Below, in pieces: positions 1 to 64,000 of a stretch of DNA of 64,000 nucleotides (position 1 is its first letter; each line of letters starts with the position of its first letter). The notes beneath the pieces were generated by a model. It was not told the DNA's origin. It was given only the letters and a program-made list of their open reading frames with translations, and made no database searches. The DNA lies in NCBI GenBank assembly GCA_034401795.1, contig CM067365.1, positions 16,917,166 to 16,981,165 of the forward strand, written 5' to 3'. The stretch is from Chaetoderma sp. LZ-2023a (lineage: Eukaryota > Mollusca > Caudofoveata > Chaetodermatida > Chaetodermatidae). The translations under genes were made by a program, and so were the position numbers.

Positions 1-627
1 CCTGCGGTTAACAAAAACCGGCTCCTAAGGCCGGTGGAACTCAATTGTTCCGGTGGGGCCGTGCGACCATCGTCGCGAACATTAAACACAACTGTCTCAT
101 CCCAAGAATTTGTGTCACCAATATGCCTGTCCATAGCAATTTCGTGATCTATGGACTTACATGATTTGATTTGGTGACCTAAAAATATAAGTCTATACAA
201 TGAGTTTACCTAAACAATTATAATATGCTAGATAAAACTACTATAAGAGCATACGAAAATACGAGACATAGAGACAGGTAGATGAACTTTTAAACATGGG
301 GCTCCCGGAGGTACCACACAGACTCGTAGGTCCACAGAGGTATCCCCGCAAGGGAGGCTCCCGTACACGAGACTTAACTACTTAACTTAATATAAGTTAT
401 TATACCTCTAAGCTGAAAGGAAGAAGGTTATCTCGGACGAAAAGTTAGGTGCCTCACGTGGGCACTACTCATAGTGCTAGTTTGGGTGAGGGCTATTATC
501 CTGGCGTGGACCGTCGTCGCTGAATTCTTGCGAGAGGCAAGTGCCTCGCGCGGGCCTCCGTCTCGGGAAGGTGTCGCCACCGCTCAAAGCGGGAGAAGAG
601 TAGTAGGCAAAAATGGGCCCACTCTAA
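1..627 (-). mobile_element. Long-LTR Gypsy family, truncated LTR copy A
   Basis: The segment matches, in order, blocks found at 12031-12600 and 39315-39770: the ccagtggggccgtgcgacca block, the gaggtaccacaca block, and gagaggcaagtgcctcgcgc followed by ggcaaaaatgggcccactct. It is cut by the window edge on the left and ends at about 627, where the Gmr1-like pol relic starts. The LTRs read on the minus strand. It holds only one copy of the 51-base hairpin unit. Confidence 0.7.
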
Positions 628-649
628 TATTTCAACACTCCTTTTCGAA

Positions 650-1233
650 CATAAATAGATGTTGAAATGTTGAAGTGAGACCACAAGAGCTAAACACTCC
701 TTTTCGATTGTGGAGTATCTTAACTCCTGCTTATCAAACTTTCTCGAGAAATGGCACACAGGGTGATCATGTCCCTGACTATCTGCCTGCATTAGTACAG
801 TGCCTAATCCCAGATCACTAGCATCAATTACCAACTTCACTGGTTTTGCAAAATCTGGTTCAGCCAGTACTGGACTTGAATACAAAATTGCCTTGATCTT
901 ATCAAGAGCATCAGTGCATTCTAATAAAAAAAGAAAATTCTTTTTGAGCAAGTTCGTCATTGGAGCTGCAAGGGTTGAAAAATTCTTGCAGAATTTCCGG
1001 GAAAATTCAGCCATGCCCAGGAAACGCATGATTTCCTTACGATTTGTAGGGGCCAGGTAATTATGGATGGCCTCCACCTTGGCTGTTTTAGGACGAACTT
1101 TCCCTTGCCCAACTTCATGACCTAGATATGTCACAGTTGCTTTGGCAATCTGACTCTTTGGGAGGTTAACAACCAGATCTACTTCTTTCATTCGTTCAAA
1201 AATTGATGAATGGTTTCCACATGATCTTCCCAA
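650..1233 (-). pseudogene. Gypsy RT thumb and RNase H fragment
   Basis: The minus-strand frame reads KSQIAKATVTYLGHEVGQGK, the RT thumb/connection, then FLGMAEFSRKFCKNFSTLAAP. RNase H follows with KLVIDASDLGLGTVLMQ, CHFSRKFDKQELRYSTIEKE and CLALVVSLQHF. The first RNase H Asp (VIDAS) and the Glu of EKECLAL are visible. Homology stops near 655, before the last catalytic Asp, where unrelated LTR sequence begins. Confidence 0.8.
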
Positions 1234-1239
1234 ATACTC

Positions 1240-1640
1240 GAGTATATAATTACATCATCGATGTATGAATCACAATTTTTAATTGGTGCTACCAGTGTGT
1301 TCATAAACCTCTGAAACATTGAACCACTGTTTTTCATTCCAAAGGCCATTTTTAAAGTATTCGTAAAAACTAGAAGTTGTCACAAATGCTGATATTGACC
1401 TCGCTCGATCTGTTAAAGGTACTTGCCAGTAACCTTTTAGCAAATCAAACTTAGTCACATATTTCGCATTTCCGATTCTGTCAATACAATCGTCAATTCT
1501 CGGTATTGCGAAACTATCACCGGAAGTGACGTCATTAGCACCGCGGAAGTCAGTACAAAACCGGAAGCTGCCATCAGGTTTCGGTACCAAGACTTTGAAA
1601 AGACAAGGATACTGGTTACACAAAGATACTATGTCTTGTC
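1240..1640 (-). pseudogene. Gypsy reverse transcriptase, finger/palm part
   Basis: The minus-strand frame reads VLVPKPDGSFRFCTDFRGAND, then IPRIDDCIDRIGNAKYVTKF and DLLKGYWQVPLTDRA. These are RT blocks 1-3, with the first catalytic Asp in KFDLLKGYW. The YxDD block is damaged: near 1245-1265 a Tyr-Ile-Asp-Asp-like stretch is visible in another frame beside a frameshift. Confidence 0.8.
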
Positions 1641-1656
1641 TCTGATTATCCTTTAA

Positions 1657-2202
1657 CTAGGACAATGCGTCGGACAATAACGATAAAGCATTTGTGTTGT
1701 TCATCTTTGGCTCGCATATTTTCTCAGTTGTTGATGTGAGATCAATGACGTCATCAAGGTGGAATAACTTTTTATCCACTTGTAAGATGACCACATCCTT
1801 GCAAGGAATAGTGACGTCACGATCAATATACTCGCATAAAAGATTGACATGGCAACATTGGAGGGCTTTACGTTTTCCTGGGGTTTTAATCCAGTAATTC
1901 AAATCACCATCACGACTTGTGATAACGTAAGGACCTTCATATTTCGCTTGTAAAGGATTACTTGTCACTGTAGTCAGCTTTAGGACTTTATCACCAACTA
2001 TGAAACTTCGCTCTCTAGCATTTTTATCATACCACCGCTTATGCTCGTTCTGGCTACTCTTCAGATTTTCTGCTGCAAAATCGTGTGTCATACTTAACTG
2101 TGTATGTAAATTGGTGATGTAAACAATTAGATTACTATCCGAGCGCAGAGTTAATAGTTGCTCTTTCAATACAGTTAAAGGAATTCTTAGCATTTTTATC
2201 AT
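1657..2202 (-). pseudogene. Gypsy integrase C-terminal region
   Basis: The minus frame reads HKRWYDKNARERSFIVGDKV then LKLTTVTSNPLQAKYEGPYV. This is the linker and GPY/F module at the integrase C-terminus (GDKVL, L-KYEGPY-V). It lies directly upstream, in the minus sense, of RT at 1640, confirming integrase-before-RT order. Its N-terminal part is repeated in the tandem duplication next door. Confidence 0.75.
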
Positions 2203-2359
2203 ACCACCGCTTATGCTCGTTCTGGCTACTCTTCAGATTTTCTGCTGCAAAATCGTGTGTCATACTTAACTGTGTATGTAAATTGGTGATGTAAACAATT
2301 AGATTACTATCCGAGCGCAGAGTTAATAGTTGCTCTTTCAATACAGTTAAAGGACTTCG
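2016..2359. repeat. 172-bp tandem duplication inside pol
   Basis: The block starting tagcatttttatcataccac at 2016 restarts at 2188 with near-perfect identity through ctctttcaatacagttaaag. The 172-base offset is not a multiple of three, so the duplication shifts the integrase frame. It looks like a replication-slippage or template-switch event after or during retrotransposition. Confidence 0.85.
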
Positions 2360-2484
2360 GACTGTATGCCCGAATATAGTTCATTTGGAGACTATCCAAG
2401 TGATTCATTAACTGTATCGCGGATATAAAACATGAGCAAATCAACCCCTTGATCCCAATTGCATAAACTTTCAGTACAAAATTT

Positions 2485-2955
2485 TCACAGCATCGACCAT
2501 GTACCATGTATTCGTTCTAATGCTCCCTGAGACTCGGGATGATAAGCGGTGCTAGTTATATGCTTAATACCAAGTTCTTGATAAACTTGTGCGAAAATAT
2601 TCGATGTGAAATTTGACCCTTGGTCAGTTTGAATTTCGCGTGGTAAACCAAAAATGGTGAAAAACTTTAGCAAAGCTTTTACCATGGATTTTGCTGTACT
2701 ATTTCTCAGTGGAACGGCATCAACAAATCTTGTACTTGAACAAAGAATTGTTAGCAAATACTGATTGCCAGCCTTTGTATGACTGAGCGGTCCAACACAA
2801 TCCAAGACAATTTTTTTAAATGGTTGGCCAAACGCCGGAATCGGTGACAATGGCACTTTGACTATGGGTTGGTTTGGTTTGCCGCGTAACGATGGAAGTG
2901 GTCTTTTTACGGCCAAAATGTGGACCACATTGTGAGCCGTTATGAACCTGCTCAA
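2485..2955 (-). pseudogene. Gypsy integrase catalytic core
   Basis: The minus frame reads KKIVLDCVGPLSHTKAGNQY, then PREIQTDQGSNFTSN and STAYHPESQGALERIHGT. All three DDE residues are visible: Asp in LDCVGPL, Asp in TDQGSNF, Glu in PESQGALER. The spacing is that of Gypsy integrases. Upstream the HHCC zinc finger is broken by a frameshift near 2900-2950. Confidence 0.85.
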
Positions 2956-3784
2956 GTACTTTATACCTGTACTGCACAGGTAGTACTAATTGCTCTACCA
3001 CTCTGTGTTTATCATCTGGTTTTGAATCACGTGGAGTGTATTTATGTCTGAGGATTCCGCTATCCCAGTAATAACAGATACGGTAGTTAAGCCTCATCTC
3101 TGGATCACTAACCAGAGGAGATACATGCTTTAACCCCTTATCCTCCATTTGCAGACGTGCCAGTTCCCCAGAGCTGTACTCCAACTTGGGATCACCTGCA
3201 AACGTGACACAGCGATATGTGCTTTTAGATGTTCCAGCATCCACCTCCATCCCTGTCGGATTCATCACATGATCTCTAACTTGGGCGCGTGTAATGACAC
3301 ACGGCGAAGTTTGAGTTTGATAATCTCGACTATGCACACGCGTATCGATGCATGTCGGATAGTCATTGAGAAAACAAGTGTCATTACACGAATCGAGAGA
3401 TGGGAAGTCGGACACTATGGGACATGCCATGGAAGTATTCACTGCACGTCTACCCATGCATAATGCTTTAGCCTGCTCTGGCTTAATAAACAATGCAGCC
3501 AAATCATTTCCCAATAATAATGAAATTACTACTATAGGTACTTTCTTTACAACTCCAATGGTTACATTATGAATCTCGTTTGCGATTTCTAAATTTATTT
3601 TATGACGTGGAATCTTCACAAATTCCATTTTTACGCCATGGATTAATACGCTAGAACCTGTATATGAATCTTCAGGACACTGCAACAATGACTGTAATAA
3701 CAAGGTCTGTGATGAAGCAGTGTCTCTCAAAATGGTGACCGGGGTTGAAACAATGCTTGTTTTATTTACAGTTAAGCGAATCAC
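2816..3784 (-). pseudogene. Retropepsin and integrase zinc-finger start
   Basis: The minus frame opens with TILRDTASSQTLLL, a retropepsin active site (D-T-A), and LLLGNDLAALF, the C-terminal pepsin motif. Further on, PVQYRYKVLEQVHNGSQCG and PHFGRKKT carry the two His of the integrase HHCC finger; the Cys pair is lost through a frameshift. The order protease-integrase with no RT between them supports the Gmr1-like assignment. Confidence 0.75.
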
Positions 3785-3856
3785 CCCGGTTAAACAATAA
3801 TCTCTAAATAATACGTTAACTTCAGGAAATTTAGGTGGATCAACGACAGTCTCCTG

Positions 3857-4351
3857 TCATTCATAAGACGCAGATGAATTTAACTGATCGAATTCATCTT
3901 CGTTCGTTAACTCATTAGTTAATGACGGGTCAGAACAATCAATCAAATCAGATACAACTGACTCCTCAATTCCAATTGGCATGGATGGTTTACGACCTAC
4001 CTGAGCAAACTTACTCACAGGTTGAGAACAATTTGAAGTGTAATGTCCACTCAAATTGCATCGGAAGCAGCATTGGGTGCTAGCTTGATTTCTGTTTGGA
4101 CTTGTCAAACTCTGCCTCTCCACCGGTGAGTTGTTTCTACCATCCATGCGAACCGGGCGTAATACATTGTTTGTTGAAAAAGGTCTGTTTGGACGGTTCC
4201 TGTTTGGACTACCACTAGAACGCAAAGACGACTCTGCAGTTTGGCCAGCAGTATTTTGCTTGTTATATTTACAGTTAGTGCCATTTTTAAACGGTCTAAA
4301 TGATGTGTTATTGGTAGATGGAGTCCGAAAAGGTTGTATATTGACACTGTT
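3857..4351 (-). pseudogene. Gag C-terminal part with CCHC zinc knuckle
   Basis: The minus frame reads QCCFRCNLSGHYTSNCSQ, a perfect CX2CX4HX4C nucleocapsid knuckle near 4025-4075. It is preceded by an Asn/Arg/Pro-rich basic stretch and followed by an acidic Asp/Glu-rich tail. It is separated from the capsid by the SINE insertion at 4352. Confidence 0.8.
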
Positions 4352-4593
4352 TATAAGCCCTGTAGGTGGGGCTTAGAATACACCTTCCATATCCTCTGTG
4401 TGCCGTAAGAGGCGACTAAAGGAGGTAAGGGTGAGGTAACCATGACAGAAACCTCGAGTGCTGAAGACGGAGGTTCCAGGCCGGACGGCGCACTCTAATA
4501 AACCATGGATCCACGCACTTAACGCTTATGATCATGTCGATAGTCACTTACAGGACTGGCCGTATGATCAGCAAACGAAAAGAAGAAGAAGAA
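4352..4593 (+). mobile_element. SINE copy 1 (242 bp), inserted in gag
   Basis: A 242-base unit with an AGAAGAAGAAG tail is flanked by the 9-base target duplication gacactgtt (4343-4351 and 4594-4602). The same 242-base unit occurs in reverse at 47672-47913 with its own duplication. It contains ggaggttccaggcc, which resembles a Pol III B box (GGTTCNANNCC), and gtaagaggcgactaaaggag near its 5' end. No ORF. The insertion postdates the Gypsy element. Confidence 0.88.
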
Positions 4594-5079
4594 GACACTG
4601 TTCATCTCGACTAGATCGGCCGCAACCTCAAGATTCTTGACTGAAGTTTGAAGATCAAGAAATCGTCTCTGATGTTGTGGCAAATTAAGTCGAAATTGCT
4701 CGAAGAGCATTAGATTACGTAACTCTTGGAAAGTTTTAATGTTTTCTGACTTTAGCCAGTTATCAAAATTCTGTTGTAACCTCTTAGAATGATTTCTGAA
4801 ATTGAACTCCACTTGTTCATCTCTCCTGAACAACTGTCGATATGCTTCTGGAACCTTTGAGTATGCTCCCAAAACTGCAGATTGGATTTTCTGATAATCC
4901 TTTCGGTCATCAGAATTTAAACCATTTTCTGCTGTCTGAGCCCGACCAGAAAGTGCTGTACGTACTAAGATTGGCCAACTACTTACCGGCCAATTTAGGT
5001 CGACAGCCGTCTGCTCGAAGGCACTGAAAAAAGCCTCTGGATCCCTTTCTAAAAATTTTGGAACCAGTCGAGTTCCCAT
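4594..5079 (-). pseudogene. Gag capsid with SCAN-like fold
   Basis: The minus frame begins MGTRLVPKFLERDPEAFFSA and reads AYRQLFRRDEQVEFNFRNHS, then FQELRNLMLFEQFRLNLPQH. The pattern of a Leu-rich ELxxLMLxEQF helix, LP, and a terminal acidic VKNLEVAADLVE helix is that of SCAN domains. SCAN is known to derive from the capsid of Gmr1-like Gypsy elements. The frame is intact to the SINE boundary. The upstream gag start may be further right; ATG 5079 is simply the longest frame. Confidence 0.75.
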
Positions 5080-8000
5080 TATGTAAAGTGGAACCCAAAC
5101 CAGAAGACGTGAACCAGACTAAGTTAATTCAGATTAGCCACAGATGACTAGCTTAGCTAACCAAATCTGACCTGAACAAACTCAGTATCAAAATAACTTA
5201 TCCGAAAATACAGGGAAAATACAATACAGTTTACTACTAACTATAAAATAATAATTAAATCAGAGAGACTAAGTCTCACCATAACTACTAAATAATGCAA
5301 TTCTTACTTACTTGTATGATTAATGCCTTTACACCAACAAAAGAAATTTTCAATAGTGATAAATGCGTAGGTATCATACACGACTGACAACTGGTAAGTT
5401 ATCTCCCTTTACCTGTTACAGTTAATCATGCATCGGAATGCATTGATCAGCGCATTAAATCAAACACGTTTTAACTGTTTACCTTGCAAGACTGGTATAT
5501 ACTAACTCAAGGTTTCAAAGATTTATTATAATCTTTATGAAATCCGTAAGTCAATCTAACCTTCTTGCACGGGAGCGGAAAAAAATAACACTCAAAAATA
5601 TTTTGTTAAATGTATCTTCCGACTTCCCCATAACAAATTCTTAATTAGCTTATAGCTATATAGCTCTGCTCAATTCAAAAAGTGTTTTAAATTCAAGGGT
5701 TATCTCGACACGTGCCGAAATACAACATGACAATGCGTTACCGGTGACCAATACTCATGTTGGTTTCTGAAAATTGATTTCGTTGGAAATCTATCGTGAT
5801 AAACATTATATTGGTTTTGTATCAACAGAGTATCAACCCTCCTGTAACAAATTTGCTACTTGACCACAATATGCAATAACACTATCAATTGAGTGTCGAG
5901 AATATTTCAATGCATAATCAACGAATGCTGAAAAAAATACATTAATGTGGAGATGAGATGATACTGTGCTGTCGGTCAGAAAATACTCGTTTTAACCCTT
6001 ATGTTTTTTATCAATTTCTGTTCGACCAGTAATGTAATTTAATCTTTCATTATTTAATTGCCAAAACAAACACCGAAAATTGTTTTTCTTTTAATCCATC
6101 ATTAATGCTTGAATATTTTAATAGCCAAAATACATCTTATAGTGTTTTAAAGTTATAAGAAAAAATTAGTTCTCTTGACCAATAATATGGGATTGCAAAC
6201 TATACTGCATTTAACAACATTGCTAAAACTTAAAATATTTCAGCAATTCCGCAAAAAACCCAATACACAAATATAGCATACAAATGTGTTCACTTTGCGT
6301 AATTTAACCACTCATTTGCCGCTGACCAACGATAAGGAAGCTAGATATGGTTTGACGAGCCCCAATGTCACGGAGCGAGCCTCCCTGTGGTGCTCAATTA
6401 AGCGATTCAAATTGGAAAGTTGTTGTCTAGGGGTTAAATATCGGGAGGATCTCCATTAATCAATTCATTTGATCAGTATTGCTTAACTAAACCGAAGTTA
6501 AGTCAGTGCAATTATGACTCAAATGAATTCAAGATGGTGGATTGACAGAATCAAGAGACCCAAGATGGCGGTCTCTTTTGCAAATTGACTCAATGTGGTA
6601 ACATCATCTTTCGAAGATCTAATATGATGACCTCTTGGCCTCAGAATGACCTTATAGAGCGATCTCAATATCCAAGAAGATACAGGGTTACGAAATTACC
6701 AATCTGAAGTGTAAATCTATCGGAGACCCAAGATGGCCGCCAGTGACAATTCTAGGATTTACCAGACGTCGACTGACATTAAGTTAATGAACTTGGAAAT
6801 CGAATGATGTGTGCATATTATGATGTAATCATAAAGTGTGTCGTGATGGCGGACTGTCAATTCCTACTTGGATGACTCGTTGAACGACTCGTCGAGAATA
6901 AATTCTATGGTCCCATCTCAACGGTCGATGTATTGGTTGTTAATCAAGAATGTGGATTGGATATCCCAGACAAAGTTTCAAATTATTAATTCCTAAGAAC
7001 GCACTTAAACTAACTGGATATCATTGTTGGCAGCGAATGCATCAGAGAGGGTTAATTAGACAAAGAAAAACAGATACCCATATCAGTTGTTCAAAAATAT
7101 TTAATGTATGTATAGCATTTCAATTAAAAATATGATCAATTGCATAGTTGGATAAAACGGAATAAAATGGATGAGATGGACGGACAGTAATGGTATATCA
7201 CAGATAATTTAAATCAAGATTGAACGAATTCACGATGTATGCTATTTCAGCGAAAGTTGAAGCATCAGACATACTATAATTCGGTTTATAAATCAGTCGT
7301 TACCATAGAATAATTTGGCACAATGATTTCATGCTTAGCAATTAAGTTATTAGACGTTTGGTCATAATCAGTCACTGTTTGGAGTAAAATGTTAACCCAA
7401 CCATTTACTGCTTGAAACCGAAACGTATAAACAACAATAAACATAAATTTTTGACCTTCTTGTCTCGATAAGCGACGGGATATGATTCAGTTTAAATAAT
7501 GAATCGATTCCGTTAATTCGCATTGAGTCGAATTGTATAAAATCGTGTAACTCAAATCTTTACTGATTTTACCCGCTGGAAATAACTTCTATCATGCGTC
7601 TGAGAAATGTCAAATTTTGTAGGAATAGAAGATTAATATGAAAATTTACTACTGGAATGATTCATTCATCACCGACTTTCATTATAAGTGGTAGTCAGTA
7701 TACCATTAAGTAATTACTAACCTATACTAATTAAATAATTAAAATGTATAGTATATCATATCATGTTTGTTGGTGTAATGTCATACCAAAATCTGCATAT
7801 CTTTCGTACAGACGTAAAGACTGTAGTCCGTCATAGTTGAGTTGCTTGACCCTGGAGAGATGGTCGAAGAAGATGATCCGAAATAGGTCATGTGAATCCG
7901 GAATAATAATCGATATATATGTGTAATATAAACACAGGCACAGGAACATAAGGAGCATGACGTCACTGGCGAAACATATATGAGCAACACCCAATGTGGG

Positions 8001-8990
8001 CGTTAAAGCACAATGATGTTAAACGAAATGGAGATCCAGAGGTGATTCTTTGAAGACTATCCTCGGATGACTGCTGTTAAGAATCGAGTCCCGAAATATA
8101 ATTCGAAGAAGATAACTATATTACATCAGTGTTCTGATAACTGATGCGTAGAGGTAAAGAGCGGGTTCGACACATCTCTATGGTGATTTAGAATGTTCGA
8201 TGATGGATCTTTATGTTTGCAGATTTTATGGGTGGAAAGCGATCCCAGAATAGACTGAAGATTATCGTAGAAGCGTTCGACGATGGGTCATAAGATTAGA
8301 AGACCCATGAGCAGATGAATGACTACTGAAGAAGGTTCAATGGCGGGTTCGGGAGGATAAGTAGTTCCCCATGGCTGATTTGAACCCGGAACCGGCAGGC
8401 ATGATGGTGGGTGAGCTAAGTCAGTTGTGCCTAGGGCGTGGGGAGGTGTTTGATAGCTGAGTGTTTATTGAAATATGATCACAGAACAGGCGAAAATGAT
8501 CGACCGATCGATTACCTAAGTTCTCCTGTAGATTTCACACCTCCTCCATAGGAATCAATTAGGGCATCTAGGACTATCACTACTAATTCAACTTAATATT
8601 AAACGTTGATATTCAACTACTTGCCATTATAACTTAGCTTGTTCCTCTTAAAAGGAAACCCTGCCGCTCACATAAAATAATAATAAGAAAACTTTTTAAA
8701 AACTTCACATTTGAAGAACCAGACACATCTCGCTGGTTTCACGCCTGCACCGACACTAATCTTGCTATTCACTGACACATGCTTTGGCGGCAATTTTTGC
8801 GCCGAGAAGCATGTATAAGGCCATATATAGAAGTTGACTGATCAATCATAGTATTGTGTGATCACTCAACCATATCGAGATCAGACAAAATAGTCCCAGA
8901 TCAATTTAACCAATTTTGGATCATATTTTGAAAACATGCCATCTATCATGTCAGATTAACATTCTTAGGCCCATAAGCAATTTATAAGCG
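5080..8990. other. No gene seen; AT-rich sequence with CAAGATGG motifs
   Basis: Only short unsupported frames occur here. The part near 6530-6860 has four CAAGATGG- or GATGGCGG-type motifs (for example cccaagatggcggtc near 6559 and cccaagatggccgcc near 6727), which resemble YY1 sites. If the primer-binding site guess is right, part of 6372-8400 may be the 5' LTR of the Gmr1-like element. Otherwise I see nothing to annotate. Confidence 0.4.
6350..6372 (-). other. Possible primer-binding site (tRNA-Pro-like)
   Basis: On the minus strand this reads gacattggggctcgtcaaac. TGGGGCTCGTC agrees with the first part of the tRNA-Pro primer-binding site seen in many retroelements, and the preceding ACA could be an LTR end. 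It lies 1.3 kb upstream of the Gmr1-like gag, so an LTR could occupy sequence to the right. No paired LTR is in the window to test this. Confidence 0.25.
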
Positions 8991-8994
8991 GGCC

Positions 8995-9204
8995 TCAATC
9001 ACAGGAATCCTCGCTGTTGCGAGAGGCAAGTGCCTCGCGCAGGCCTCCATCACAGGAATCCTCACTGTTGTGACAGGCAAGTGCCTTGCGTGGGCCTCAA
9101 TCACATGAATCCTCGCTGTTGTGAGAGGCAAGTGCCTTGCGCGGGCCTCAATCACAGGAATCCTCGCTGTTGCGAGAGGCAAGTGCCTCGCGCAGGCCTC
9201 AATC
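8995..9204. repeat. 51-bp tandem repeat with hairpin core, 4 units
   Basis: Unit 51 bases: ctcaatcacaggaatcctcg, then ctgttgcgagaggcaagtgc, then ctcgcgcaggc. The core gcgagaggca-ag-tgcctcgcgc can fold into a ten-pair stem with one mismatch. Units diverge by a few bases each. The 17-codon open frames across it are a consequence of a unit length divisible by three, not evidence of a protein. Confidence 0.85.
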
Positions 9205-11022
9205 ACAGGAAAATGCCTTTAATGCCGAAGCGGAGGAAAAGAGTTGGCAAAAGGGCCACTCTTTTGTTCATCAGAAAATGCTAAGTGCTGAAAAATCTTA
9301 GTGAAGCCATAATTAACGTGAAGCATACTGTTTTGCATGAAGGCGGAACGAGCGATTTCCGAAGAATTCCCACATTACCGTCTTATGTAGTTCCAAGATG
9401 CTGTATTGGTAGATTCCACTGTATTTATGTGGGCCTGCTATGGTCTAACCTACCAATTAAGTGTTAGAAACGAAAACTAGCTTTGGCCACAAGTGGCAGG
9501 GATTCCTACCTATCGTTAGATACAGCTGCCCAATGGGCGCAGGCGTCTAGCTTCCCGTAGGTCACTTTCAAAGAGCATCTACCTCCATGGATGGTATGCA
9601 TACATGTTACATCGCAACGCATCCGAAATTGATGAAAATCCTGCTACCTTGCTCCGCAACCACATAAAACATCACCTACAAATGGCTAATTTCACATAAC
9701 TAATGGCTACATTTCACATAGGCAAATTTTATCACTGATATATCCCTAAGGCGGGGATAGAGAGGCGACTATCTATCGCAAGCATCCTTCCCGTGAGGGC
9801 GCGGTGGATTCCAAGATCATTCCCAGACACTCTGACGAGTTGGATAGAGATGCGTGTCTTGTCCGTCCCCGTTTCCTACGGATTTAACCTTTGACCTGTC
9901 ATTAGGATTAGGTTTCAATGTGCCCAGATATGCACTGCGGGCTGGTAATAAACTTATCAAACTCACATATATGACTATATGTTTTCGCAGTGCTTTCCTT
10001 CATTGGCATGGTTATCTAGCTAACAATTATCCGAGGATACTGGGGAGATGTATGCAAATCAGTACTTTAACCATCACTGCTCAGAAACCTCCAATAGTTT
10101 CACAGGGTCGGATTAGATCAACGTGCTGATGGGACGTCCAAACAATTAAGAGCCATGCGGCTAGTGGATCGTGAAAAGAGACAATAACTTCATATATACG
10201 AGGCCTTATAGGTATTTAGCCAATTTTACACAACCTTGCTGGAGTGCGGGGCTACATTATCGCAACAACCGGAAAAGAGGCGTACACTATATGTCTCCTA
10301 ACGAAGAGATTGTCCCTAGCGACTTTAACCTATCCTATTAAGCTAAATAGTAAGGGCTAGTCGGTAATATGCTGGGCTAAAACAGTTGGAGCACGGTCAG
10401 CGACCTCAGTGTAAAATTTATGATGGTAGGAATAAGTGATGCGGGTATAAATGTTGCTGTTTAGTATTTCCTAATGTACTGTGGTCTAAGTTTTCTATAA
10501 TTAAACAAAACATATCAGCGGAATGGCTACCTGCCATATACAACTAACTAATGCAATGAACAATGACAATTTATATATGAGAATTATTGAGGTAGTTGCG
10601 GTTAGTTAAAGCACCTACAGTAAATAAGGATAATATGAACAGTAATAAAGAAATTATAAATTGCCGTCCTAAGACCGGGTAGATATGGTTCATACTCATG
10701 ACAGTGAAATAGAGCAGTGAAGTAGCATCTATTAGATGCATCGTATAGCTCTTGCGGCGCACCTAGCAAATTCTACCAGACTGTGGTCCAAATGTTAATT
10801 AAAACACATGACATGCAGTGAGGAATTTAGTGTGTATTTTTCAGCGTGGTTGGCAGATCCATCGAGTTGTCCACCAAGAATCACCACAGCTCTACATCGC
10901 GTAGGATTACACCCTGGGCCGCAAGGGACCTTTCCACAGGTGTTCCCTTTAGAAAAGTTCGAATGCGGCAACCATTACTTTAATTAATTATTTTCTCCTG
11001 GATGGCCATCCGAGAGCATCCA
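8995..11022 (-). mobile_element. Long-LTR Gypsy family, LTR copy B (truncated 3' LTR)
   Basis: Blocks run in the same order as in copy C (12400-14610): hairpin units, ttggcaaaagggccactct, ttagaaacgaaaactagctttggccac, gatacagctgcccaatgggc, and the end block with tggttggcagatcc and gttgtccaccaagaatcacc. It ends at about 11022, where pol sequence begins, so its U3 outer third is deleted. On the left it stops at the hairpin array. It is the downstream (minus-sense) LTR of a decayed element. Confidence 0.75.
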
Positions 11023-11850
11023 AAATTGTGCAGCGCAGAAAGTCTGAGAGCTGCTTTTACGTGCGGGTGAGCTGAAAGCCACAAGGAACCATGGGGGATG
11101 TGCTGTATCTGTTTGTTTCCAGAGGACGAGTGGACCAGAACACTGATGAATTCGAGGTTATGGTTAGGATGAGCGATAATAGGGGTGGTCGTCAAGAGTT
11201 CCCTCAATGCCCTGAAGGAACCTTCACACTCACTCGTCCACTCGAAGGGTCGATCCTTTTCGGTGATCTTGTCCCAAGTGATGCAATCTCGCTGAAATGA
11301 CGGATGTATCAATGATAGTATTGACAGAGACCAAGGAAGCTCCTAGTTTCCGTGACAGACTCAGGGGTCTTTCACTACAGCACAGCTTTTATTTTTGGTG
11401 GTTTGGTGGCCACTCCATCACCAGATATGACGTGTCCCAGGAACTCGAAGCTCTGTCTGAAGAGATGACATTTCTTGGGTTTGACTTCAAGTTAGCCATG
11501 CGGAATCTTGAAAGCATGGTGTTTAAATTGGAAAGAGTTTGCTCAAACGTTGGACCAAAGATGATTACGTCGTCAATGTAACACAGACAGATTTCCCATT
11601 GCAGGGTAGTTACTACCTGCTCAATGAGACACTCAAAAGATCCAGGAGCGTTGCCTAAGCTGTAGGGCATCTTACAGAATTGGAAAACGCCGTTGCGACA
11701 AACGAATGCAGTCTTCTCCATGTCAACCTCATCCATGGCTACCTGCCACTATCCACTAGCTAAATCAAGGGTACAAAACCACTTGGCTCCAGACAAGGAA
11801 TCTAAGGCCGGAGACGGGAACCCGCAGTTAGTGAGTGTAGGTGTGGGTTC
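10985..11850 (-). pseudogene. Ty3/Gypsy RT and RNase H fragment
   Basis: Minus-strand reading: ALDSLSGAKWFCTLDLASG, a TAG in place of Tyr, WQVAMDEVDMEKTAFVCRNG, VFQFCKMPYSLGNAPGSFE, CYIDDVIIFGPTFEQTL, then a frameshifted RNase H start (FEWTSECEGSFRALRELLT). The YIDD box is intact. The RT differs from the 1.2-1.6 kb element in motif details, so this is a second Gypsy lineage. Gag, protease, most RNase H and integrase are deleted. Confidence 0.85.
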
Positions 11851-11861
11851 GCTTCTCATTT

Positions 11862-11881
11862 GAGCCCCACATTGGGCACCA
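11862..11881 (-). other. Primer-binding site, tRNA-Lys type
   Basis: The minus strand reads tggtgcccaatgtggggctc, starting two bases inside the LTR end. It differs at two positions from the tggcgcccaacgtggggc class that is complementary to tRNA-Lys 3' ends. Its position fixes the LTR boundary at 11884 and the element's minus orientation. Confidence 0.8.
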
Positions 11882-12399
11882 CTTGTAGCTTGCGGGGGTA
11901 TGCGCTGATCCGCTGTTAAGTATTCACCCATCGCACCACAAGAGCGTGATGGCCAGGATGGCTGATTAGCTGCCGATCTCGGGGTTGCGGTTCCCATGTG
12001 CCATCTCTCCGCAGAGTACATAGACCAACTTCTAGAGCCAGTGGAACAATGATGTTCCAGTGGGGCCGTGCGACCATTGCCGCTGAGATTGAACCACACG
12101 GTGTCATCCTAACTGTTTGTGTCACCGGTGGGTCTTTCCATACTAATTTAGAGAATGGAATAATTAGAATAATATACTTAGAATATAAATAAGTACTATA
12201 CAAACAGGGTGAATAGTTTGACAGTAATATGAGCACAATAATACACAATATAGAGCTAGCCTTTCTACGTGGTGTCGCTGGAGGTACCACACAGCTCCTT
12301 GAATTCGCGGTGGTATCCCTGCAAGCAAAGCATTCGCATAAGAGATCACTAAGTAACTTAACATAAGTTAATATACCACTAACATACACAGAGAGAACA

Positions 12400-12552
12400 T
12401 TATTGCTGTGAGAGGAAAGTGCCTTGCGCGGGCCTCCGTCACCGAATATTTCATGATGGTGCGAGATGAAGGTGACTCGCGCAGGCCTCCATCACAGGAA
12501 TCTTCACTGTTGTGAGAGGCAAGTGCCTCATGCGGGCCTCCATCACAGGAAA
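12400..12552. repeat. 51-bp hairpin repeat, about 3 units in LTR copy C
   Basis: These are the same monomers as at 8995: gtgagaggaaagtgccttgc, then gagatgaaggtgactcgc, then gtgagaggcaagtgcctcat, each followed by a ggcctccRtcac block. The array has three diverged units here, four in copy B, and one in copies A and D. Confidence 0.75.
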
Positions 12553-15097
12553 ATGCCATCAACGCCGAATCGGAGGAACAGAGTTGGCAAAAAGGGCCAC
12601 TCCTTTGTTCATCAGAAAATGCTAAGTTCAGGAAAATCCTAGTGAAGCCATAATTAACGTGATGTGTACTGGTTTACGTGAAGGTGGAACGAGCGATTTC
12701 TGAAGAATTCCCACGTCATCATCTTATGTGGTTCCAAGTTGCTGTATTGGTAGATGCCGCTTTATTTATGCGGGCCTTCTGCTACAGTCTAACCGACTGA
12801 TTATGAGTTAGAAACGAAAACTAGCTTTGGCCACAAATGGCAGGGTTTCCTACCTATTGTTAGATACAGCTGCCCAATGGGCGCAGATGCCTAGCTTCCC
12901 GTAGGTTATCTTGAAAGAGAATCTACCTCCATGAACGGTAAGCGTACATGTTACATCGCAACGCATCCGAATTTGATGAGAATCCGGGTACCTTGCTCCG
13001 CAACCACATAAAACATCACCTGGACAATGGCTACATTTCACATAAGCAAGTTTGATCACTGACATATCGTTATGGTGGGGGTAGAGAGGCGAATATCTAC
13101 CGCGAGCATCCTTCCCGTGAGGGTGTGGCAGATTCCAAGATCCTTCCCAGACACTCCGATGAGTTGGATGGCGATGCGCGTCTCATCCGTCACCGTTTCC
13201 TATGGTTCTAACTTTTGACCCATCATTAGGATTCAGTTCCAATGTGCCCAGATAAAATAAACCTATCATTTATAACTATATGTTTTCGCAGTGCTGTCCT
13301 TCGTTGGCGGGGAATCTAGCTAACAAGAATCCGACGATACGGGGTAGATGTATGTAAATCAGTATTTTAACCATCACCACTCGGAAACCTCCGATAGTTT
13401 CCCAGGGTCGGACCAGATCAACATGCTGATGGAACGTCCAAACAATTAAGAAGCCATGCGGCTAGTGGATCGTGGAAAGAGACAAGAGCTTTAATATATA
13501 TTTACGAGGCTCTATAGGAATTTGGCCAATTTTACACAACCTTGCCAGAATGCAGGGCTACGGTATGTCTCCTAATGAAGAGATTGTCCCTAACCACTTC
13601 AAACCTATCCTATTTGAGCTGAATAGTAAGGTTTAGTCGGTAATATGACGGGCTCAAACAGTTAGAGCACGGTTAGCGACCTCAGTGTAAAATTGATGAT
13701 GGTAGGAATAAGTGATGCGGATATAATGTTGCTGCTTAGTTTCTCCTAGCGTACTGTGGTCTAAGTTTTCTATAATTAAACAAAACGTATCAACGGAATG
13801 GCTATCTGCCATATACAACTAACCAATGCAAGGAACAATGACAATTGAGGTAGTACGTACCAGGATGATAGACCTAAATGGTGCCATATACGGAAATAAT
13901 AATTGGAAGTACAATAGTATAGTTACTTGAGTACCTAATAGTCGTCGGTACGGAACAGGCTACTATGTTACTGAAATTGAGGCGCTAACATATTCATAGC
14001 ACGAGTTGACACATTCTCTGGAGCTGGATAGGTTTCCGCAAGCAATATCTGCAGCTGGTCTCCACAGGTTGGATCCGCAAGATGACTCCTCTAGGCAGGG
14101 TAGATACGGTGCATACTATTGACAGTGAAACAGAACAGTGAAGCAGCATCTATTAGATAGTCTCGATAACTAAATCATAATTTATACTGAAGTGAGAAAG
14201 TTCTCCGTCCGGCAATGGAAGCAATAAAGTTAAAGGTTACCCATTAACAGAGAGGGCTGTATAATAATGCTAAGCGGATACATAACTAGGCACATGGTGC
14301 GGGATGCATCGCATAGCTCTTGCGGCGCATCTAGCAAAGTCCACCAGACTGTGGTCGAAAAGTTAATTAAAACACACACGACATGCAGTGCGGAATTTAG
14401 TGTCCACTTTTCAACGTGGTTGGCAGATCCGGCGAGTTGTCCACCAAGAATCACTGCAGCTCTACATCGCGCAGGATTACATTCGGGGCCCGCATGGCCC
14501 TCCCGCAGAAGTTGCGTTTAGGAAAGTCCGGATGCAGAAAGTCTCATTTTAACTTTAGTTTATTGCTCCCGGATGGCCGTCCGGGAGTATCCAAGATTCC
14601 ATGGAAGCCGAGGACGTCCTACACCGCAGATGTGCCGGGTTTCGTAAGACACCGGTTGAAGTGAAGATCACTGGTAGGTCAGCAGTTTACATCCGTCATT
14701 CAGGTGGGCCAGTCGTCGTGCGCGGGCCGGCTTCCACGCCAGCGTTGCTCCTGATCCTTGGTTTTTCACCCCTGGGCGCCTCAACCAATCAGCGGCCGAG
14801 CGTCAGCCAATCAACATGCTGGTATGCTAGTGACGTATCGACCACGTGTACACAGATCTTTATATTTAGTTTAATATATACACGCGGCTACGACGTTATA
14901 GCAATATTCCGAGTATAATTTAGCGGGGAGCTTCGACGGTAACTCAGCCATTTCTGGGCCGATTTTCAAATAGTTTACAGTTTTGGAAAGCTCGTCTAAT
15001 TATGGTTCTAATTGGTACCAAGAAAAACGAGAACGGATAAATTATAAGCATTTACAAGTACCTACTCGGTACACTATAGGCAAGCACTCCTTTCCAA

Positions 15098-15541
15098 TTC
15101 TGAGACATGTCAGGGAAGCTCTGATGCGCACGTATGCGCACCACGCGTTCTATTGGGCTTTTAGCCAATTTTTTTTCAAGAAACCTCTCATATAGGGCTT
15201 ACATACGCTCATTGCTCTACCCAGGTGGTTGGCGGGGTGCGCTTTAGAAGGAATCCGGCATGGCTGGTCCATACCCAGCCTTGCTGGGATGGCCAGCACC
15301 CGTCCGGTCGATCCGTGCCACACAATTCTGAGATGTGTTGTCAGGGAAGCTCTGGCGCGCGTGCATGCGCACCACGCATTCTCTCGGACGTAGCTGATTT
15401 TTGACAAGAGACCTCTCTCATAGGGCTTATGTATGCATACTATCCTACCCAGGGGCGCATGCTTGGAGCGAATCCGGAGTGGCCGTTCCATACCCATCCT
15501 TGCTGGGACAGTCAGTACCCATCCGGTCAGTCCGTGCTACA
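15098..15541. repeat. About 228-bp tandem duplication of the LTR outer end
   Basis: The block from aattctgagacatgtcaggg to gatccgtgccaca (15098-15317) is repeated with about 80 percent similarity from aattctgagatgtgttgtca to cagtccgtgctaca (15325-15541). The solo LTR has one unit (about 41975-42189). In minus sense this is the start of U3, where promoter or enhancer duplications are commonly found. Confidence 0.75.
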
Positions 15542-16124
15542 CCCACTACGCCAATGGCTACTCAATGCATACGGTGTTACTTTTCGCAATCTCGTATCGA
15601 AGGAGCTCTCACGAGATACGAATGCCTGGGCGAGTGCTCACGACAAGGACACAAGCAAAGCAGCCACAGATAGCAACTGTAAGCACCTATGTAAGTGTAA
15701 ACAATAGTAACAACGAATGTGTAAATAGTGTTGTCGTAGGCAGCATACAGCAGCTCATGACAGGACCAGGAGCAAAGCAGCCACTGTCAGAAAATGTAAA
15801 CACCGAATGGAAGCATAAATAAAATGTTAGGACTACGATCTGAAAACTTGCCAGAAACTGGAAAGAGATTTGGAAATATGGTAGAAACTGTAAACAGCAA
15901 AAAGGATGCCCGAAATCTAAATACAAAACAGTACAACAATCAGCCACAGTCAGTACCTGGCACAACCACGGTCATAGGCGGAATACAGCAGCTCACGACA
16001 GAAGTAGGATTTCAAACTGGAGACCTGTCTATATGCATACATAACAACAAGGAAAGGGCAAACCAGAATGAGTGTAACCATACACAAAATTCCCTTTCTT
16101 GCTTATACACAAATATAGACTTTA

Positions 16125-16740
16125 ATGAATAAGCTGGAAGGGCAAAATATACTAGTCAAGGTAAAACAACTAAAGATAATTGGCATAACTGAGGTGAGAC
16201 CAAAATGTTCACGCTATAATATAGGAATAGCAGAGATAATTCTAGACGAATATGAGCTCTTGCAAAGTAATGTGAACAACAACATAGGTCAAGGTGTTGC
16301 TCTGTATATATACATAAGCCACTAGTGGCAACCCCTGTCCAACCAAATTCGACATTCAGTGAGGCATATTTTGCGGAGGTTAGTCTATTGAAGGGAGATA
16401 AACACGTGATAGGACATATATATCGCTGTGGCAGCGGAACTGAAGAAAATAATGGCTGCCTGCTGGAACTGATCAAGGAAGTAAATTCCCTAAGAAACAA
16501 CCATGTCCTGCTGATGGGAGGTATTAAAATCCAGTTATAGACTGGGTGAGATGGAATTCAAAATCAACCGAAGGACTAACATTTGTAGAAGGAGTGAGAG
16601 ATGCTTTCCTATTTCAGCACGTAACAGAGGTGAACAGAGGTAGGATCCGTGCAGATCCAAGTGTATTAGATCTCAAAATTAACAGACGAAGAAAGAATGA
16701 TTGGCGACATAGAGTATATGAGTCCCATTGGGAAATGTGA
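16125..16740 (+). pseudogene. LINE endonuclease domain remnant
   Basis: Frames read QLKIIGITEVRPKCSRYNIG then IAEIILDEYELLQ. ITEV takes the place of the catalytic TE of LINE endonucleases (usually T-E-W/F). Later GQGVALYIYISH, the GGGVALYI motif, and NNHVLLMGGIKI (in place of GDFN) appear, then VLDLKINRR, normally LDLIFTN. Key residues are lost, so it is not active. Confidence 0.6.
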
Positions 16741-17362
16741 TTATGCAACTTTATCATTTAAATTTCTCTGATATACTAAATGTTTAGCCCCACCAAATGA
16801 AATAATTTCCTACGGTTGATTTTCCAGCATGAAGAAGGAACTTATGAGCATAGATTGGAGAGAGAAGAGAGAATAGTGTGTGGACAAGATGGGAGACAAA
16901 TTACTGATCTTCACAGACATATTAAGAGAAATGGAAATTCAGTATGTAACAAGAAAAATTATCAGACCAGCGGCAAAAAGTAAAGTAAACCAACCACAAG
17001 ATATAGCCATTCTGAAAGTAATACGAAAGAAGAACACAGCATGAAAACGATGTATGGAGACCAAAAGTGGAGAGAAATATCAATAGCATTGCAGGTTATA
17101 GAACAAAGTGAGATCCCTAGCAAGACAGATGAGAAAGTCGCTTGAGGAGTATTTGGCCAAGGAAGCTAAGTGCAACCCAAAAGCAATCTCAAAGTATATA
17201 CAATTAAAGTGCAATACAAATGAAAGTCTATCAGACTTATACACAAACGCCAGGGACAAGAATTCACCCGTGATCAGAAATAATAAAGGATACTAAAGAA
17301 GGCGCAACTCCAAAGGCTCAACCATAATGTATGGCCAGCCAGAGGACACCTCTCATTAGACA

Positions 17363-18208
17363 GTGGAAAAGGCATTGAAGAAGTCGAATATCAGCAAGTC
17401 CCCAGGTCTGGATAAGATTCACCCGTGTATCCTTAGAGAACTTGTAGAATGCTTGCCTGTACAGTTAGGTAATATCTATGAGACCTCGCTTAGAAGAATG
17501 ACTGTGTTAGCAATATGGAAGGAAGCAAGAATATCAGCTATTTTTAAGAAAGGGGGTAAAAGACAGGCTAGAAATTACAGACCAGTGAGCTTAACAAGTA
17601 TTCTTTGTAAGATACTTGAGGGAATAATCAGAGAACATATTATGAAATATTTCACAGAGAACAAAACCTTTAGCACAAAACAATTTGGTTTCATCAGTGG
17701 CAGGTCGATAACACTGCAACTTCTACATGTCCTAGACAAATAGGCAATATCAATAGACTATATACACTTAGTCGATGACATATACCTAGACTTCAAAAAG
17801 CTTTCGACACAGTCCCATATAGGAGGCTCATGGACAAGATGCGGGCCTAAAACATAGACAATCCGATTCATGGATGGGTCAGAGCATTTCTTAGCAAGCG
17901 AAAGCAGCAGATGTCCATTAGTGGGGAAGTATCAAGCTGCATGGAAGTAAAAAAATGGCATTCCTCAGGGAAGAGTATTGGGACCCCTGCTTTTTGTTAT
18001 CTATTTAAATGACTTGTCAAACCGTGTAAGCTCGGACATATATCTTTTTAGAAAGATTTTTCAAATAATCCTTGAAGAGGAAGACCATTCATCCTTACAG
18101 GCAGATTTGAATAAACTAGCCGAATGGTCAAATACATGGCTACTTAGCTTTCACCCTGAAAAGTGCGTCAATATGAGCTTTGGGTGGACGAGAGCAGAGT
18201 ACAATTAA
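17363..18208 (+). pseudogene. LINE reverse transcriptase remnant
   Basis: The reading frame gives KSNISKSPGLDKIHPCILRE, then IFKKGGKRQARNYRPVSLTS, and IMKYFTENKTFSTKQFGFIS. After a frameshift come YLDFKKLSTQSHIGG (normally FDKVPH) and MGPLLFVIYLNDLSNRVSSD. The YADD segment is not recognisable. The pattern is CR1/Jockey-type RT. Confidence 0.8.
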
Positions 18209-18269
18209 TCCAATCATTGCTGATGAAAAGCCAATACAATTATAAGGTCTGAACAGGAAAAGGGCATAT

Positions 18270-18705
18270 GGGTTATAATAGATGAAGGGCTAAGCTTTGA
18301 AAAGCACATCAGTGAAATGGCCAATAAAGCAACTAGTATGTTTACAATTATCAGACGTGCTTATGTGAACATAAACCAAACAACATTTATCCCACTGTAT
18401 AAAGCAATGGCCATCTTGATTAGGCAGCATCAGTATGGAGTTCATACAAAAGTCACAGATAACCGTTATCGAAAATGCCCATAGAAGAGTGACAAAGCAG
18501 TTACCAAGCTTCAGAAATTTAAGTTATGGAGACAGGTTTAGAAACTCACTCCCCACACTGGTTTATCGCAGAGTCTGCGGAGACATAATTCATGTCTATA
18601 AGATGCTTCATCATATATATGACCCAGAAACAGGAAGCATATGTAAATTAAGGAAAGATGTTGTCGAGCAGGATGAGCCAACACAAGGACATGGCAGGTA
18701 GATAT
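18270..18705 (+). pseudogene. LINE C-terminal domain remnant
   Basis: The readable part is QKSQITVIENAHRRVTKQLP, then YGDRFRNSLPTLVYRRVCGD and IIHVYKMLHHIYD. This resembles the conserved CR1-clade tail (IE-VQRRATK-IP, LP-L-YRR-RGD-I--YK---G). It extends the same LINE as the RT upstream. Confidence 0.75.
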
Positions 18706-19229
18706 TCCAATCAAGGGCAAGGTGGTAGCTATGACAGAACTGGTTTCCTGTCCGGGATGCGAAAATTTGGAATACATTGCCTCGACATGTAGTGTAATTA
18801 TCATCGGTCTGCACTTTTAAAGCTCGGCTTGACAAACACTGGCGAAACCATGCACTGCTATATGAATACACCGCACAACTGGAAACTGGAAGTAACAGCA
18901 CACAGTATTGTGACGATGAAAATCCGACCATAGAGGTATAAACCTGCGATCAGAAACAGCCTAAGTAAACTTATGCAAGTAATACACTGTTTTCGCAATA
19001 GCGAAATTAAATGCCCATGAGGACCCATGTAGATTAGTTATCTAAAGATTTATGAACGTAGTGGTAGTAGTGTGCAACCAGTATATTCCAGTCAGTTCCA
19101 TGGTATATTTCCTAGCATTGGGTATAGATTAGAGATGTAATGCAGTTTTCGCTGGGTACAGCGTCATGCCCGTCATCCAGTCTTTATGACGTGTTAGATT
19201 TCATCAGGCTTTTAGCAAATTATCAAATC

Positions 19230-20930
19230 ACTTTTAAATAAGACAAACAAAGCGCAACCAACACAATTTCTACGCAATAACAAGATCATTACAGACAAAC
19301 TCGAAATAGCTATTGGATTTAATGATTATTTTGCCAATATAGGCCCAGAACTTTCAAATAAAATTCAGTCAACATCTAACAGCGAATTTACAGACTACTT
19401 CACAGGCAGCTATCAGTCAGCCTTCTTTAGCCACCCTACTAATACAGAAGAAATTCTTAACATCTTAAACACATTCAACTCAACAAAAGGTGCTGGCATC
19501 GATGGCCTTAAATGGCGTATCTTTAAAACCTGTGCAGAGGATATGCTTATCACACTCAGTCACATCTGCAATATATCCTTAGTGCAAGGTATCTTCCCAG
19601 CAAGACTAAAAATAGCCCATGTTACACCAATATACAACGCCAAGGATTCTACCAGCTTTTCAAATTACAGATCTGTCTCCATACTTCCACTTTTCTCAAA
19701 ACTCTTACAACGCTTATTTTATAATAGACTGATAAAATATCTGGATCAAAAATCAATTTAATATAAATCGCAATATGGATTCCGTGAAAAACACTCAACA
19801 ATGCTTGGAATAGTAGAAATGACAGAAAACGTATCAAATCATTAGAAAAAAAAGTTTAATAGGTTTTTTGGACCTCTCGAAAGCTTTTGACACTGTTAAC
19901 CATCAAATCCTATTAGGTAAACTTGCCTATTATGGTATCAGAGGATGTGCAGTCGACTGGTATCAGAGCTATCTAAGTGAAAGAACTCAATGCATGCAAT
20001 TTAATGCAACATGCTCTGAAACCAGGAAACTAACTTGTGGTGTTCCTCAGGGATCTATTCTTGCCCCCCCCCCAGCTGTTCTTTTTATATATGATTGACT
20101 TACCAAACCTCTATAAGCACATGCCACCAATACCGTTCGCTTATGACACCAATGCATTTTGCTGCGATGAGAACATGGATAAGTTATATACAAAATTAAA
20201 TAAAGAAATGGAAGAAATTACTAATTGATTCTCAAAAAATAAACTATCACTAAATGTCAATAAAACAAATTATATGTTATTTATAAACATGACGAAACTA
20301 AAGAAAAGTGAAATTCCTAAAATCTACATTAACAATAAGGAGATCGAAGAAGCCACATTCGCTAAATTTGTTGGAGTATACTTGAACAAACATCTGACCT
20401 GAGCTAAGCAAATTCAAATAGTTACGGCAAAAGTGGCCAGGGGCGTAGGTGTGATCCAAAGACTAAAGCCATACATGACACCAGACACTGTTAAAACTCA
20501 TACTGCACCCTTGCCATCTCTCATCTCACCTATTGCAATGCTGTCTGGACTGTAGCACACAAGAGCAAACTAACAAACCTTTAAAACCTTCAGAAAAATG
20601 CGTAAAACTTCTTCCTAAACCAGCAATGGGCCAGAATATATTAAAACGGCGAAATTACTTAAACTCAAAGACATAGGCAAATTACAGATGGATAATATTG
20701 TAAGAGACTTTCACCACAATGAATTGCCACAAACCATTGTCTCCAACTTTACATTCAATACTGATATCCACAGCCACAATACTAGAGATAAACATCATCT
20801 ACAAGAACAGAAACAGGAGCACAACTCATTACAATAACAGTCACAAAGTTATGGAACAGCACCAGCACAAAGATACGGGAACAGAACCTAAATAGAAAAT
20901 TATTTAAGATAATTGCCAGAGAGTCCATAA
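19230..20930 (+). mobile_element. LINE 2, 5'-truncated RT element
   Basis: The element begins within the linker before RT (KLEIAIGFNDYFANIGPELS). RT blocks follow: STKGAGIDGLKWRIFKTC, SNYRSVSILPLFSKLLQRLF, QYGFREKHSTMLGIVEMTEN, MDLSKAFDTVNHQILLGKL and CGVPQGSILAPP. A run of nine C at 20066 shifts the frame after GVPQGSILA. The active-site motif reads AYDTNAF instead of ADDTNAF. The endonuclease is absent, as usual for 5' truncation. Confidence 0.82.
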
Positions 20931-21032
20931 TTGTCCGATACTGATGTGTAGTACTTTTATATTTGTCAATGTGCGGACTCACTGATAATCAACCCCAACT
21001 AAAAAAACATCTGTCTACAAAACACAGTAACT

Positions 21033-21474
<442 letters not shown>

Positions 21475-21771
21475 CACCACCAAATCAACTCATGTGAATC
21501 CAATCTGCATGTTACAAACCGGCCCGACCAAAAACTGCATGAATAAAGCTTGGGACAACCATCTGTTAACATTTGACACTTTCGATACCGGCTGATCACA
21601 TAGACCCTCCATTCTATCCGACACATCGTGACCCTGCACAATACCTATAATACACTGGCCTATACCTATAATACACTGCTTACCATCAATACAACTACCG
21701 AAGTGCCGGATTAATCCTTTGAACACAGCAAAGCGCGAAAGACCTAGCAAGATAATATTTGCACAGCGGCG

Positions 21772-21921
21772 GGATACCAAACGTGTTCCATGTTTCTCAA
21801 AAAGCGTGGTTTAACTCTTGGAATTCCTTAGCAGAAGAAGTTGTGACAACACCACCGCTAAATGTTTTCAAAAATAGATTAGACAGGCAGAATCAGGTGT
21901 ATGCGTGTGAGCCTCAGTAAT
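21772..21921 (+). pseudogene. LINE 3'-terminal ORF fragment
   Basis: The frame reads IPNVFHVSQKAWFNSWNSLA, then EEVVTTPPLNVFKNRLDRQ, ending in TAA. WNSLPEEVV---SLN-FKNRLD is the conserved C-terminus of CR1-like LINE ORF2 proteins. It is a short orphan fragment, possibly from a severely truncated copy. Confidence 0.7.
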
Positions 21922-22024
21922 AATGATTTAAATGGTACCTACTATGTTTCCATTCAGACTATGATGATGCCAATTGTTTTCTTTCCAACCTCTCGCAGTC
22001 TTTTCGAAAGATGGTACCCTTTTG

Positions 22025-22135
22025 CTGAAGTAGGCGACGTACTGCAGCTGACTCCGGCCAGGTAACCCAGCCGTAGGTGGCACACCGCAGCTGATTCCGG
22101 CCAGGTAACCACAAGTGGTACACCGCAGCTGCTGA
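22025..22135. repeat. Short tandem repeat, about 45-bp units
   Basis: Three versions of gcagctgaytccggccaggt followed by aaccNNNNgtggYacacc lie at 22041, 22088 and (incomplete) 22124. Spacing is uneven because of small indels. No coding sense. Confidence 0.7.
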
Positions 22136-22179
22136 CTAAAATTGTCTGGAAATAACGTCTCTGTTTGAAATTAATATTA

Positions 22180-22790
22180 GTTAAATGTCCAACATTGGCT
22201 ATCTAATTGATCTTTCCAGTTTTCGCTATGCCTTGCCCATCTCTAGCTAGGCTCCACCCACACCTCGCTCGTGATGGGATCGATCGATCACTGCAATCCA
22301 TGAATCTTAATTTCCAGAAAACTAAACAGGTAAGCTGTGTAATATTTTGAAACTAATTTGATTGGATGCTGTTGCTGCCTATGGCATAAATATTAAAGAC
22401 ATACAATTCGTACAACGTGTCGGACTATTAAGCATTTAACACTTTAACCCTCAAATTTGTTCAAGAAAATTTCAATTTTAATGGAAAATGCCCTTTTGCA
22501 GGAAAAGAGAAGACTATTTTTGGAAATTTGCCACTGGAATGACTGGCTCTGACATTCCCCCAAGACCACTGCAGAGGCAGTTGTTGGCTGATATAAACGT
22601 TAAAGAGTTAAGCCTGACTAAATCGAGGCATTCATGCTGTAATTGATTATGACGTCATCATCCGCGTCACGTATTTGACTATGACGTCATATGATTGATG
22701 GATAAACTGGAATGGTCCATTGTGCTTCAACATTATCTGATCATATGTAAAATTTCAAATATGTTAGGCCTATACTTGTATGATGTAGAA
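22180..22790. mobile_element. Fold-back/MITE family with TGACGTCA motifs, copy 1
   Basis: The parts are: gctatgccttgcccatctct and agctaggctccaccc; tgatgggatcgatcgatc; aatattttgaaactaatttg; gctgttgctgcctatggca; and then repeated tatgacgtcat sites around 22647 and 22682. The same blocks in the same order occur at 26425-26830 and, in part, 46975-47650. The termini are not defined. No transposase frame, so non-autonomous. Confidence 0.65.
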
Positions 22791-22858
22791 GCATAAACTA
22801 GTCTATCACGTATACTATGGAAATATGCTCACAACAGGCGAATATGTACATTATACTT

Positions 22859-22933
22859 TGCGGTGGTGGTGGTGGCGGCGGTGGTTGTTATGGTGGTGTT
22901 GGTTGTGGTGGTGGCGGGGGCGGCGGTCGTACT

Positions 22934-23004
<71 letters not shown>
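22859..23004. repeat. GGT-rich and (TAA)n microsatellites
   Basis: A GGT/GGC-rich block (22861-22930) is followed by about 22 TAA/AAT units (22937-23004). The AAT run directly precedes LINE 3, whose 3' tail is an ATT run, so the LINE is bracketed by inverted triplet arrays. Confidence 0.92.
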
Positions 23005-23005
<1 letters not shown>

Positions 23006-23029
23006 CCCATTGATCTGCCGTCTTTCAAT

Positions 23030-25867
23030 ATTAATTCTAAAAGAATTAGGATTGGTCATTTAAATGTAAAGCACCTGGTGCCTAAGATTGACCAGTTAAA
23101 ACTGATTATGTAGAAGTGTGAAAAAGAACTTGAAGTTTTCTGTACCACTGAAACATTTCTCTCATCAACAATCCCAAATAACTCCATTGAAATTGAAGGC
23201 TATGTTATTGAAAGAAAGGACAGAAAAGAACGGGACGGTGGTGGAATTGTACTATATATAGCTGATAACTATTCATATGTGAGGAAACTAAATTTTGAAA
23301 CCGATGATCTGGAAACTCTATGGATTGAAATTAGATCCTTTAAGACCAAGCCTTTCCTATTGGGCTGTGTCTATAGGCCCCCTGATTCACCCGCTATCTG
23401 GATTGATGAATTTGAAGCTATGTTAGAAAAGGTATATTCCGAAAACTCAGATATTATACTTGCAGGAGATTTTAATTTCTACCTTATTAAAGCAGATAAT
23501 CATAAATGGCAGTCTTTAATTGAACTTTTTCATTTAGAGCAACTTATACGTAATCCAACCAGAGTTACCGAGAAAACATCAAAACTGATTGACCACGTGT
23601 ATGTCACAGATAAAGACAAAATTCAATCGTCACATGTCGGCTCTTTGGCACTAGGTGACCATTATCCAATATTCGCTGTACGCAAATGTAAACCATTCAA
23701 AACTCGAAATTCGCACCAACTTATTAAATACAGGAGCATCAAAAGCTTTAATGAAGCTAAGTTTCTTAGTGACCTGTCTGTATGTGATTGGCGTTCTATA
23801 GGTTATTTGGGTAGTCCTGATCAAGCGCTTGATCAATGGTATGCAAAATTCATCAACATTATATATAAACACGCTCCTGTCATTGAACGCAGAGTTAAAC
23901 GTGTATGTCACCCGGGATGGATGAACACAGAAATTTTAAAAACAATGAAAGAAAGGGATTATCATAAAAACGTAGGAAACATGTTGAATTTTAAAATGTT
24001 AAAGCAAAGAGTTGCGTATTTGCTTAAAGCATCTAAACGAGATTATTTTGCAAATAAATTAGAAGCAGGAAAAAATAATCCAGCTAATATATGGAAAATT
24101 CTAAAAGACATAAATCCCAAGGCAAACAAATTACCTTCAATAATCTGTGATGATAACGGAAGTGAAATTCAAAACCCACAAATGCAATCTGAACATTTTA
24201 ATATATATTTCAGTACAATCGCATCAAAACTGACACACTCCATGATGAAACAATGGCCAATTGCATTTGATAAGCTATCAGATCATGTTTTTACTAAAGT
24301 TCCAAAAAATATAGAGTTTCGAATTCCATATATAACCGTTGAATATGTGTCCAGAGAACGTAGCAACTTAAAAACAAATAAGTCATCTGGTTATGATGAA
24401 GTGAACGCACACTTCCTCAAAGCAGCAGCATCAATAATTGCACCCTCAATTACACTTATTATAAACAAAAGCATAGCTACGGGAGAATTCACCAAAATGT
24501 GGAAATGTGCAAAAGTAAAGCCTCTACATAAATCTGATTCAAAAACCAATGTTAGCAATTATAGGCCTATCTCTATATTACCCAGTATCTCTAAGGTTAT
24601 TGAACGACACATACATGATCATATTTATATATTTATAACCAAGTATAATTTATTAGTGGAGTCGCAATCAGGCTTCAGACCTAACCATTCATGTGAAACT
24701 GCTTTGTTAAATCAAGTAGAAAGATGGCGCTTTTCGATAGATAATGGCGACCTTATTGGTTCTATTAGGATTGACTTTAAAAAGGCCTTTGATCTTGTCA
24801 ATCATGACATCCTATTACAAAAATTAAGTATTTACAAATTCAGCTATAATACATTAAAGTGGTTTTCTTCATATTTAAATGGCAGACAACAATACGTTTC
24901 CATTTCTGGAAAGAATTCTAAACCACTGCCCATCGATATAGGCGTACCACAAGGCTCAGTCTTAGGGCCACTTCTGTTCATTTTATATGTTAATGATTTA
25001 CCCATGTGTGTCAACAATCTTATGGATATGTATGCTGATGATACAACTATGCATGCTGCTAGCTCAAATGTCGCTGAAATTCAAGAAAATCTAATTGACG
25101 GTATGAAGTCGGTAGAAGAATGGTGTGTAAATAATAAAATGTTGTTAAATACGGACAAAACTAAGTTTATGATGTTAGGACCTAAGCATAAATTGAAACA
25201 AGTAAATAATAATGTTATAATCCCTACAAATCGTGGAAGCTTAAATGTTGTGGAATCTGACAAACTTTTAGGAGTATACATAGACAATACGCTTGCATGG
25301 AAAGAGCATATAGGCAAACTTTGTAAAAAGATTTCGTCCTTGATTTATATTCTACGGAAAAATAAACATTATCTTAGCATTGAGCAACGAAATCTTTTCT
25401 ATAAGTCGTATATCCTTTCACACATTGATTATTGTAGTCTTGTATTTTGCCCGTCTTCACCTACATTATTGGATAGTTTAGAAAAACTACAAAAACGGGC
25501 TGCTAGGGTGATATTAGACATGCCTTACAGGACACCATCTGCACAACTATATGAAACATTAAACTGGACAAATTTAACTAAAAGAATGCAAATTAAAATG
25601 GGTATTATGACATATAAATCTAGAAATGGTCTGGCTCCTGGTTACATGAAAGACATGTTCACTTCCGTTGGGGTGGCGCACACTAGAAATTTACGTTCCA
25701 AAACACGCAATCACCTACAACTTCCGAGGATTAAAACGGAATATGGCAGAAAAAGCTTCAAATACACTGCAGCGCAACTGTGGAATTCTCTGCCTGAAAC
25801 GATTACTCAGTCTTCTACTCTGCTGACATTCAAATCAAATATACATGAATATATTACTAAATTATAG
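23030..25867 (+). pseudogene. LINE 3 ORF2: endonuclease plus reverse transcriptase, one stop
   Basis: The frame opens at about 23030 (KRIRIGHLNVKHLVPKIDQL), is stopped by TAG at 23111-23113, and then runs open for over 2.7 kb. Endonuclease motifs: LNVKHL, CTTETFLSS, GGGIVLYIAD, GCVYRPPDS, LAGDFNFYL, IDHVYVT, LGDHYPIF. RT motifs: KSDSKTNVSNYRPISILPSI, ESQSGFRPNHSCETALL, IDFKKAFDLVNHDILLQKL, GVPQGSVLGPLLFILYVND and DMYADDTTMHA, so the catalytic YADD is intact. The tail LWNSLPETITQSSTLLTFKS completes the protein. Translation after the stop could start at the GTG/Ile region or not at all; read-through or repair would be needed for function. Confidence 0.9.
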
Positions 25868-26167
25868 TGATATATGGGCAACGTGGTTTCAACTTTTTTA
25901 CTTGTGTTCTAATATTGCATATTTTGTTTATTTCTAAATAGCTATGTATGTGTGCATGTGTGAATGAATGTGTACGACCTTGCGCGTATGTAAGCGTGAA
26001 CGGTGATTCGAACATCGACATTCGACGAGGTAATTATTCTGCAATACTGTTTTAGTAATATCTATCGAAAATGAACAAATATGTTAATTATCTAATTTAA
26101 CAGTCATTTTACTTGTGTTATAATATTGTATATTTTGTATATTTGTAAATAGTTATATATTTATATG

Positions 26168-26189
26168 CGTGCGTGCGTGCGTGCGTGCA

Positions 26190-26241
<52 letters not shown>

Positions 26242-26245
26242 TGTG
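26168..26245. repeat. (GTGC)n microsatellite
   Basis: About 19 tetranucleotide units gtgc/gcgt with single gcat variants, within the 3' UTR of LINE 3. Similar GTGC arrays occur at 53450-53760 and 61970-62130. Confidence 0.92.
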
Positions 26246-26295
26246 TGTGAGGGCCTCGGGAAGATCAGTTTACTGACGATGTATACCCTCCTTAA

Positions 26296-26408
<113 letters not shown>

Positions 26409-26424
26409 ACCATGTAATGAACCG

Positions 26425-26830
26425 TTCCTAGCTATGCCCCACCCATCTCTAGCTAAGCTCCACCAACACCTCGCTCGTGTTGGGATCGATCGATCTCTGA
26501 ACTCTCTGACTATAAATTTTCAGAAAACTATACAGATAAGCTATTGAATATTTTGGAACTAATTTGACTGGACGCTGTTGCTGCCTATGGCAGCAACAGC
26601 GTCCAGTCAAATTAGTTTCAAAATATACAACAGCATGTTTATTAAATAGTAGAGCCATACAATCCGCAGCCTACAACGTGTCGGACTATAAGAGTTAAAG
26701 ACGGGCCAAATAGAATCATTTATGACGTAGTGATTATGACGTCAGCATACACGCCACATAGTTGGTTATGACGTCATGTGACGTCATATGGCGTCATATG
26801 ATCGATTGATAAACTCGGAAAGGTAAATTA
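26425..26830. mobile_element. Fold-back/MITE family copy 2 with central hairpin
   Basis: It repeats the blocks of copy 1. In the middle, aactaatttgactggacgct followed by gttgctgcc is mirrored at once by ggcagcaacagcgtcc and agtcaaattagttt, a near-perfect hairpin with 36-38 bp arms (about 26549-26632). Several gacgtca or gcgtcat sites follow at 26725-26805. Confidence 0.72.
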
Positions 26831-27011
26831 TTTATTCACATAATGATAGTAATAAAAATAATATAAAGATTTAAAAATAACAAAAGCGACAAATATTTAC
26901 CAAAAATTAAACTTGCATAAACTTACACAGTTCTGTAACTCTAAATGTTATTTAAATTGCAGCAAAGTTCTGTTGAGATCGACACTAGTCGACCTTCCCA
27001 AGCCTCTACAG

Positions 27012-27095
27012 TCGTCAATCATGATGATGATGATGATGATTGGTGGTGGTGGTAGTGGTCGTGGTGGTGGTAGTGGTGGTGGTGGAGGGGGTGGT
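27012..27095. repeat. ATG and GGT microsatellites
   Basis: Seven ATG units are followed by about 60 bases of GGT/GGC-rich triplets. Apparent polyvaline and polyglycine frames are artefacts. Confidence 0.9.
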
Positions 27096-27358
27096 GATTA
27101 AAGAATACTTCATCACAAGTCAGGATGCCATGCACGTGTACGCTGACGTCACAATCAAAATGCGCAATGAATTGCGTACATGTATGTATCTCCATCATGA
27201 ATATATCAATGTTCGTCAGGTGTACGAATTGTGTTTTTAATGTATTTGCTAATTATTAAACATTCTATTGAAAATTTGAAACTAATTTTACTGGGCTGGG
27301 ATTCTGTTAATTCTGGGTTTAAAGTAGCCTAATATAAATCGATCACAACATCCGTAAA

Positions 27359-27560
27359 GGATGGTCGGGTCACCGCTAGAAATGGGCGGGACATAGCTAA
27401 AAATGGGTGGGCCATAGCTGGATATGGGTGGGCCATAGCTAGAAATGGGAGGGGCATAGCTAGAAATGGTGGGGCATAGCTAGACATGGCGGGCATAGCT
27501 AGGAATGGGTGGGCCATAGCTAGATATGGGCGGAGTATAGCTAGAAATGGATTCCTCTGT
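27359..27560. repeat. About 21-bp tandem repeat, nine units
   Basis: Units of the type gggcatagctagaaatgggt are repeated nine times with small changes. The reverse complement of this unit (ccatttctagctatgccccg) opens many fold-back copies (26433, 30830, 46980, 47397), so this is an expanded piece of that family. Confidence 0.85.
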
Positions 27561-27599
27561 TAGATGGATTGTGTTGAAGTATTGAACAATCTTTATTAT

Positions 27600-30300
27600 T
27601 AACAAATTAACAAATATATAGATTTTCTTGACCAAAGTTAAGTTGACCACTGAAGGGTTTTAAAATACTGGCCAGGTGCTTTCTATTTATTATTTGTATC
27701 ACACATTTTTTTGGTATTTAGTCTCGACACAGTGCTGTGTACGGGTTGGGCCTCTGTAAATGTACGGTTTCGTCAAATCTATTTTGGAGCGTTCAAATGC
27801 GCTGCTCCGGCACGCGGGCCTTTTAAATATCATGGTGCTTTCTGAATGATTTATCCTCAAATACCAGCGATCGAAGGGCCTGATTGTAAATAAAGTGAAC
27901 TTGATCTTCGACTTGCTTGAGGTCGTCGCTTCATAACCCAGCACCGGCGCTCAGTTAAAGGAAGTCCAAAATGGTTATAGGCCCTATAGTCTACCAGGAC
28001 AGAAGCTTCTTGAAATCTTATTAAGGAAACACTCATATTACAATTATATGACTATATACGAAACTTCTGTGTTAATTACGGTATGGGGTGTCCTGGAAAT
28101 GTAATGAGTAGATTTAGAAAGGGGTTGTTCGTTTAGTACAGACGACTATACCCAGATAACGCAGCTTACGGGGCCGATGCTGGGCCGATACGGAAGTATC
28201 GGCACGGATCGGCTCAGCATCGGCCCTGTAAGCTGCGTTATCAGGGTATTTTCCACCCCTACTTGTACTTATGCTATTATTGCTATATTAAAAAGAACTA
28301 CCACGATAAACAGTTTAAATTGCATAACAGTGGTTCTGAAATCGGCAACTAGATGCTTTTACTATTTGAACACGAACTGAATGCCTACTGGTTAACCACT
28401 AGCAAAAAACCCAGCAGCCAGTGTAGCTAAACTTGAATAAGGGGAAGAGCGCGGGAGTGGGTCAAAGACGTCTGTGGGCAAACATTGGACTTACGGTTGA
28501 AAAATTAACAACTATACGCGAACTACGTTAGGGATTTCAAACGTGAATTGTTGCGCGTTGTTTTAAGGATTATGTTCGGCCTCTCGGCTAATGTTAACCT
28601 GATTGTAAAAAAGTGGAAACGTAAGCTCGCCCATAACACGTGCGAATGTAAATAAGTACTTAGGGTTTTCTTGGTAACACATCCGTGAAATACTTATAAT
28701 ACGTTTCTTTTTGTGAATCATCACTCATCCCCCTCCCACACTATTGGATCTATAGGGACTTAGCGCCCGAGTCTAAGCTGGTGGTTTGTCGAGCATCTGC
28801 GAATTACAGCTTACATAAATTATACCCACGTTTGACACATATGGACCTCTGGCCTTTACTGTACTGTCTAACCGCACTCACCCTTTCAAACCAAATGCTT
28901 CATGATCTAAGTAAACCAGGTAAGCTCTTAAATAATCGAAGCGTAATCTGACAGGAGCCTGTTCCTGCCATTAGTACAAGTCAAATCATTCTAAAAATAG
29001 GCATACGTAACGGAATTTCAGATTATATTTTTACATTTAATATTATGTTACTTTCACAGAGTTAGCCCATTGAAGGTTGGTGAATATGGTACCGCTGTTT
29101 TGTCTAAAAATCAGTGAAGCTGAAATCTCGGTGACTACATTGACCTTTTTAGCAATTAAACGGTTAAAAGAACAGTTTGACTGGAATATTATATAACAAC
29201 GACGGCTTTCGGTCATCTTGTTTTAAAGACAATACCAAATGTTTCAGAAATAGCGGATTATATTACATCTCATGAAATGGGTTAAAATCCCAAAATAAAT
29301 ATGTCTGATATTTTAAAACCAAGGATTTTAAAACCGCCTGCATGGATTATAGTAGAAGCCTTTATTCACTCAGAGAACTGTGGGACGGAGGACTTGAGCC
29401 ATACAATAGCTCACGCACGCACGCACGCACGCACGCACTGATACACCACATTGAACGAATGACGAAGACACGTTCAAGGATAACGCACGGACGAAGTCAC
29501 ATCCATCCGCAACGACGCACATGGATATGGGCATACACGGACTAATTCGAATTACCTACAGTACAACTCCCAAATAAGTTACATTGTTTAAAAAAATAAA
29601 TACCGGAAACAGGTTAGTTGGTAAGAAATGCTCTGTGGAATATTTGGACAGCCAGCAATGCCTTCCAATAAAATTATTTTCAAAATATTCAACAGTACGT
29701 TTTTATGTTTTGGAACTTATGTCAAGTTATTTCTGAACTGTATTGTACACACAGGATTCATAATTATAATATATATGGAACCATCGTCCTATTGCACGGG
29801 ACTCGACCTCCCACTCCGCTCCCGTATCGAGTCACGAACAGCGAAGCTATGCGTGGGCGTATGTTAGGTCGATGATATGGAATATGATTAGCCACCCGAT
29901 CCGAGGAAGGAGCGCATGCGCAACCATATTGTTAATTGTTAACGCTCGAGTTATCGTAAGGTATAGTAATGCCGCTGGGAGGCTGTAACAATTTAAACAA
30001 AACTTGGCCTTTAGCTCGCTAACTATATACGGATCGGGTGGATTAGTTATTGTTGCGCTATCAAAATACGGTAATTCTATCCTAGTTTTTGTTTTCTGTA
30101 TATTGTTTGAATATATTAAGAACCGGTTTCAGCGGTTTACGTGGTAGATATAGGCGGATCTAAGGAAACGCAGGCACATGTTTGTAACAGACCATGGCAC
30201 AAATCGGTTAGTGGGAAATTCGACTTGGATATCGCCACTTGTAGCTTGGATAATTAGTTCACAGGGGTAAGAAAGTATAGATTTCTTCTCAAATAAAATT
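27600..30300. other. No gene supported; flank or upstream intron
   Basis: Apart from the palindrome at 28149 and a short CGCA run at 29410-29438, I see no confident feature. One frame at 28841-28919 (MDLWPLLYCLTALTLSNQML and a GT donor at 28920) looks like a possible signal-peptide exon but has no supporting match. Dispersed fragments of the fold-back family occur near 29665-29700. Confidence 0.35.
28149..28248. mobile_element. 100-bp palindromic element
   Basis: The left arm tacccagataacgcagctta and cggggccgatgctgggccga is mirrored by the right arm to tcagggta, with about four mismatches. The centre is near 28198 (acggaagtatcggcacgg). It is GC-rich against an AT-rich background. It could be a small MITE; no transposase or target duplication was identified. 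Confidence 0.7.
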
Positions 30301-30306
30301 TTCCTT

Positions 30307-30528
30307 GAAACTTACAGGTTCGCTTTCATAATTATGATTTAATACATTTCCTAGGTGCGAGATCGCTTTAAAATTTTTGGAAATGTTACCAATTTATTTT
30401 ATATAAAAACATGTTTGATAGGGTCGATACAGGATTGGTTTATTTGGTAACATTTCCAAAAAAGTATGAAAGCCAACTTGAACCTGGGAAACGATGGATT
30501 AAAGCTTATTAACGAACCTGTAAGTTTC
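30307..30528. repeat. Fold-back element, about 222 bp
   Basis: gaaacttacaggttcg at 30307 is mirrored by cgaacctgtaagtttc at 30513, and ttggaaatgttaccaa at 30377 by ttggtaacatttccaa at 30444. The paired blocks are nested, giving a long imperfect stem around a loop near 30418. It is probably a non-autonomous MITE. Confidence 0.75.
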
Positions 30529-30814
30529 TGAAAAAATTATTTTAAAAAGGCTTACGTTCTTGACCCCAGTGAGTTGGTTCTAGCCCACGATTTCTCGTTG
30601 CGGGAAACTGTGCAAACATATCATAACGTCTCGGCGTAATGTATAGCCTATAAATAAGGTGAATCAGTGTCTTGTAAACTTGTATGCGTTATTTCACCAG
30701 CCAGATGAAAGATCCCAGAGGGCAGATGTAATAGTTAGGTACGAAAAAACTACGGGAAGAAGAAGAAGATGTGCTCGACTCGACACACAAAGGTAGGTTC
30801 AAAACATTAGACGG

Positions 30815-30955
30815 ATCCATTTCTAGCTATGCCCCGCCCATTTTTACCTAAGCGCCGCCCATTTCTAGCTATACTCCGCCCATTTCTAGCTAAGGGCCGC
30901 CCATTTCTAGCTATACTCCGCCCATTTCTAGCTAAGCGCTGTCAACTCTTTTGCA
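30815..30955. repeat. About 22-bp tandem repeat of the fold-back head
   Basis: Five units of cgcccatttctagctaagc or ctatactc type. It is the reverse complement of the array at 27359-27560. Confidence 0.8.
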
Positions 30956-30999
30956 GGGCCGCCATCTTTTCGGATTTATCCGAAAATGCGTAATCTTTT

Positions 31000-32140
31000 T
31001 ACAGGACTCCGGATCTCCGGATATCCTGTCAAATATCCAGAGTCTGTTTCATGCATGTTTCAAAAATATTATCTTTAGCAAAATTTGATTAAGCTGAAAA
31101 ACCAGGGGTCTCACCGAATATACTGCTTCCATAAACATAAGTATATAGCTATCGAAAAATACTAATAGTCATGACAATATAAATATAATGTCCAGCTAGA
31201 TATAGCTACTGTAGTGTATGACTTATACACAGTACCTATTCTGATATTATCTTTCTGTGTTTATAATGTCAGCATATTGGAAACAGTAAGTCCTGGGATT
31301 CTACAACCTATATGGATTAAATTTATATTAAGGACAAATTACACTCAGAGCCATTAGTTGATGTATATATGACCTTAATGTTTCTACCCTTGCATTTTGT
31401 AAACTGCATAACCGAGTGAAGGTTAATTCTGACATCTACACATGTATATCACATAGTTAAGAAAAATGTTAAGAAAAATGGAGAAAATAACTAAATAATC
31501 CTGTGCTTAACGTGAAACAGAAATAAAATATGTTAAATACAAGTCCTTAAATTGCTATTAATATAAGGTCTTGGGAAATGTGCTATTTTAGGTACGTTAT
31601 TTAATCTTGGCCTGATGCCCCCAATCCCACCTTTGGGGGGTAAATGCTTTGTCCACCTCCCTCACTTGCCATCACCAGAAAAATGTGCACGAAGATATTT
31701 CATATCGTTATTTTATTTAGAAAACAAAATAAGAATACCGGTTATCACTCAGAGTGCAGGAAATGGCTTCTCAGGCCATCTAATTTTCAAATTTTCTCCA
31801 GTGGAGGACCCGGCACCCCACCCCGCGATTTTTAAGAGGATGCCACTCCCTCTACCAACTTTGCCTGCCATGTGGCTTAGACATATCCCAAAGAAAAGAC
31901 GCACATTGTCCTAAAATATGATACTTAATTTACCAATGGACTCCCTATAGAACTACACCCACATTCATCAAGATGCGGAGGGCAGTGTTGTAGCCAATGG
32001 GTCGGGGCGGGGGGGGGGGGCGGGGTGCGGGTGATTGATGATAGATGATGGTTCGGAATGGGGGTGGGGTGGGGAGGGGCCACACTAAAGGATCATCCAG
32101 GATATTATTGTAATACGTCAACCGCTGAAAATTATGGGGC
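31000..32140. other. No gene seen; G-rich tract near the end
   Basis: AT-rich sequence without supported coding. At 31995-32085 runs of 10 or more G and several GGGG tracts could form a G-quadruplex. Near 31760-31820, attttcaaattttctccagt and gaggacccgg match half of the hairpin at 51395-51455, so a diverged fragment of that repeat is here. Confidence 0.4.
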
Positions 32141-32216
32141 GAGGTGCCCGCATGCGTACATGCCTACGGACATGCTTGGATAAGAGCCCACCTACCCAAT
32201 GTCTTATACACAAGTA

Positions 32217-34075
32217 TGGAAAGTCTCGAAGAGTATGGAATTATAAGAAACACATTTCTAGGCCTTGAAGTGTATGGAATTATAAGAAACACATTTCTAG
32301 GCCTTGAAATGCATGGAATTATAAGAAACACATTTCTAGGCCTTGAAGTGTATGGAATTATAAGAAACATATGTCTAGGCCTTGAAATGCATGGAATTAT
32401 AAGAAACACATTTCTAGGCCTTGAAGTGTATGGAATTATAAGAAACACATTTCTAGGCCTTGAAGTGTATGGAATTATAAGAAACACATTTCTAGGCCTT
32501 GAAGTGTATGGAATTATAAGAAACACATTTCTAGGCCTTGAAGTGTATGGAATTATAAGAAACACATTTCTAGGCCTTGAAGTGTATGGAATTATAAGAA
32601 ACACATTTCTAGGCCTTGAAATGCATGGAATTATAAGAAACACATTTCTAGGCCTTGAAATGCATGGAATTATAAGAAACACATTTCTAGGTCTTGAAGT
32701 GCATGGAATTATAAGAAACACATTTCTAGGCCTTGAGATGTATGGAATTATAAGAAACATATGTCTAGGCCTTGAAATGCATGGAATTATAAGAAACACA
32801 TTTCTAGGCCTTGAAATGCATGGAATTATAAGAAACACATTTCTAGGCCTTGAAGTGCATGGAATTATAAGAAACACATTTCTAGGCCTTGAAGTGTATG
32901 GAATTATAAGAAACACATTTCTAGGCCTTGAAGTGCATGGAATTATAAGAAACACATTTTTGGCCTTGAAGTGTATGGAATTATAAGAAACACATTTCTA
33001 GGCCTTGAAGTGTATGGAATTATAAGAAACACATTTCTAGGCCTTGAAGTGTATGGAATTATAAGAAACACATTTCTAGGCCTTGAAGTGTATGGAATTA
33101 TAAGAAACACATTTCTAGGCCTTGAAGAGTATGGAATTATAAGAAACACATTTCTAGGCCTTGAAATGCATGGAATTATAAGAAACACATTTCTAGGCCT
33201 TGAAGTGTATGGAATTATAAGAAACACATTTCTAGGCCTTGAAGTGTATGGAATTATAAGAAACACATTTCTAGGCCTTGAAGTGTATGGAATTATAAGA
33301 AACACATTTCTAGGCCTTGAAATGCATGGAATTATAAGAAACACATTTCTAGGCCTTGAAGTGTATGGAATTATAAGAAACACATTTCTAGGCCTTGAAG
33401 TGTATGGAATTATAAGAAACACATTTCTAGGCCTTGAAGAGTATGGAATTATAAGAAACACATTTCTAGGCCTTGAAATGCATGGAATTATAAGAAACAC
33501 ATTTCTAGGCCTTGAAGTGTATGGAATTATAAGAAACACATTTCTAGGCCTTGAAGTGTATGGAATTATAAGAAACACATTTCTAGGCCTTGAAGTGTAT
33601 GGAATTATAAGAAACACATTTCTAGGCCTTGAAATGCATGGAATTATAAGAAACACATTTCTAGGCCTTGAAGTGTATGGAATTATAAGAAACACATTTC
33701 TAGGCCTTGAAGTGTATGGAATTATAAGAAACACATTTCTAGGCCTTGAAATGCATGGAATTATAAGAAACACATTTATAGGTCTTGAAATGCATGGAAT
33801 TATAAGAAACACATTTATAGGCCTTGAAATGTATGGAATTATAAGAAACACATTTCTAGGCCTTGAAATGCATGGAATTATAAGAAACACATTTCTAGGC
33901 CTTGAAATGCATGGAATTATAAGAAACACATTTATAGGTCTTGAAATGCATGGAATTATAAGAAACACATTTCTAGGCCTTGAAATGCATGGAATTATAA
34001 GAAACACATTTATAGGTCTTGAAATGCATGGAATTATAAGAAACACATGTCTAGGCCTTGAAATGTATGGAAAAT
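32217..34075. repeat. 39-bp minisatellite, about 47 units
   Basis: The unit is tatggaattataagaaacac plus atttctaggccttgaagtg. Variants differ mainly at the aagtgt, aaatgc, aagtgc or aagagt spacer, with rarer catatgtctagg and catttatagg forms that cluster toward the 3' end (33770-34050). One unit near 32955 lacks several bases, which shifts phase. Because 39 is divisible by three, open frames exist on both strands (VYGIIRNTFLGLE and FLIIPYTSRPRNV repeats). I regard it as non-coding. Confidence 0.93.
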
Positions 34076-35411
34076 TTAACATTTTCCTGATGGTTTGGAA
34101 AAAGTTTGGAAAACTTAAATACTACACTTTTGATTCTCATTTACAGAATAATATAGCTAATATTCAAAATATTGATATTTGTCTACTAATTCCGACAGTT
34201 TTCTGCAAACAATTTTCGTGGTTTTAAAATGAACACTGATCGGATACTTCATAAAATGGGTCTATTAAAGGCAAAGAAAAAGTATGGAATATAATTCTCC
34301 AGAAGGTGTATGACCCCCATGTACCCCCCCCCCCCATGTACCCCCATGTACCCCCCATGTACCCCCTCACAATCGACGATTTTAATATTCATTAATTCAT
34401 GCAATAGACGAACCGAAGAGAGCTGCATAGGCCCTCTAGTTCAATTTCGACCCTATTCAAGTCGACCCAAGTAGTCGGAGTATACAATTATCTGATGCAT
34501 TATGATCATAACAAATATATTTGCTGTTTACAAATAAATTTGTTGAATTATATTTATCTGCCTTTGCAGTTAGTAATAGACAAGTTGTAGTTTAGCTTGA
34601 TGATTTGTATGCATTTCTGCATGCTCAGATATGCAAACAATGGAAGGGACAAATCGCAAGCTAGCGCGCTATGTCCGAAAAACGCAAATAGCGTTCTCTC
34701 GCCCTCCTCCAAACTTATTTTCCGGGCAACAAATCATGGCAAGCTGGTCGCCCTGCTCTTTTGCGCTTCCTGGAATCGATTTTATATACTTTGAACCCTG
34801 AATTACCACAATCCCAATTTCAATTCTGAATTTCAAGTGTATTTCGGTAACTTCTTCAGAAGTGCACGGAAACATATATACATGAAATATACATACAATG
34901 GCGGTTACATATGTGTTATATATTATATATATATAAGGGGTAGATGATATTTTAATCGGGTCTGTCTGACTGCCTGTCCATCCGTCCGTCTTTCTGTCTG
35001 TCCGTCCGTCCGCCCGCCCGCCTGTCCGTCTGCCTGCCTGAAAAGTGACCTCGTTCCAGATCCTCGATTATATATCACTCGGAGTTTGTCCATTAGTCGT
35101 ATTGTTTCCAAGGCTATGATTGGCTAACGGTATAAACTGATATCCTGATCACAGCCATCGGTATATCAGGCAATGAGACTCATCACCATGACGATATTGT
35201 GCTACACATTAACATTAATATATGATGTCATACAACTATTATGTCATCCCGCTCCCAAATTTGAACAAACCGGTCAGCTATTCTGCCAGAAAATGGCTGG
35301 TGTTTATACATTCCATTTATTTACATATTGTCTCCGAAGAGAGTCTGTGTAACAGTTTGATATATGGCTGGCGGTATGATAATAGTTACTGAATATTTTT
35401 CTATTCCACAG
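34076..35411. other. No exon recognised; simple repeats
   Basis: There is a C-rich tract with four catgtaccccc units (34315-34372), a TA run (34917-34935), and a GTCC/GCCC/CTGT tetranucleotide block (34970-35040). The block ends gcctgcctgaaaagtgacct, which is repeated at 37875-37900. I looked for the preceding chitin synthase exon here and did not find one. Confidence 0.5.
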
Positions 35412-35527
35412 GCTGTGGTGGCCTTTGTGCTGTTTTGTCTGATGTTTGTTGTCATGGTGACAAATCAAGCGTCCATCCTGTGGAGTGTTACGCTGTATAA
35501 GCACAACAAGATCAACATGGCGGCTTG
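35412..35527 (+). CDS. Chitin synthase exon 1 of visible set (membrane helix)
   Basis: The acceptor is ctattccacag and the donor is gcttg|gtaagt. The exon is 116 bases, phase 0 in and phase 2 out. It encodes AVVAFVLFCLMFVVMV, a clear transmembrane helix, then a polar loop ending NKINMAAW; the Trp codon is split with the next exon. This matches the first N-terminal helix block of metazoan chitin synthases. No initiator Met can be assigned, so this is an internal exon. Confidence 0.8.
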
Positions 35528-35834
35528 GTAAGTGACACGTTGCGAATGAAGCTGGCATCCGATATGCAACTCAAGTATCTCATTCTGACGCCAACGTACG
35601 TGACCTGTCAGTGACGTCACAATAAAATGAAGTAGTAGCTCCGTCAGTAAAGTGGCAAATGTTTGTCACGAATACTTCTGAATGGTGCGTTTGATGAATT
35701 TATAATTTAATGAACATTCTGTTGAATATTTTGAAACTAATTTGACTGGGAGTGAAAATCACCTTGATCTGATGAAGTGCAACCTCGCCTCATATATGAA
35801 TTAAGAGAAGTAGGCCTACTGCATAACCGCTTAA

Positions 35835-37010
35835 GATCATATTCAACAAATTATTGTAACATTGGAAACTTGCAAACGTTACACCGATTTAAAAAAAAGG
35901 GAGGATTAAAATGACCCAGGCAACTATAGACCAATAAGCCGTACACGTGTAGTTGCAAACTCATGGAACAATTCATTTTGGATAAGATAATAAGGCATAT
36001 AACGTGAAACGATCTACTCGCTAGTAAACAATTTGGTTTTGTTTCTGGGACTAATTGGAGTGTTGTTGACCTTCCAGCCTGAGAGGTCAACAACACTGCC
36101 ATTATTAAATATTTAGACCATTGGACAAAAATATTGGACAATAATAGTGAAATAAACGTGGTATCTATGGATCCAATGAAGGCATTCGATAGGGTCCCAA
36201 ACGAACGACTCATGATCAAATTGACGGCATATGGATTTAGTGATACAACGTGCCAATGGATGAAAGAATTCTTAAAAATCTTAAACAGAGAGTCCGGATT
36301 AATAACAAATTTTCTGCCTGACAAGATATATCCAGTGGGGTACCCCAAAGGCAACGTCATTGGCCCTATTCTATTTGTTATTTATATAAATGACCTACTA
36401 TAGATAATGCCAGTTCTAAGATCTACTTACTCGCTGACGACACAAATATTTATAAAGAAATTGAATACAGGAGAAACAGTAAAATAACTCAGGATGGCAT
36501 TGAGTCCATGAACAACTGGGCTTTCTACCTGGCTACTCAAATTCCATCCAAAATAACGTAGAGTTCTGAAAATACAAAAGCAAACAAAATGTTGAAAACA
36601 GATCCTATCACCTACGTGGAGAGGATGGTCTCCCAATACCGCTTGAATCTGTTAAGTTTGAAAACGATCTAGGCATATTTATAGACAGACAACTTAGCTT
36701 TCGTAAACATATACAGGAACATGTAAATAGATAAAGGTTAATGGAAATAATTCGCCGAACCTACAAATACCTCGATAAGGACAATTTCACTCTGCTGTAC
36801 AAAGCATTAGTACGCCCTCACATTGTATACGCTAACAGTGTCTGGTGCCTATACAATGAAAGATATCAATACTATCGAAAACGTTCAAAGGAAGGCAACC
36901 AGACAGCTTCCATCATTGAAGGGACTGAGCTACCCTGACAGGCCAAAAGACTCATTCTCCCAACTCTAGACGACAAATATAGACGACACCGGCGCAAAAT
37001 AGGTGGAAGC
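35835..37010 (+). mobile_element. LINE 4, RT fragment in a chitin synthase intron
   Basis: Frames read EINVVSMDPMKAFDRVPNER, then VGYPKGNVIGPILFVIYIND, and after a frameshift LLADDTNIYKEIEY, with the ADD active site present. The C-terminal part MEIIRRTYKYLDKDNFTLLY and KALVRPHIVYANSVWCLYN completes the element. An internal inverted repeat (agtgttgttgacct at 36059 and its mirror at 36084) interrupts the RT. It lies in sense orientation in the intron 35528-38192. Confidence 0.8.
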
Positions 37011-37124
37011 TTGTACAGAAATAGGCGGGGCATAGCTACAAATGGAGCCTTCTATGTATTGAACTGCTCTATCCATCTGTCTACTCATCTATTTATGCAT
37101 TCATCCGTCCATCAGTTGGTACGG

Positions 37125-37415
37125 TTTGTAATAATAATAATAATAATAATAATGCAATCTGGCGTGATTGCCCATCCATCCATCCGTCCGTCCATCCGTC
37201 CTTCCGCCGGCCCGTCCGAGCGTCTTGCCGTCTGCCCATCCATCCATCCGTCTATCCATCCATCCATCCATTCATCCATCCATCCATCCACCCATCCATC
37301 CATCCATCCATCCGCCTGTCCGTCCGCCTGTCCATCCGTCTACCACTCCGACCATCTATCCGTCTGTCCATATATCTATCCATCCATCCATCCATCCATC
37401 CATCCAGCCAGCCAG
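37125..37415. repeat. (ATA)n and (CCAT)n microsatellites
   Basis: Eight AAT units precede about 240 bases of CCAT/CCGT/CCAC tetranucleotides. A related CCGT/GCCC block lies at 37800-37880 with the same 3' flank as the one at 34970. Confidence 0.9.
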
Positions 37416-38192
37416 CATTGTAAAAGTATATGTAAACAAATGAGTCAATCTAATCTTGTTTCCATATTAAATTTGACCAAACTTCATATTCCACTTCTTG
37501 TTGCTTCTCCTAGCAAGAAGGCATTTTGCGCCCATGTGCACACACATGCACACGCATACACATACCATTTCTCGTTATTAAAAGCGTCTTCTCGGAAGAG
37601 AAGAAAAGATCAACAGAATACAGTGTTCCTAATTCATGGAGGGTTATCAGCTTTACCGTACTATTGTACGATGGGATATTCTAACGTCGTCCAGGTTGTT
37701 AAACTAATCCTAAAGTCAACAGCACCCTGGACGTGACAGGTTAGATAAATCAACCAGCCGCTGTACAGCTGGGCTGATAAATAGAGTGTGTATGTATATA
37801 TGTCTGCCTATCCATCCGTCCGTCTTGCTGTCTGCCCGTCCGTCCGCCCGCCCGCCTGTCCGCATGTACGGCTGCCTGCCTGAAAAGTGACCTCGTTCCA
37901 CGGGGGGAGTCGCTGGTGGGTGCTTTGTACGCATGATGCCTGCCTGTGTGTTGTTCTGTCTGTATATTTGACTGTCATCGCCGGTTTCTTGTAAACTCCT
38001 GATGTGATTTGCGTAAATTTTCATACAAACAATCTTCCATAAGCCATATTTTCTCATCTTTCGTTTTGATCTGCATACAGAACGCGAAATAGATTCTGAC
38101 CGAGATCTAATTTATTTAAACATCTATGGAGGTGGAGAGAATTGGCAAATTATGTCGGATTACTATTGTTTTTAATATTTGTATTTTTGCAG

Positions 38193-38319
38193 GTTTATTA
38201 CCGTGGCTTTAATCCAAATGAGTCCCCATGTGCTTACCTTGGCCTACGTTATATGGAACACGCCATTCGTCAGTGCTGTGCAGTGGACTAAATGGCCGAA
38301 ATGGTCGAATCTTGCCATA
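38193..38319 (+). CDS. Chitin synthase exon 2 (membrane helix)
   Basis: The acceptor is gtatttttgcag and the donor is gccata|gtaagt; 127 bases. The first base completes the Trp codon begun in the previous exon. The protein reads FITVALIQMSPHVLTLAYVIW and then a Trp/Lys-rich loop (WTKWPKWSNLAI), a second N-terminal membrane segment. It ends in phase 0. Confidence 0.8.
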
Positions 38320-38464
38320 GTAAGTGACCACCAATTGAAAGAGTAAAATATCAATTATGCTCTCAGTCAAATCAGTTACAAAATATTCAACATAATAGGT
38401 CTTGCTTTGTAAATGACTTTTCGTAGATAATTTTTGATGTTTGGTCTTTCTTGTTGAAAATGCT

Positions 38465-38910
38465 TTTTTATGCTGGGCACCAGTTTGGTTGGTCTATAGA
38501 GACTAGATCCGACGGGAAACCGGTTTGAGGCTGTCTATTATATGGACTAGAGGCAACTGGGACCCAGCTTGAGGCTGCCACTATTGACTAGATGGTACTC
38601 GCAACCAGTCTGAGGTGGTCTATATAGAGTAGAGGCTACTGGGAACCAGTTTGACATGGTCTATATAGAGTAAAGACTACTGGGAACCAGTTTGAGGTGG
38701 TTTATATAGAGCAGAGGCTACTGAGACCCAGTTTGAGGTGCTCTATATAGATTAGAGGCTACTGGCAACCCGTATGGTGTGGACCAGATAGAGCAGAAGC
38801 TACTGGGAACCAGTTTGAGATGGTCGATATAGACCAGAGGCTACTGGGAACCAGTTTGTGATGGTTTATATTAATTAGAAGCTACTGGGAACCAGCTTGA
38901 GGCTGCATAT
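38465..38910. repeat. About 41-bp minisatellite, ten units
   Basis: The unit is agaggctactgggaaccagt followed by ttgaggtggtctatatagag. About ten diverged units occur, with the first and last least similar. Three more units lie at 42765-42890 in the same intron, on the other side of the solo LTR. Confidence 0.85.
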
Positions 38911-39169
38911 TTGTAGATAGCATGAAGAGACACTAGCGTAGATACTGTGTCGATGCGATAACAGTAAACTACTCCGATCAGATGTGCCATTGGTTTCCTC
39001 ATCCAGAATTTTGCGGTTACCAATAAAGTGACACCCGGATAAATGGGAAACGTAGAAAATTACAATGCCACACAGAATGTTAACAAATACAAAGAACCAG
39101 ATAGATCGTCCGTGTAACATCTTGGACATCCCTATGCCACCCCACCCACACTCCCACCCACCCCACCCC

Positions 39170-42100
39170 ATACTGTAGTTCGCGGCGGTACGTGCTGGTC
39201 TGTTATGTTGCTCCACTCCATTGCACTGCATGTGCAGGATGCGCGGGAGGGATGGTTAGCCACGGTTCTCGGGGTTACGGATCACATATCGCGACTCGCC
39301 GAAAAGTCTAAATCTAGAGCCGGTGGAATGATAACATTCCAGTGGGGATGTGCGACCATTGATGCCGAGATTGACCCTCACAGTCTCATCCCAACTATTG
39401 GTATCACCGGTATGACGGTCCATAACTTAATTTATGAGTCTGGACATGACAATTAATCAAAATATAAATACTATACAAACAATGGTACTCGTTTGCAAGT
39501 AGACGAGAGAAAATATACAGTACATAGAACAAAGTTGGTGTCTTGTTTACGTGGGCTCGTCAGAGGTACCTCACCGATCCGTATATATCCGTGACGTATC
39601 TCTGCAAGGGAGCGTCCTAACGAGGCTACTTATGTAGTTTAATATAAACCATTATACCCCTAACGAAAATATGATTGTTGCGAGAGGAAAGTACCTCGCG
39701 TGGTCCTCTGTCACAGGAAAATACCTTCAACACCGAAGCGGAGGAAGGAAGCTGGCAAATAGGGCCACTCTCTTGTTCATACAACCTAGTGAAATTATAA
39801 TTAATGTGATGCACACTGTATTACGTGAAGATGGGGTGGATGATTTCCGAAAAATTCAAAGGCTGTCATCTTATGTAGGTCCAAAGACACTGCGTTGGTA
39901 GTTGCCGCTTTATTTATGCAGGCCTTCTGCTAATTTCTAACCTACCATTTAGTTGTTAGATTCACTTCCACGCTTTGGCCGCACGTGACAGGGATTCCTA
40001 CCTATCTTTTGACACATGAGTCTAACTGGTGAAGATGCCTGGTTTCGCGAAGGTCACCCCACATAACATCTCCCTCAGAAAGGCAGCGTGCGGACATGTT
40101 ACAGAGTGACAGTTTCAGAATCACATAACGATCCGGTTACATATCACCCTGCAACCACATATAACATCACTAGGACAAGTTACCACTCACATAAGCAATT
40201 TAGAACGCACATAAGTATTTTATGATGGGGAGTAAGAGGCAGCTATTCATCCCCGATGACCTTTCTGTGTGGGCGCGGTGGATCCCAAGATGGCATCCAG
40301 TCACCATACAGAGTTGAATGGAGATCTGCGTCCCATCCGACACCCGTGTGTTGAGGAACTAACGTTTGCCTGACGTTAAGGTTAAGTTTCAGAATGCCCA
40401 GAGATGCACTTCAGGCCGTTTTATGCAATATTTATATCTTTTCGCAGTGATTCCTACATTGGTGGGGTTATCTACGCTAACTGGTATCTGAAGATACAGA
40501 TGGGGGATGTATGCGAAATCGACACTTTGGTCTTCACCGCTCGGAAACTCCAATAGTTTCCCAGAGCTGGATCATGCAAACATGTCGATGGGAGGTCCAG
40601 ACAATTATTAAGCCTTGCGGCTGGAGGAGTGCAGAAAGAGACAATCACTCAATATAATAAGAGACCCTAAGGTTTTGGCCAATTTTACACAATCAGGCCA
40701 GTGTGCGGTGCTACATATCCACTACAGCCGGAAAAGAGGTGTACACAAATGTCTCTTACGGAGAGATTGTCCCTTACTGCTTTAAACCTATCCTATCGAG
40801 CTAGGATAGCCAGCTTTAGTCGATCACATGTCAGGCTCGAGCAATGTGAGCATGAACAATGACTTCAGTGTAAAATTGATGCCGGGGGAAAAAGTGATGC
40901 GGATATAATGTTGCTGTATAGTATAGCCTAGTGTACTGCGTCCTAGAGTTTTTTTTATATAAACAAAACAAAATAACTAGGATGGCTGCTTGCCATATAC
41001 GTAGCTAAATATCACAGTGCTAACAGTATTTCAGGTCATAGGACCTTGCGGTGCTCGTTAGTAGTAAGGACATAAAATAAAGATAATATATACAGTAAAA
41101 AGATAGAAATTATAAAATGCGGTCTCAGACGACTGGGTCTCAGACGACCGACCTATTAGTCATCAGTACCTATAACGGAATGAATGAATATATATAATAG
41201 TACAATAGTATAGCTACTTGAGTACCTATTGGTCATCGGTATAGAGAGTCCATAAATCACTGTAGATACTGCATTTCAAATGGGTAACGTGAGGTGGCAT
41301 GATTCTGAAGTTGTCCACCAAGAATCACCACTTGTTCTACATGCCGTAGAGGAAGGCTCCTCTTGAAGTGTTCGTAGTGAGGTAGTCTCTTCTATTTATT
41401 TAGTTGCCTCTGGATGGCCATCCAAGGGTTTACAAAAACTAAGTGAGTGCAGATGTCGATTGCTGACCAGCGCAGGAGAACTGAATTCAGAAAGGCACTG
41501 CTGTGGCTAATAGGGAGTCGCAGTCAGTAAGCAGTTGCCAACGTCTAGCACTGCTCTGGTCCAACAACCTACCACTTGCTGTCTCTCGCCGAAGTGTGGT
41601 TCCGATTCTTGATTTTTTGCTCCTTTTATGCTACTCGTGACGTCAGAGGCAGGACACTCAGCCAATCAGCTGGCGATCTGTAGCCAATCATTGGACAGCT
41701 AGAAGGGGTGACGGTGCTATCACGTGCTAGGTGCATGGCCCATTCATTTAATACATACACGCGATGACGATGCCCCAGGAATATTTTGAAAATAATTTCA
41801 ATGAGCCATTTAAGGATAACTCGGCCATTTCTGATCCGATATTTTAAAAAGGTAAACAGTTTTGGAATCCTCGTCTCATGCTGGTCCTGATGGTACCAAG
41901 AACGACGAGAATGTAATGATTTAAAGAAATCACGTGCACCAACTCGGTACACCTTAAGTACGCATTCTCTCCCAATGCTGACACGTGTTGTCAGGGAAGC
42001 TCTGACGCGCGCACATGCATGCTACACGATCTCATGGATTTAGCCGTTTCATAGAAAACTTCTCTCATATGGCTCTATACACGCATACTATCCTACCCAT

Positions 42101-42193
42101 GGGGGCATGCTTGGCACGTAGCCAGAGTGGTCGTTCCGTACCTAACCTAACTGGGATGGCCTGTACCCGTCCGGCCGATCCGCGCTACAATAC
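39170..42193 (-). mobile_element. Solo LTR (copy D), 3016 bp, with ATAC target duplication
   Basis: The LTR runs 39174-42189, starting tgtagttcgcggcgg and ending gatccgcgctaca. It is flanked on each side by atac (39170-39173, 42190-42193), a 4-base target duplication as expected for Gypsy. It contains all blocks of copy C in order, but one hairpin unit and one U3-end unit. It sits in the intron before the exon at 42910, with the LTR sense opposite to the gene. It was probably produced by recombination between two LTRs. Confidence 0.88.
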
Positions 42194-42764
42194 TAACCTA
42201 ACTTTCCTAACCAAACTACCATCTAATCTAATCTATTCTTCTAGTTACTAACAAATAGTACCAGCTGATAAATTTACAGTGCCAAAATTATAATAGTCGT
42301 CAACAGAAATGCTGACAGAATAGATGGTTAGATCTATGATTGAGGAAGCTTTAGAGTCAAGGGCACTGTGCCGTGGATGTACGGAGTGGCCCACTCTTTT
42401 GCGATGGCCCATAGGTCGAAAGGCCTGTATGGTTAAGTTGACACAAGTAGGCCTAGCTGCTGAAAAATGAGGTGAATCAATGATCACTGATTTAAGTTAG
42501 ATTAGGCCCGAATCACGCGCATCACGAATAATGGGGACCACGCTTCCTTTCTTCATTGTATATGGAGCAGTCATCCCTGATTCCTCCCCAGTTTTGACTC
42601 TTGGATTTAGGGCCGTTGGTGTCACGAAAAAGAAAATCGCTTAGAATCAAAATTTCAACAACAAAAATTCAGCCCAACAAAAACATTAATTCCGTTTTGA
42701 ACCTGGCGTGAATGGGACTTGTTAAACAGGGACCCGAACTATATGTCAACCAAATCAATCAATC

Positions 42765-42890
42765 ATCACCAGCTTGAGGTGGCCCGTATAGATTAGAGGC
42801 TACTGGAAATCAGATTATGGTGCTCTATATAGATTAGCGGTTACTTAGACTCAGCTTGAGGTGGTCTGTATAAACTAGGGGCTAATACCA
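42765..42890. repeat. 41-bp minisatellite, second array
   Basis: Three units of the type ttgaggtggtctgtataRa with tagaggctactgg. They are diverged from each other more than the units at 38465. They end 20 bases before the exon 3 acceptor. Confidence 0.75.
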
Positions 42891-42909
42891 CTTTCTCGCA
42901 TTTTCACAG

Positions 42910-43056
42910 GGATTCTTGTTTACAGTTATTGACGTGATCTCATGTAATGTGTTTATGACGACATTAGCGCCTGTCCTACCATCAGTTGCGGTGCTGCCAT
43001 TGTTGAACGCAGTATTCATTGTGCCGTTCATACACCTCGCCATCAAAACGTATCAA
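42910..43056 (+). CDS. Chitin synthase exon 3 (paired membrane helices)
   Basis: The acceptor is cattttcacag and the donor is tatcaa|gtatgt; 147 bases, phase 0 at both ends. It encodes GFLFTVIDVISCNVFMTTLA followed by PVLPSVAVLPLLNAVFIVP, two hydrophobic segments, then HLAIKTYQ. It continues directly into the large exon at 43493. The preceding intron carries a 3-kb solo LTR and a minisatellite. Confidence 0.82.
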
Positions 43057-43079
43057 GTATGTTTTACTATTAATCAATC

Positions 43080-43211
43080 GCGGTGTGTGCATACATGCGT
43101 TCATGCATGCACACGTGTGTATGTGTGCTTGTGCGCGTACATGCATGTGCATATATGTGCATACGCGTGCGCGTGCGCGTGCGTATGTCTGTTTGTGCGT
43201 GCGTGCGCGTG

Positions 43212-43253
<42 letters not shown>
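43080..43253. repeat. TG/CG-rich and (TA)n microsatellites
   Basis: Alternating tgtg, tgcg, catg and cgtgcg dinucleotides cover about 140 bases, then about 15 TA units. This starts 25 bases after the exon 3 donor. The multiple short frames are artefacts. Confidence 0.9.
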
Positions 43254-43257
<4 letters not shown>

Positions 43258-43492
43258 TAAATATCTTTTTTTTGCCGTATTTTGTCATGTCATATCTTTA
43301 AATCAGTTGAAATTATTAAACCTCTCATGAATTGATAAATGAAAGGTCTCCTACATAAGATGTGTGCTATTCCTTAGTTTATGAGTACCTTAACGATATA
43401 GGAGTGTTTGTCGGCATCGTGTTAATTAATAGTTTGTTGGTTGCATAGACAGAACAAGATATCAATAAATCTTGATTTTGTTTGTTTTGCAG

Positions 43493-46400
43493 GTCAAGGC
43501 CTGGGCAAAGGGTGAGCCATCAAAGGCGGGTAACACGAGTGACAACAAGAAGATAAAATTACAAGTGAAAACCTTCTTCAAGATCCTGATTTCACTTTTC
43601 TTCCTTGTCGCAGTTGGTCTGATATCAATGCATCTCTACAGGTCAGAACGACAACTGGCATACGCCATAATTCTACCAATGCTCATTTACTGTCTCTCAT
43701 TTGTATGGAACGGGCCGTTTCAACTAACATCCGTCACATCTTCAGAGAAACAAACATGTGCAAGAATGAAGGTGTCTGGAACATACGCTGTTCTGGCTCT
43801 CGTCCTCACTCCCCCGATCTCTCTTTTGACGTTTTGGTACAGCTACAGGCGCATTTCCTCTTCATTAGGTATGGTGGACGTAATTTTGAGTGGTTTCATG
43901 GAACTGGCTAACACAAATATATGGGTACCGTTGCTGTTGAATATATCATGTGGTGTCATGGGCTCGCTTGTGTCATTCGTCTCTGCCACGACTGGACTAT
44001 CGATAAGTGCGATATACTTACCAAGTTTGTCATCTACACCTGTAGCCACTACCGTCACTTTCCTGCTTATAAATAAACTAGATAGCATTAGTTTATCTAC
44101 GAACTTTCAAGGCCGATATTGGATTGTCGCGATTTCTGTGATTTTGTGGATTCTACCATACTGTGTATTTGGGACTACAATATTGAAGCCATCCACTGTA
44201 TTATTGAAACCGTTCAATGAACTCTTCATTCACCCTACCTGGAATGGCGTATTCTATGTGCAGCGGCTAATACTAAACTATATATCAGATGATATGAATA
44301 CCTCAAAGTATAATGCCAATTCATTACCATGTAAATTAGCAAACACCAATAGCATTGTTGATAGGAAAGTGTTTATATGCACTACTATGTATCGTGAATC
44401 AGTAAATGAGATGACACGCTTGCTACTAAGCCTACAAAAGGTGTCTGTCTCGAACCGCTTGGGAAAGACATACATTGAAGCTCATATCTTTTTAGATGAC
44501 GGTTGTGAATCCAATCAGTTAAAACCATCTGCGTCTAGATTAAAAAAGATTATGACCGACACTCTTAAAATTGCTCCAAGGTTCTGTAGAAGGTTCGTAT
44601 CCCCATACGGCTTCCAGTATAGGTGCATTATTCCAGGGGGGTTGCCGTTATTTGTCCACTTCAAGGACCGCCATCTATGTAAATCAAAGAAACGTTGGAG
44701 TCAAGTCATGTATATGAATTATATTTTAAACCACAGATGTCGAGTTGTTGACTGGATTGAACGGAGCGTGCAGATGTCTGGAGGGGATTCAGTATATGGA
44801 CAAAAGATGATAGTTTTTACTGAATGGAATATAACTGACTGTAAAACTCGATCTATGCATGGAGTGCGCGTCGACGACCAAGAAGACAGTACTATTCCAT
44901 ACTTTTATTTTGGCATAGAAAATCTAGTTTTTGATAAAGACGTGTCAAAACAGACCATACCAGATCATTCAATGGGCAATGTCTTAATAGACAAATCACA
45001 GGCAGGAGAGAGCAGTCCTTCGTTGGAAAAGGAAACTGTAAGTAAAACGGCCATAAAGCGCAATCGTAACGTAGCTAATGCAAAGATAGCTACTCATGAC
45101 GACACTCTAGGTGTCAATCACACATTGCCAAACAATGCAGTTACCTCGTCCAAAGAGGATAAGATTGACTCATCAATAGGTCCACAGGAGGACAATGCAG
45201 ACATAATATGCAAAAATGCTTCTAATCAGGAAGACCAAGTGCTGAGTGACACACCTACTTACAGACGTAGCAACAGTTTACCAAATTGTATATATGCACA
45301 TGCAAAAATAAGTAGATGTGGTACCCGTGATTCATCTGGCATATATCAAACCTGTGCACTATCTTCGAATAGCAAATGCATTGATGAAGATCGGCGATAT
45401 GAATCATTGAGGTTCAAGCCAAGACGGGAACATACATCAAACTGTACGACGAATAGTTTGCAAGGCAATAGAACAGAAACCGTTAAGGTAAGAATTGACC
45501 ATCTAACTAATGCAATCAAAGAAACGCTTAAACAACACAATCAGTTTCCCATTCTGAAGAATCTTAGGCCTGAGTTTAATGGTCTCGTATCTTGGGGTGA
45601 TGTAAGATCATCGAACAGAAGCAGCAACGGTGTTAAAATGGATGGAAATAAGCATTCACATACCGGCTCGTCTCATTCATTTCAAATTCCGTCCCAAAAC
45701 CACCATGGTTCATTGGGGAGCAACGTAGACAGCACTGATAGTTCGGCCTTAACATCCGGTGCTTATACTGTGTCGAAAGAGGAAAACGAATTAAATGATC
45801 AGGAGTTAGATTTGTCTGATGAAAACGACGGTTCGCTGGTTTATTCCTGCTCTTCATCACTTACGGATATACCATCGTACGACGGCACGCCCTTGACCTT
45901 CTATAGAGGTGACTTCTATCCATCACATCATGCATTGAGCTACCCATGCTGGACCTGTTCTAGATCGTCGCTTCTTAATGTTGAAGACTGTGAACCAGGA
46001 CACAGATGTTGGTGTCAAAATAAATCGAGATATAGCACAAATAATTGGCTCCTCAGACCGACAGATACGTCTGCGGTCGATTCAAGTCGTATGGCGCCCA
46101 CAGATAGACCATTTAGAAGCATAATTGGAGATCCATCTTCATGTGATGCTTCGTGCACTTGTCCTGGAATATCTACTGATCAAATACTTATAGATTCAAG
46201 CATTGATTCAGTGACAAGATGCCCACAGCATGGCTTCAGGGCTCGGGATTTCTGTATTTCACATGATGAATGTAGACAACAGGAGGCAGAAACAAAAGCT
46301 CGTCTACAAGAGATGCGTCCAGGACACATAAGCCAGCAAGGTTACTATGGACGACACGGGGAATGGAATTGTTCTTCTGTCAGATTTCATTATTGCAACA

Positions 46401-46960
46401 CTTGCCATGCACGAATGGTGAACTATTATGCAGATGCTTCTCAGAGACAGAGACTATTGCTGCCTCGCAGCATATCTACCGGAGAATGTAACTGCTCGAG
46501 GAGAGAAGAAAACCGATCTATACTCGCGCATACTCAGCATAAACAACCCTATATCAAATATCCTGGAGAAATTGCAAGTATATGTAACCGAGTTCTCGAC
46601 AACTCCGATGGATTATACTTATGCAACGCAAGCTTTAACAACTTTATCGCCAAATCGGGCTGTCAGTTTCAGAATTTAGCCAAAATTCCTCATCAGGACA
46701 ATTTCCCTATCAAGGATGAAACAAGGTCATCGCGATCAACAACATGGCCGCCTCTTACTTATGATAGGGCCTACCAAGACATAGGAGACGGATTCATGGG
46801 AAGAAACAGCGTTCCACAAATGCCAGATGATGACAAAGGCTATAGCTCAACACAGACGCTGCCTTCATTTAACGGAGAGGCCAAGCAGTGCTTTGATGAC
46901 AGAACATACATCCTGGCAACTGATGCGGATATGGAATTTGATGACAAAAATCTTCTACAG
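43493..46960 (+). CDS. Chitin synthase giant exon 4: helices, catalytic start, large insertion
   Basis: The acceptor is tttgttttgcag and the donor is ctacag|gtatgt; 3468 bases (1156 codons), phase 0 both ends. Residues below count from the first visible codon. About 131-410 hold several membrane helices. The catalytic domain opens with VFICTTMYRE, then HIFLDDG (near 463) and KKRWSQVMYMNYIL (ending near 543). It resumes with TYILATDADMEFDD near 1268-1280, which holds the DAD metal/UDP motif. Between them lie about 725 residues of open, low-complexity Ser/Asn/Cys-rich sequence (44731-46904), where insect chitin synthases have roughly 30. The frame stays open for 2.2 kb, so this is coding rather than a retained intron. 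Its function is unknown. Confidence 0.88.
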
Positions 46961-46964
46961 GTAT

Positions 46965-47650
46965 GTGGGATCCATTTCTAGCTATGCATCGCTCATTTCT
47001 AGCTAAGCTCCGCCCACTTTTTGCGCGTATTGGAATCAATTTATATACTTTGAACCCTGAGTTTCCAGAATCCCAATTTCAGCCAACCATAGGGCTTGCA
47101 GTTAAGCTGTTGAATATTTTGACACTAATTTGACTTTGTTGCCTATTAGTTTTAAAATATTAAAGAGAATGCTTATTAAATAGGATATCCATCAAAAACA
47201 TACAATTTGACGGACTATTTAATGTGTATGACGGAATTAGATACGCCATTCATTACACATTTTGATTGTGACATCAGTCTACCTGTATCGTAATTGATTC
47301 TGACGTCATTAAGCCTGCTCGAGCGACCACTTGCCAGAAGAAGCTAGCCGATGGCGGTTCTTTATGCGCGCGAATGGAGGAATCCGGTTTTAGCTATGCC
47401 CCGCCCATCTCTAGCTAAGCTCCACCCATACTTTACCGTGTTGGGATCGATTAGAATGATTATTAAATAGTTAAGACATACAATTCGTACAATAACACTT
47501 AGTCCATCATCAATTAAGCCTTCGTGATGAACTTATCTACGTCTTTCACGACGTCGTTGATTATGACGTCATCCTACACGTCACGTAATTGATTATGACG
47601 TTATATGATGTATGAATGAACTGGGAAGGTTCATTGAGACTTTCGTGACG
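46965..47650. mobile_element. Two fold-back/MITE family fragments with TGACGTCA sites
   Basis: The first (46970-47320) has gctatgcatcgctcatttct, gttgaatattttgacactaa and ctgacgtcatt. The second (47385-47640) has gctatgccccgcccatctct, tgttgggatcgatt, attatgacgtcatc and cgtcacgtaattg. Neither has the central hairpin. They lie in the intron between the giant exon and exon 5. Confidence 0.65.
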
Positions 47651-47671
47651 AACGTTATCTGATTGAGACGT

Positions 47672-47913
47672 CTTCTTCTTCTTCTTTTCGTTCGCTGATC
47701 ATACCGACAGTCCTGTAAGTGACTATCGACATGATCATAAGCGCTAAGTGCGTGGATCCATGGTTTATTAGAGTGCGCCGTGCGGCCTGGAACCTCCGTC
47801 TTCAGCACTCGAGGTTTCTGTCAGGGTTACCTCACCCTTACCTCCTTTAGTCGCCTCTTACGACACGCAGAGGATACGGAAGGTGTATTCTAAGCCCCAC
47901 CTACAGGGCAACA
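47672..47913 (-). mobile_element. SINE copy 2 (242 bp)
   Basis: It is the reverse complement of the unit at 4352-4593, the same 242-base length, with few differences. It is flanked by the 13-base duplication ctgattgagacgt (47659-47671 and 47914-47926). The tail, on the minus strand, is the GAAGAAGAAG run. It inserted into a fold-back copy. Confidence 0.9.
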
Positions 47914-48535
47914 CTGATTGAGACGTGATGATTATGACGTCTGATACGTGAGTGACATATAGGATTCCTCTATTGACAAAATATACTAAGCACGGTAGGA
48001 GATACATTTCCTACGATAAGTTGAGGCGAACATCTTATCCAAATTCAACGCACACTAGAGCTAACTAAACTGCTTAGCAAACTTGTTCTCGTCCTGGTTT
48101 GTTAAATTGCTGACACGTAGCCAATGGTCATCCAGTACGTTTTTTTGTAATACATTAATAGAAAATGTGCAAAGAAAGTTAAGAGAGGGAGGAGTGTGTA
48201 TGTGATAAGTTACTTAATTTTTATTTCAAATGTAGCATACAGGAGATGGCTTCTCATAAAATTTCATTTTTATAAATTTCACTGGGAATGATATTCGTGG
48301 TCGGGCCAGCCATCTTGTGGGAGAGGACAGTTTTTTTGCAGGCAGTTTCCCACTGCAGTTCCCCACTAGTTACACCACTGCCAAACTAATATCTCTAGTG
48401 GGTGCCACGATTAAAGTGGTTAATTTGGAAAGTAATATGACTGCCATACAGTGAAATCATTCTTAAATAATTACCAGCTGATTAAAAAAATTTAATTTTC
48501 TCATGGAAAATGTCCATTTGCGGACCAAGAGAAGA

Positions 48536-48712
48536 CTGGAATTCTAGTAAATGTTACGACTGTAATTCTAGCAAATATTACGACTGGAATTCTAGTAAAT
48601 GTTACGACTGGAATTCTAGCAAATGGTACGACTGGAATTCTAACAAATGTTACGACTGGAATTCTAACAAATGTTACGACTGGAATTCTAGCAAATGTTA
48701 GAACTGAAATTC
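48536..48712. repeat. 24-bp minisatellite, seven units
   Basis: Units ggaattctagcaaatgttac followed by gact, repeated seven times with few changes. Lies in the intron upstream of exon 5. Confidence 0.9.
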
Positions 48713-48749
48713 TAGTACCATGTCGTACGCTAACTGAAGTGCGAGGCTG

Positions 48750-48845
48750 GCATAATCTACAGAAGGTCACACAGACTTATGCATGGTATAGAGGCTTACA
48801 TTGGCTGCCATTTCAAATAATTTTAAATAATCATGTTGATAATAT
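48750..48845 (+). pseudogene. Short LINE tail fragment
   Basis: The frame reads CKYRLA-like remnant, then HWLPFQIILNNHVDNIF. The LHWLP(V)---I-FK signature is seen at the C-terminus of several LINE RT proteins. It is too short for a firm call. Confidence 0.35.
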
Positions 48846-48865
48846 ATTCGGTAGAGGTGTTAGTG

Positions 48866-48871
48866 GTAGAC

Positions 48872-48928
<57 letters not shown>

Positions 48929-48976
48929 CAGTAGTAGTAGCAGTAGCAGTAGTAATAGTAGTAGTAGTAGTAGTAA

Positions 48977-49066
<90 letters not shown>

Positions 49067-49093
49067 CAGTAGCAGTAGTACTAGTACTAGTAC

Positions 49094-49150
<57 letters not shown>

Positions 49151-49167
49151 CAGCAGCAGAAGCAGCT

Positions 49168-49207
<40 letters not shown>
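48866..49207. repeat. (GTA)n / (GCA)n compound microsatellite
   Basis: About 100 triplets of GTA with GCA and CTA interruptions, ending with about 20 GCA/CAG units at 49150-49207. It ends about 80 bases before the exon 5 acceptor, so length variation could affect splicing of the GRTHP exon. Confidence 0.95.
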
Positions 49208-49209
<2 letters not shown>

Positions 49210-49287
49210 TAATACTTGTGGTGACACCTTTGGGCTACTTTCAGCTATGACAAATAGGTTCTACTGTAGCCATTCATTTTGTAACAG

Positions 49288-49402
49288 GTTGTAACTTTGA
49301 GTGAGCAGAATCTGGGAATCGGAGGCGCGTGTGGGCGTACCCACCCAGTGGGATCCAGAAGTAGTCCTATCGTTTGGTATCAGAAATTTGAATATGCAAA
49401 AG
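49288..49402 (+). CDS. Chitin synthase exon 5 (GRTHP motif, short)
   Basis: This 115-base exon was found by phase logic. Exon 4 ends in phase 0 and exon 6 needs one extra base, so a 3n+1 exon was required. The acceptor is cattttgtaacag and the donor is gcaaaag|gtattt. It reads VVTLSEQNLGIGGACGRTHP, then VGSRSSPIVWYQKFEYAK. CGRxHP-G and VWYQ-FEYA are core chitin synthase motifs, with the downstream Asp codon split by the intron. An adjacent TAG/CAG microsatellite ends only about 80 bases upstream of the acceptor. Confidence 0.9.
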
Positions 49403-50006
49403 GTATTTATTATGTGTTCCTTTGAACTGTTCTTGAAGATGCACGCACGTAGGCACTATAGGCAGATAGAGCGGAGAGAGAGAGGGGGTGTGGGGGAGGG
49501 GAGGGGGGGGGAGAGGGAGGAGTAGAGGCGGGGAGGGTGCTAGGTAGGTCAACAGCAAATGACTTTCTGTATAGTTATATTCATCGCTATTCTTAATTTG
49601 CTTCTTTGCATCCATATTCCTTGCAATTCAAATAATAAAATGGATACCGAGTCATTACTTATTAATACACCTGCCCCAAATTGATGTATTTTGGGAAAAT
49701 ACGGTCCCACAATGTATTGTTGTCAACTCTGTTGGCTGGTAAACACGACAGGCGAAAAGTGAAGAGTATTACTTTACTATTAGGCTTAGATACAACTCAC
49801 TTAAGCTGTTTTATATGAAAATCATAACATTATTGATGCCTTTAATCACAATATTTCTTTTGCAAAATACAACATTCTATCAAGTTAATTATAATTTTGC
49901 AATACACTCTGCTTGACTGAATCTTGGTGAAATGGTGAAACGATAGAGAAATAAATTAATGTTTAGAAAAAGGTAGTAGCTTATTCATTTCTTAAAATCA
50001 TTTCAG

Positions 50007-50162
50007 ATTTTTGGATGATTAAGACAGCCCAGAACGTGATTGGCTGTGTCATGTGCTGTCCCGGATGTTTCAGTTTATATCGAGCGACTGCCGTCAATGA
50101 CGTCCTCAAGAAGTATAGCCAGCCAACAAGGACACCTTTTGATGTGTTTATCAAGGACAATG
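50007..50162 (+). CDS. Chitin synthase exon 6 (CCPGCFSLYR)
   Basis: The acceptor is aatcatttcag and the donor is gacaatg|gtaagc; 156 bases, phase 1 in and out. It encodes FWMIKTAQNVIGCVMCCPGC followed by FSLYR. This is the acceptor-site region that follows the FEYA segment in all chitin synthases (usually HWLQK-EH-GCVLCSPGC). It ends with Asn and the first base of the Gly of GEDRW. Confidence 0.9.
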
Positions 50163-50379
50163 GTAAGCAGGCTATAAAATAAGGCAAAATGACCACTGCG
50201 CGTGAGGGTGTGTCCGGTGTGGTGCGTCCCCTGCCGGCGTTAGTAGGTTATTTGGGATGTTCGAAATTTGTTGAAATCTAGCCTTTATTTAGATGATTTC
50301 AGCGGGCATCTCCTGCATTTCTGAAGGTAAATGTGGACAATTTTTGACTGTGAAATTATTCTATTTTAGTTATTTTCTA

Positions 50380-50520
50380 CTCCGCTATACAGATAGGCTG
50401 TTGACAAATTTTAAAACTAAATTGACGGGTTGGGGGTGGGGGGGGGGGGGGAGGTTGTTACTGCCTTCGTTTCAAAATATTCAACTATAAATCCATTTTC
50501 TTGACGGAACTATACGCCAT
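50380..50520. mobile_element. Fold-back/MITE family fragment with G tract
   Basis: It has gctgttgacaaattttaaaa, ctaaattgacggg, a 14-base G run, and cgtttcaaaatattcaacta, which mirrors the first block. This is the same hairpin layout as at 52591 and 26549, with the loop replaced by a G-rich tract. Confidence 0.6.
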
Positions 50521-51194
50521 TCTGATCGTGAGCTCAATACAGCAGCGAGTCAGAGATAACATTGCGATGAGATAATAATTTTTGGACATGGTTTGCTTTA
50601 GTATAATATTATGATAGCACACGATCACCATGCTCCCTACGCGTAGTTGATAGAGCACTGTGCATTTTGGGAACGCTGCAATCTTATTTTAGACCCTGAT
50701 GATATGCTTCCTCATTTATTTAAGCAGTCGTGGTATGACGGTATATACGCATTGACAGGGAAACGAACCACAACCGGCGAAAGCGCCAATCCTCATAGCC
50801 AACAAACGCGTCCAACACACCAACGCCGAGAGAATTGCGATTCCCTGTCAATTCCTCGTTTATGTGTGATGTGTGCAGACGAGGTGAAGTATCTCCTAGT
50901 GAACAGTAAGGCATTCCCTCGTGGTAGGAAATCAGATATGTTAGGGTACAAAATAAAAGTGCAGTGTTCCGTAAAGGTTCAATGCTCAACCCAATGTGTG
51001 CAGTGATCATGATGACTATGTGATTTTAGAATTATGCTACAGTAATGATAAACCATCTCCATAATATTACTTCATTGTAATATTGTGATCTCTGACTTTC
51101 TGTTGTTATTTGATCACGATCAGAATTGCATAAATCCGTCACGAAAATCGAAATGTCCGTCACGAAACTGTATGAATTGCTTGCCATTTTGTCT

Positions 51195-51310
51195 CAACAA
51201 CTTAATAAACATTCAGTTGAATATTTTGAAACTAATTTACTGGTAGTTGCTGCTACTGGCATAGGCAGCACCATACCGCCCCCACCCCCTCCCACCCCAA
51301 CCCCAACCCC
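51195..51310. mobile_element. Fold-back/MITE family fragment
   Basis: The sequence holds cattcagttgaatattttga and aactaatttactggtagttg, then a C-rich tract. It is half of the hairpin unit only. Confidence 0.55.
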
Positions 51311-51394
51311 GTCGTAATTATGCGCATTTATCCAGAGCCGGATTTATTACACTGGAGGCCCCTGGGCAGTACTTGGCGGAGGCCTCCCAACCCT

Positions 51395-51455
51395 GAGAAA
51401 ATTTGAAATTAGATGCTCAGAATCGTCATTAGAGCATCTAATTTTAAATTTTCTC
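51395..51455. repeat. 24-bp hairpin repeat
   Basis: gagaaaatttgaaattagat with gctc at 51395-51418 is mirrored at 51432-51455 with one mismatch, and a 13-base loop. Flanks are GC-rich (ggcctccc and cggaggacccgg). A half-copy exists near 31790. This is a second fold-back family. Confidence 0.8.
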
Positions 51456-52590
51456 CGCGGAGGACCCGGACCAGTCAATTGGAGGGGGAGGGGGGGGGGG
51501 GAGGGAATACGCTGTCAAATCTAGTAGTCTGAATGATAACATCCTTATTTTGCTTCGACTGTATACTGTATAACCATTAATTTTCGATAGGATTTCAACA
51601 GAAATTTAACAATCATCTTATCACAATACTTCTCACTGATCACTCCTCCTTGCACATTATAATTTTGTATTCAGAGGACAACATTACCTGTTGGTGGTGA
51701 CCGAAATAGCAATATTCAAATTTGGTTTTGGTGGCGGCCCTTGAGCAACTGCCCATTTTTTCCAGTCTTTAAATTCGGCCCAGCATTTACCTCCAAAAGT
51801 GTAGCAGATCCTCGGAGAGCATCTAGATGTAACACATTTTTTGGAAGGGTGGGATGGGGGACGTGACTGGTGTGTGGCGACATCAAAGTGAAGACATTGA
51901 ACCTATATGTTTGGGCCTAACCCGGGAGACTCTCACACACAAGTTACGATAAGCATCTGACGTCATGCAATGTACCCGGATGTGGAGTATTCTGCGTTTA
52001 TGACGCTCCCCATCAAAATTAGCGTCAAAATATTCAACATAATGTTTATTAAATTATAAATTCACCAATTCAAAGCACTTTTGTGACGAAATTTTGCCAC
52101 CTTGTGACGGAGCTTAGACAGAGTAACATATCGGATCCATGAAATGAAGATGCCATTTAATGGCGCCGTGAGTCTAGACCCTATCACTGGGAACTAGCAA
52201 ATAACCGCCTTAAAGATTACAATACACAATAATATGCCATCGTTAGAAAACAGAATCCAGCAAAATGTGTAGACTACGACATTATAACCAGTAATCAAGC
52301 GAGTCGGTGAAGACGTGTCTTAACAATGACGATCACGTTTGATCTGGCTTTGTTAACCTTCAATTTCCACGTTGTGGAGCAGCCGTGCAAAGCACCCACA
52401 TCCTTTTGTGCGTCACCTGGGCTATCACCAAGCAGTACAATGTCAGCAGCTTATAGATAATATATTAGCCCAAGATTATTTCTAATATCATTGCTGTTTG
52501 CTATTGATATGTATTTACATTCTTTTACATCATTATTCTGCCTGCTGAATTTCCGCAGACTATATTTTTCATGCGGTTTACCACTGTAGA

Positions 52591-52681
52591 TGCTGAATAT
52601 TTTGAAAACAATTTCACTGAAAGTTGTTGGTGGCTAGGTCACCAACAACTTTCAGTGAAATTGTTTTCAAAATATTCAGCA
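52591..52681. repeat. Perfect 42-bp hairpin
   Basis: The arm tgctgaatattttgaaaaca with atttcactgaaagttgttgg and tg (52591-52632) is mirrored without mismatch at 52640-52681 around the 7-base loop gctaggt. The arm belongs to the fold-back family (aatattttgaaactaattt). A perfect arm pair suggests a recent event or gene conversion. Confidence 0.9.
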
Positions 52682-53444
52682 GATCCAGAGTTATTGCCCA
52701 TTGAAATTATTTTCTGATAGCTCGCAGTGGGCAGACAGTTAAGCAATGTTCTCCGTGTCTGAAGACCATAGATTACTGAAGGAACTCTCCCTTGTAGTTA
52801 AGGCATTGATGCAGTAGTTTTAATAACAGACATATAGGCCTAGCCTTTCATAAACAACTAATACGCAATGCAGCGCGTATCACTTCACTTAAGTGTCTGG
52901 CGTCATAGTTAAAATACGTCATATGTTTGCTGATGTCACAATCAAATCAGGTAGGTCGGATGCAAATGGCTACCCATCCAAGACATCACCTCTCCACGGA
53001 AACCAGGATGGTAGTCCTACGCAGACCAGGTGTCCACATTGGTATCTCCTGGGTCAGACATTCACCAGGTACATATGGGTGTAGACATATTATATCATCA
53101 TGCTTCTTTATTTATTTTTTATCTGTGGGTAGCATCTCAATCAAACGCCATGTCGGGCAGTTAGTCAGTCAGTCAGTTACAAAACCCTTATGACCCGATT
53201 TGTCTCAAATTTTAATGCAAGAAAGCGTGTTGCCATACACTAGGATTCCACAACTTTGAGCATGATCAGGGAGGAAAATTCAGATCCCGCATCTCTCGAA
53301 ATTCTATCGACCTTGTTTCATTTTATTGACCTTTTTCTTTTCGATTCCTCGTTATAGGTTATTGTGACTTGAATTTATACATTTGTTTTGGAAATAGTAA
53401 TGTTAAGATTGTGTTTGTGGTTTGTTGCTGCGGGCTTGATTGCG

Positions 53445-53760
53445 TGCGCGAGTGAGTCGGTGCGTGCATGCGTGCGTGTGTGTGTGCGTGCGTGCGTGCG
53501 TACGTGCGTGCATGCGCGCGCATGTATGTGTGGTGGGTGTAGGGTGGCTGTGAGTGTGTGTCTGGTATATGTGCATTCGTGTGTGCGGTAATGCGTGCGT
53601 ACGTATGTGCGTGTGTGTGAGTACGTGCGTGTGCGCTTCCGTGCACGGGTGTAGGGGATGTCGCAGGGCTGTACATGTTTGGTGTGGTGCATGTATGCGT
53701 GCGTGGGTGAGGAATTGCGTGCGTGCGTGAGTGAGTGCGTGCGTGCGTGCATGAATGGGT
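53445..53760. repeat. (GTGC)n microsatellite and GT-rich tract
   Basis: A tetranucleotide GTGC array with TGTG, CATG and TACG variants over 300 bases. It ends about 120 bases before the exon 7 acceptor. Confidence 0.9.
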
Positions 53761-53838
53761 GCGTCAGTGAGTGCTTGTGGACAATGAGGGCCAATGGCTT
53801 AAACATTTCATAGAAAGAGTTAGAAAGAACTGAACAAG

Positions 53839-53868
53839 TGAAGACAGGTAGATGTGTACAATGTTGTT
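53839..53868. repeat. Partial copy of the start of exon 7
   Basis: gtgaagacaggtagatgtgt acaatg at 53839 matches gtgaggacaggtggatgtgt acactg at 53879, 40 bases downstream, with three or four differences. The copy has an in-frame TAG in place of TGG and sits just 5' of the true acceptor. Confidence 0.8.
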
Positions 53869-53878
53869 CTATTTACAG

Positions 53879-54370
53879 GTGAGGACAGGTGGATGTGTAC
53901 ACTGATGATGCTTAGTGGGTGGAAACTGGAATATACCGCCGAATCTTCAAATACAACCTTCTGTCCAGATACGTTCTTGGAGTTCCTCAAGCAGCGTAGA
54001 AGATGGGTGCTGTCAGAAATCTCAAACCTGCTTCTCGTGTTTAAGAACCTGGACGAGCTCTGTAAGCGAAACAGGAACTTCTCCTTGGTATATGTCACGT
54101 ATATCATTCAGATGTTTCTTCTGGTTATTCTATCGCCATCCTTTTCCATGGTCATGTTGACCGGCGCCTTGGACATCGTCTTCGGAATCTCGTTCCTCAT
54201 AACGACGCCCATTGTCTTCCTGGCACTCGTGGTCTACATATACGTGTGTCTGAGGCACCCTATGGTTACCCAAGCAAGGCTAACCTTGGGTCTGACGAGC
54301 TTTCTGGGAGCGACAATGATGGCGATTAGTGTTGGATTTGTCTGGTATGTGGTTAAAGATATCCAGAAAG
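53879..54370 (+). CDS. Chitin synthase exon 7 (GEDRW, QRRRW, membrane helices)
   Basis: The acceptor is tctatttacag and the donor is cagaaag|gtaaga; 492 bases, phase 1 in and out. It opens with GEDRWMCTLMM, holding the EDR general-base region, followed by FLKQRRRW, the processive-synthase QxxRW motif that binds the growing chain. Four hydrophobic helices follow. The exon ends ...VVKDIQK plus one base. A partly diverged copy of its first 30 bases lies just upstream of its acceptor. Confidence 0.92.
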
Positions 54371-54406
54371 GTAAGACACTATATATGTAGGCCTATTAAT
54401 ATACTT

Positions 54407-54525
54407 CTACAATCTTAGCAAACATGCTTAATCCCTTCTATGTCAATCTCTGATGAAGAAAAAAGAGGTTGTCATTTTTTCTCTGAACTTTTAGGGTGGC
54501 CATCTTGGATTCCAAGATGGCCGAC
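54407..54525. repeat. Left terminal inverted repeat
   Basis: It pairs with 59170-59288 at roughly 75-80 percent. It contains the perfect 12-1-12 palindrome ggccatcttggattccaaga (54498-54522), whose half is a CAAGATGGCC motif. Confidence 0.75.
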
Positions 54526-54902
54526 TATGATTTATTATAAATGCTTGTATCTCACCTTCCAAATGGAGTAGAAACTTGATTTTAGATAAATAGAACCCAC
54601 AATCTTTCAGTTGACTAGCGATCTAGACCGTTCGCCCACAGGTGTTAATTATTTAATGATAATAGATGGACCGGGGTAACTTTATAAAATGAAAGTCAAA
54701 ACAAAATCTCTGATTTGATGCTGTACATTTCTATTTAGATGGCATATCATTACATCAATTTTGAAGGAACATTACTAATATTAAAACATTTAATTACAAT
54801 ATTTCTTGAACTTCTATAGGCAAATCTAGGTGATTGATATCCCAGACCAAATATTAAAATATCAAGCATAAGCTTTCTTATGTTAGTTGCATAAATTATT
54901 TC

Positions 54903-57900
54903 TTGGGGCTAACAAACACCTGGATTTTGCAGGGGACTAAAACTGCTGTTGCAGAGACTAGGGAAAACCACTTGCACAAGTTATGGCTAGTGTTGTCCCA
55001 CTCAATAATTCAAGCATGTAAAACTGACAGGCAGGTTACATTAAAGCCTAAGTCAAATGGTTCAGCATTATGCTCTATGTTTGATTGTCGATATTCTGTT
55101 GGATTGTCCTTGTATATGTATCATAACATCAAAAGTCAAAAAGCAGTATCTTTGCTCAGCAGCTGTGGTGCTGGTATATCCTATGCCCATGCCACTAAGA
55201 CCTCTAACAATATTGCTCCAGCAGTATCCAAGAACATCAGAGAGCATGATGTATATATGTGCCTCCAAGTGTAAATCAATCCGTGCATTAATGGACAACA
55301 TAGATAGGAATATAGACACCCCTCAACGGAAACTTGTTTCCATGGAATGACAATAGGAGTGCACCAGCCTACTGGTGAAGGTGAAACAGTAATTAGATCC
55401 TTGAATATCGGGCACATGAACTGTCTAATGAACTTATAGGTGTTTCATCAACTATTATTAACCTAGTTCCATGTTTGATTGAAAGAAATCTAAAACCCCA
55501 AGCAAGCCCACATTATGAGAACTATAAAATGGGCAAATATGATACAGAATTACAATGTTCACAAACAGATAGCATTGCTTTGATGGTGGTTCACTTCTTA
55601 AACAGAGAAACTAGTTCAGTAGATGTGCCTACATCTAATTCTGTCACTACATAGCACATCTGCTTCTTGAGCAGTTTGGGGACTTACAAACTGTTGAACA
55701 GTCATCGATGAATTTCGTCACATTTAATCAAACATCCTCATTACATACCAGTGAGCCAAGTACCTCTGCTAAAGAGTGTGACCAAAAGCAACACATGCCT
55801 GTCTGCTCAGCTTATAATTCACTTAAGTGCACTCCATTAGCTACTGATGTTCAAACTGTAATAGACAAGGCTTTTAATCTACCATTACTCAATGCGGCTG
55901 CTTATGAATGGCCCGCATTAGTCACAGCACTGGATCAACTTCAGATTGAACACACTGGTATCAGGGCCGGATAGAAAACTCTTAGTGACTTTGGATATTT
56001 CCTCAAGCTAGAATATCTAAACCCACAGTACACGGACAAATGGATCTTCTGTCCAGGACCTGTATACACTGTGCTGTGTGCGCTGCGTTGTCTGGGGAGA
56101 ACAATTGAGGGGAGTAGACGTTAAGAAGCATGCCATGTCTCTATAGCAGTGTTACAGTGAAAAGCCATCACAGCAGGGCAGTTGGGGCCCATCAATTAAG
56201 GCTTCGGGCCCTCTGTGATCCGTGATTTGAGGGTTTCCTCGAAGAAAGTCCAACAGTGTGTGACACGCTCAAGGGAAGTGCAAAAGGGCTTGCAGAATCT
56301 TGCAAGAATAAGGAAGATGTCCAGCAGGCTGATCATGCATTCTGAATGACTCTAGAGTCTGCTAATCTAGAGAAGTAATTGAAGGACTTTGACTATAAAC
56401 ATAAGACATACCAAATGTATGTTTGGGCACAAAGGTGCATGTACCAAGTCAAGACCCTCTTGCAATTTCAAACTAGCACACGCGAAGGTAACTAGCCATT
56501 GTATTTCTCTTCTTTGGAGAAACTATGTATATATTTCTTTGCATACATTAGACTAGACTATGCACCAAATATACCTGAGTTTATAGCTCGAATGCGTGAT
56601 GTGAATAACAAAGAGTTAGAGATTTGGCAAGAGTTTGTAAATTGTGACTTTACGGTCAACATACAATTCCTTTCACATGCCTTGGTATAGATCACGCAAT
56701 GGAACATTTGAATAAGAATACTAAGGGTGATGGCAGCATCACTGGAATTGCATCGTATGTCACAGCATTGGCCACATTCTGTCTTACTGCTCCTGAATTA
56801 GCACGTGTTGTAGAAGAGACTGAGAACGTACTTTCACCTTCTTCTTCCACAGTTAAACAACACCACTGCCTTTCAAAAGCGAAGGTTATTTGTCAGGAAC
56901 AGGCAATCATGAAGCTCAAGAACATCCTAATACAATGCAACCTGTTCCGATCATCGGACTCTGTAGAAAGTAACACTGCATGATGTATGTTCAAGCTCGT
57001 ATCAAAAGAGATTGTTGCTCCAAATATACAGGAAAACATCCTTAGTACAGAGCAGAGAGGTATAGAGGCTTTCTCTAAGTTTGTGAATGAGCGTCTCATT
57101 GGCAAGGTTAACTTGTGGAGAAAGATTAACCAAAGTTAAATTGTACACAATGACTTCAGCAGCAAAGGATATCAAACTCAATGTTGGCTCTGAAATTATA
57201 ACACTGAAGGCGACTACATTCCTCTTTGTTAGACTCTTGCTAATTGCTCGTTCATCCAGAGATGACCTGAAGGAAGTTATAGGCAAGCATGAGTTTCTAA
57301 CATTAACCGACTATTGATGTAGCCTGGCAGATCAGTTCATAAAGGCAATATTATACAGATACTAAAAGATCTGGTGAAAACAGACAGTGACAATACGGAA
57401 GCTTCTCCAAATAATTCTACGGATGATGACACCTCTCCTAAAAGTCGTGTGATCGATGGAATGGCAGTAGTTCAGGAAATGTCTATCAAGAGTTCTAAGA
57501 ATTGTGAAGATTTAGGTGCATCATATGTGAAACTGATTGATTATATGGCAAGTGGTTCTGCTCAGATTTGCGTAGTTTTGAATAATTACAGTAAGTCAAT
57601 CATCACTTAAAGAGGGAACGCGAGAGAGGTGCAGAGGAAAAAAAGCAACCAACATACTAAAAGATTCTACCCATTTTAAAGACCAAAAGTCTTTCCTTGC
57701 AAGTAATGACACAAAAAAGATTCATTGACTTTGTATCTTGCTGAGAAGCTCATCAAGACCAGTCCTAACCACAATATGATTGCAGTAACACGTCAGAGGT
57801 TGAAATCCAACATTGACTGCCACGATATTGTTGGAGTTAGCACACAGAAAGAGGCAGACACTTATTATTTTACATGTAGTAAAAGCTGTAAAAGAATGGG

Positions 57901-58720
57901 TTCCTTGTGCACATATATACAGAAGATAAAGATGTACTCCTATTGGCTCTGTGCAGAGTACTACAACTAAAAAGAGGTGCTGCAATAATCATGGGTAATA
58001 GTAAGAACCGACAAAAAGTATTGTTACAGCCCATATATGATAAACGGGGGGCCTGAAAGGCATCTGCTTTTGATCAACTGGCATGCACTTAAGGCTGTGA
58101 TGCAACAGGTCATATCTAAGGAAAAGGGGGAAAACGGATGCTTCACTACATTTATGAATTCAAATTCTACTGTTTTGAATGCAATGCCATGTCTAGGCAT
58201 AGGAGAGGAACCGTCACCAGAAGTGGTTACTGGTTGTCAGGAATTGCTATGTAAACTGTTTTGCCACAAGGATGGCGATATCGAGACAGCGCCAAATCTG
58301 AGATGACATCTATTTAAACAGGTCAATCCAAATGACAGAGTAGAGAAACTGCCTCCAACCTCTGGTGCTTGGATACAACACATCAAACGGGCTCATTTAC
58401 AGGCCGAGGTTGGCAACACGATCTTGTTCTGGATCCTGTATGTTCCGACCCACTAACGTTAGGATGGCTCAAAGAAGATGACAGGTTTGTTCCTGTGTTG
58501 TCAAATTTTCCACCTGCTCCAGAATCTATGACACAGCGGATACGGCCTTATTGTGGTGCTGGCAATTCTGAATCCCTTAATAAGCGCAGAGGATAGTGTT
58601 CCTACAGGAAGCACAACTTAGTAAGCACGGAACTGTGTAATTGTGCTGCCGATGATGAGCGGTGTTCTAATACAGATTCACATCTGAATGAAGTGGATGA
58701 GGACTGACATTTTGAGGAGA
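54903..58720 (+). pseudogene. Decayed long ORF of the TIR element
   Basis: A series of open stretches on the plus strand with stops and frameshifts. N-terminal: SCGAGISYAHATKTSNNIAP, then ALMDNIDRNIDTPQRK. Middle: AAAYEWPALVTALDQLQIEH, YFAYIRLDYAPNIPEFIARM-type (56550), EHLNKNTKGDGSITGIASYV, CLTAPELARVVEETENVL. C-terminal: QKEADT, VHIYTEDKDVLLLALCRVLQ, GAAIIMGNSKNRQKVLLQPI, then LLINWHALKAVMQQ and GCQELLCKLFCHKDGD; finally PPAPESM and a Cys-rich tail with CNCAADDERC. EADT, TEDxDVLLLA and the WHAL segment are arranged like the acidic and helix-two-turn-helix motifs of XPG/FEN1-type PIN nucleases. I recall this ORF type as a recurrent multicopy family of invertebrate genomes but know no formal name. 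Confidence 0.6.
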
Positions 58721-59169
58721 GCCAACCTCTCAACAAATGAATGCATTATTTGGATTGAGTCTGATAATGCATGCCAATGCTCAATTGTCATGATAAGCGA
58801 ACATTAACATAATGATAGGTATACCATTATGGCAGAATATATAGTTATAAGTAATTACACACCTAATTATGCAAATGTTGTATAGTTACGTTTTTGAAAC
58901 CAGATGGTTCATACAGTTTTGAAAATGAATGTTTTGTTTATTGTGCAATAAATGATTTCAAAACTGTCAAGATGATTGTATCAAAATTATATTTTCTAAG
59001 ATATGCAACATAAAGATTATGTAAATATCATTCAAACCCCTACATTATTTAATCTAAGAAGAAAAATGATGATAGATTATAAATCCGTGACCCAGAAAAT
59101 GTAGGTATGGACTCCAAAATCAATTCTATATCACATATAGAAGCTGATATAAACAAATAAAGAAAAGAA

Positions 59170-59288
59170 TGGCAGCCATGATGCAATTCAAAATGGCTAC
59201 CCTAAAAGTTCAAAGAAAAAATGGCAGCCACTTTTCTTTTTTTATAAATAAACATAGAAGGGATTAAGCATGGTTGCCAAGATTATAG
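59170..59288. repeat. Right terminal inverted repeat
   Basis: Reverse complement reads ctataatcttggcaaccatg then cttaatcccttctatgt and tgccattttttctttgaact. It matches the left repeat over about 118 bases with a few indels. Confidence 0.75.
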
Positions 59289-59353
59289 CAAAATTTTTAA
59301 CAAGCCTGAAATATCTGATATTTGCCAGTATACTATACCACGCAAACACACAT

Positions 59354-59446
59354 AGGCCGTGTTCTCACTAGAGAGTTAATCAGGAATAACGCCATACTTC
59401 AGTAGGGCGTTATTGCGGATTAAGTCTCTAGTGAGATCACGGCCTT
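59354..59446. mobile_element. About 92-bp palindromic element
   Basis: aggccgtgttctcactagag and agttaatcaggaataacgcc are mirrored by ggcgttattgcggattaagt and ctctagtgagatcacggcct with few mismatches around a short centre (ttcag). A GGCCGTG-type end is common in small non-autonomous DNA elements, but no parent is visible. Confidence 0.75.
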
Positions 59447-60050
59447 ATAGTCCTACATGTGATACAATTACCCTAGCCCCCTTAAGGGGAAGACGGCGTG
59501 GTGTTAGAGGTTATCTGCGTGTGTGTATGTGCGTGTTGTATGCGTGCGTATCCGTCCGAGGCTAGACTGTGTATAAAGTACTTCTGATGTGATTTGGCTC
59601 AAATTTAACACTACAAAGGAACTTACCGTAAACTAGAGCTTCTAGGTTTTGGCCGTGATTCGTATAAAAACGCGGATCCAGTTTGGATCAAATTCTGGAT
59701 CTATAAAAAAAGTATTGATATCTTGGGTTTCGTCCGGTTTAGATTAAGTTATAGCAAAAGGGAGGATGTTGCCGTGCACCATAGGATACTCACCTTTAGG
59801 TGTAATTCAGGAAACTCCAGAAAATCTTTAAAATCGTTACGTAACATGACATTGCATGACATAAGCGGGTTGGTGAACGTCTGCAATCTGTGAGTGTTAT
59901 ATACACGAGATGACAGACTCTGTCATTGCGCGTTTGCTTCCATATTTAACCAATTAATGCTCAAATTTGTTCAATAAAACTTCAATTTTCCCATAGAAAA
60001 TATCTATTTTCAGGCCAAGGGATCGTTTTTGAAAATTTATGTCTGGACTT

Positions 60051-60360
<310 letters not shown>

Positions 60361-60375
60361 GAACTTTGCTTACAG

Positions 60376-60578
60376 ATGGTTTTGGCGAGTTTAAGCAGTA
60401 CTATTTGATCGTGGTCCTTATGTCTGTGGTGGTGTATAGCGCTTTGCTCAGACCCTCGGATTCCTGGAATCTGGTGTATGGACTTGCATTTCTGATTGTG
60501 TTTCCGGCCATGTATATCCTTCTACCCTTCTACGCTGTGGCCAATATCGTGGACCAGTCCTGGGGAACCAGGGATGAG
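60376..60578 (+). CDS. Chitin synthase exon 8 (SWGTR motif)
   Basis: The acceptor is tttgcttacag and the donor is gatgag|gtaggg; 203 bases, phase 1 in and phase 0 out. It encodes GFGEFKQYYLIVVLMSVVVY, more helices, and VANIVDQSWGTRDE. SWGTRE is the conserved C-terminal signature of chitin synthases; here it is SWGTRD. The exon starts about 20 bases after a 110-base CTA microsatellite, which takes the place of a normal polypyrimidine tract. Confidence 0.9.
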
Positions 60579-60699
60579 GTAGGGAACTATTTTAATTAAA
60601 CAATGTTAACAGTAAACTAATATACCCAATCGACAAATAAAAACAAGCACAAACCATTGTTTCTAGTAATATTGGTGGCGCAGCAAGTTTGGAGCATCT

Positions 60700-60796
60700 C
60701 TTAGGCCGGGGTGAGGTGGGTGTCGGGAGGGGGTGTGGTGGATGGGTGTGGGTGTGGTGCCGGGTGGGGTGGGGCTGGGGGGGGGGGGGGTCCCGA
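60700..60796. repeat. G-rich tract, potential G-quadruplex
   Basis: Several GGGG runs (ggccggggtgaggtgggtgt, cgggagggggtgtgg) end in 14 consecutive G at 60777. It lies in the last intron of the gene. Secondary structure is an inference. Confidence 0.6.
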
Positions 60797-60949
60797 CATT
60801 TACGGCCACTTGCCATTAACAGAGGCCCGAGTGTAGTAGAACCCTATGAAAACGTTCAAAATAAGATTCTCGGAGAAGCCATTTCCGGCCGTTTTTATAA
60901 AAAAAATTCATCAGTGCCTATAGATTATTTAATTTTCAATTATAAAAGT

Positions 60950-61020
60950 ATGACAGCAAGAACGGCCAGTCAAATTAATTTCAAAATATTCAACAGAATG
61001 ATTATTAAATAGTAAATTCA
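60950..61020. mobile_element. Fold-back/MITE family fragment
   Basis: cagtcaaattaatttcaaaa then tattcaacagaatgattatt match the right half of the family unit. It lies in the last intron, about 120 bases before the last exon. Confidence 0.6.
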
Positions 61021-61137
61021 TTAACAACATAAAGGTCATAGAGATCAGATTCCTCAATTGCATTGAGCAGTAAAAAGCATCCCACACGAGATCACATATT
61101 TGAATCTATGGAATAATCTTTACTTCTTCTGCCGCAG

Positions 61138-61620
61138 AACCCGAAGCTTCAAAAAGATTCTAAAAACAAAGAATCGAAAGATGAGTCGAAGAATGAAACA
61201 CACGAGTTGGAACAGAATTCAAATAGGAAAGATGGAACGCTGCCTCAGCTAAAACACGGAACTGAATTGCTAAGAATGGAACACGATTTCTGGGAGGATC
61301 TCGGGAACACTGTCATCGGAAATGACGTCAACCTGGGTACAGATAAAGAAACGATGGCACAGAAACTGACACGTGTTCGTAATAAGTGCATGGTGTGGCT
61401 GTTGATGTCTAACTTTATCTTATTGCTTATTTTGAGCGGCATGTACCTACTAGTACCGACAAACAATTATGTATTCGGGTTTGTTCTGTGCGGGTTGTAT
61501 AGCTTCTCGCTTATTATACAGATGATAGGGATGACCATAGAGAGGTTTGATAGTTTACTGAAAGTTTTTGTACAGTCTTTAGCAAAGGAAAAGTCAGTAG
61601 ATATATGGGTTCGGAGATGA
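61138..61620 (+). CDS. Chitin synthase last coding exon
   Basis: The acceptor is cttctgccgcag; it runs in frame 161 codons to a TGA at 61618. It begins with a Lys/Glu/Asp-rich charged stretch, then HDFWEDLG, RVRNKCMVWLLMSNFILLLI and FSLIIQMIGMTIERF. This matches the usual C-terminal pattern: FW--L, then L--RNK, then two helices with QF-GM--HR. The tail after the last helix is short (about 25 residues). No AATAAA is visible in the next few hundred bases. Confidence 0.9.
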   Translation, partial: NPKLQKDSKNKESKDESKNETHELEQNSNRKDGTLPQLKHGTELLRMEHDFWEDLGNTVIGNDVNLGTDKETMAQKLTRVRNKCMVWLLMSNFILLLILSGMYLLVPTNNYVFGFVLCGLYSFSLIIQMIGMTIERFDSLLKVFVQSLAKEKSVDIWVRR

Positions 61621-61964
61621 TGTGAGTGCTTTGATAGGTGTTTCAGGCCTGGTATAATATTGCATTGTGATATCTCCTTATGGCTTTATATCTTCGATCA
61701 CACATACACACATACGCGCCCGTATACCGGTACGCCGTGTCTGGGCTACATTCACGCATCATTGTTATGTGTATGTGCAGGTACTGGTATGCGGCATGTG
61801 CGTGTACCATGCATGTGTGCCACGCACATGCGTGTGTACATGGGCGCTTGCTTGCTCGCTTGCGTGCGTGGGTGCATGCGTGCACACGTGCTTATGCGTA
61901 TCACAAAGCAGTAGTGAGAGAGTGTATTAAGCTACGCTAATTATGAAAATGGCATTAGTACCGA

Positions 61965-61972
61965 TGTGTGTG

Positions 61973-62024
<52 letters not shown>

Positions 62025-62036
62025 TTCGTTCGTTCG

Positions 62037-62073
<37 letters not shown>

Positions 62074-62130
62074 GCGCGTGTGTGCGTGCGTGCGTGCGTG
62101 TGTGTGTGTGTGCGCGTGTGCATGCTTGTG
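61965..62130. repeat. (GTGC)n microsatellite
   Basis: Near-perfect GTGC array with a short GTTC interruption and a TG-rich end. Two strands of open frames here are artefacts. It lies 350 bases after the chitin synthase stop, possibly in the 3' UTR or beyond. Confidence 0.93.
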
Positions 62131-62679
62131 TCCATGAGTGCGTCTGTGCATACGTGTGTCGTTATTGACCACTTACACCCAGGTGTATATTAGCCATGTC
62201 TTTGATATAGTGCCCCTCATATAGTGCACCCCCTCATGTTATAGGTCACGCGCATGAAGGCGATGCCCGAGACTGCTTTACACCCCGATAGCACATGTAC
62301 ACACTACCCACATGACACATATTTCTGGGCCGGTACTCGCTGAGTAACATGTGTTATGAGGGACGGGTGGGGCCCAAATGCTTAATGTCCATTCAGAGAT
62401 CCCAGTTCTTTTACACCGGGACCCGTTTTACTCCTGGTGGACATAGGCACTGGGGACACTGGGGAGGGAAGGAGATTTCCCAAATGTCAGAGCCTAGCGC
62501 TAATAATCAATTAGATGACTAACCCCCTACTGACGTGAAGTAAAATGGGCCCTGTCCAAATATGATGCCAATAATGTCAATGATTTTGACCAGATATAAT
62601 GAACTGACTTCTTGCTACTTCTGCATTCATGCTGTTCCTTTGTATCTTTCTTCCAGTCATCTGTCACTTCAGACCTTCC

Positions 62680-63460
62680 ACATTTTCTTTAAAAAATCAC
62701 TAACCATTTCTTTGTTGCATAGACCCATATGTCATCTTTTTCGTGAAACAATCATATGCAAAATTGCATTCTGTATTGCACAGGAAGCAGGTTTTCTTAC
62801 CACTGTCTTGCTTTCTGAACATTCCTGCTGGCCTATATTATTTTGGTGGTTGTGGAGAAACTCTCATTGGGTGCCCATTCAGCTGACTCGGTGTAGTTCT
62901 GTCTGGTGTTGAATCTGTAATGCTAATGTCATGTGCCACGATGTACCATTCAGCTAATTTGGTAATTTCTTCAACACCTTTTTGGCACAAATTTCACAAA
63001 AGATAAGCACAAAACCATGTCCAGTGTTCATATCCAGATTCTTTCAGTGACTGAAGTGTCTCCCACTTCTGCTAACCCAGTGCCTTATTTGAAGTATTGC
63101 TTTAACTGAGACACAAACTGCAATACTGTCTCACTCTTCTCTGGTTTACAGTCCCTAAACCTCAGTCTAAATCATTCTGTCAGCTGGTATCTTTCCAAGA
63201 TTGCCTTTTTAAATTTCTTGTAATTATTTGCAGGTTCTGCTGGCATATTTGTATATACTTGAAGTCGCTTTCCAGATAACAATGGGCCTTGAAGTCGCTT
63301 TCCAGATAACAGTGGGCTCAAACTTACTGGCCAAACATTCTCCGATCATTCGTGATGTGCAGCAAACCTCACAAATCTCTCTAGAAAAGCATCCCTGTGA
63401 TATTATTTCTTTCATTCCAGCGTTAGAATCCATGCCATGCCTTTAATCTGTGATAATGCC
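62680..63460 (-). pseudogene. Gypsy gag relic with SCAN-like capsid and zinc knuckle
   Basis: The minus strand reads NYKKFKKAILERYQLTE, a stop, FRLRFRDCKPEKSETVLQFV, SQLKQYF, then frameshifts, GVEEITKLAEWYIVAHDISI, and TCFLCNTECNFAYDC. The FRDCKPE, VSQLKQYF and terminal EEI-KLAE segments resemble Gypsy capsids with a SCAN-like fold. The CCHC knuckle has Asn instead of His. A 30-base block around cttgaagtcgctttccagat is duplicated in tandem (63258-63317). Stops and frameshifts make it inactive. Confidence 0.6.
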
Positions 63461-63470
63461 ATTTTCATTC

Positions 63471-63576
<106 letters not shown>

Positions 63577-63599
63577 TTCGCCTTCTCTTTCCATACAGT

Positions 63600-64000
63600 T
63601 CTCCTCCCCATTCTCTTTCTTCTTTTCGTTGCGATTATTCTTTCCTCAATCTTTCTTTCTATCTTTTCAGTTTACCTACTCTATCTTCTGTTCCTATTAT
63701 CTTTGCTCTGCTTCTCCATTCTCTTTGCCCTAGCTGTCACTCTTTCTCTGTCACCTAATCATTCAGCTCCTAGCCTAATAATCCCATACTTTTACGGTTT
63801 TATTGCCCTCACCCAATCTTCAACATCCATATTTGTTTACAATCTGACTTAACTTTGGAAACAACTGTCATGGACAATACTGGGTCCCAAATCAGTTCAG
63901 TTTAAAGTTTCCGTCACAGATACTAATGTTCTTTCCACCTTCGCTTCTTCTTAGAATATCTGATCGAATCACAACATCATAGCCCGCTCCCTTTAAACAA
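63600..64000. other. No gene seen; pyrimidine-rich sequence
   Basis: CT- and T-rich sequence up to 63800, then unremarkable AT-rich sequence to the window edge. I see no motif, frame or repeat worth calling. Confidence 0.4.

Follow-up and report, generated by a model that had tools for sequence, protein, structure and literature searches.

A segment in the genome of the mollusc Chaetoderma sp. LZ-2023a is bounded by inverted repeats and holds the remains of a protein with nuclease-like motifs, which raises the question of what kind of mobile element it is and which enzyme moved it. A preliminary description took it for a terminal inverted repeat (TIR) element carrying a PIN/XPG-like nuclease instead of a known transposase. 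The window analyzed here is the whole stretch of 64,000 nucleotides at contig positions 16917166-16981165, and the host genome searched comprises 2.44 Gb. By likeness to published descriptions, the element has a probability of about three in four of being a cut-and-paste DNA transposon of the Academ superfamily (AcademX lineage), in the form of a decayed copy with internal deletions.

Results

The whole transposon copy in the window lies at 54397-59335 (plus strand) and is slightly bigger than first noted, with homology among copies extending beyond the earlier limits of 54407 and 59288. The inverted arms consist of two pairs, 76% and 77% complementary, that span 54398-54536 and 59160-59297; the arms of the TIR-bounded 4.9-kb segment described before are therefore real, and its true ends are further out. 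The left terminal inverted repeat was placed at 54398-54536 (plus strand) by inverted-repeat detection and family matches in the genome, and the right one, including its outer end, at 59160-59335 (minus strand) by inverted-repeat detection, family alignment and a terminus match. The terminus common to the family of the window copy is TAGTATACTGGCAAATGT, and the right end of the window copy is at 59335, where positions 59320-59335 match the family terminus TAGTATACTGGCAAAT exactly. Comparison with other copies indicates that the left end is probably at 54397 in shortened form, about 27 bases being missing just inside it. The flanks are TAT at 54394-54396 and TAC at 59336-59338, an imperfect 3-bp target-site duplication whose register was taken from the duplications of the family.

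The frame at 53842-54387, immediately before the element, gives a chitin synthase match in Pfam (PF03142, 40.8 bits, cut-off 27). A presumed splice donor, recognized by eye at 54370/54371, stands 26 bases before the element, so the insertion probably interrupts a chitin-synthase-like gene within what is presumed to be an intron. A downstream frame at about 60400-60600 resembles a further exon by eye, but has no match to chitin synthase in Pfam. Beside the element, 59354-59445 form a near-perfect palindrome with 45-base arms (89%), which is part of a different repeat family with 40 scored places among 1079 candidates in the host genome. Minus-strand frames at 496-5118 include stretches like gag, integrase and reverse transcriptase, and by eye resemble a Ty3/gypsy-type retrotransposon that has decayed.

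The element is multicopy. A left-end query against the host genome gave 40 scored matches among 57 first-look candidates, own copy included, several of which are the second end of one and the same element; with the left end matching 40 scored places, the segment is not a chance arrangement. Thirty-two further loci were retrieved, 18 of them usable as pairs with both ends. Coding-region sequence is found in 29/32 of these loci (counted from the match table); L012, L018 and L033 are without it within the stretch retrieved, which in L018 holds only end sequence. Three loci (L023, L024 and L039) have flanks in common when the loci are compared. They may stem from a single insertion, duplicated in the assembly or as a genomic segment, so that not every locus in the set is independent. 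In L027, frames on the other strand that look reverse transcriptase-like and RNase H-like by eye suggest a nested retroelement inside that copy.

Target-site duplication was examined by comparing the three bases outside each terminus in 16 pairs (all 18 except L020 and L038). An exact 3-bp duplication is present in 11/16 own pairs vs 6/240 mispaired left and right ends, and there is no such excess at registers one or two bases off, nor at lengths 4 and 5. Two-base agreement at offset 4 reaches 12/16 in own pairs, yet also 184/240 in mispaired ends, because this position falls inside the termini. Exact duplication is lacking in L014, L022, L026, L028 and L034 (5/16). Copies have different flanks and 3-bp duplications of their own, and the TIRs and the coding sequence travel together; both bear out the earlier view of a TIR DNA transposon.

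The coding relic of the window copy is far longer than the nuclease part alone and is not the single long plus-strand ORF first described. It is broken into many frames, the longest plus-strand stop-to-stop frame having 138 residues (54858-55274), and by tblastn it is collinear over 54921-58716 with residues 299-1560 of the 1565-residue frame of a relative, L041. The plus-strand remnants correspond to L041 residues 299-409 at 54921-55250 (E=1e-14, 37% identity), residues 477-882 of the middle part at 55424-56699 (broken, three tblastn stretches), residues 873-1463 at 56666-58411 (broken, E=1.5e-62, 32% identity), where E885 and the IDGM and EADT acids are retained, and residues 1296-1560 at 57898-58716 (E=2e-27). 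A plus-strand frame at 55045-55350, unaligned by tblastn in the window copy, contains DNIDRNIDT, which by eye is the counterpart of D428 of L041, the first of the DDE-candidate acids. The strings of the preliminary description (EADT, TEDKDVLLLAL, LLINWHAL, then a Cys-rich tail) are all present on the plus strand, the TEDKDVLLLAL region, LLINWHAL and the tail falling within 57898-58716 (frame list), and by eye a GCD triplet is seen in a frame shifted by one from that of LLINWHAL. A Pfam scan of nine broken frames of the window gave nothing above cut-off. The N-terminal Cys region of the protein is absent from the window copy; longer copies of its family, e.g. L028, L010 and L025, keep the N-terminal part, so the window copy has lost it.

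Relatives with longer frames were reached through a 276-residue frame in L020 that contains QDTDVLLLAL and LTGCDTT. Against the host genome this frame gave 140 scored matches among 6807 first-look candidates (L020 itself included), the candidates being verified only where scored, and eight loci were taken from the matches for comparison. In L041 a single open frame runs over 1565 residues, with an N-terminal Cys region, a middle part similar to DUF6589, C-terminal XPG/FEN-like acidic motifs and a Cys-rich tail. Relative to L044, which has 138 residues before the same point, the first 39 residues of L041 are read in a different frame; L041 therefore does not count as a fully intact copy, and the parent protein probably exceeded its length by about 100 residues. 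In L042 and L044 the coding sequence falls into two frames each, and L041, L042 and L044 are 98.6-99.0% alike. L043 and L045-L048 make up another family, about 90-96.5% alike. These two related families have other TIRs and the same protein, and their ends likewise start with TAGT at the same position; L046 has TGG on both flanks (by eye). Near an L043-family element, a 269-residue minus-strand frame at L048:260-1066 looks by eye like a Tc1/mariner-type transposase.

Within the L043 family the dN/dS ratio ranges from 0.62 to 1.25 (ten pairs), and among L041, L042 and L044 from 0.23 to 0.58 (three pairs). Between the two families dN is about 0.5 and dS is saturated and not computable. This pattern is in keeping with transposon copies that drift once they have inserted. 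No relatives were found in prokaryote and viral contig collections, where 41 and 30 pattern matches were not confirmed. A literature text search with GCDTT-like strings returned nothing on transposons by title.

The middle part of the protein matches DUF6589 (Pfam) above the cut-off of 27 bits in L043 (53.8), L047 (43.9) and L046 (41.9) and just below it in L042 (26.7) and L041 (23.6). The DUF6589 profile gave 102 scored matches among 1025 candidates in the host genome and none in 14 control genomes. Three candidate acids for a DDE triad are kept in most copies (L041 numbering: D428 in 13/14, D637 in 12/17 and E885 in 15/17), D428 being outside the extent of the DUF6589 match. They fit a DDE transposase, and because 22% of 125 control acids (mean conservation 0.33) reach 0.75 or more, the triad is suggestive and not proof. 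A nuclease "instead of a known transposase" is accordingly unsupported, since the same protein has this long upstream part with DUF6589 similarity and conserved DDE-like acids; in addition, a DDE element with a nuclease and 3-4 bp duplications has already been named AcademX (PMC10045372).

The C-terminal region contains IDGM, FDDY, EADT, DTD and GCDTT (GADNT in L041), followed by the Cys-rich tail. Among copies, the acids are kept in 17/18 (D of IDGM), 6/17 (D of FDDY), 14/26 each (E and D of EADT), 22/27 and 20/27 (DTD) and 21/27 (last D, GCD). Aligned relatives confirm the XPG/FEN-type order of acidic motifs noticed before: all seven XPG/FEN acids are present in order in L041, L046 and L043 (by eye, alignment A2), and L047 is without the second. 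The positions of the first two of the seven FEN1 acids are general knowledge, and the other five follow human FEN1 numbering. The last five acids are spaced much as in human FEN1, with E-x-D, 23, D-x-D, 56, D here vs E158-x-E160, 19, D179-x-D181, 52, D233 in FEN1. Motif order and spacing point to a candidate XPG/FEN-like nuclease domain at the C-terminus, which differs from the FEN1/XPG flap nucleases in being joined to a transposase-like part and in having no detectable sequence homology to them. Pfam scans of L041, L042, L043, L046 and L047 gave no XPG family, and in PDB searches the C-terminal part had either no hit or a single chance-level one, to a methyltransferase (E=1.4). Comparison of alignment A2 with the FEN1 segment by hhalign, a weak test with a thin profile (Neff 1.6), gave no match. 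Over the whole host genome, XPG_I_2 (PF12813) had three matches, one of them over cut-off (contig C9) and none among the 140 listed relatives. The homology to PIN/5'-3' exonucleases that the preliminary description anticipated was thus not recovered for the nuclease part in the Pfam, PDB and FEN1 comparisons.

Discussion

Academ proteins have an XPG domain and Cys-rich regions, and proteins similar to the GCDTT ones occur in other animals. The single enzyme of the family most likely joins a cut-and-paste transposase to a flap-nuclease-like domain, a layout already known. In PMC10045372, the AcademX lineage (Kojima 2020, as cited there) has duplications of 3 or 4 bp and AcademH of 9 or 10 bp, a difference that is tied to the encoded nuclease (AcademX) vs helicase (AcademH). 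Given the 3-4 bp duplications of AcademX and the nuclease it encodes, the window element most likely belongs to a new Academ(X) family; the likeness (3-bp duplications, a candidate nuclease in the element, TIRs) is by description and not to reference sequences, the TAGT terminus and the DUF6589 match being observed in the elements of this genome. The size of the element is near the mean of 5565 bp given for curated bivalve Academ elements in PMC10294476, according to which Academ appears confined to bivalves among the molluscs studied. AcademH, a lineage of the same superfamily should the assignment hold, was set aside because of its duplications (9 or 10 bp vs 3 bp here), and the Pfam scans of the five relatives named above gave no helicase family. 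Points against the Academ reading are the DUF6589 scores below cut-off in L041 and L042, the position of D428 outside the DUF6589 match, the share of control acids as well conserved as the DDE candidates, the negative XPG searches, the D of FDDY and the acids of EADT kept in only 6/17 and 14/26 copies, the five pairs without exact duplication, and the disagreement of the window copy's own flanks (TAT vs TAC).

That the Academ likeness comes from published description, not sequence alignment, and that no function is described for DUF6589 in the literature searched, would leave room for a DDE transposon from a different superfamily, named or not, that carries an XPG-like domain independently. 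The length of the duplications and the candidate nuclease nevertheless agree with AcademX as described in PMC10045372, as does the size with the Academ elements of PMC10294476, and such an origin is unlikely. The first proposal, mobilization by the PIN/XPG-like nuclease itself and without a DDE transposase, draws on the conserved nuclease-type acids of IDGM, DTD and GCD; given the long upstream part of the same protein, with its DUF6589 similarity and DDE-like acids, it is improbable.

Internally deleted copies exist, L018 with only end sequence in the stretch retrieved among them, as they would if an unrelated non-autonomous TIR element had captured a nuclease gene. Coding-region sequence at nearly all retrieved loci and the two related families, which have other TIRs but the same protein and a TAGT start as well, make such a capture very improbable, and it was rejected because of these families and of the flanks and duplications of the copies. 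The preliminary description had also allowed for a multicopy host gene lying by chance between inverted repeats, a view to which the long open frames of some copies would lend themselves. It does not fit copies that differ in their flanks and have their own 3-bp duplications, nor the near-neutral divergence of the L043 family, and is scarcely credible.

For the preferred reading, a decayed AcademX-like transposon, the parent element would have been roughly 5-6 kb long, bounded by TIRs that exceed 100 bases and begin with TAGT, and would have coded one protein of perhaps 1650 residues. This protein would comprise an N-terminal Cys region, a DDE-type core (the DUF6589 region, with D428, D637 and E885), the XPG/FEN-like domain and a Cys-rich tail. 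The Cys regions may help to bind the element ends, the DDE core would excise the element and join it with a 3-base stagger, and the FEN-like domain, if active as a nuclease, may trim flaps or help to cut the second strand; this division of labor between the domains is putative. A stricter version, with the FEN-like domain making a required cut (e.g. of the second strand) in a two-nuclease cut-and-paste reaction and DUF6589 forming part of the Academ transposase core, is speculative and rather unlikely to hold.

The claim of a transposase-free element is thereby corrected, and a function is suggested for DUF6589. With near-identical long-frame copies of a transposase-plus-nuclease element (L041, L042 and L044), this genome would suit testing the role of the nuclease.
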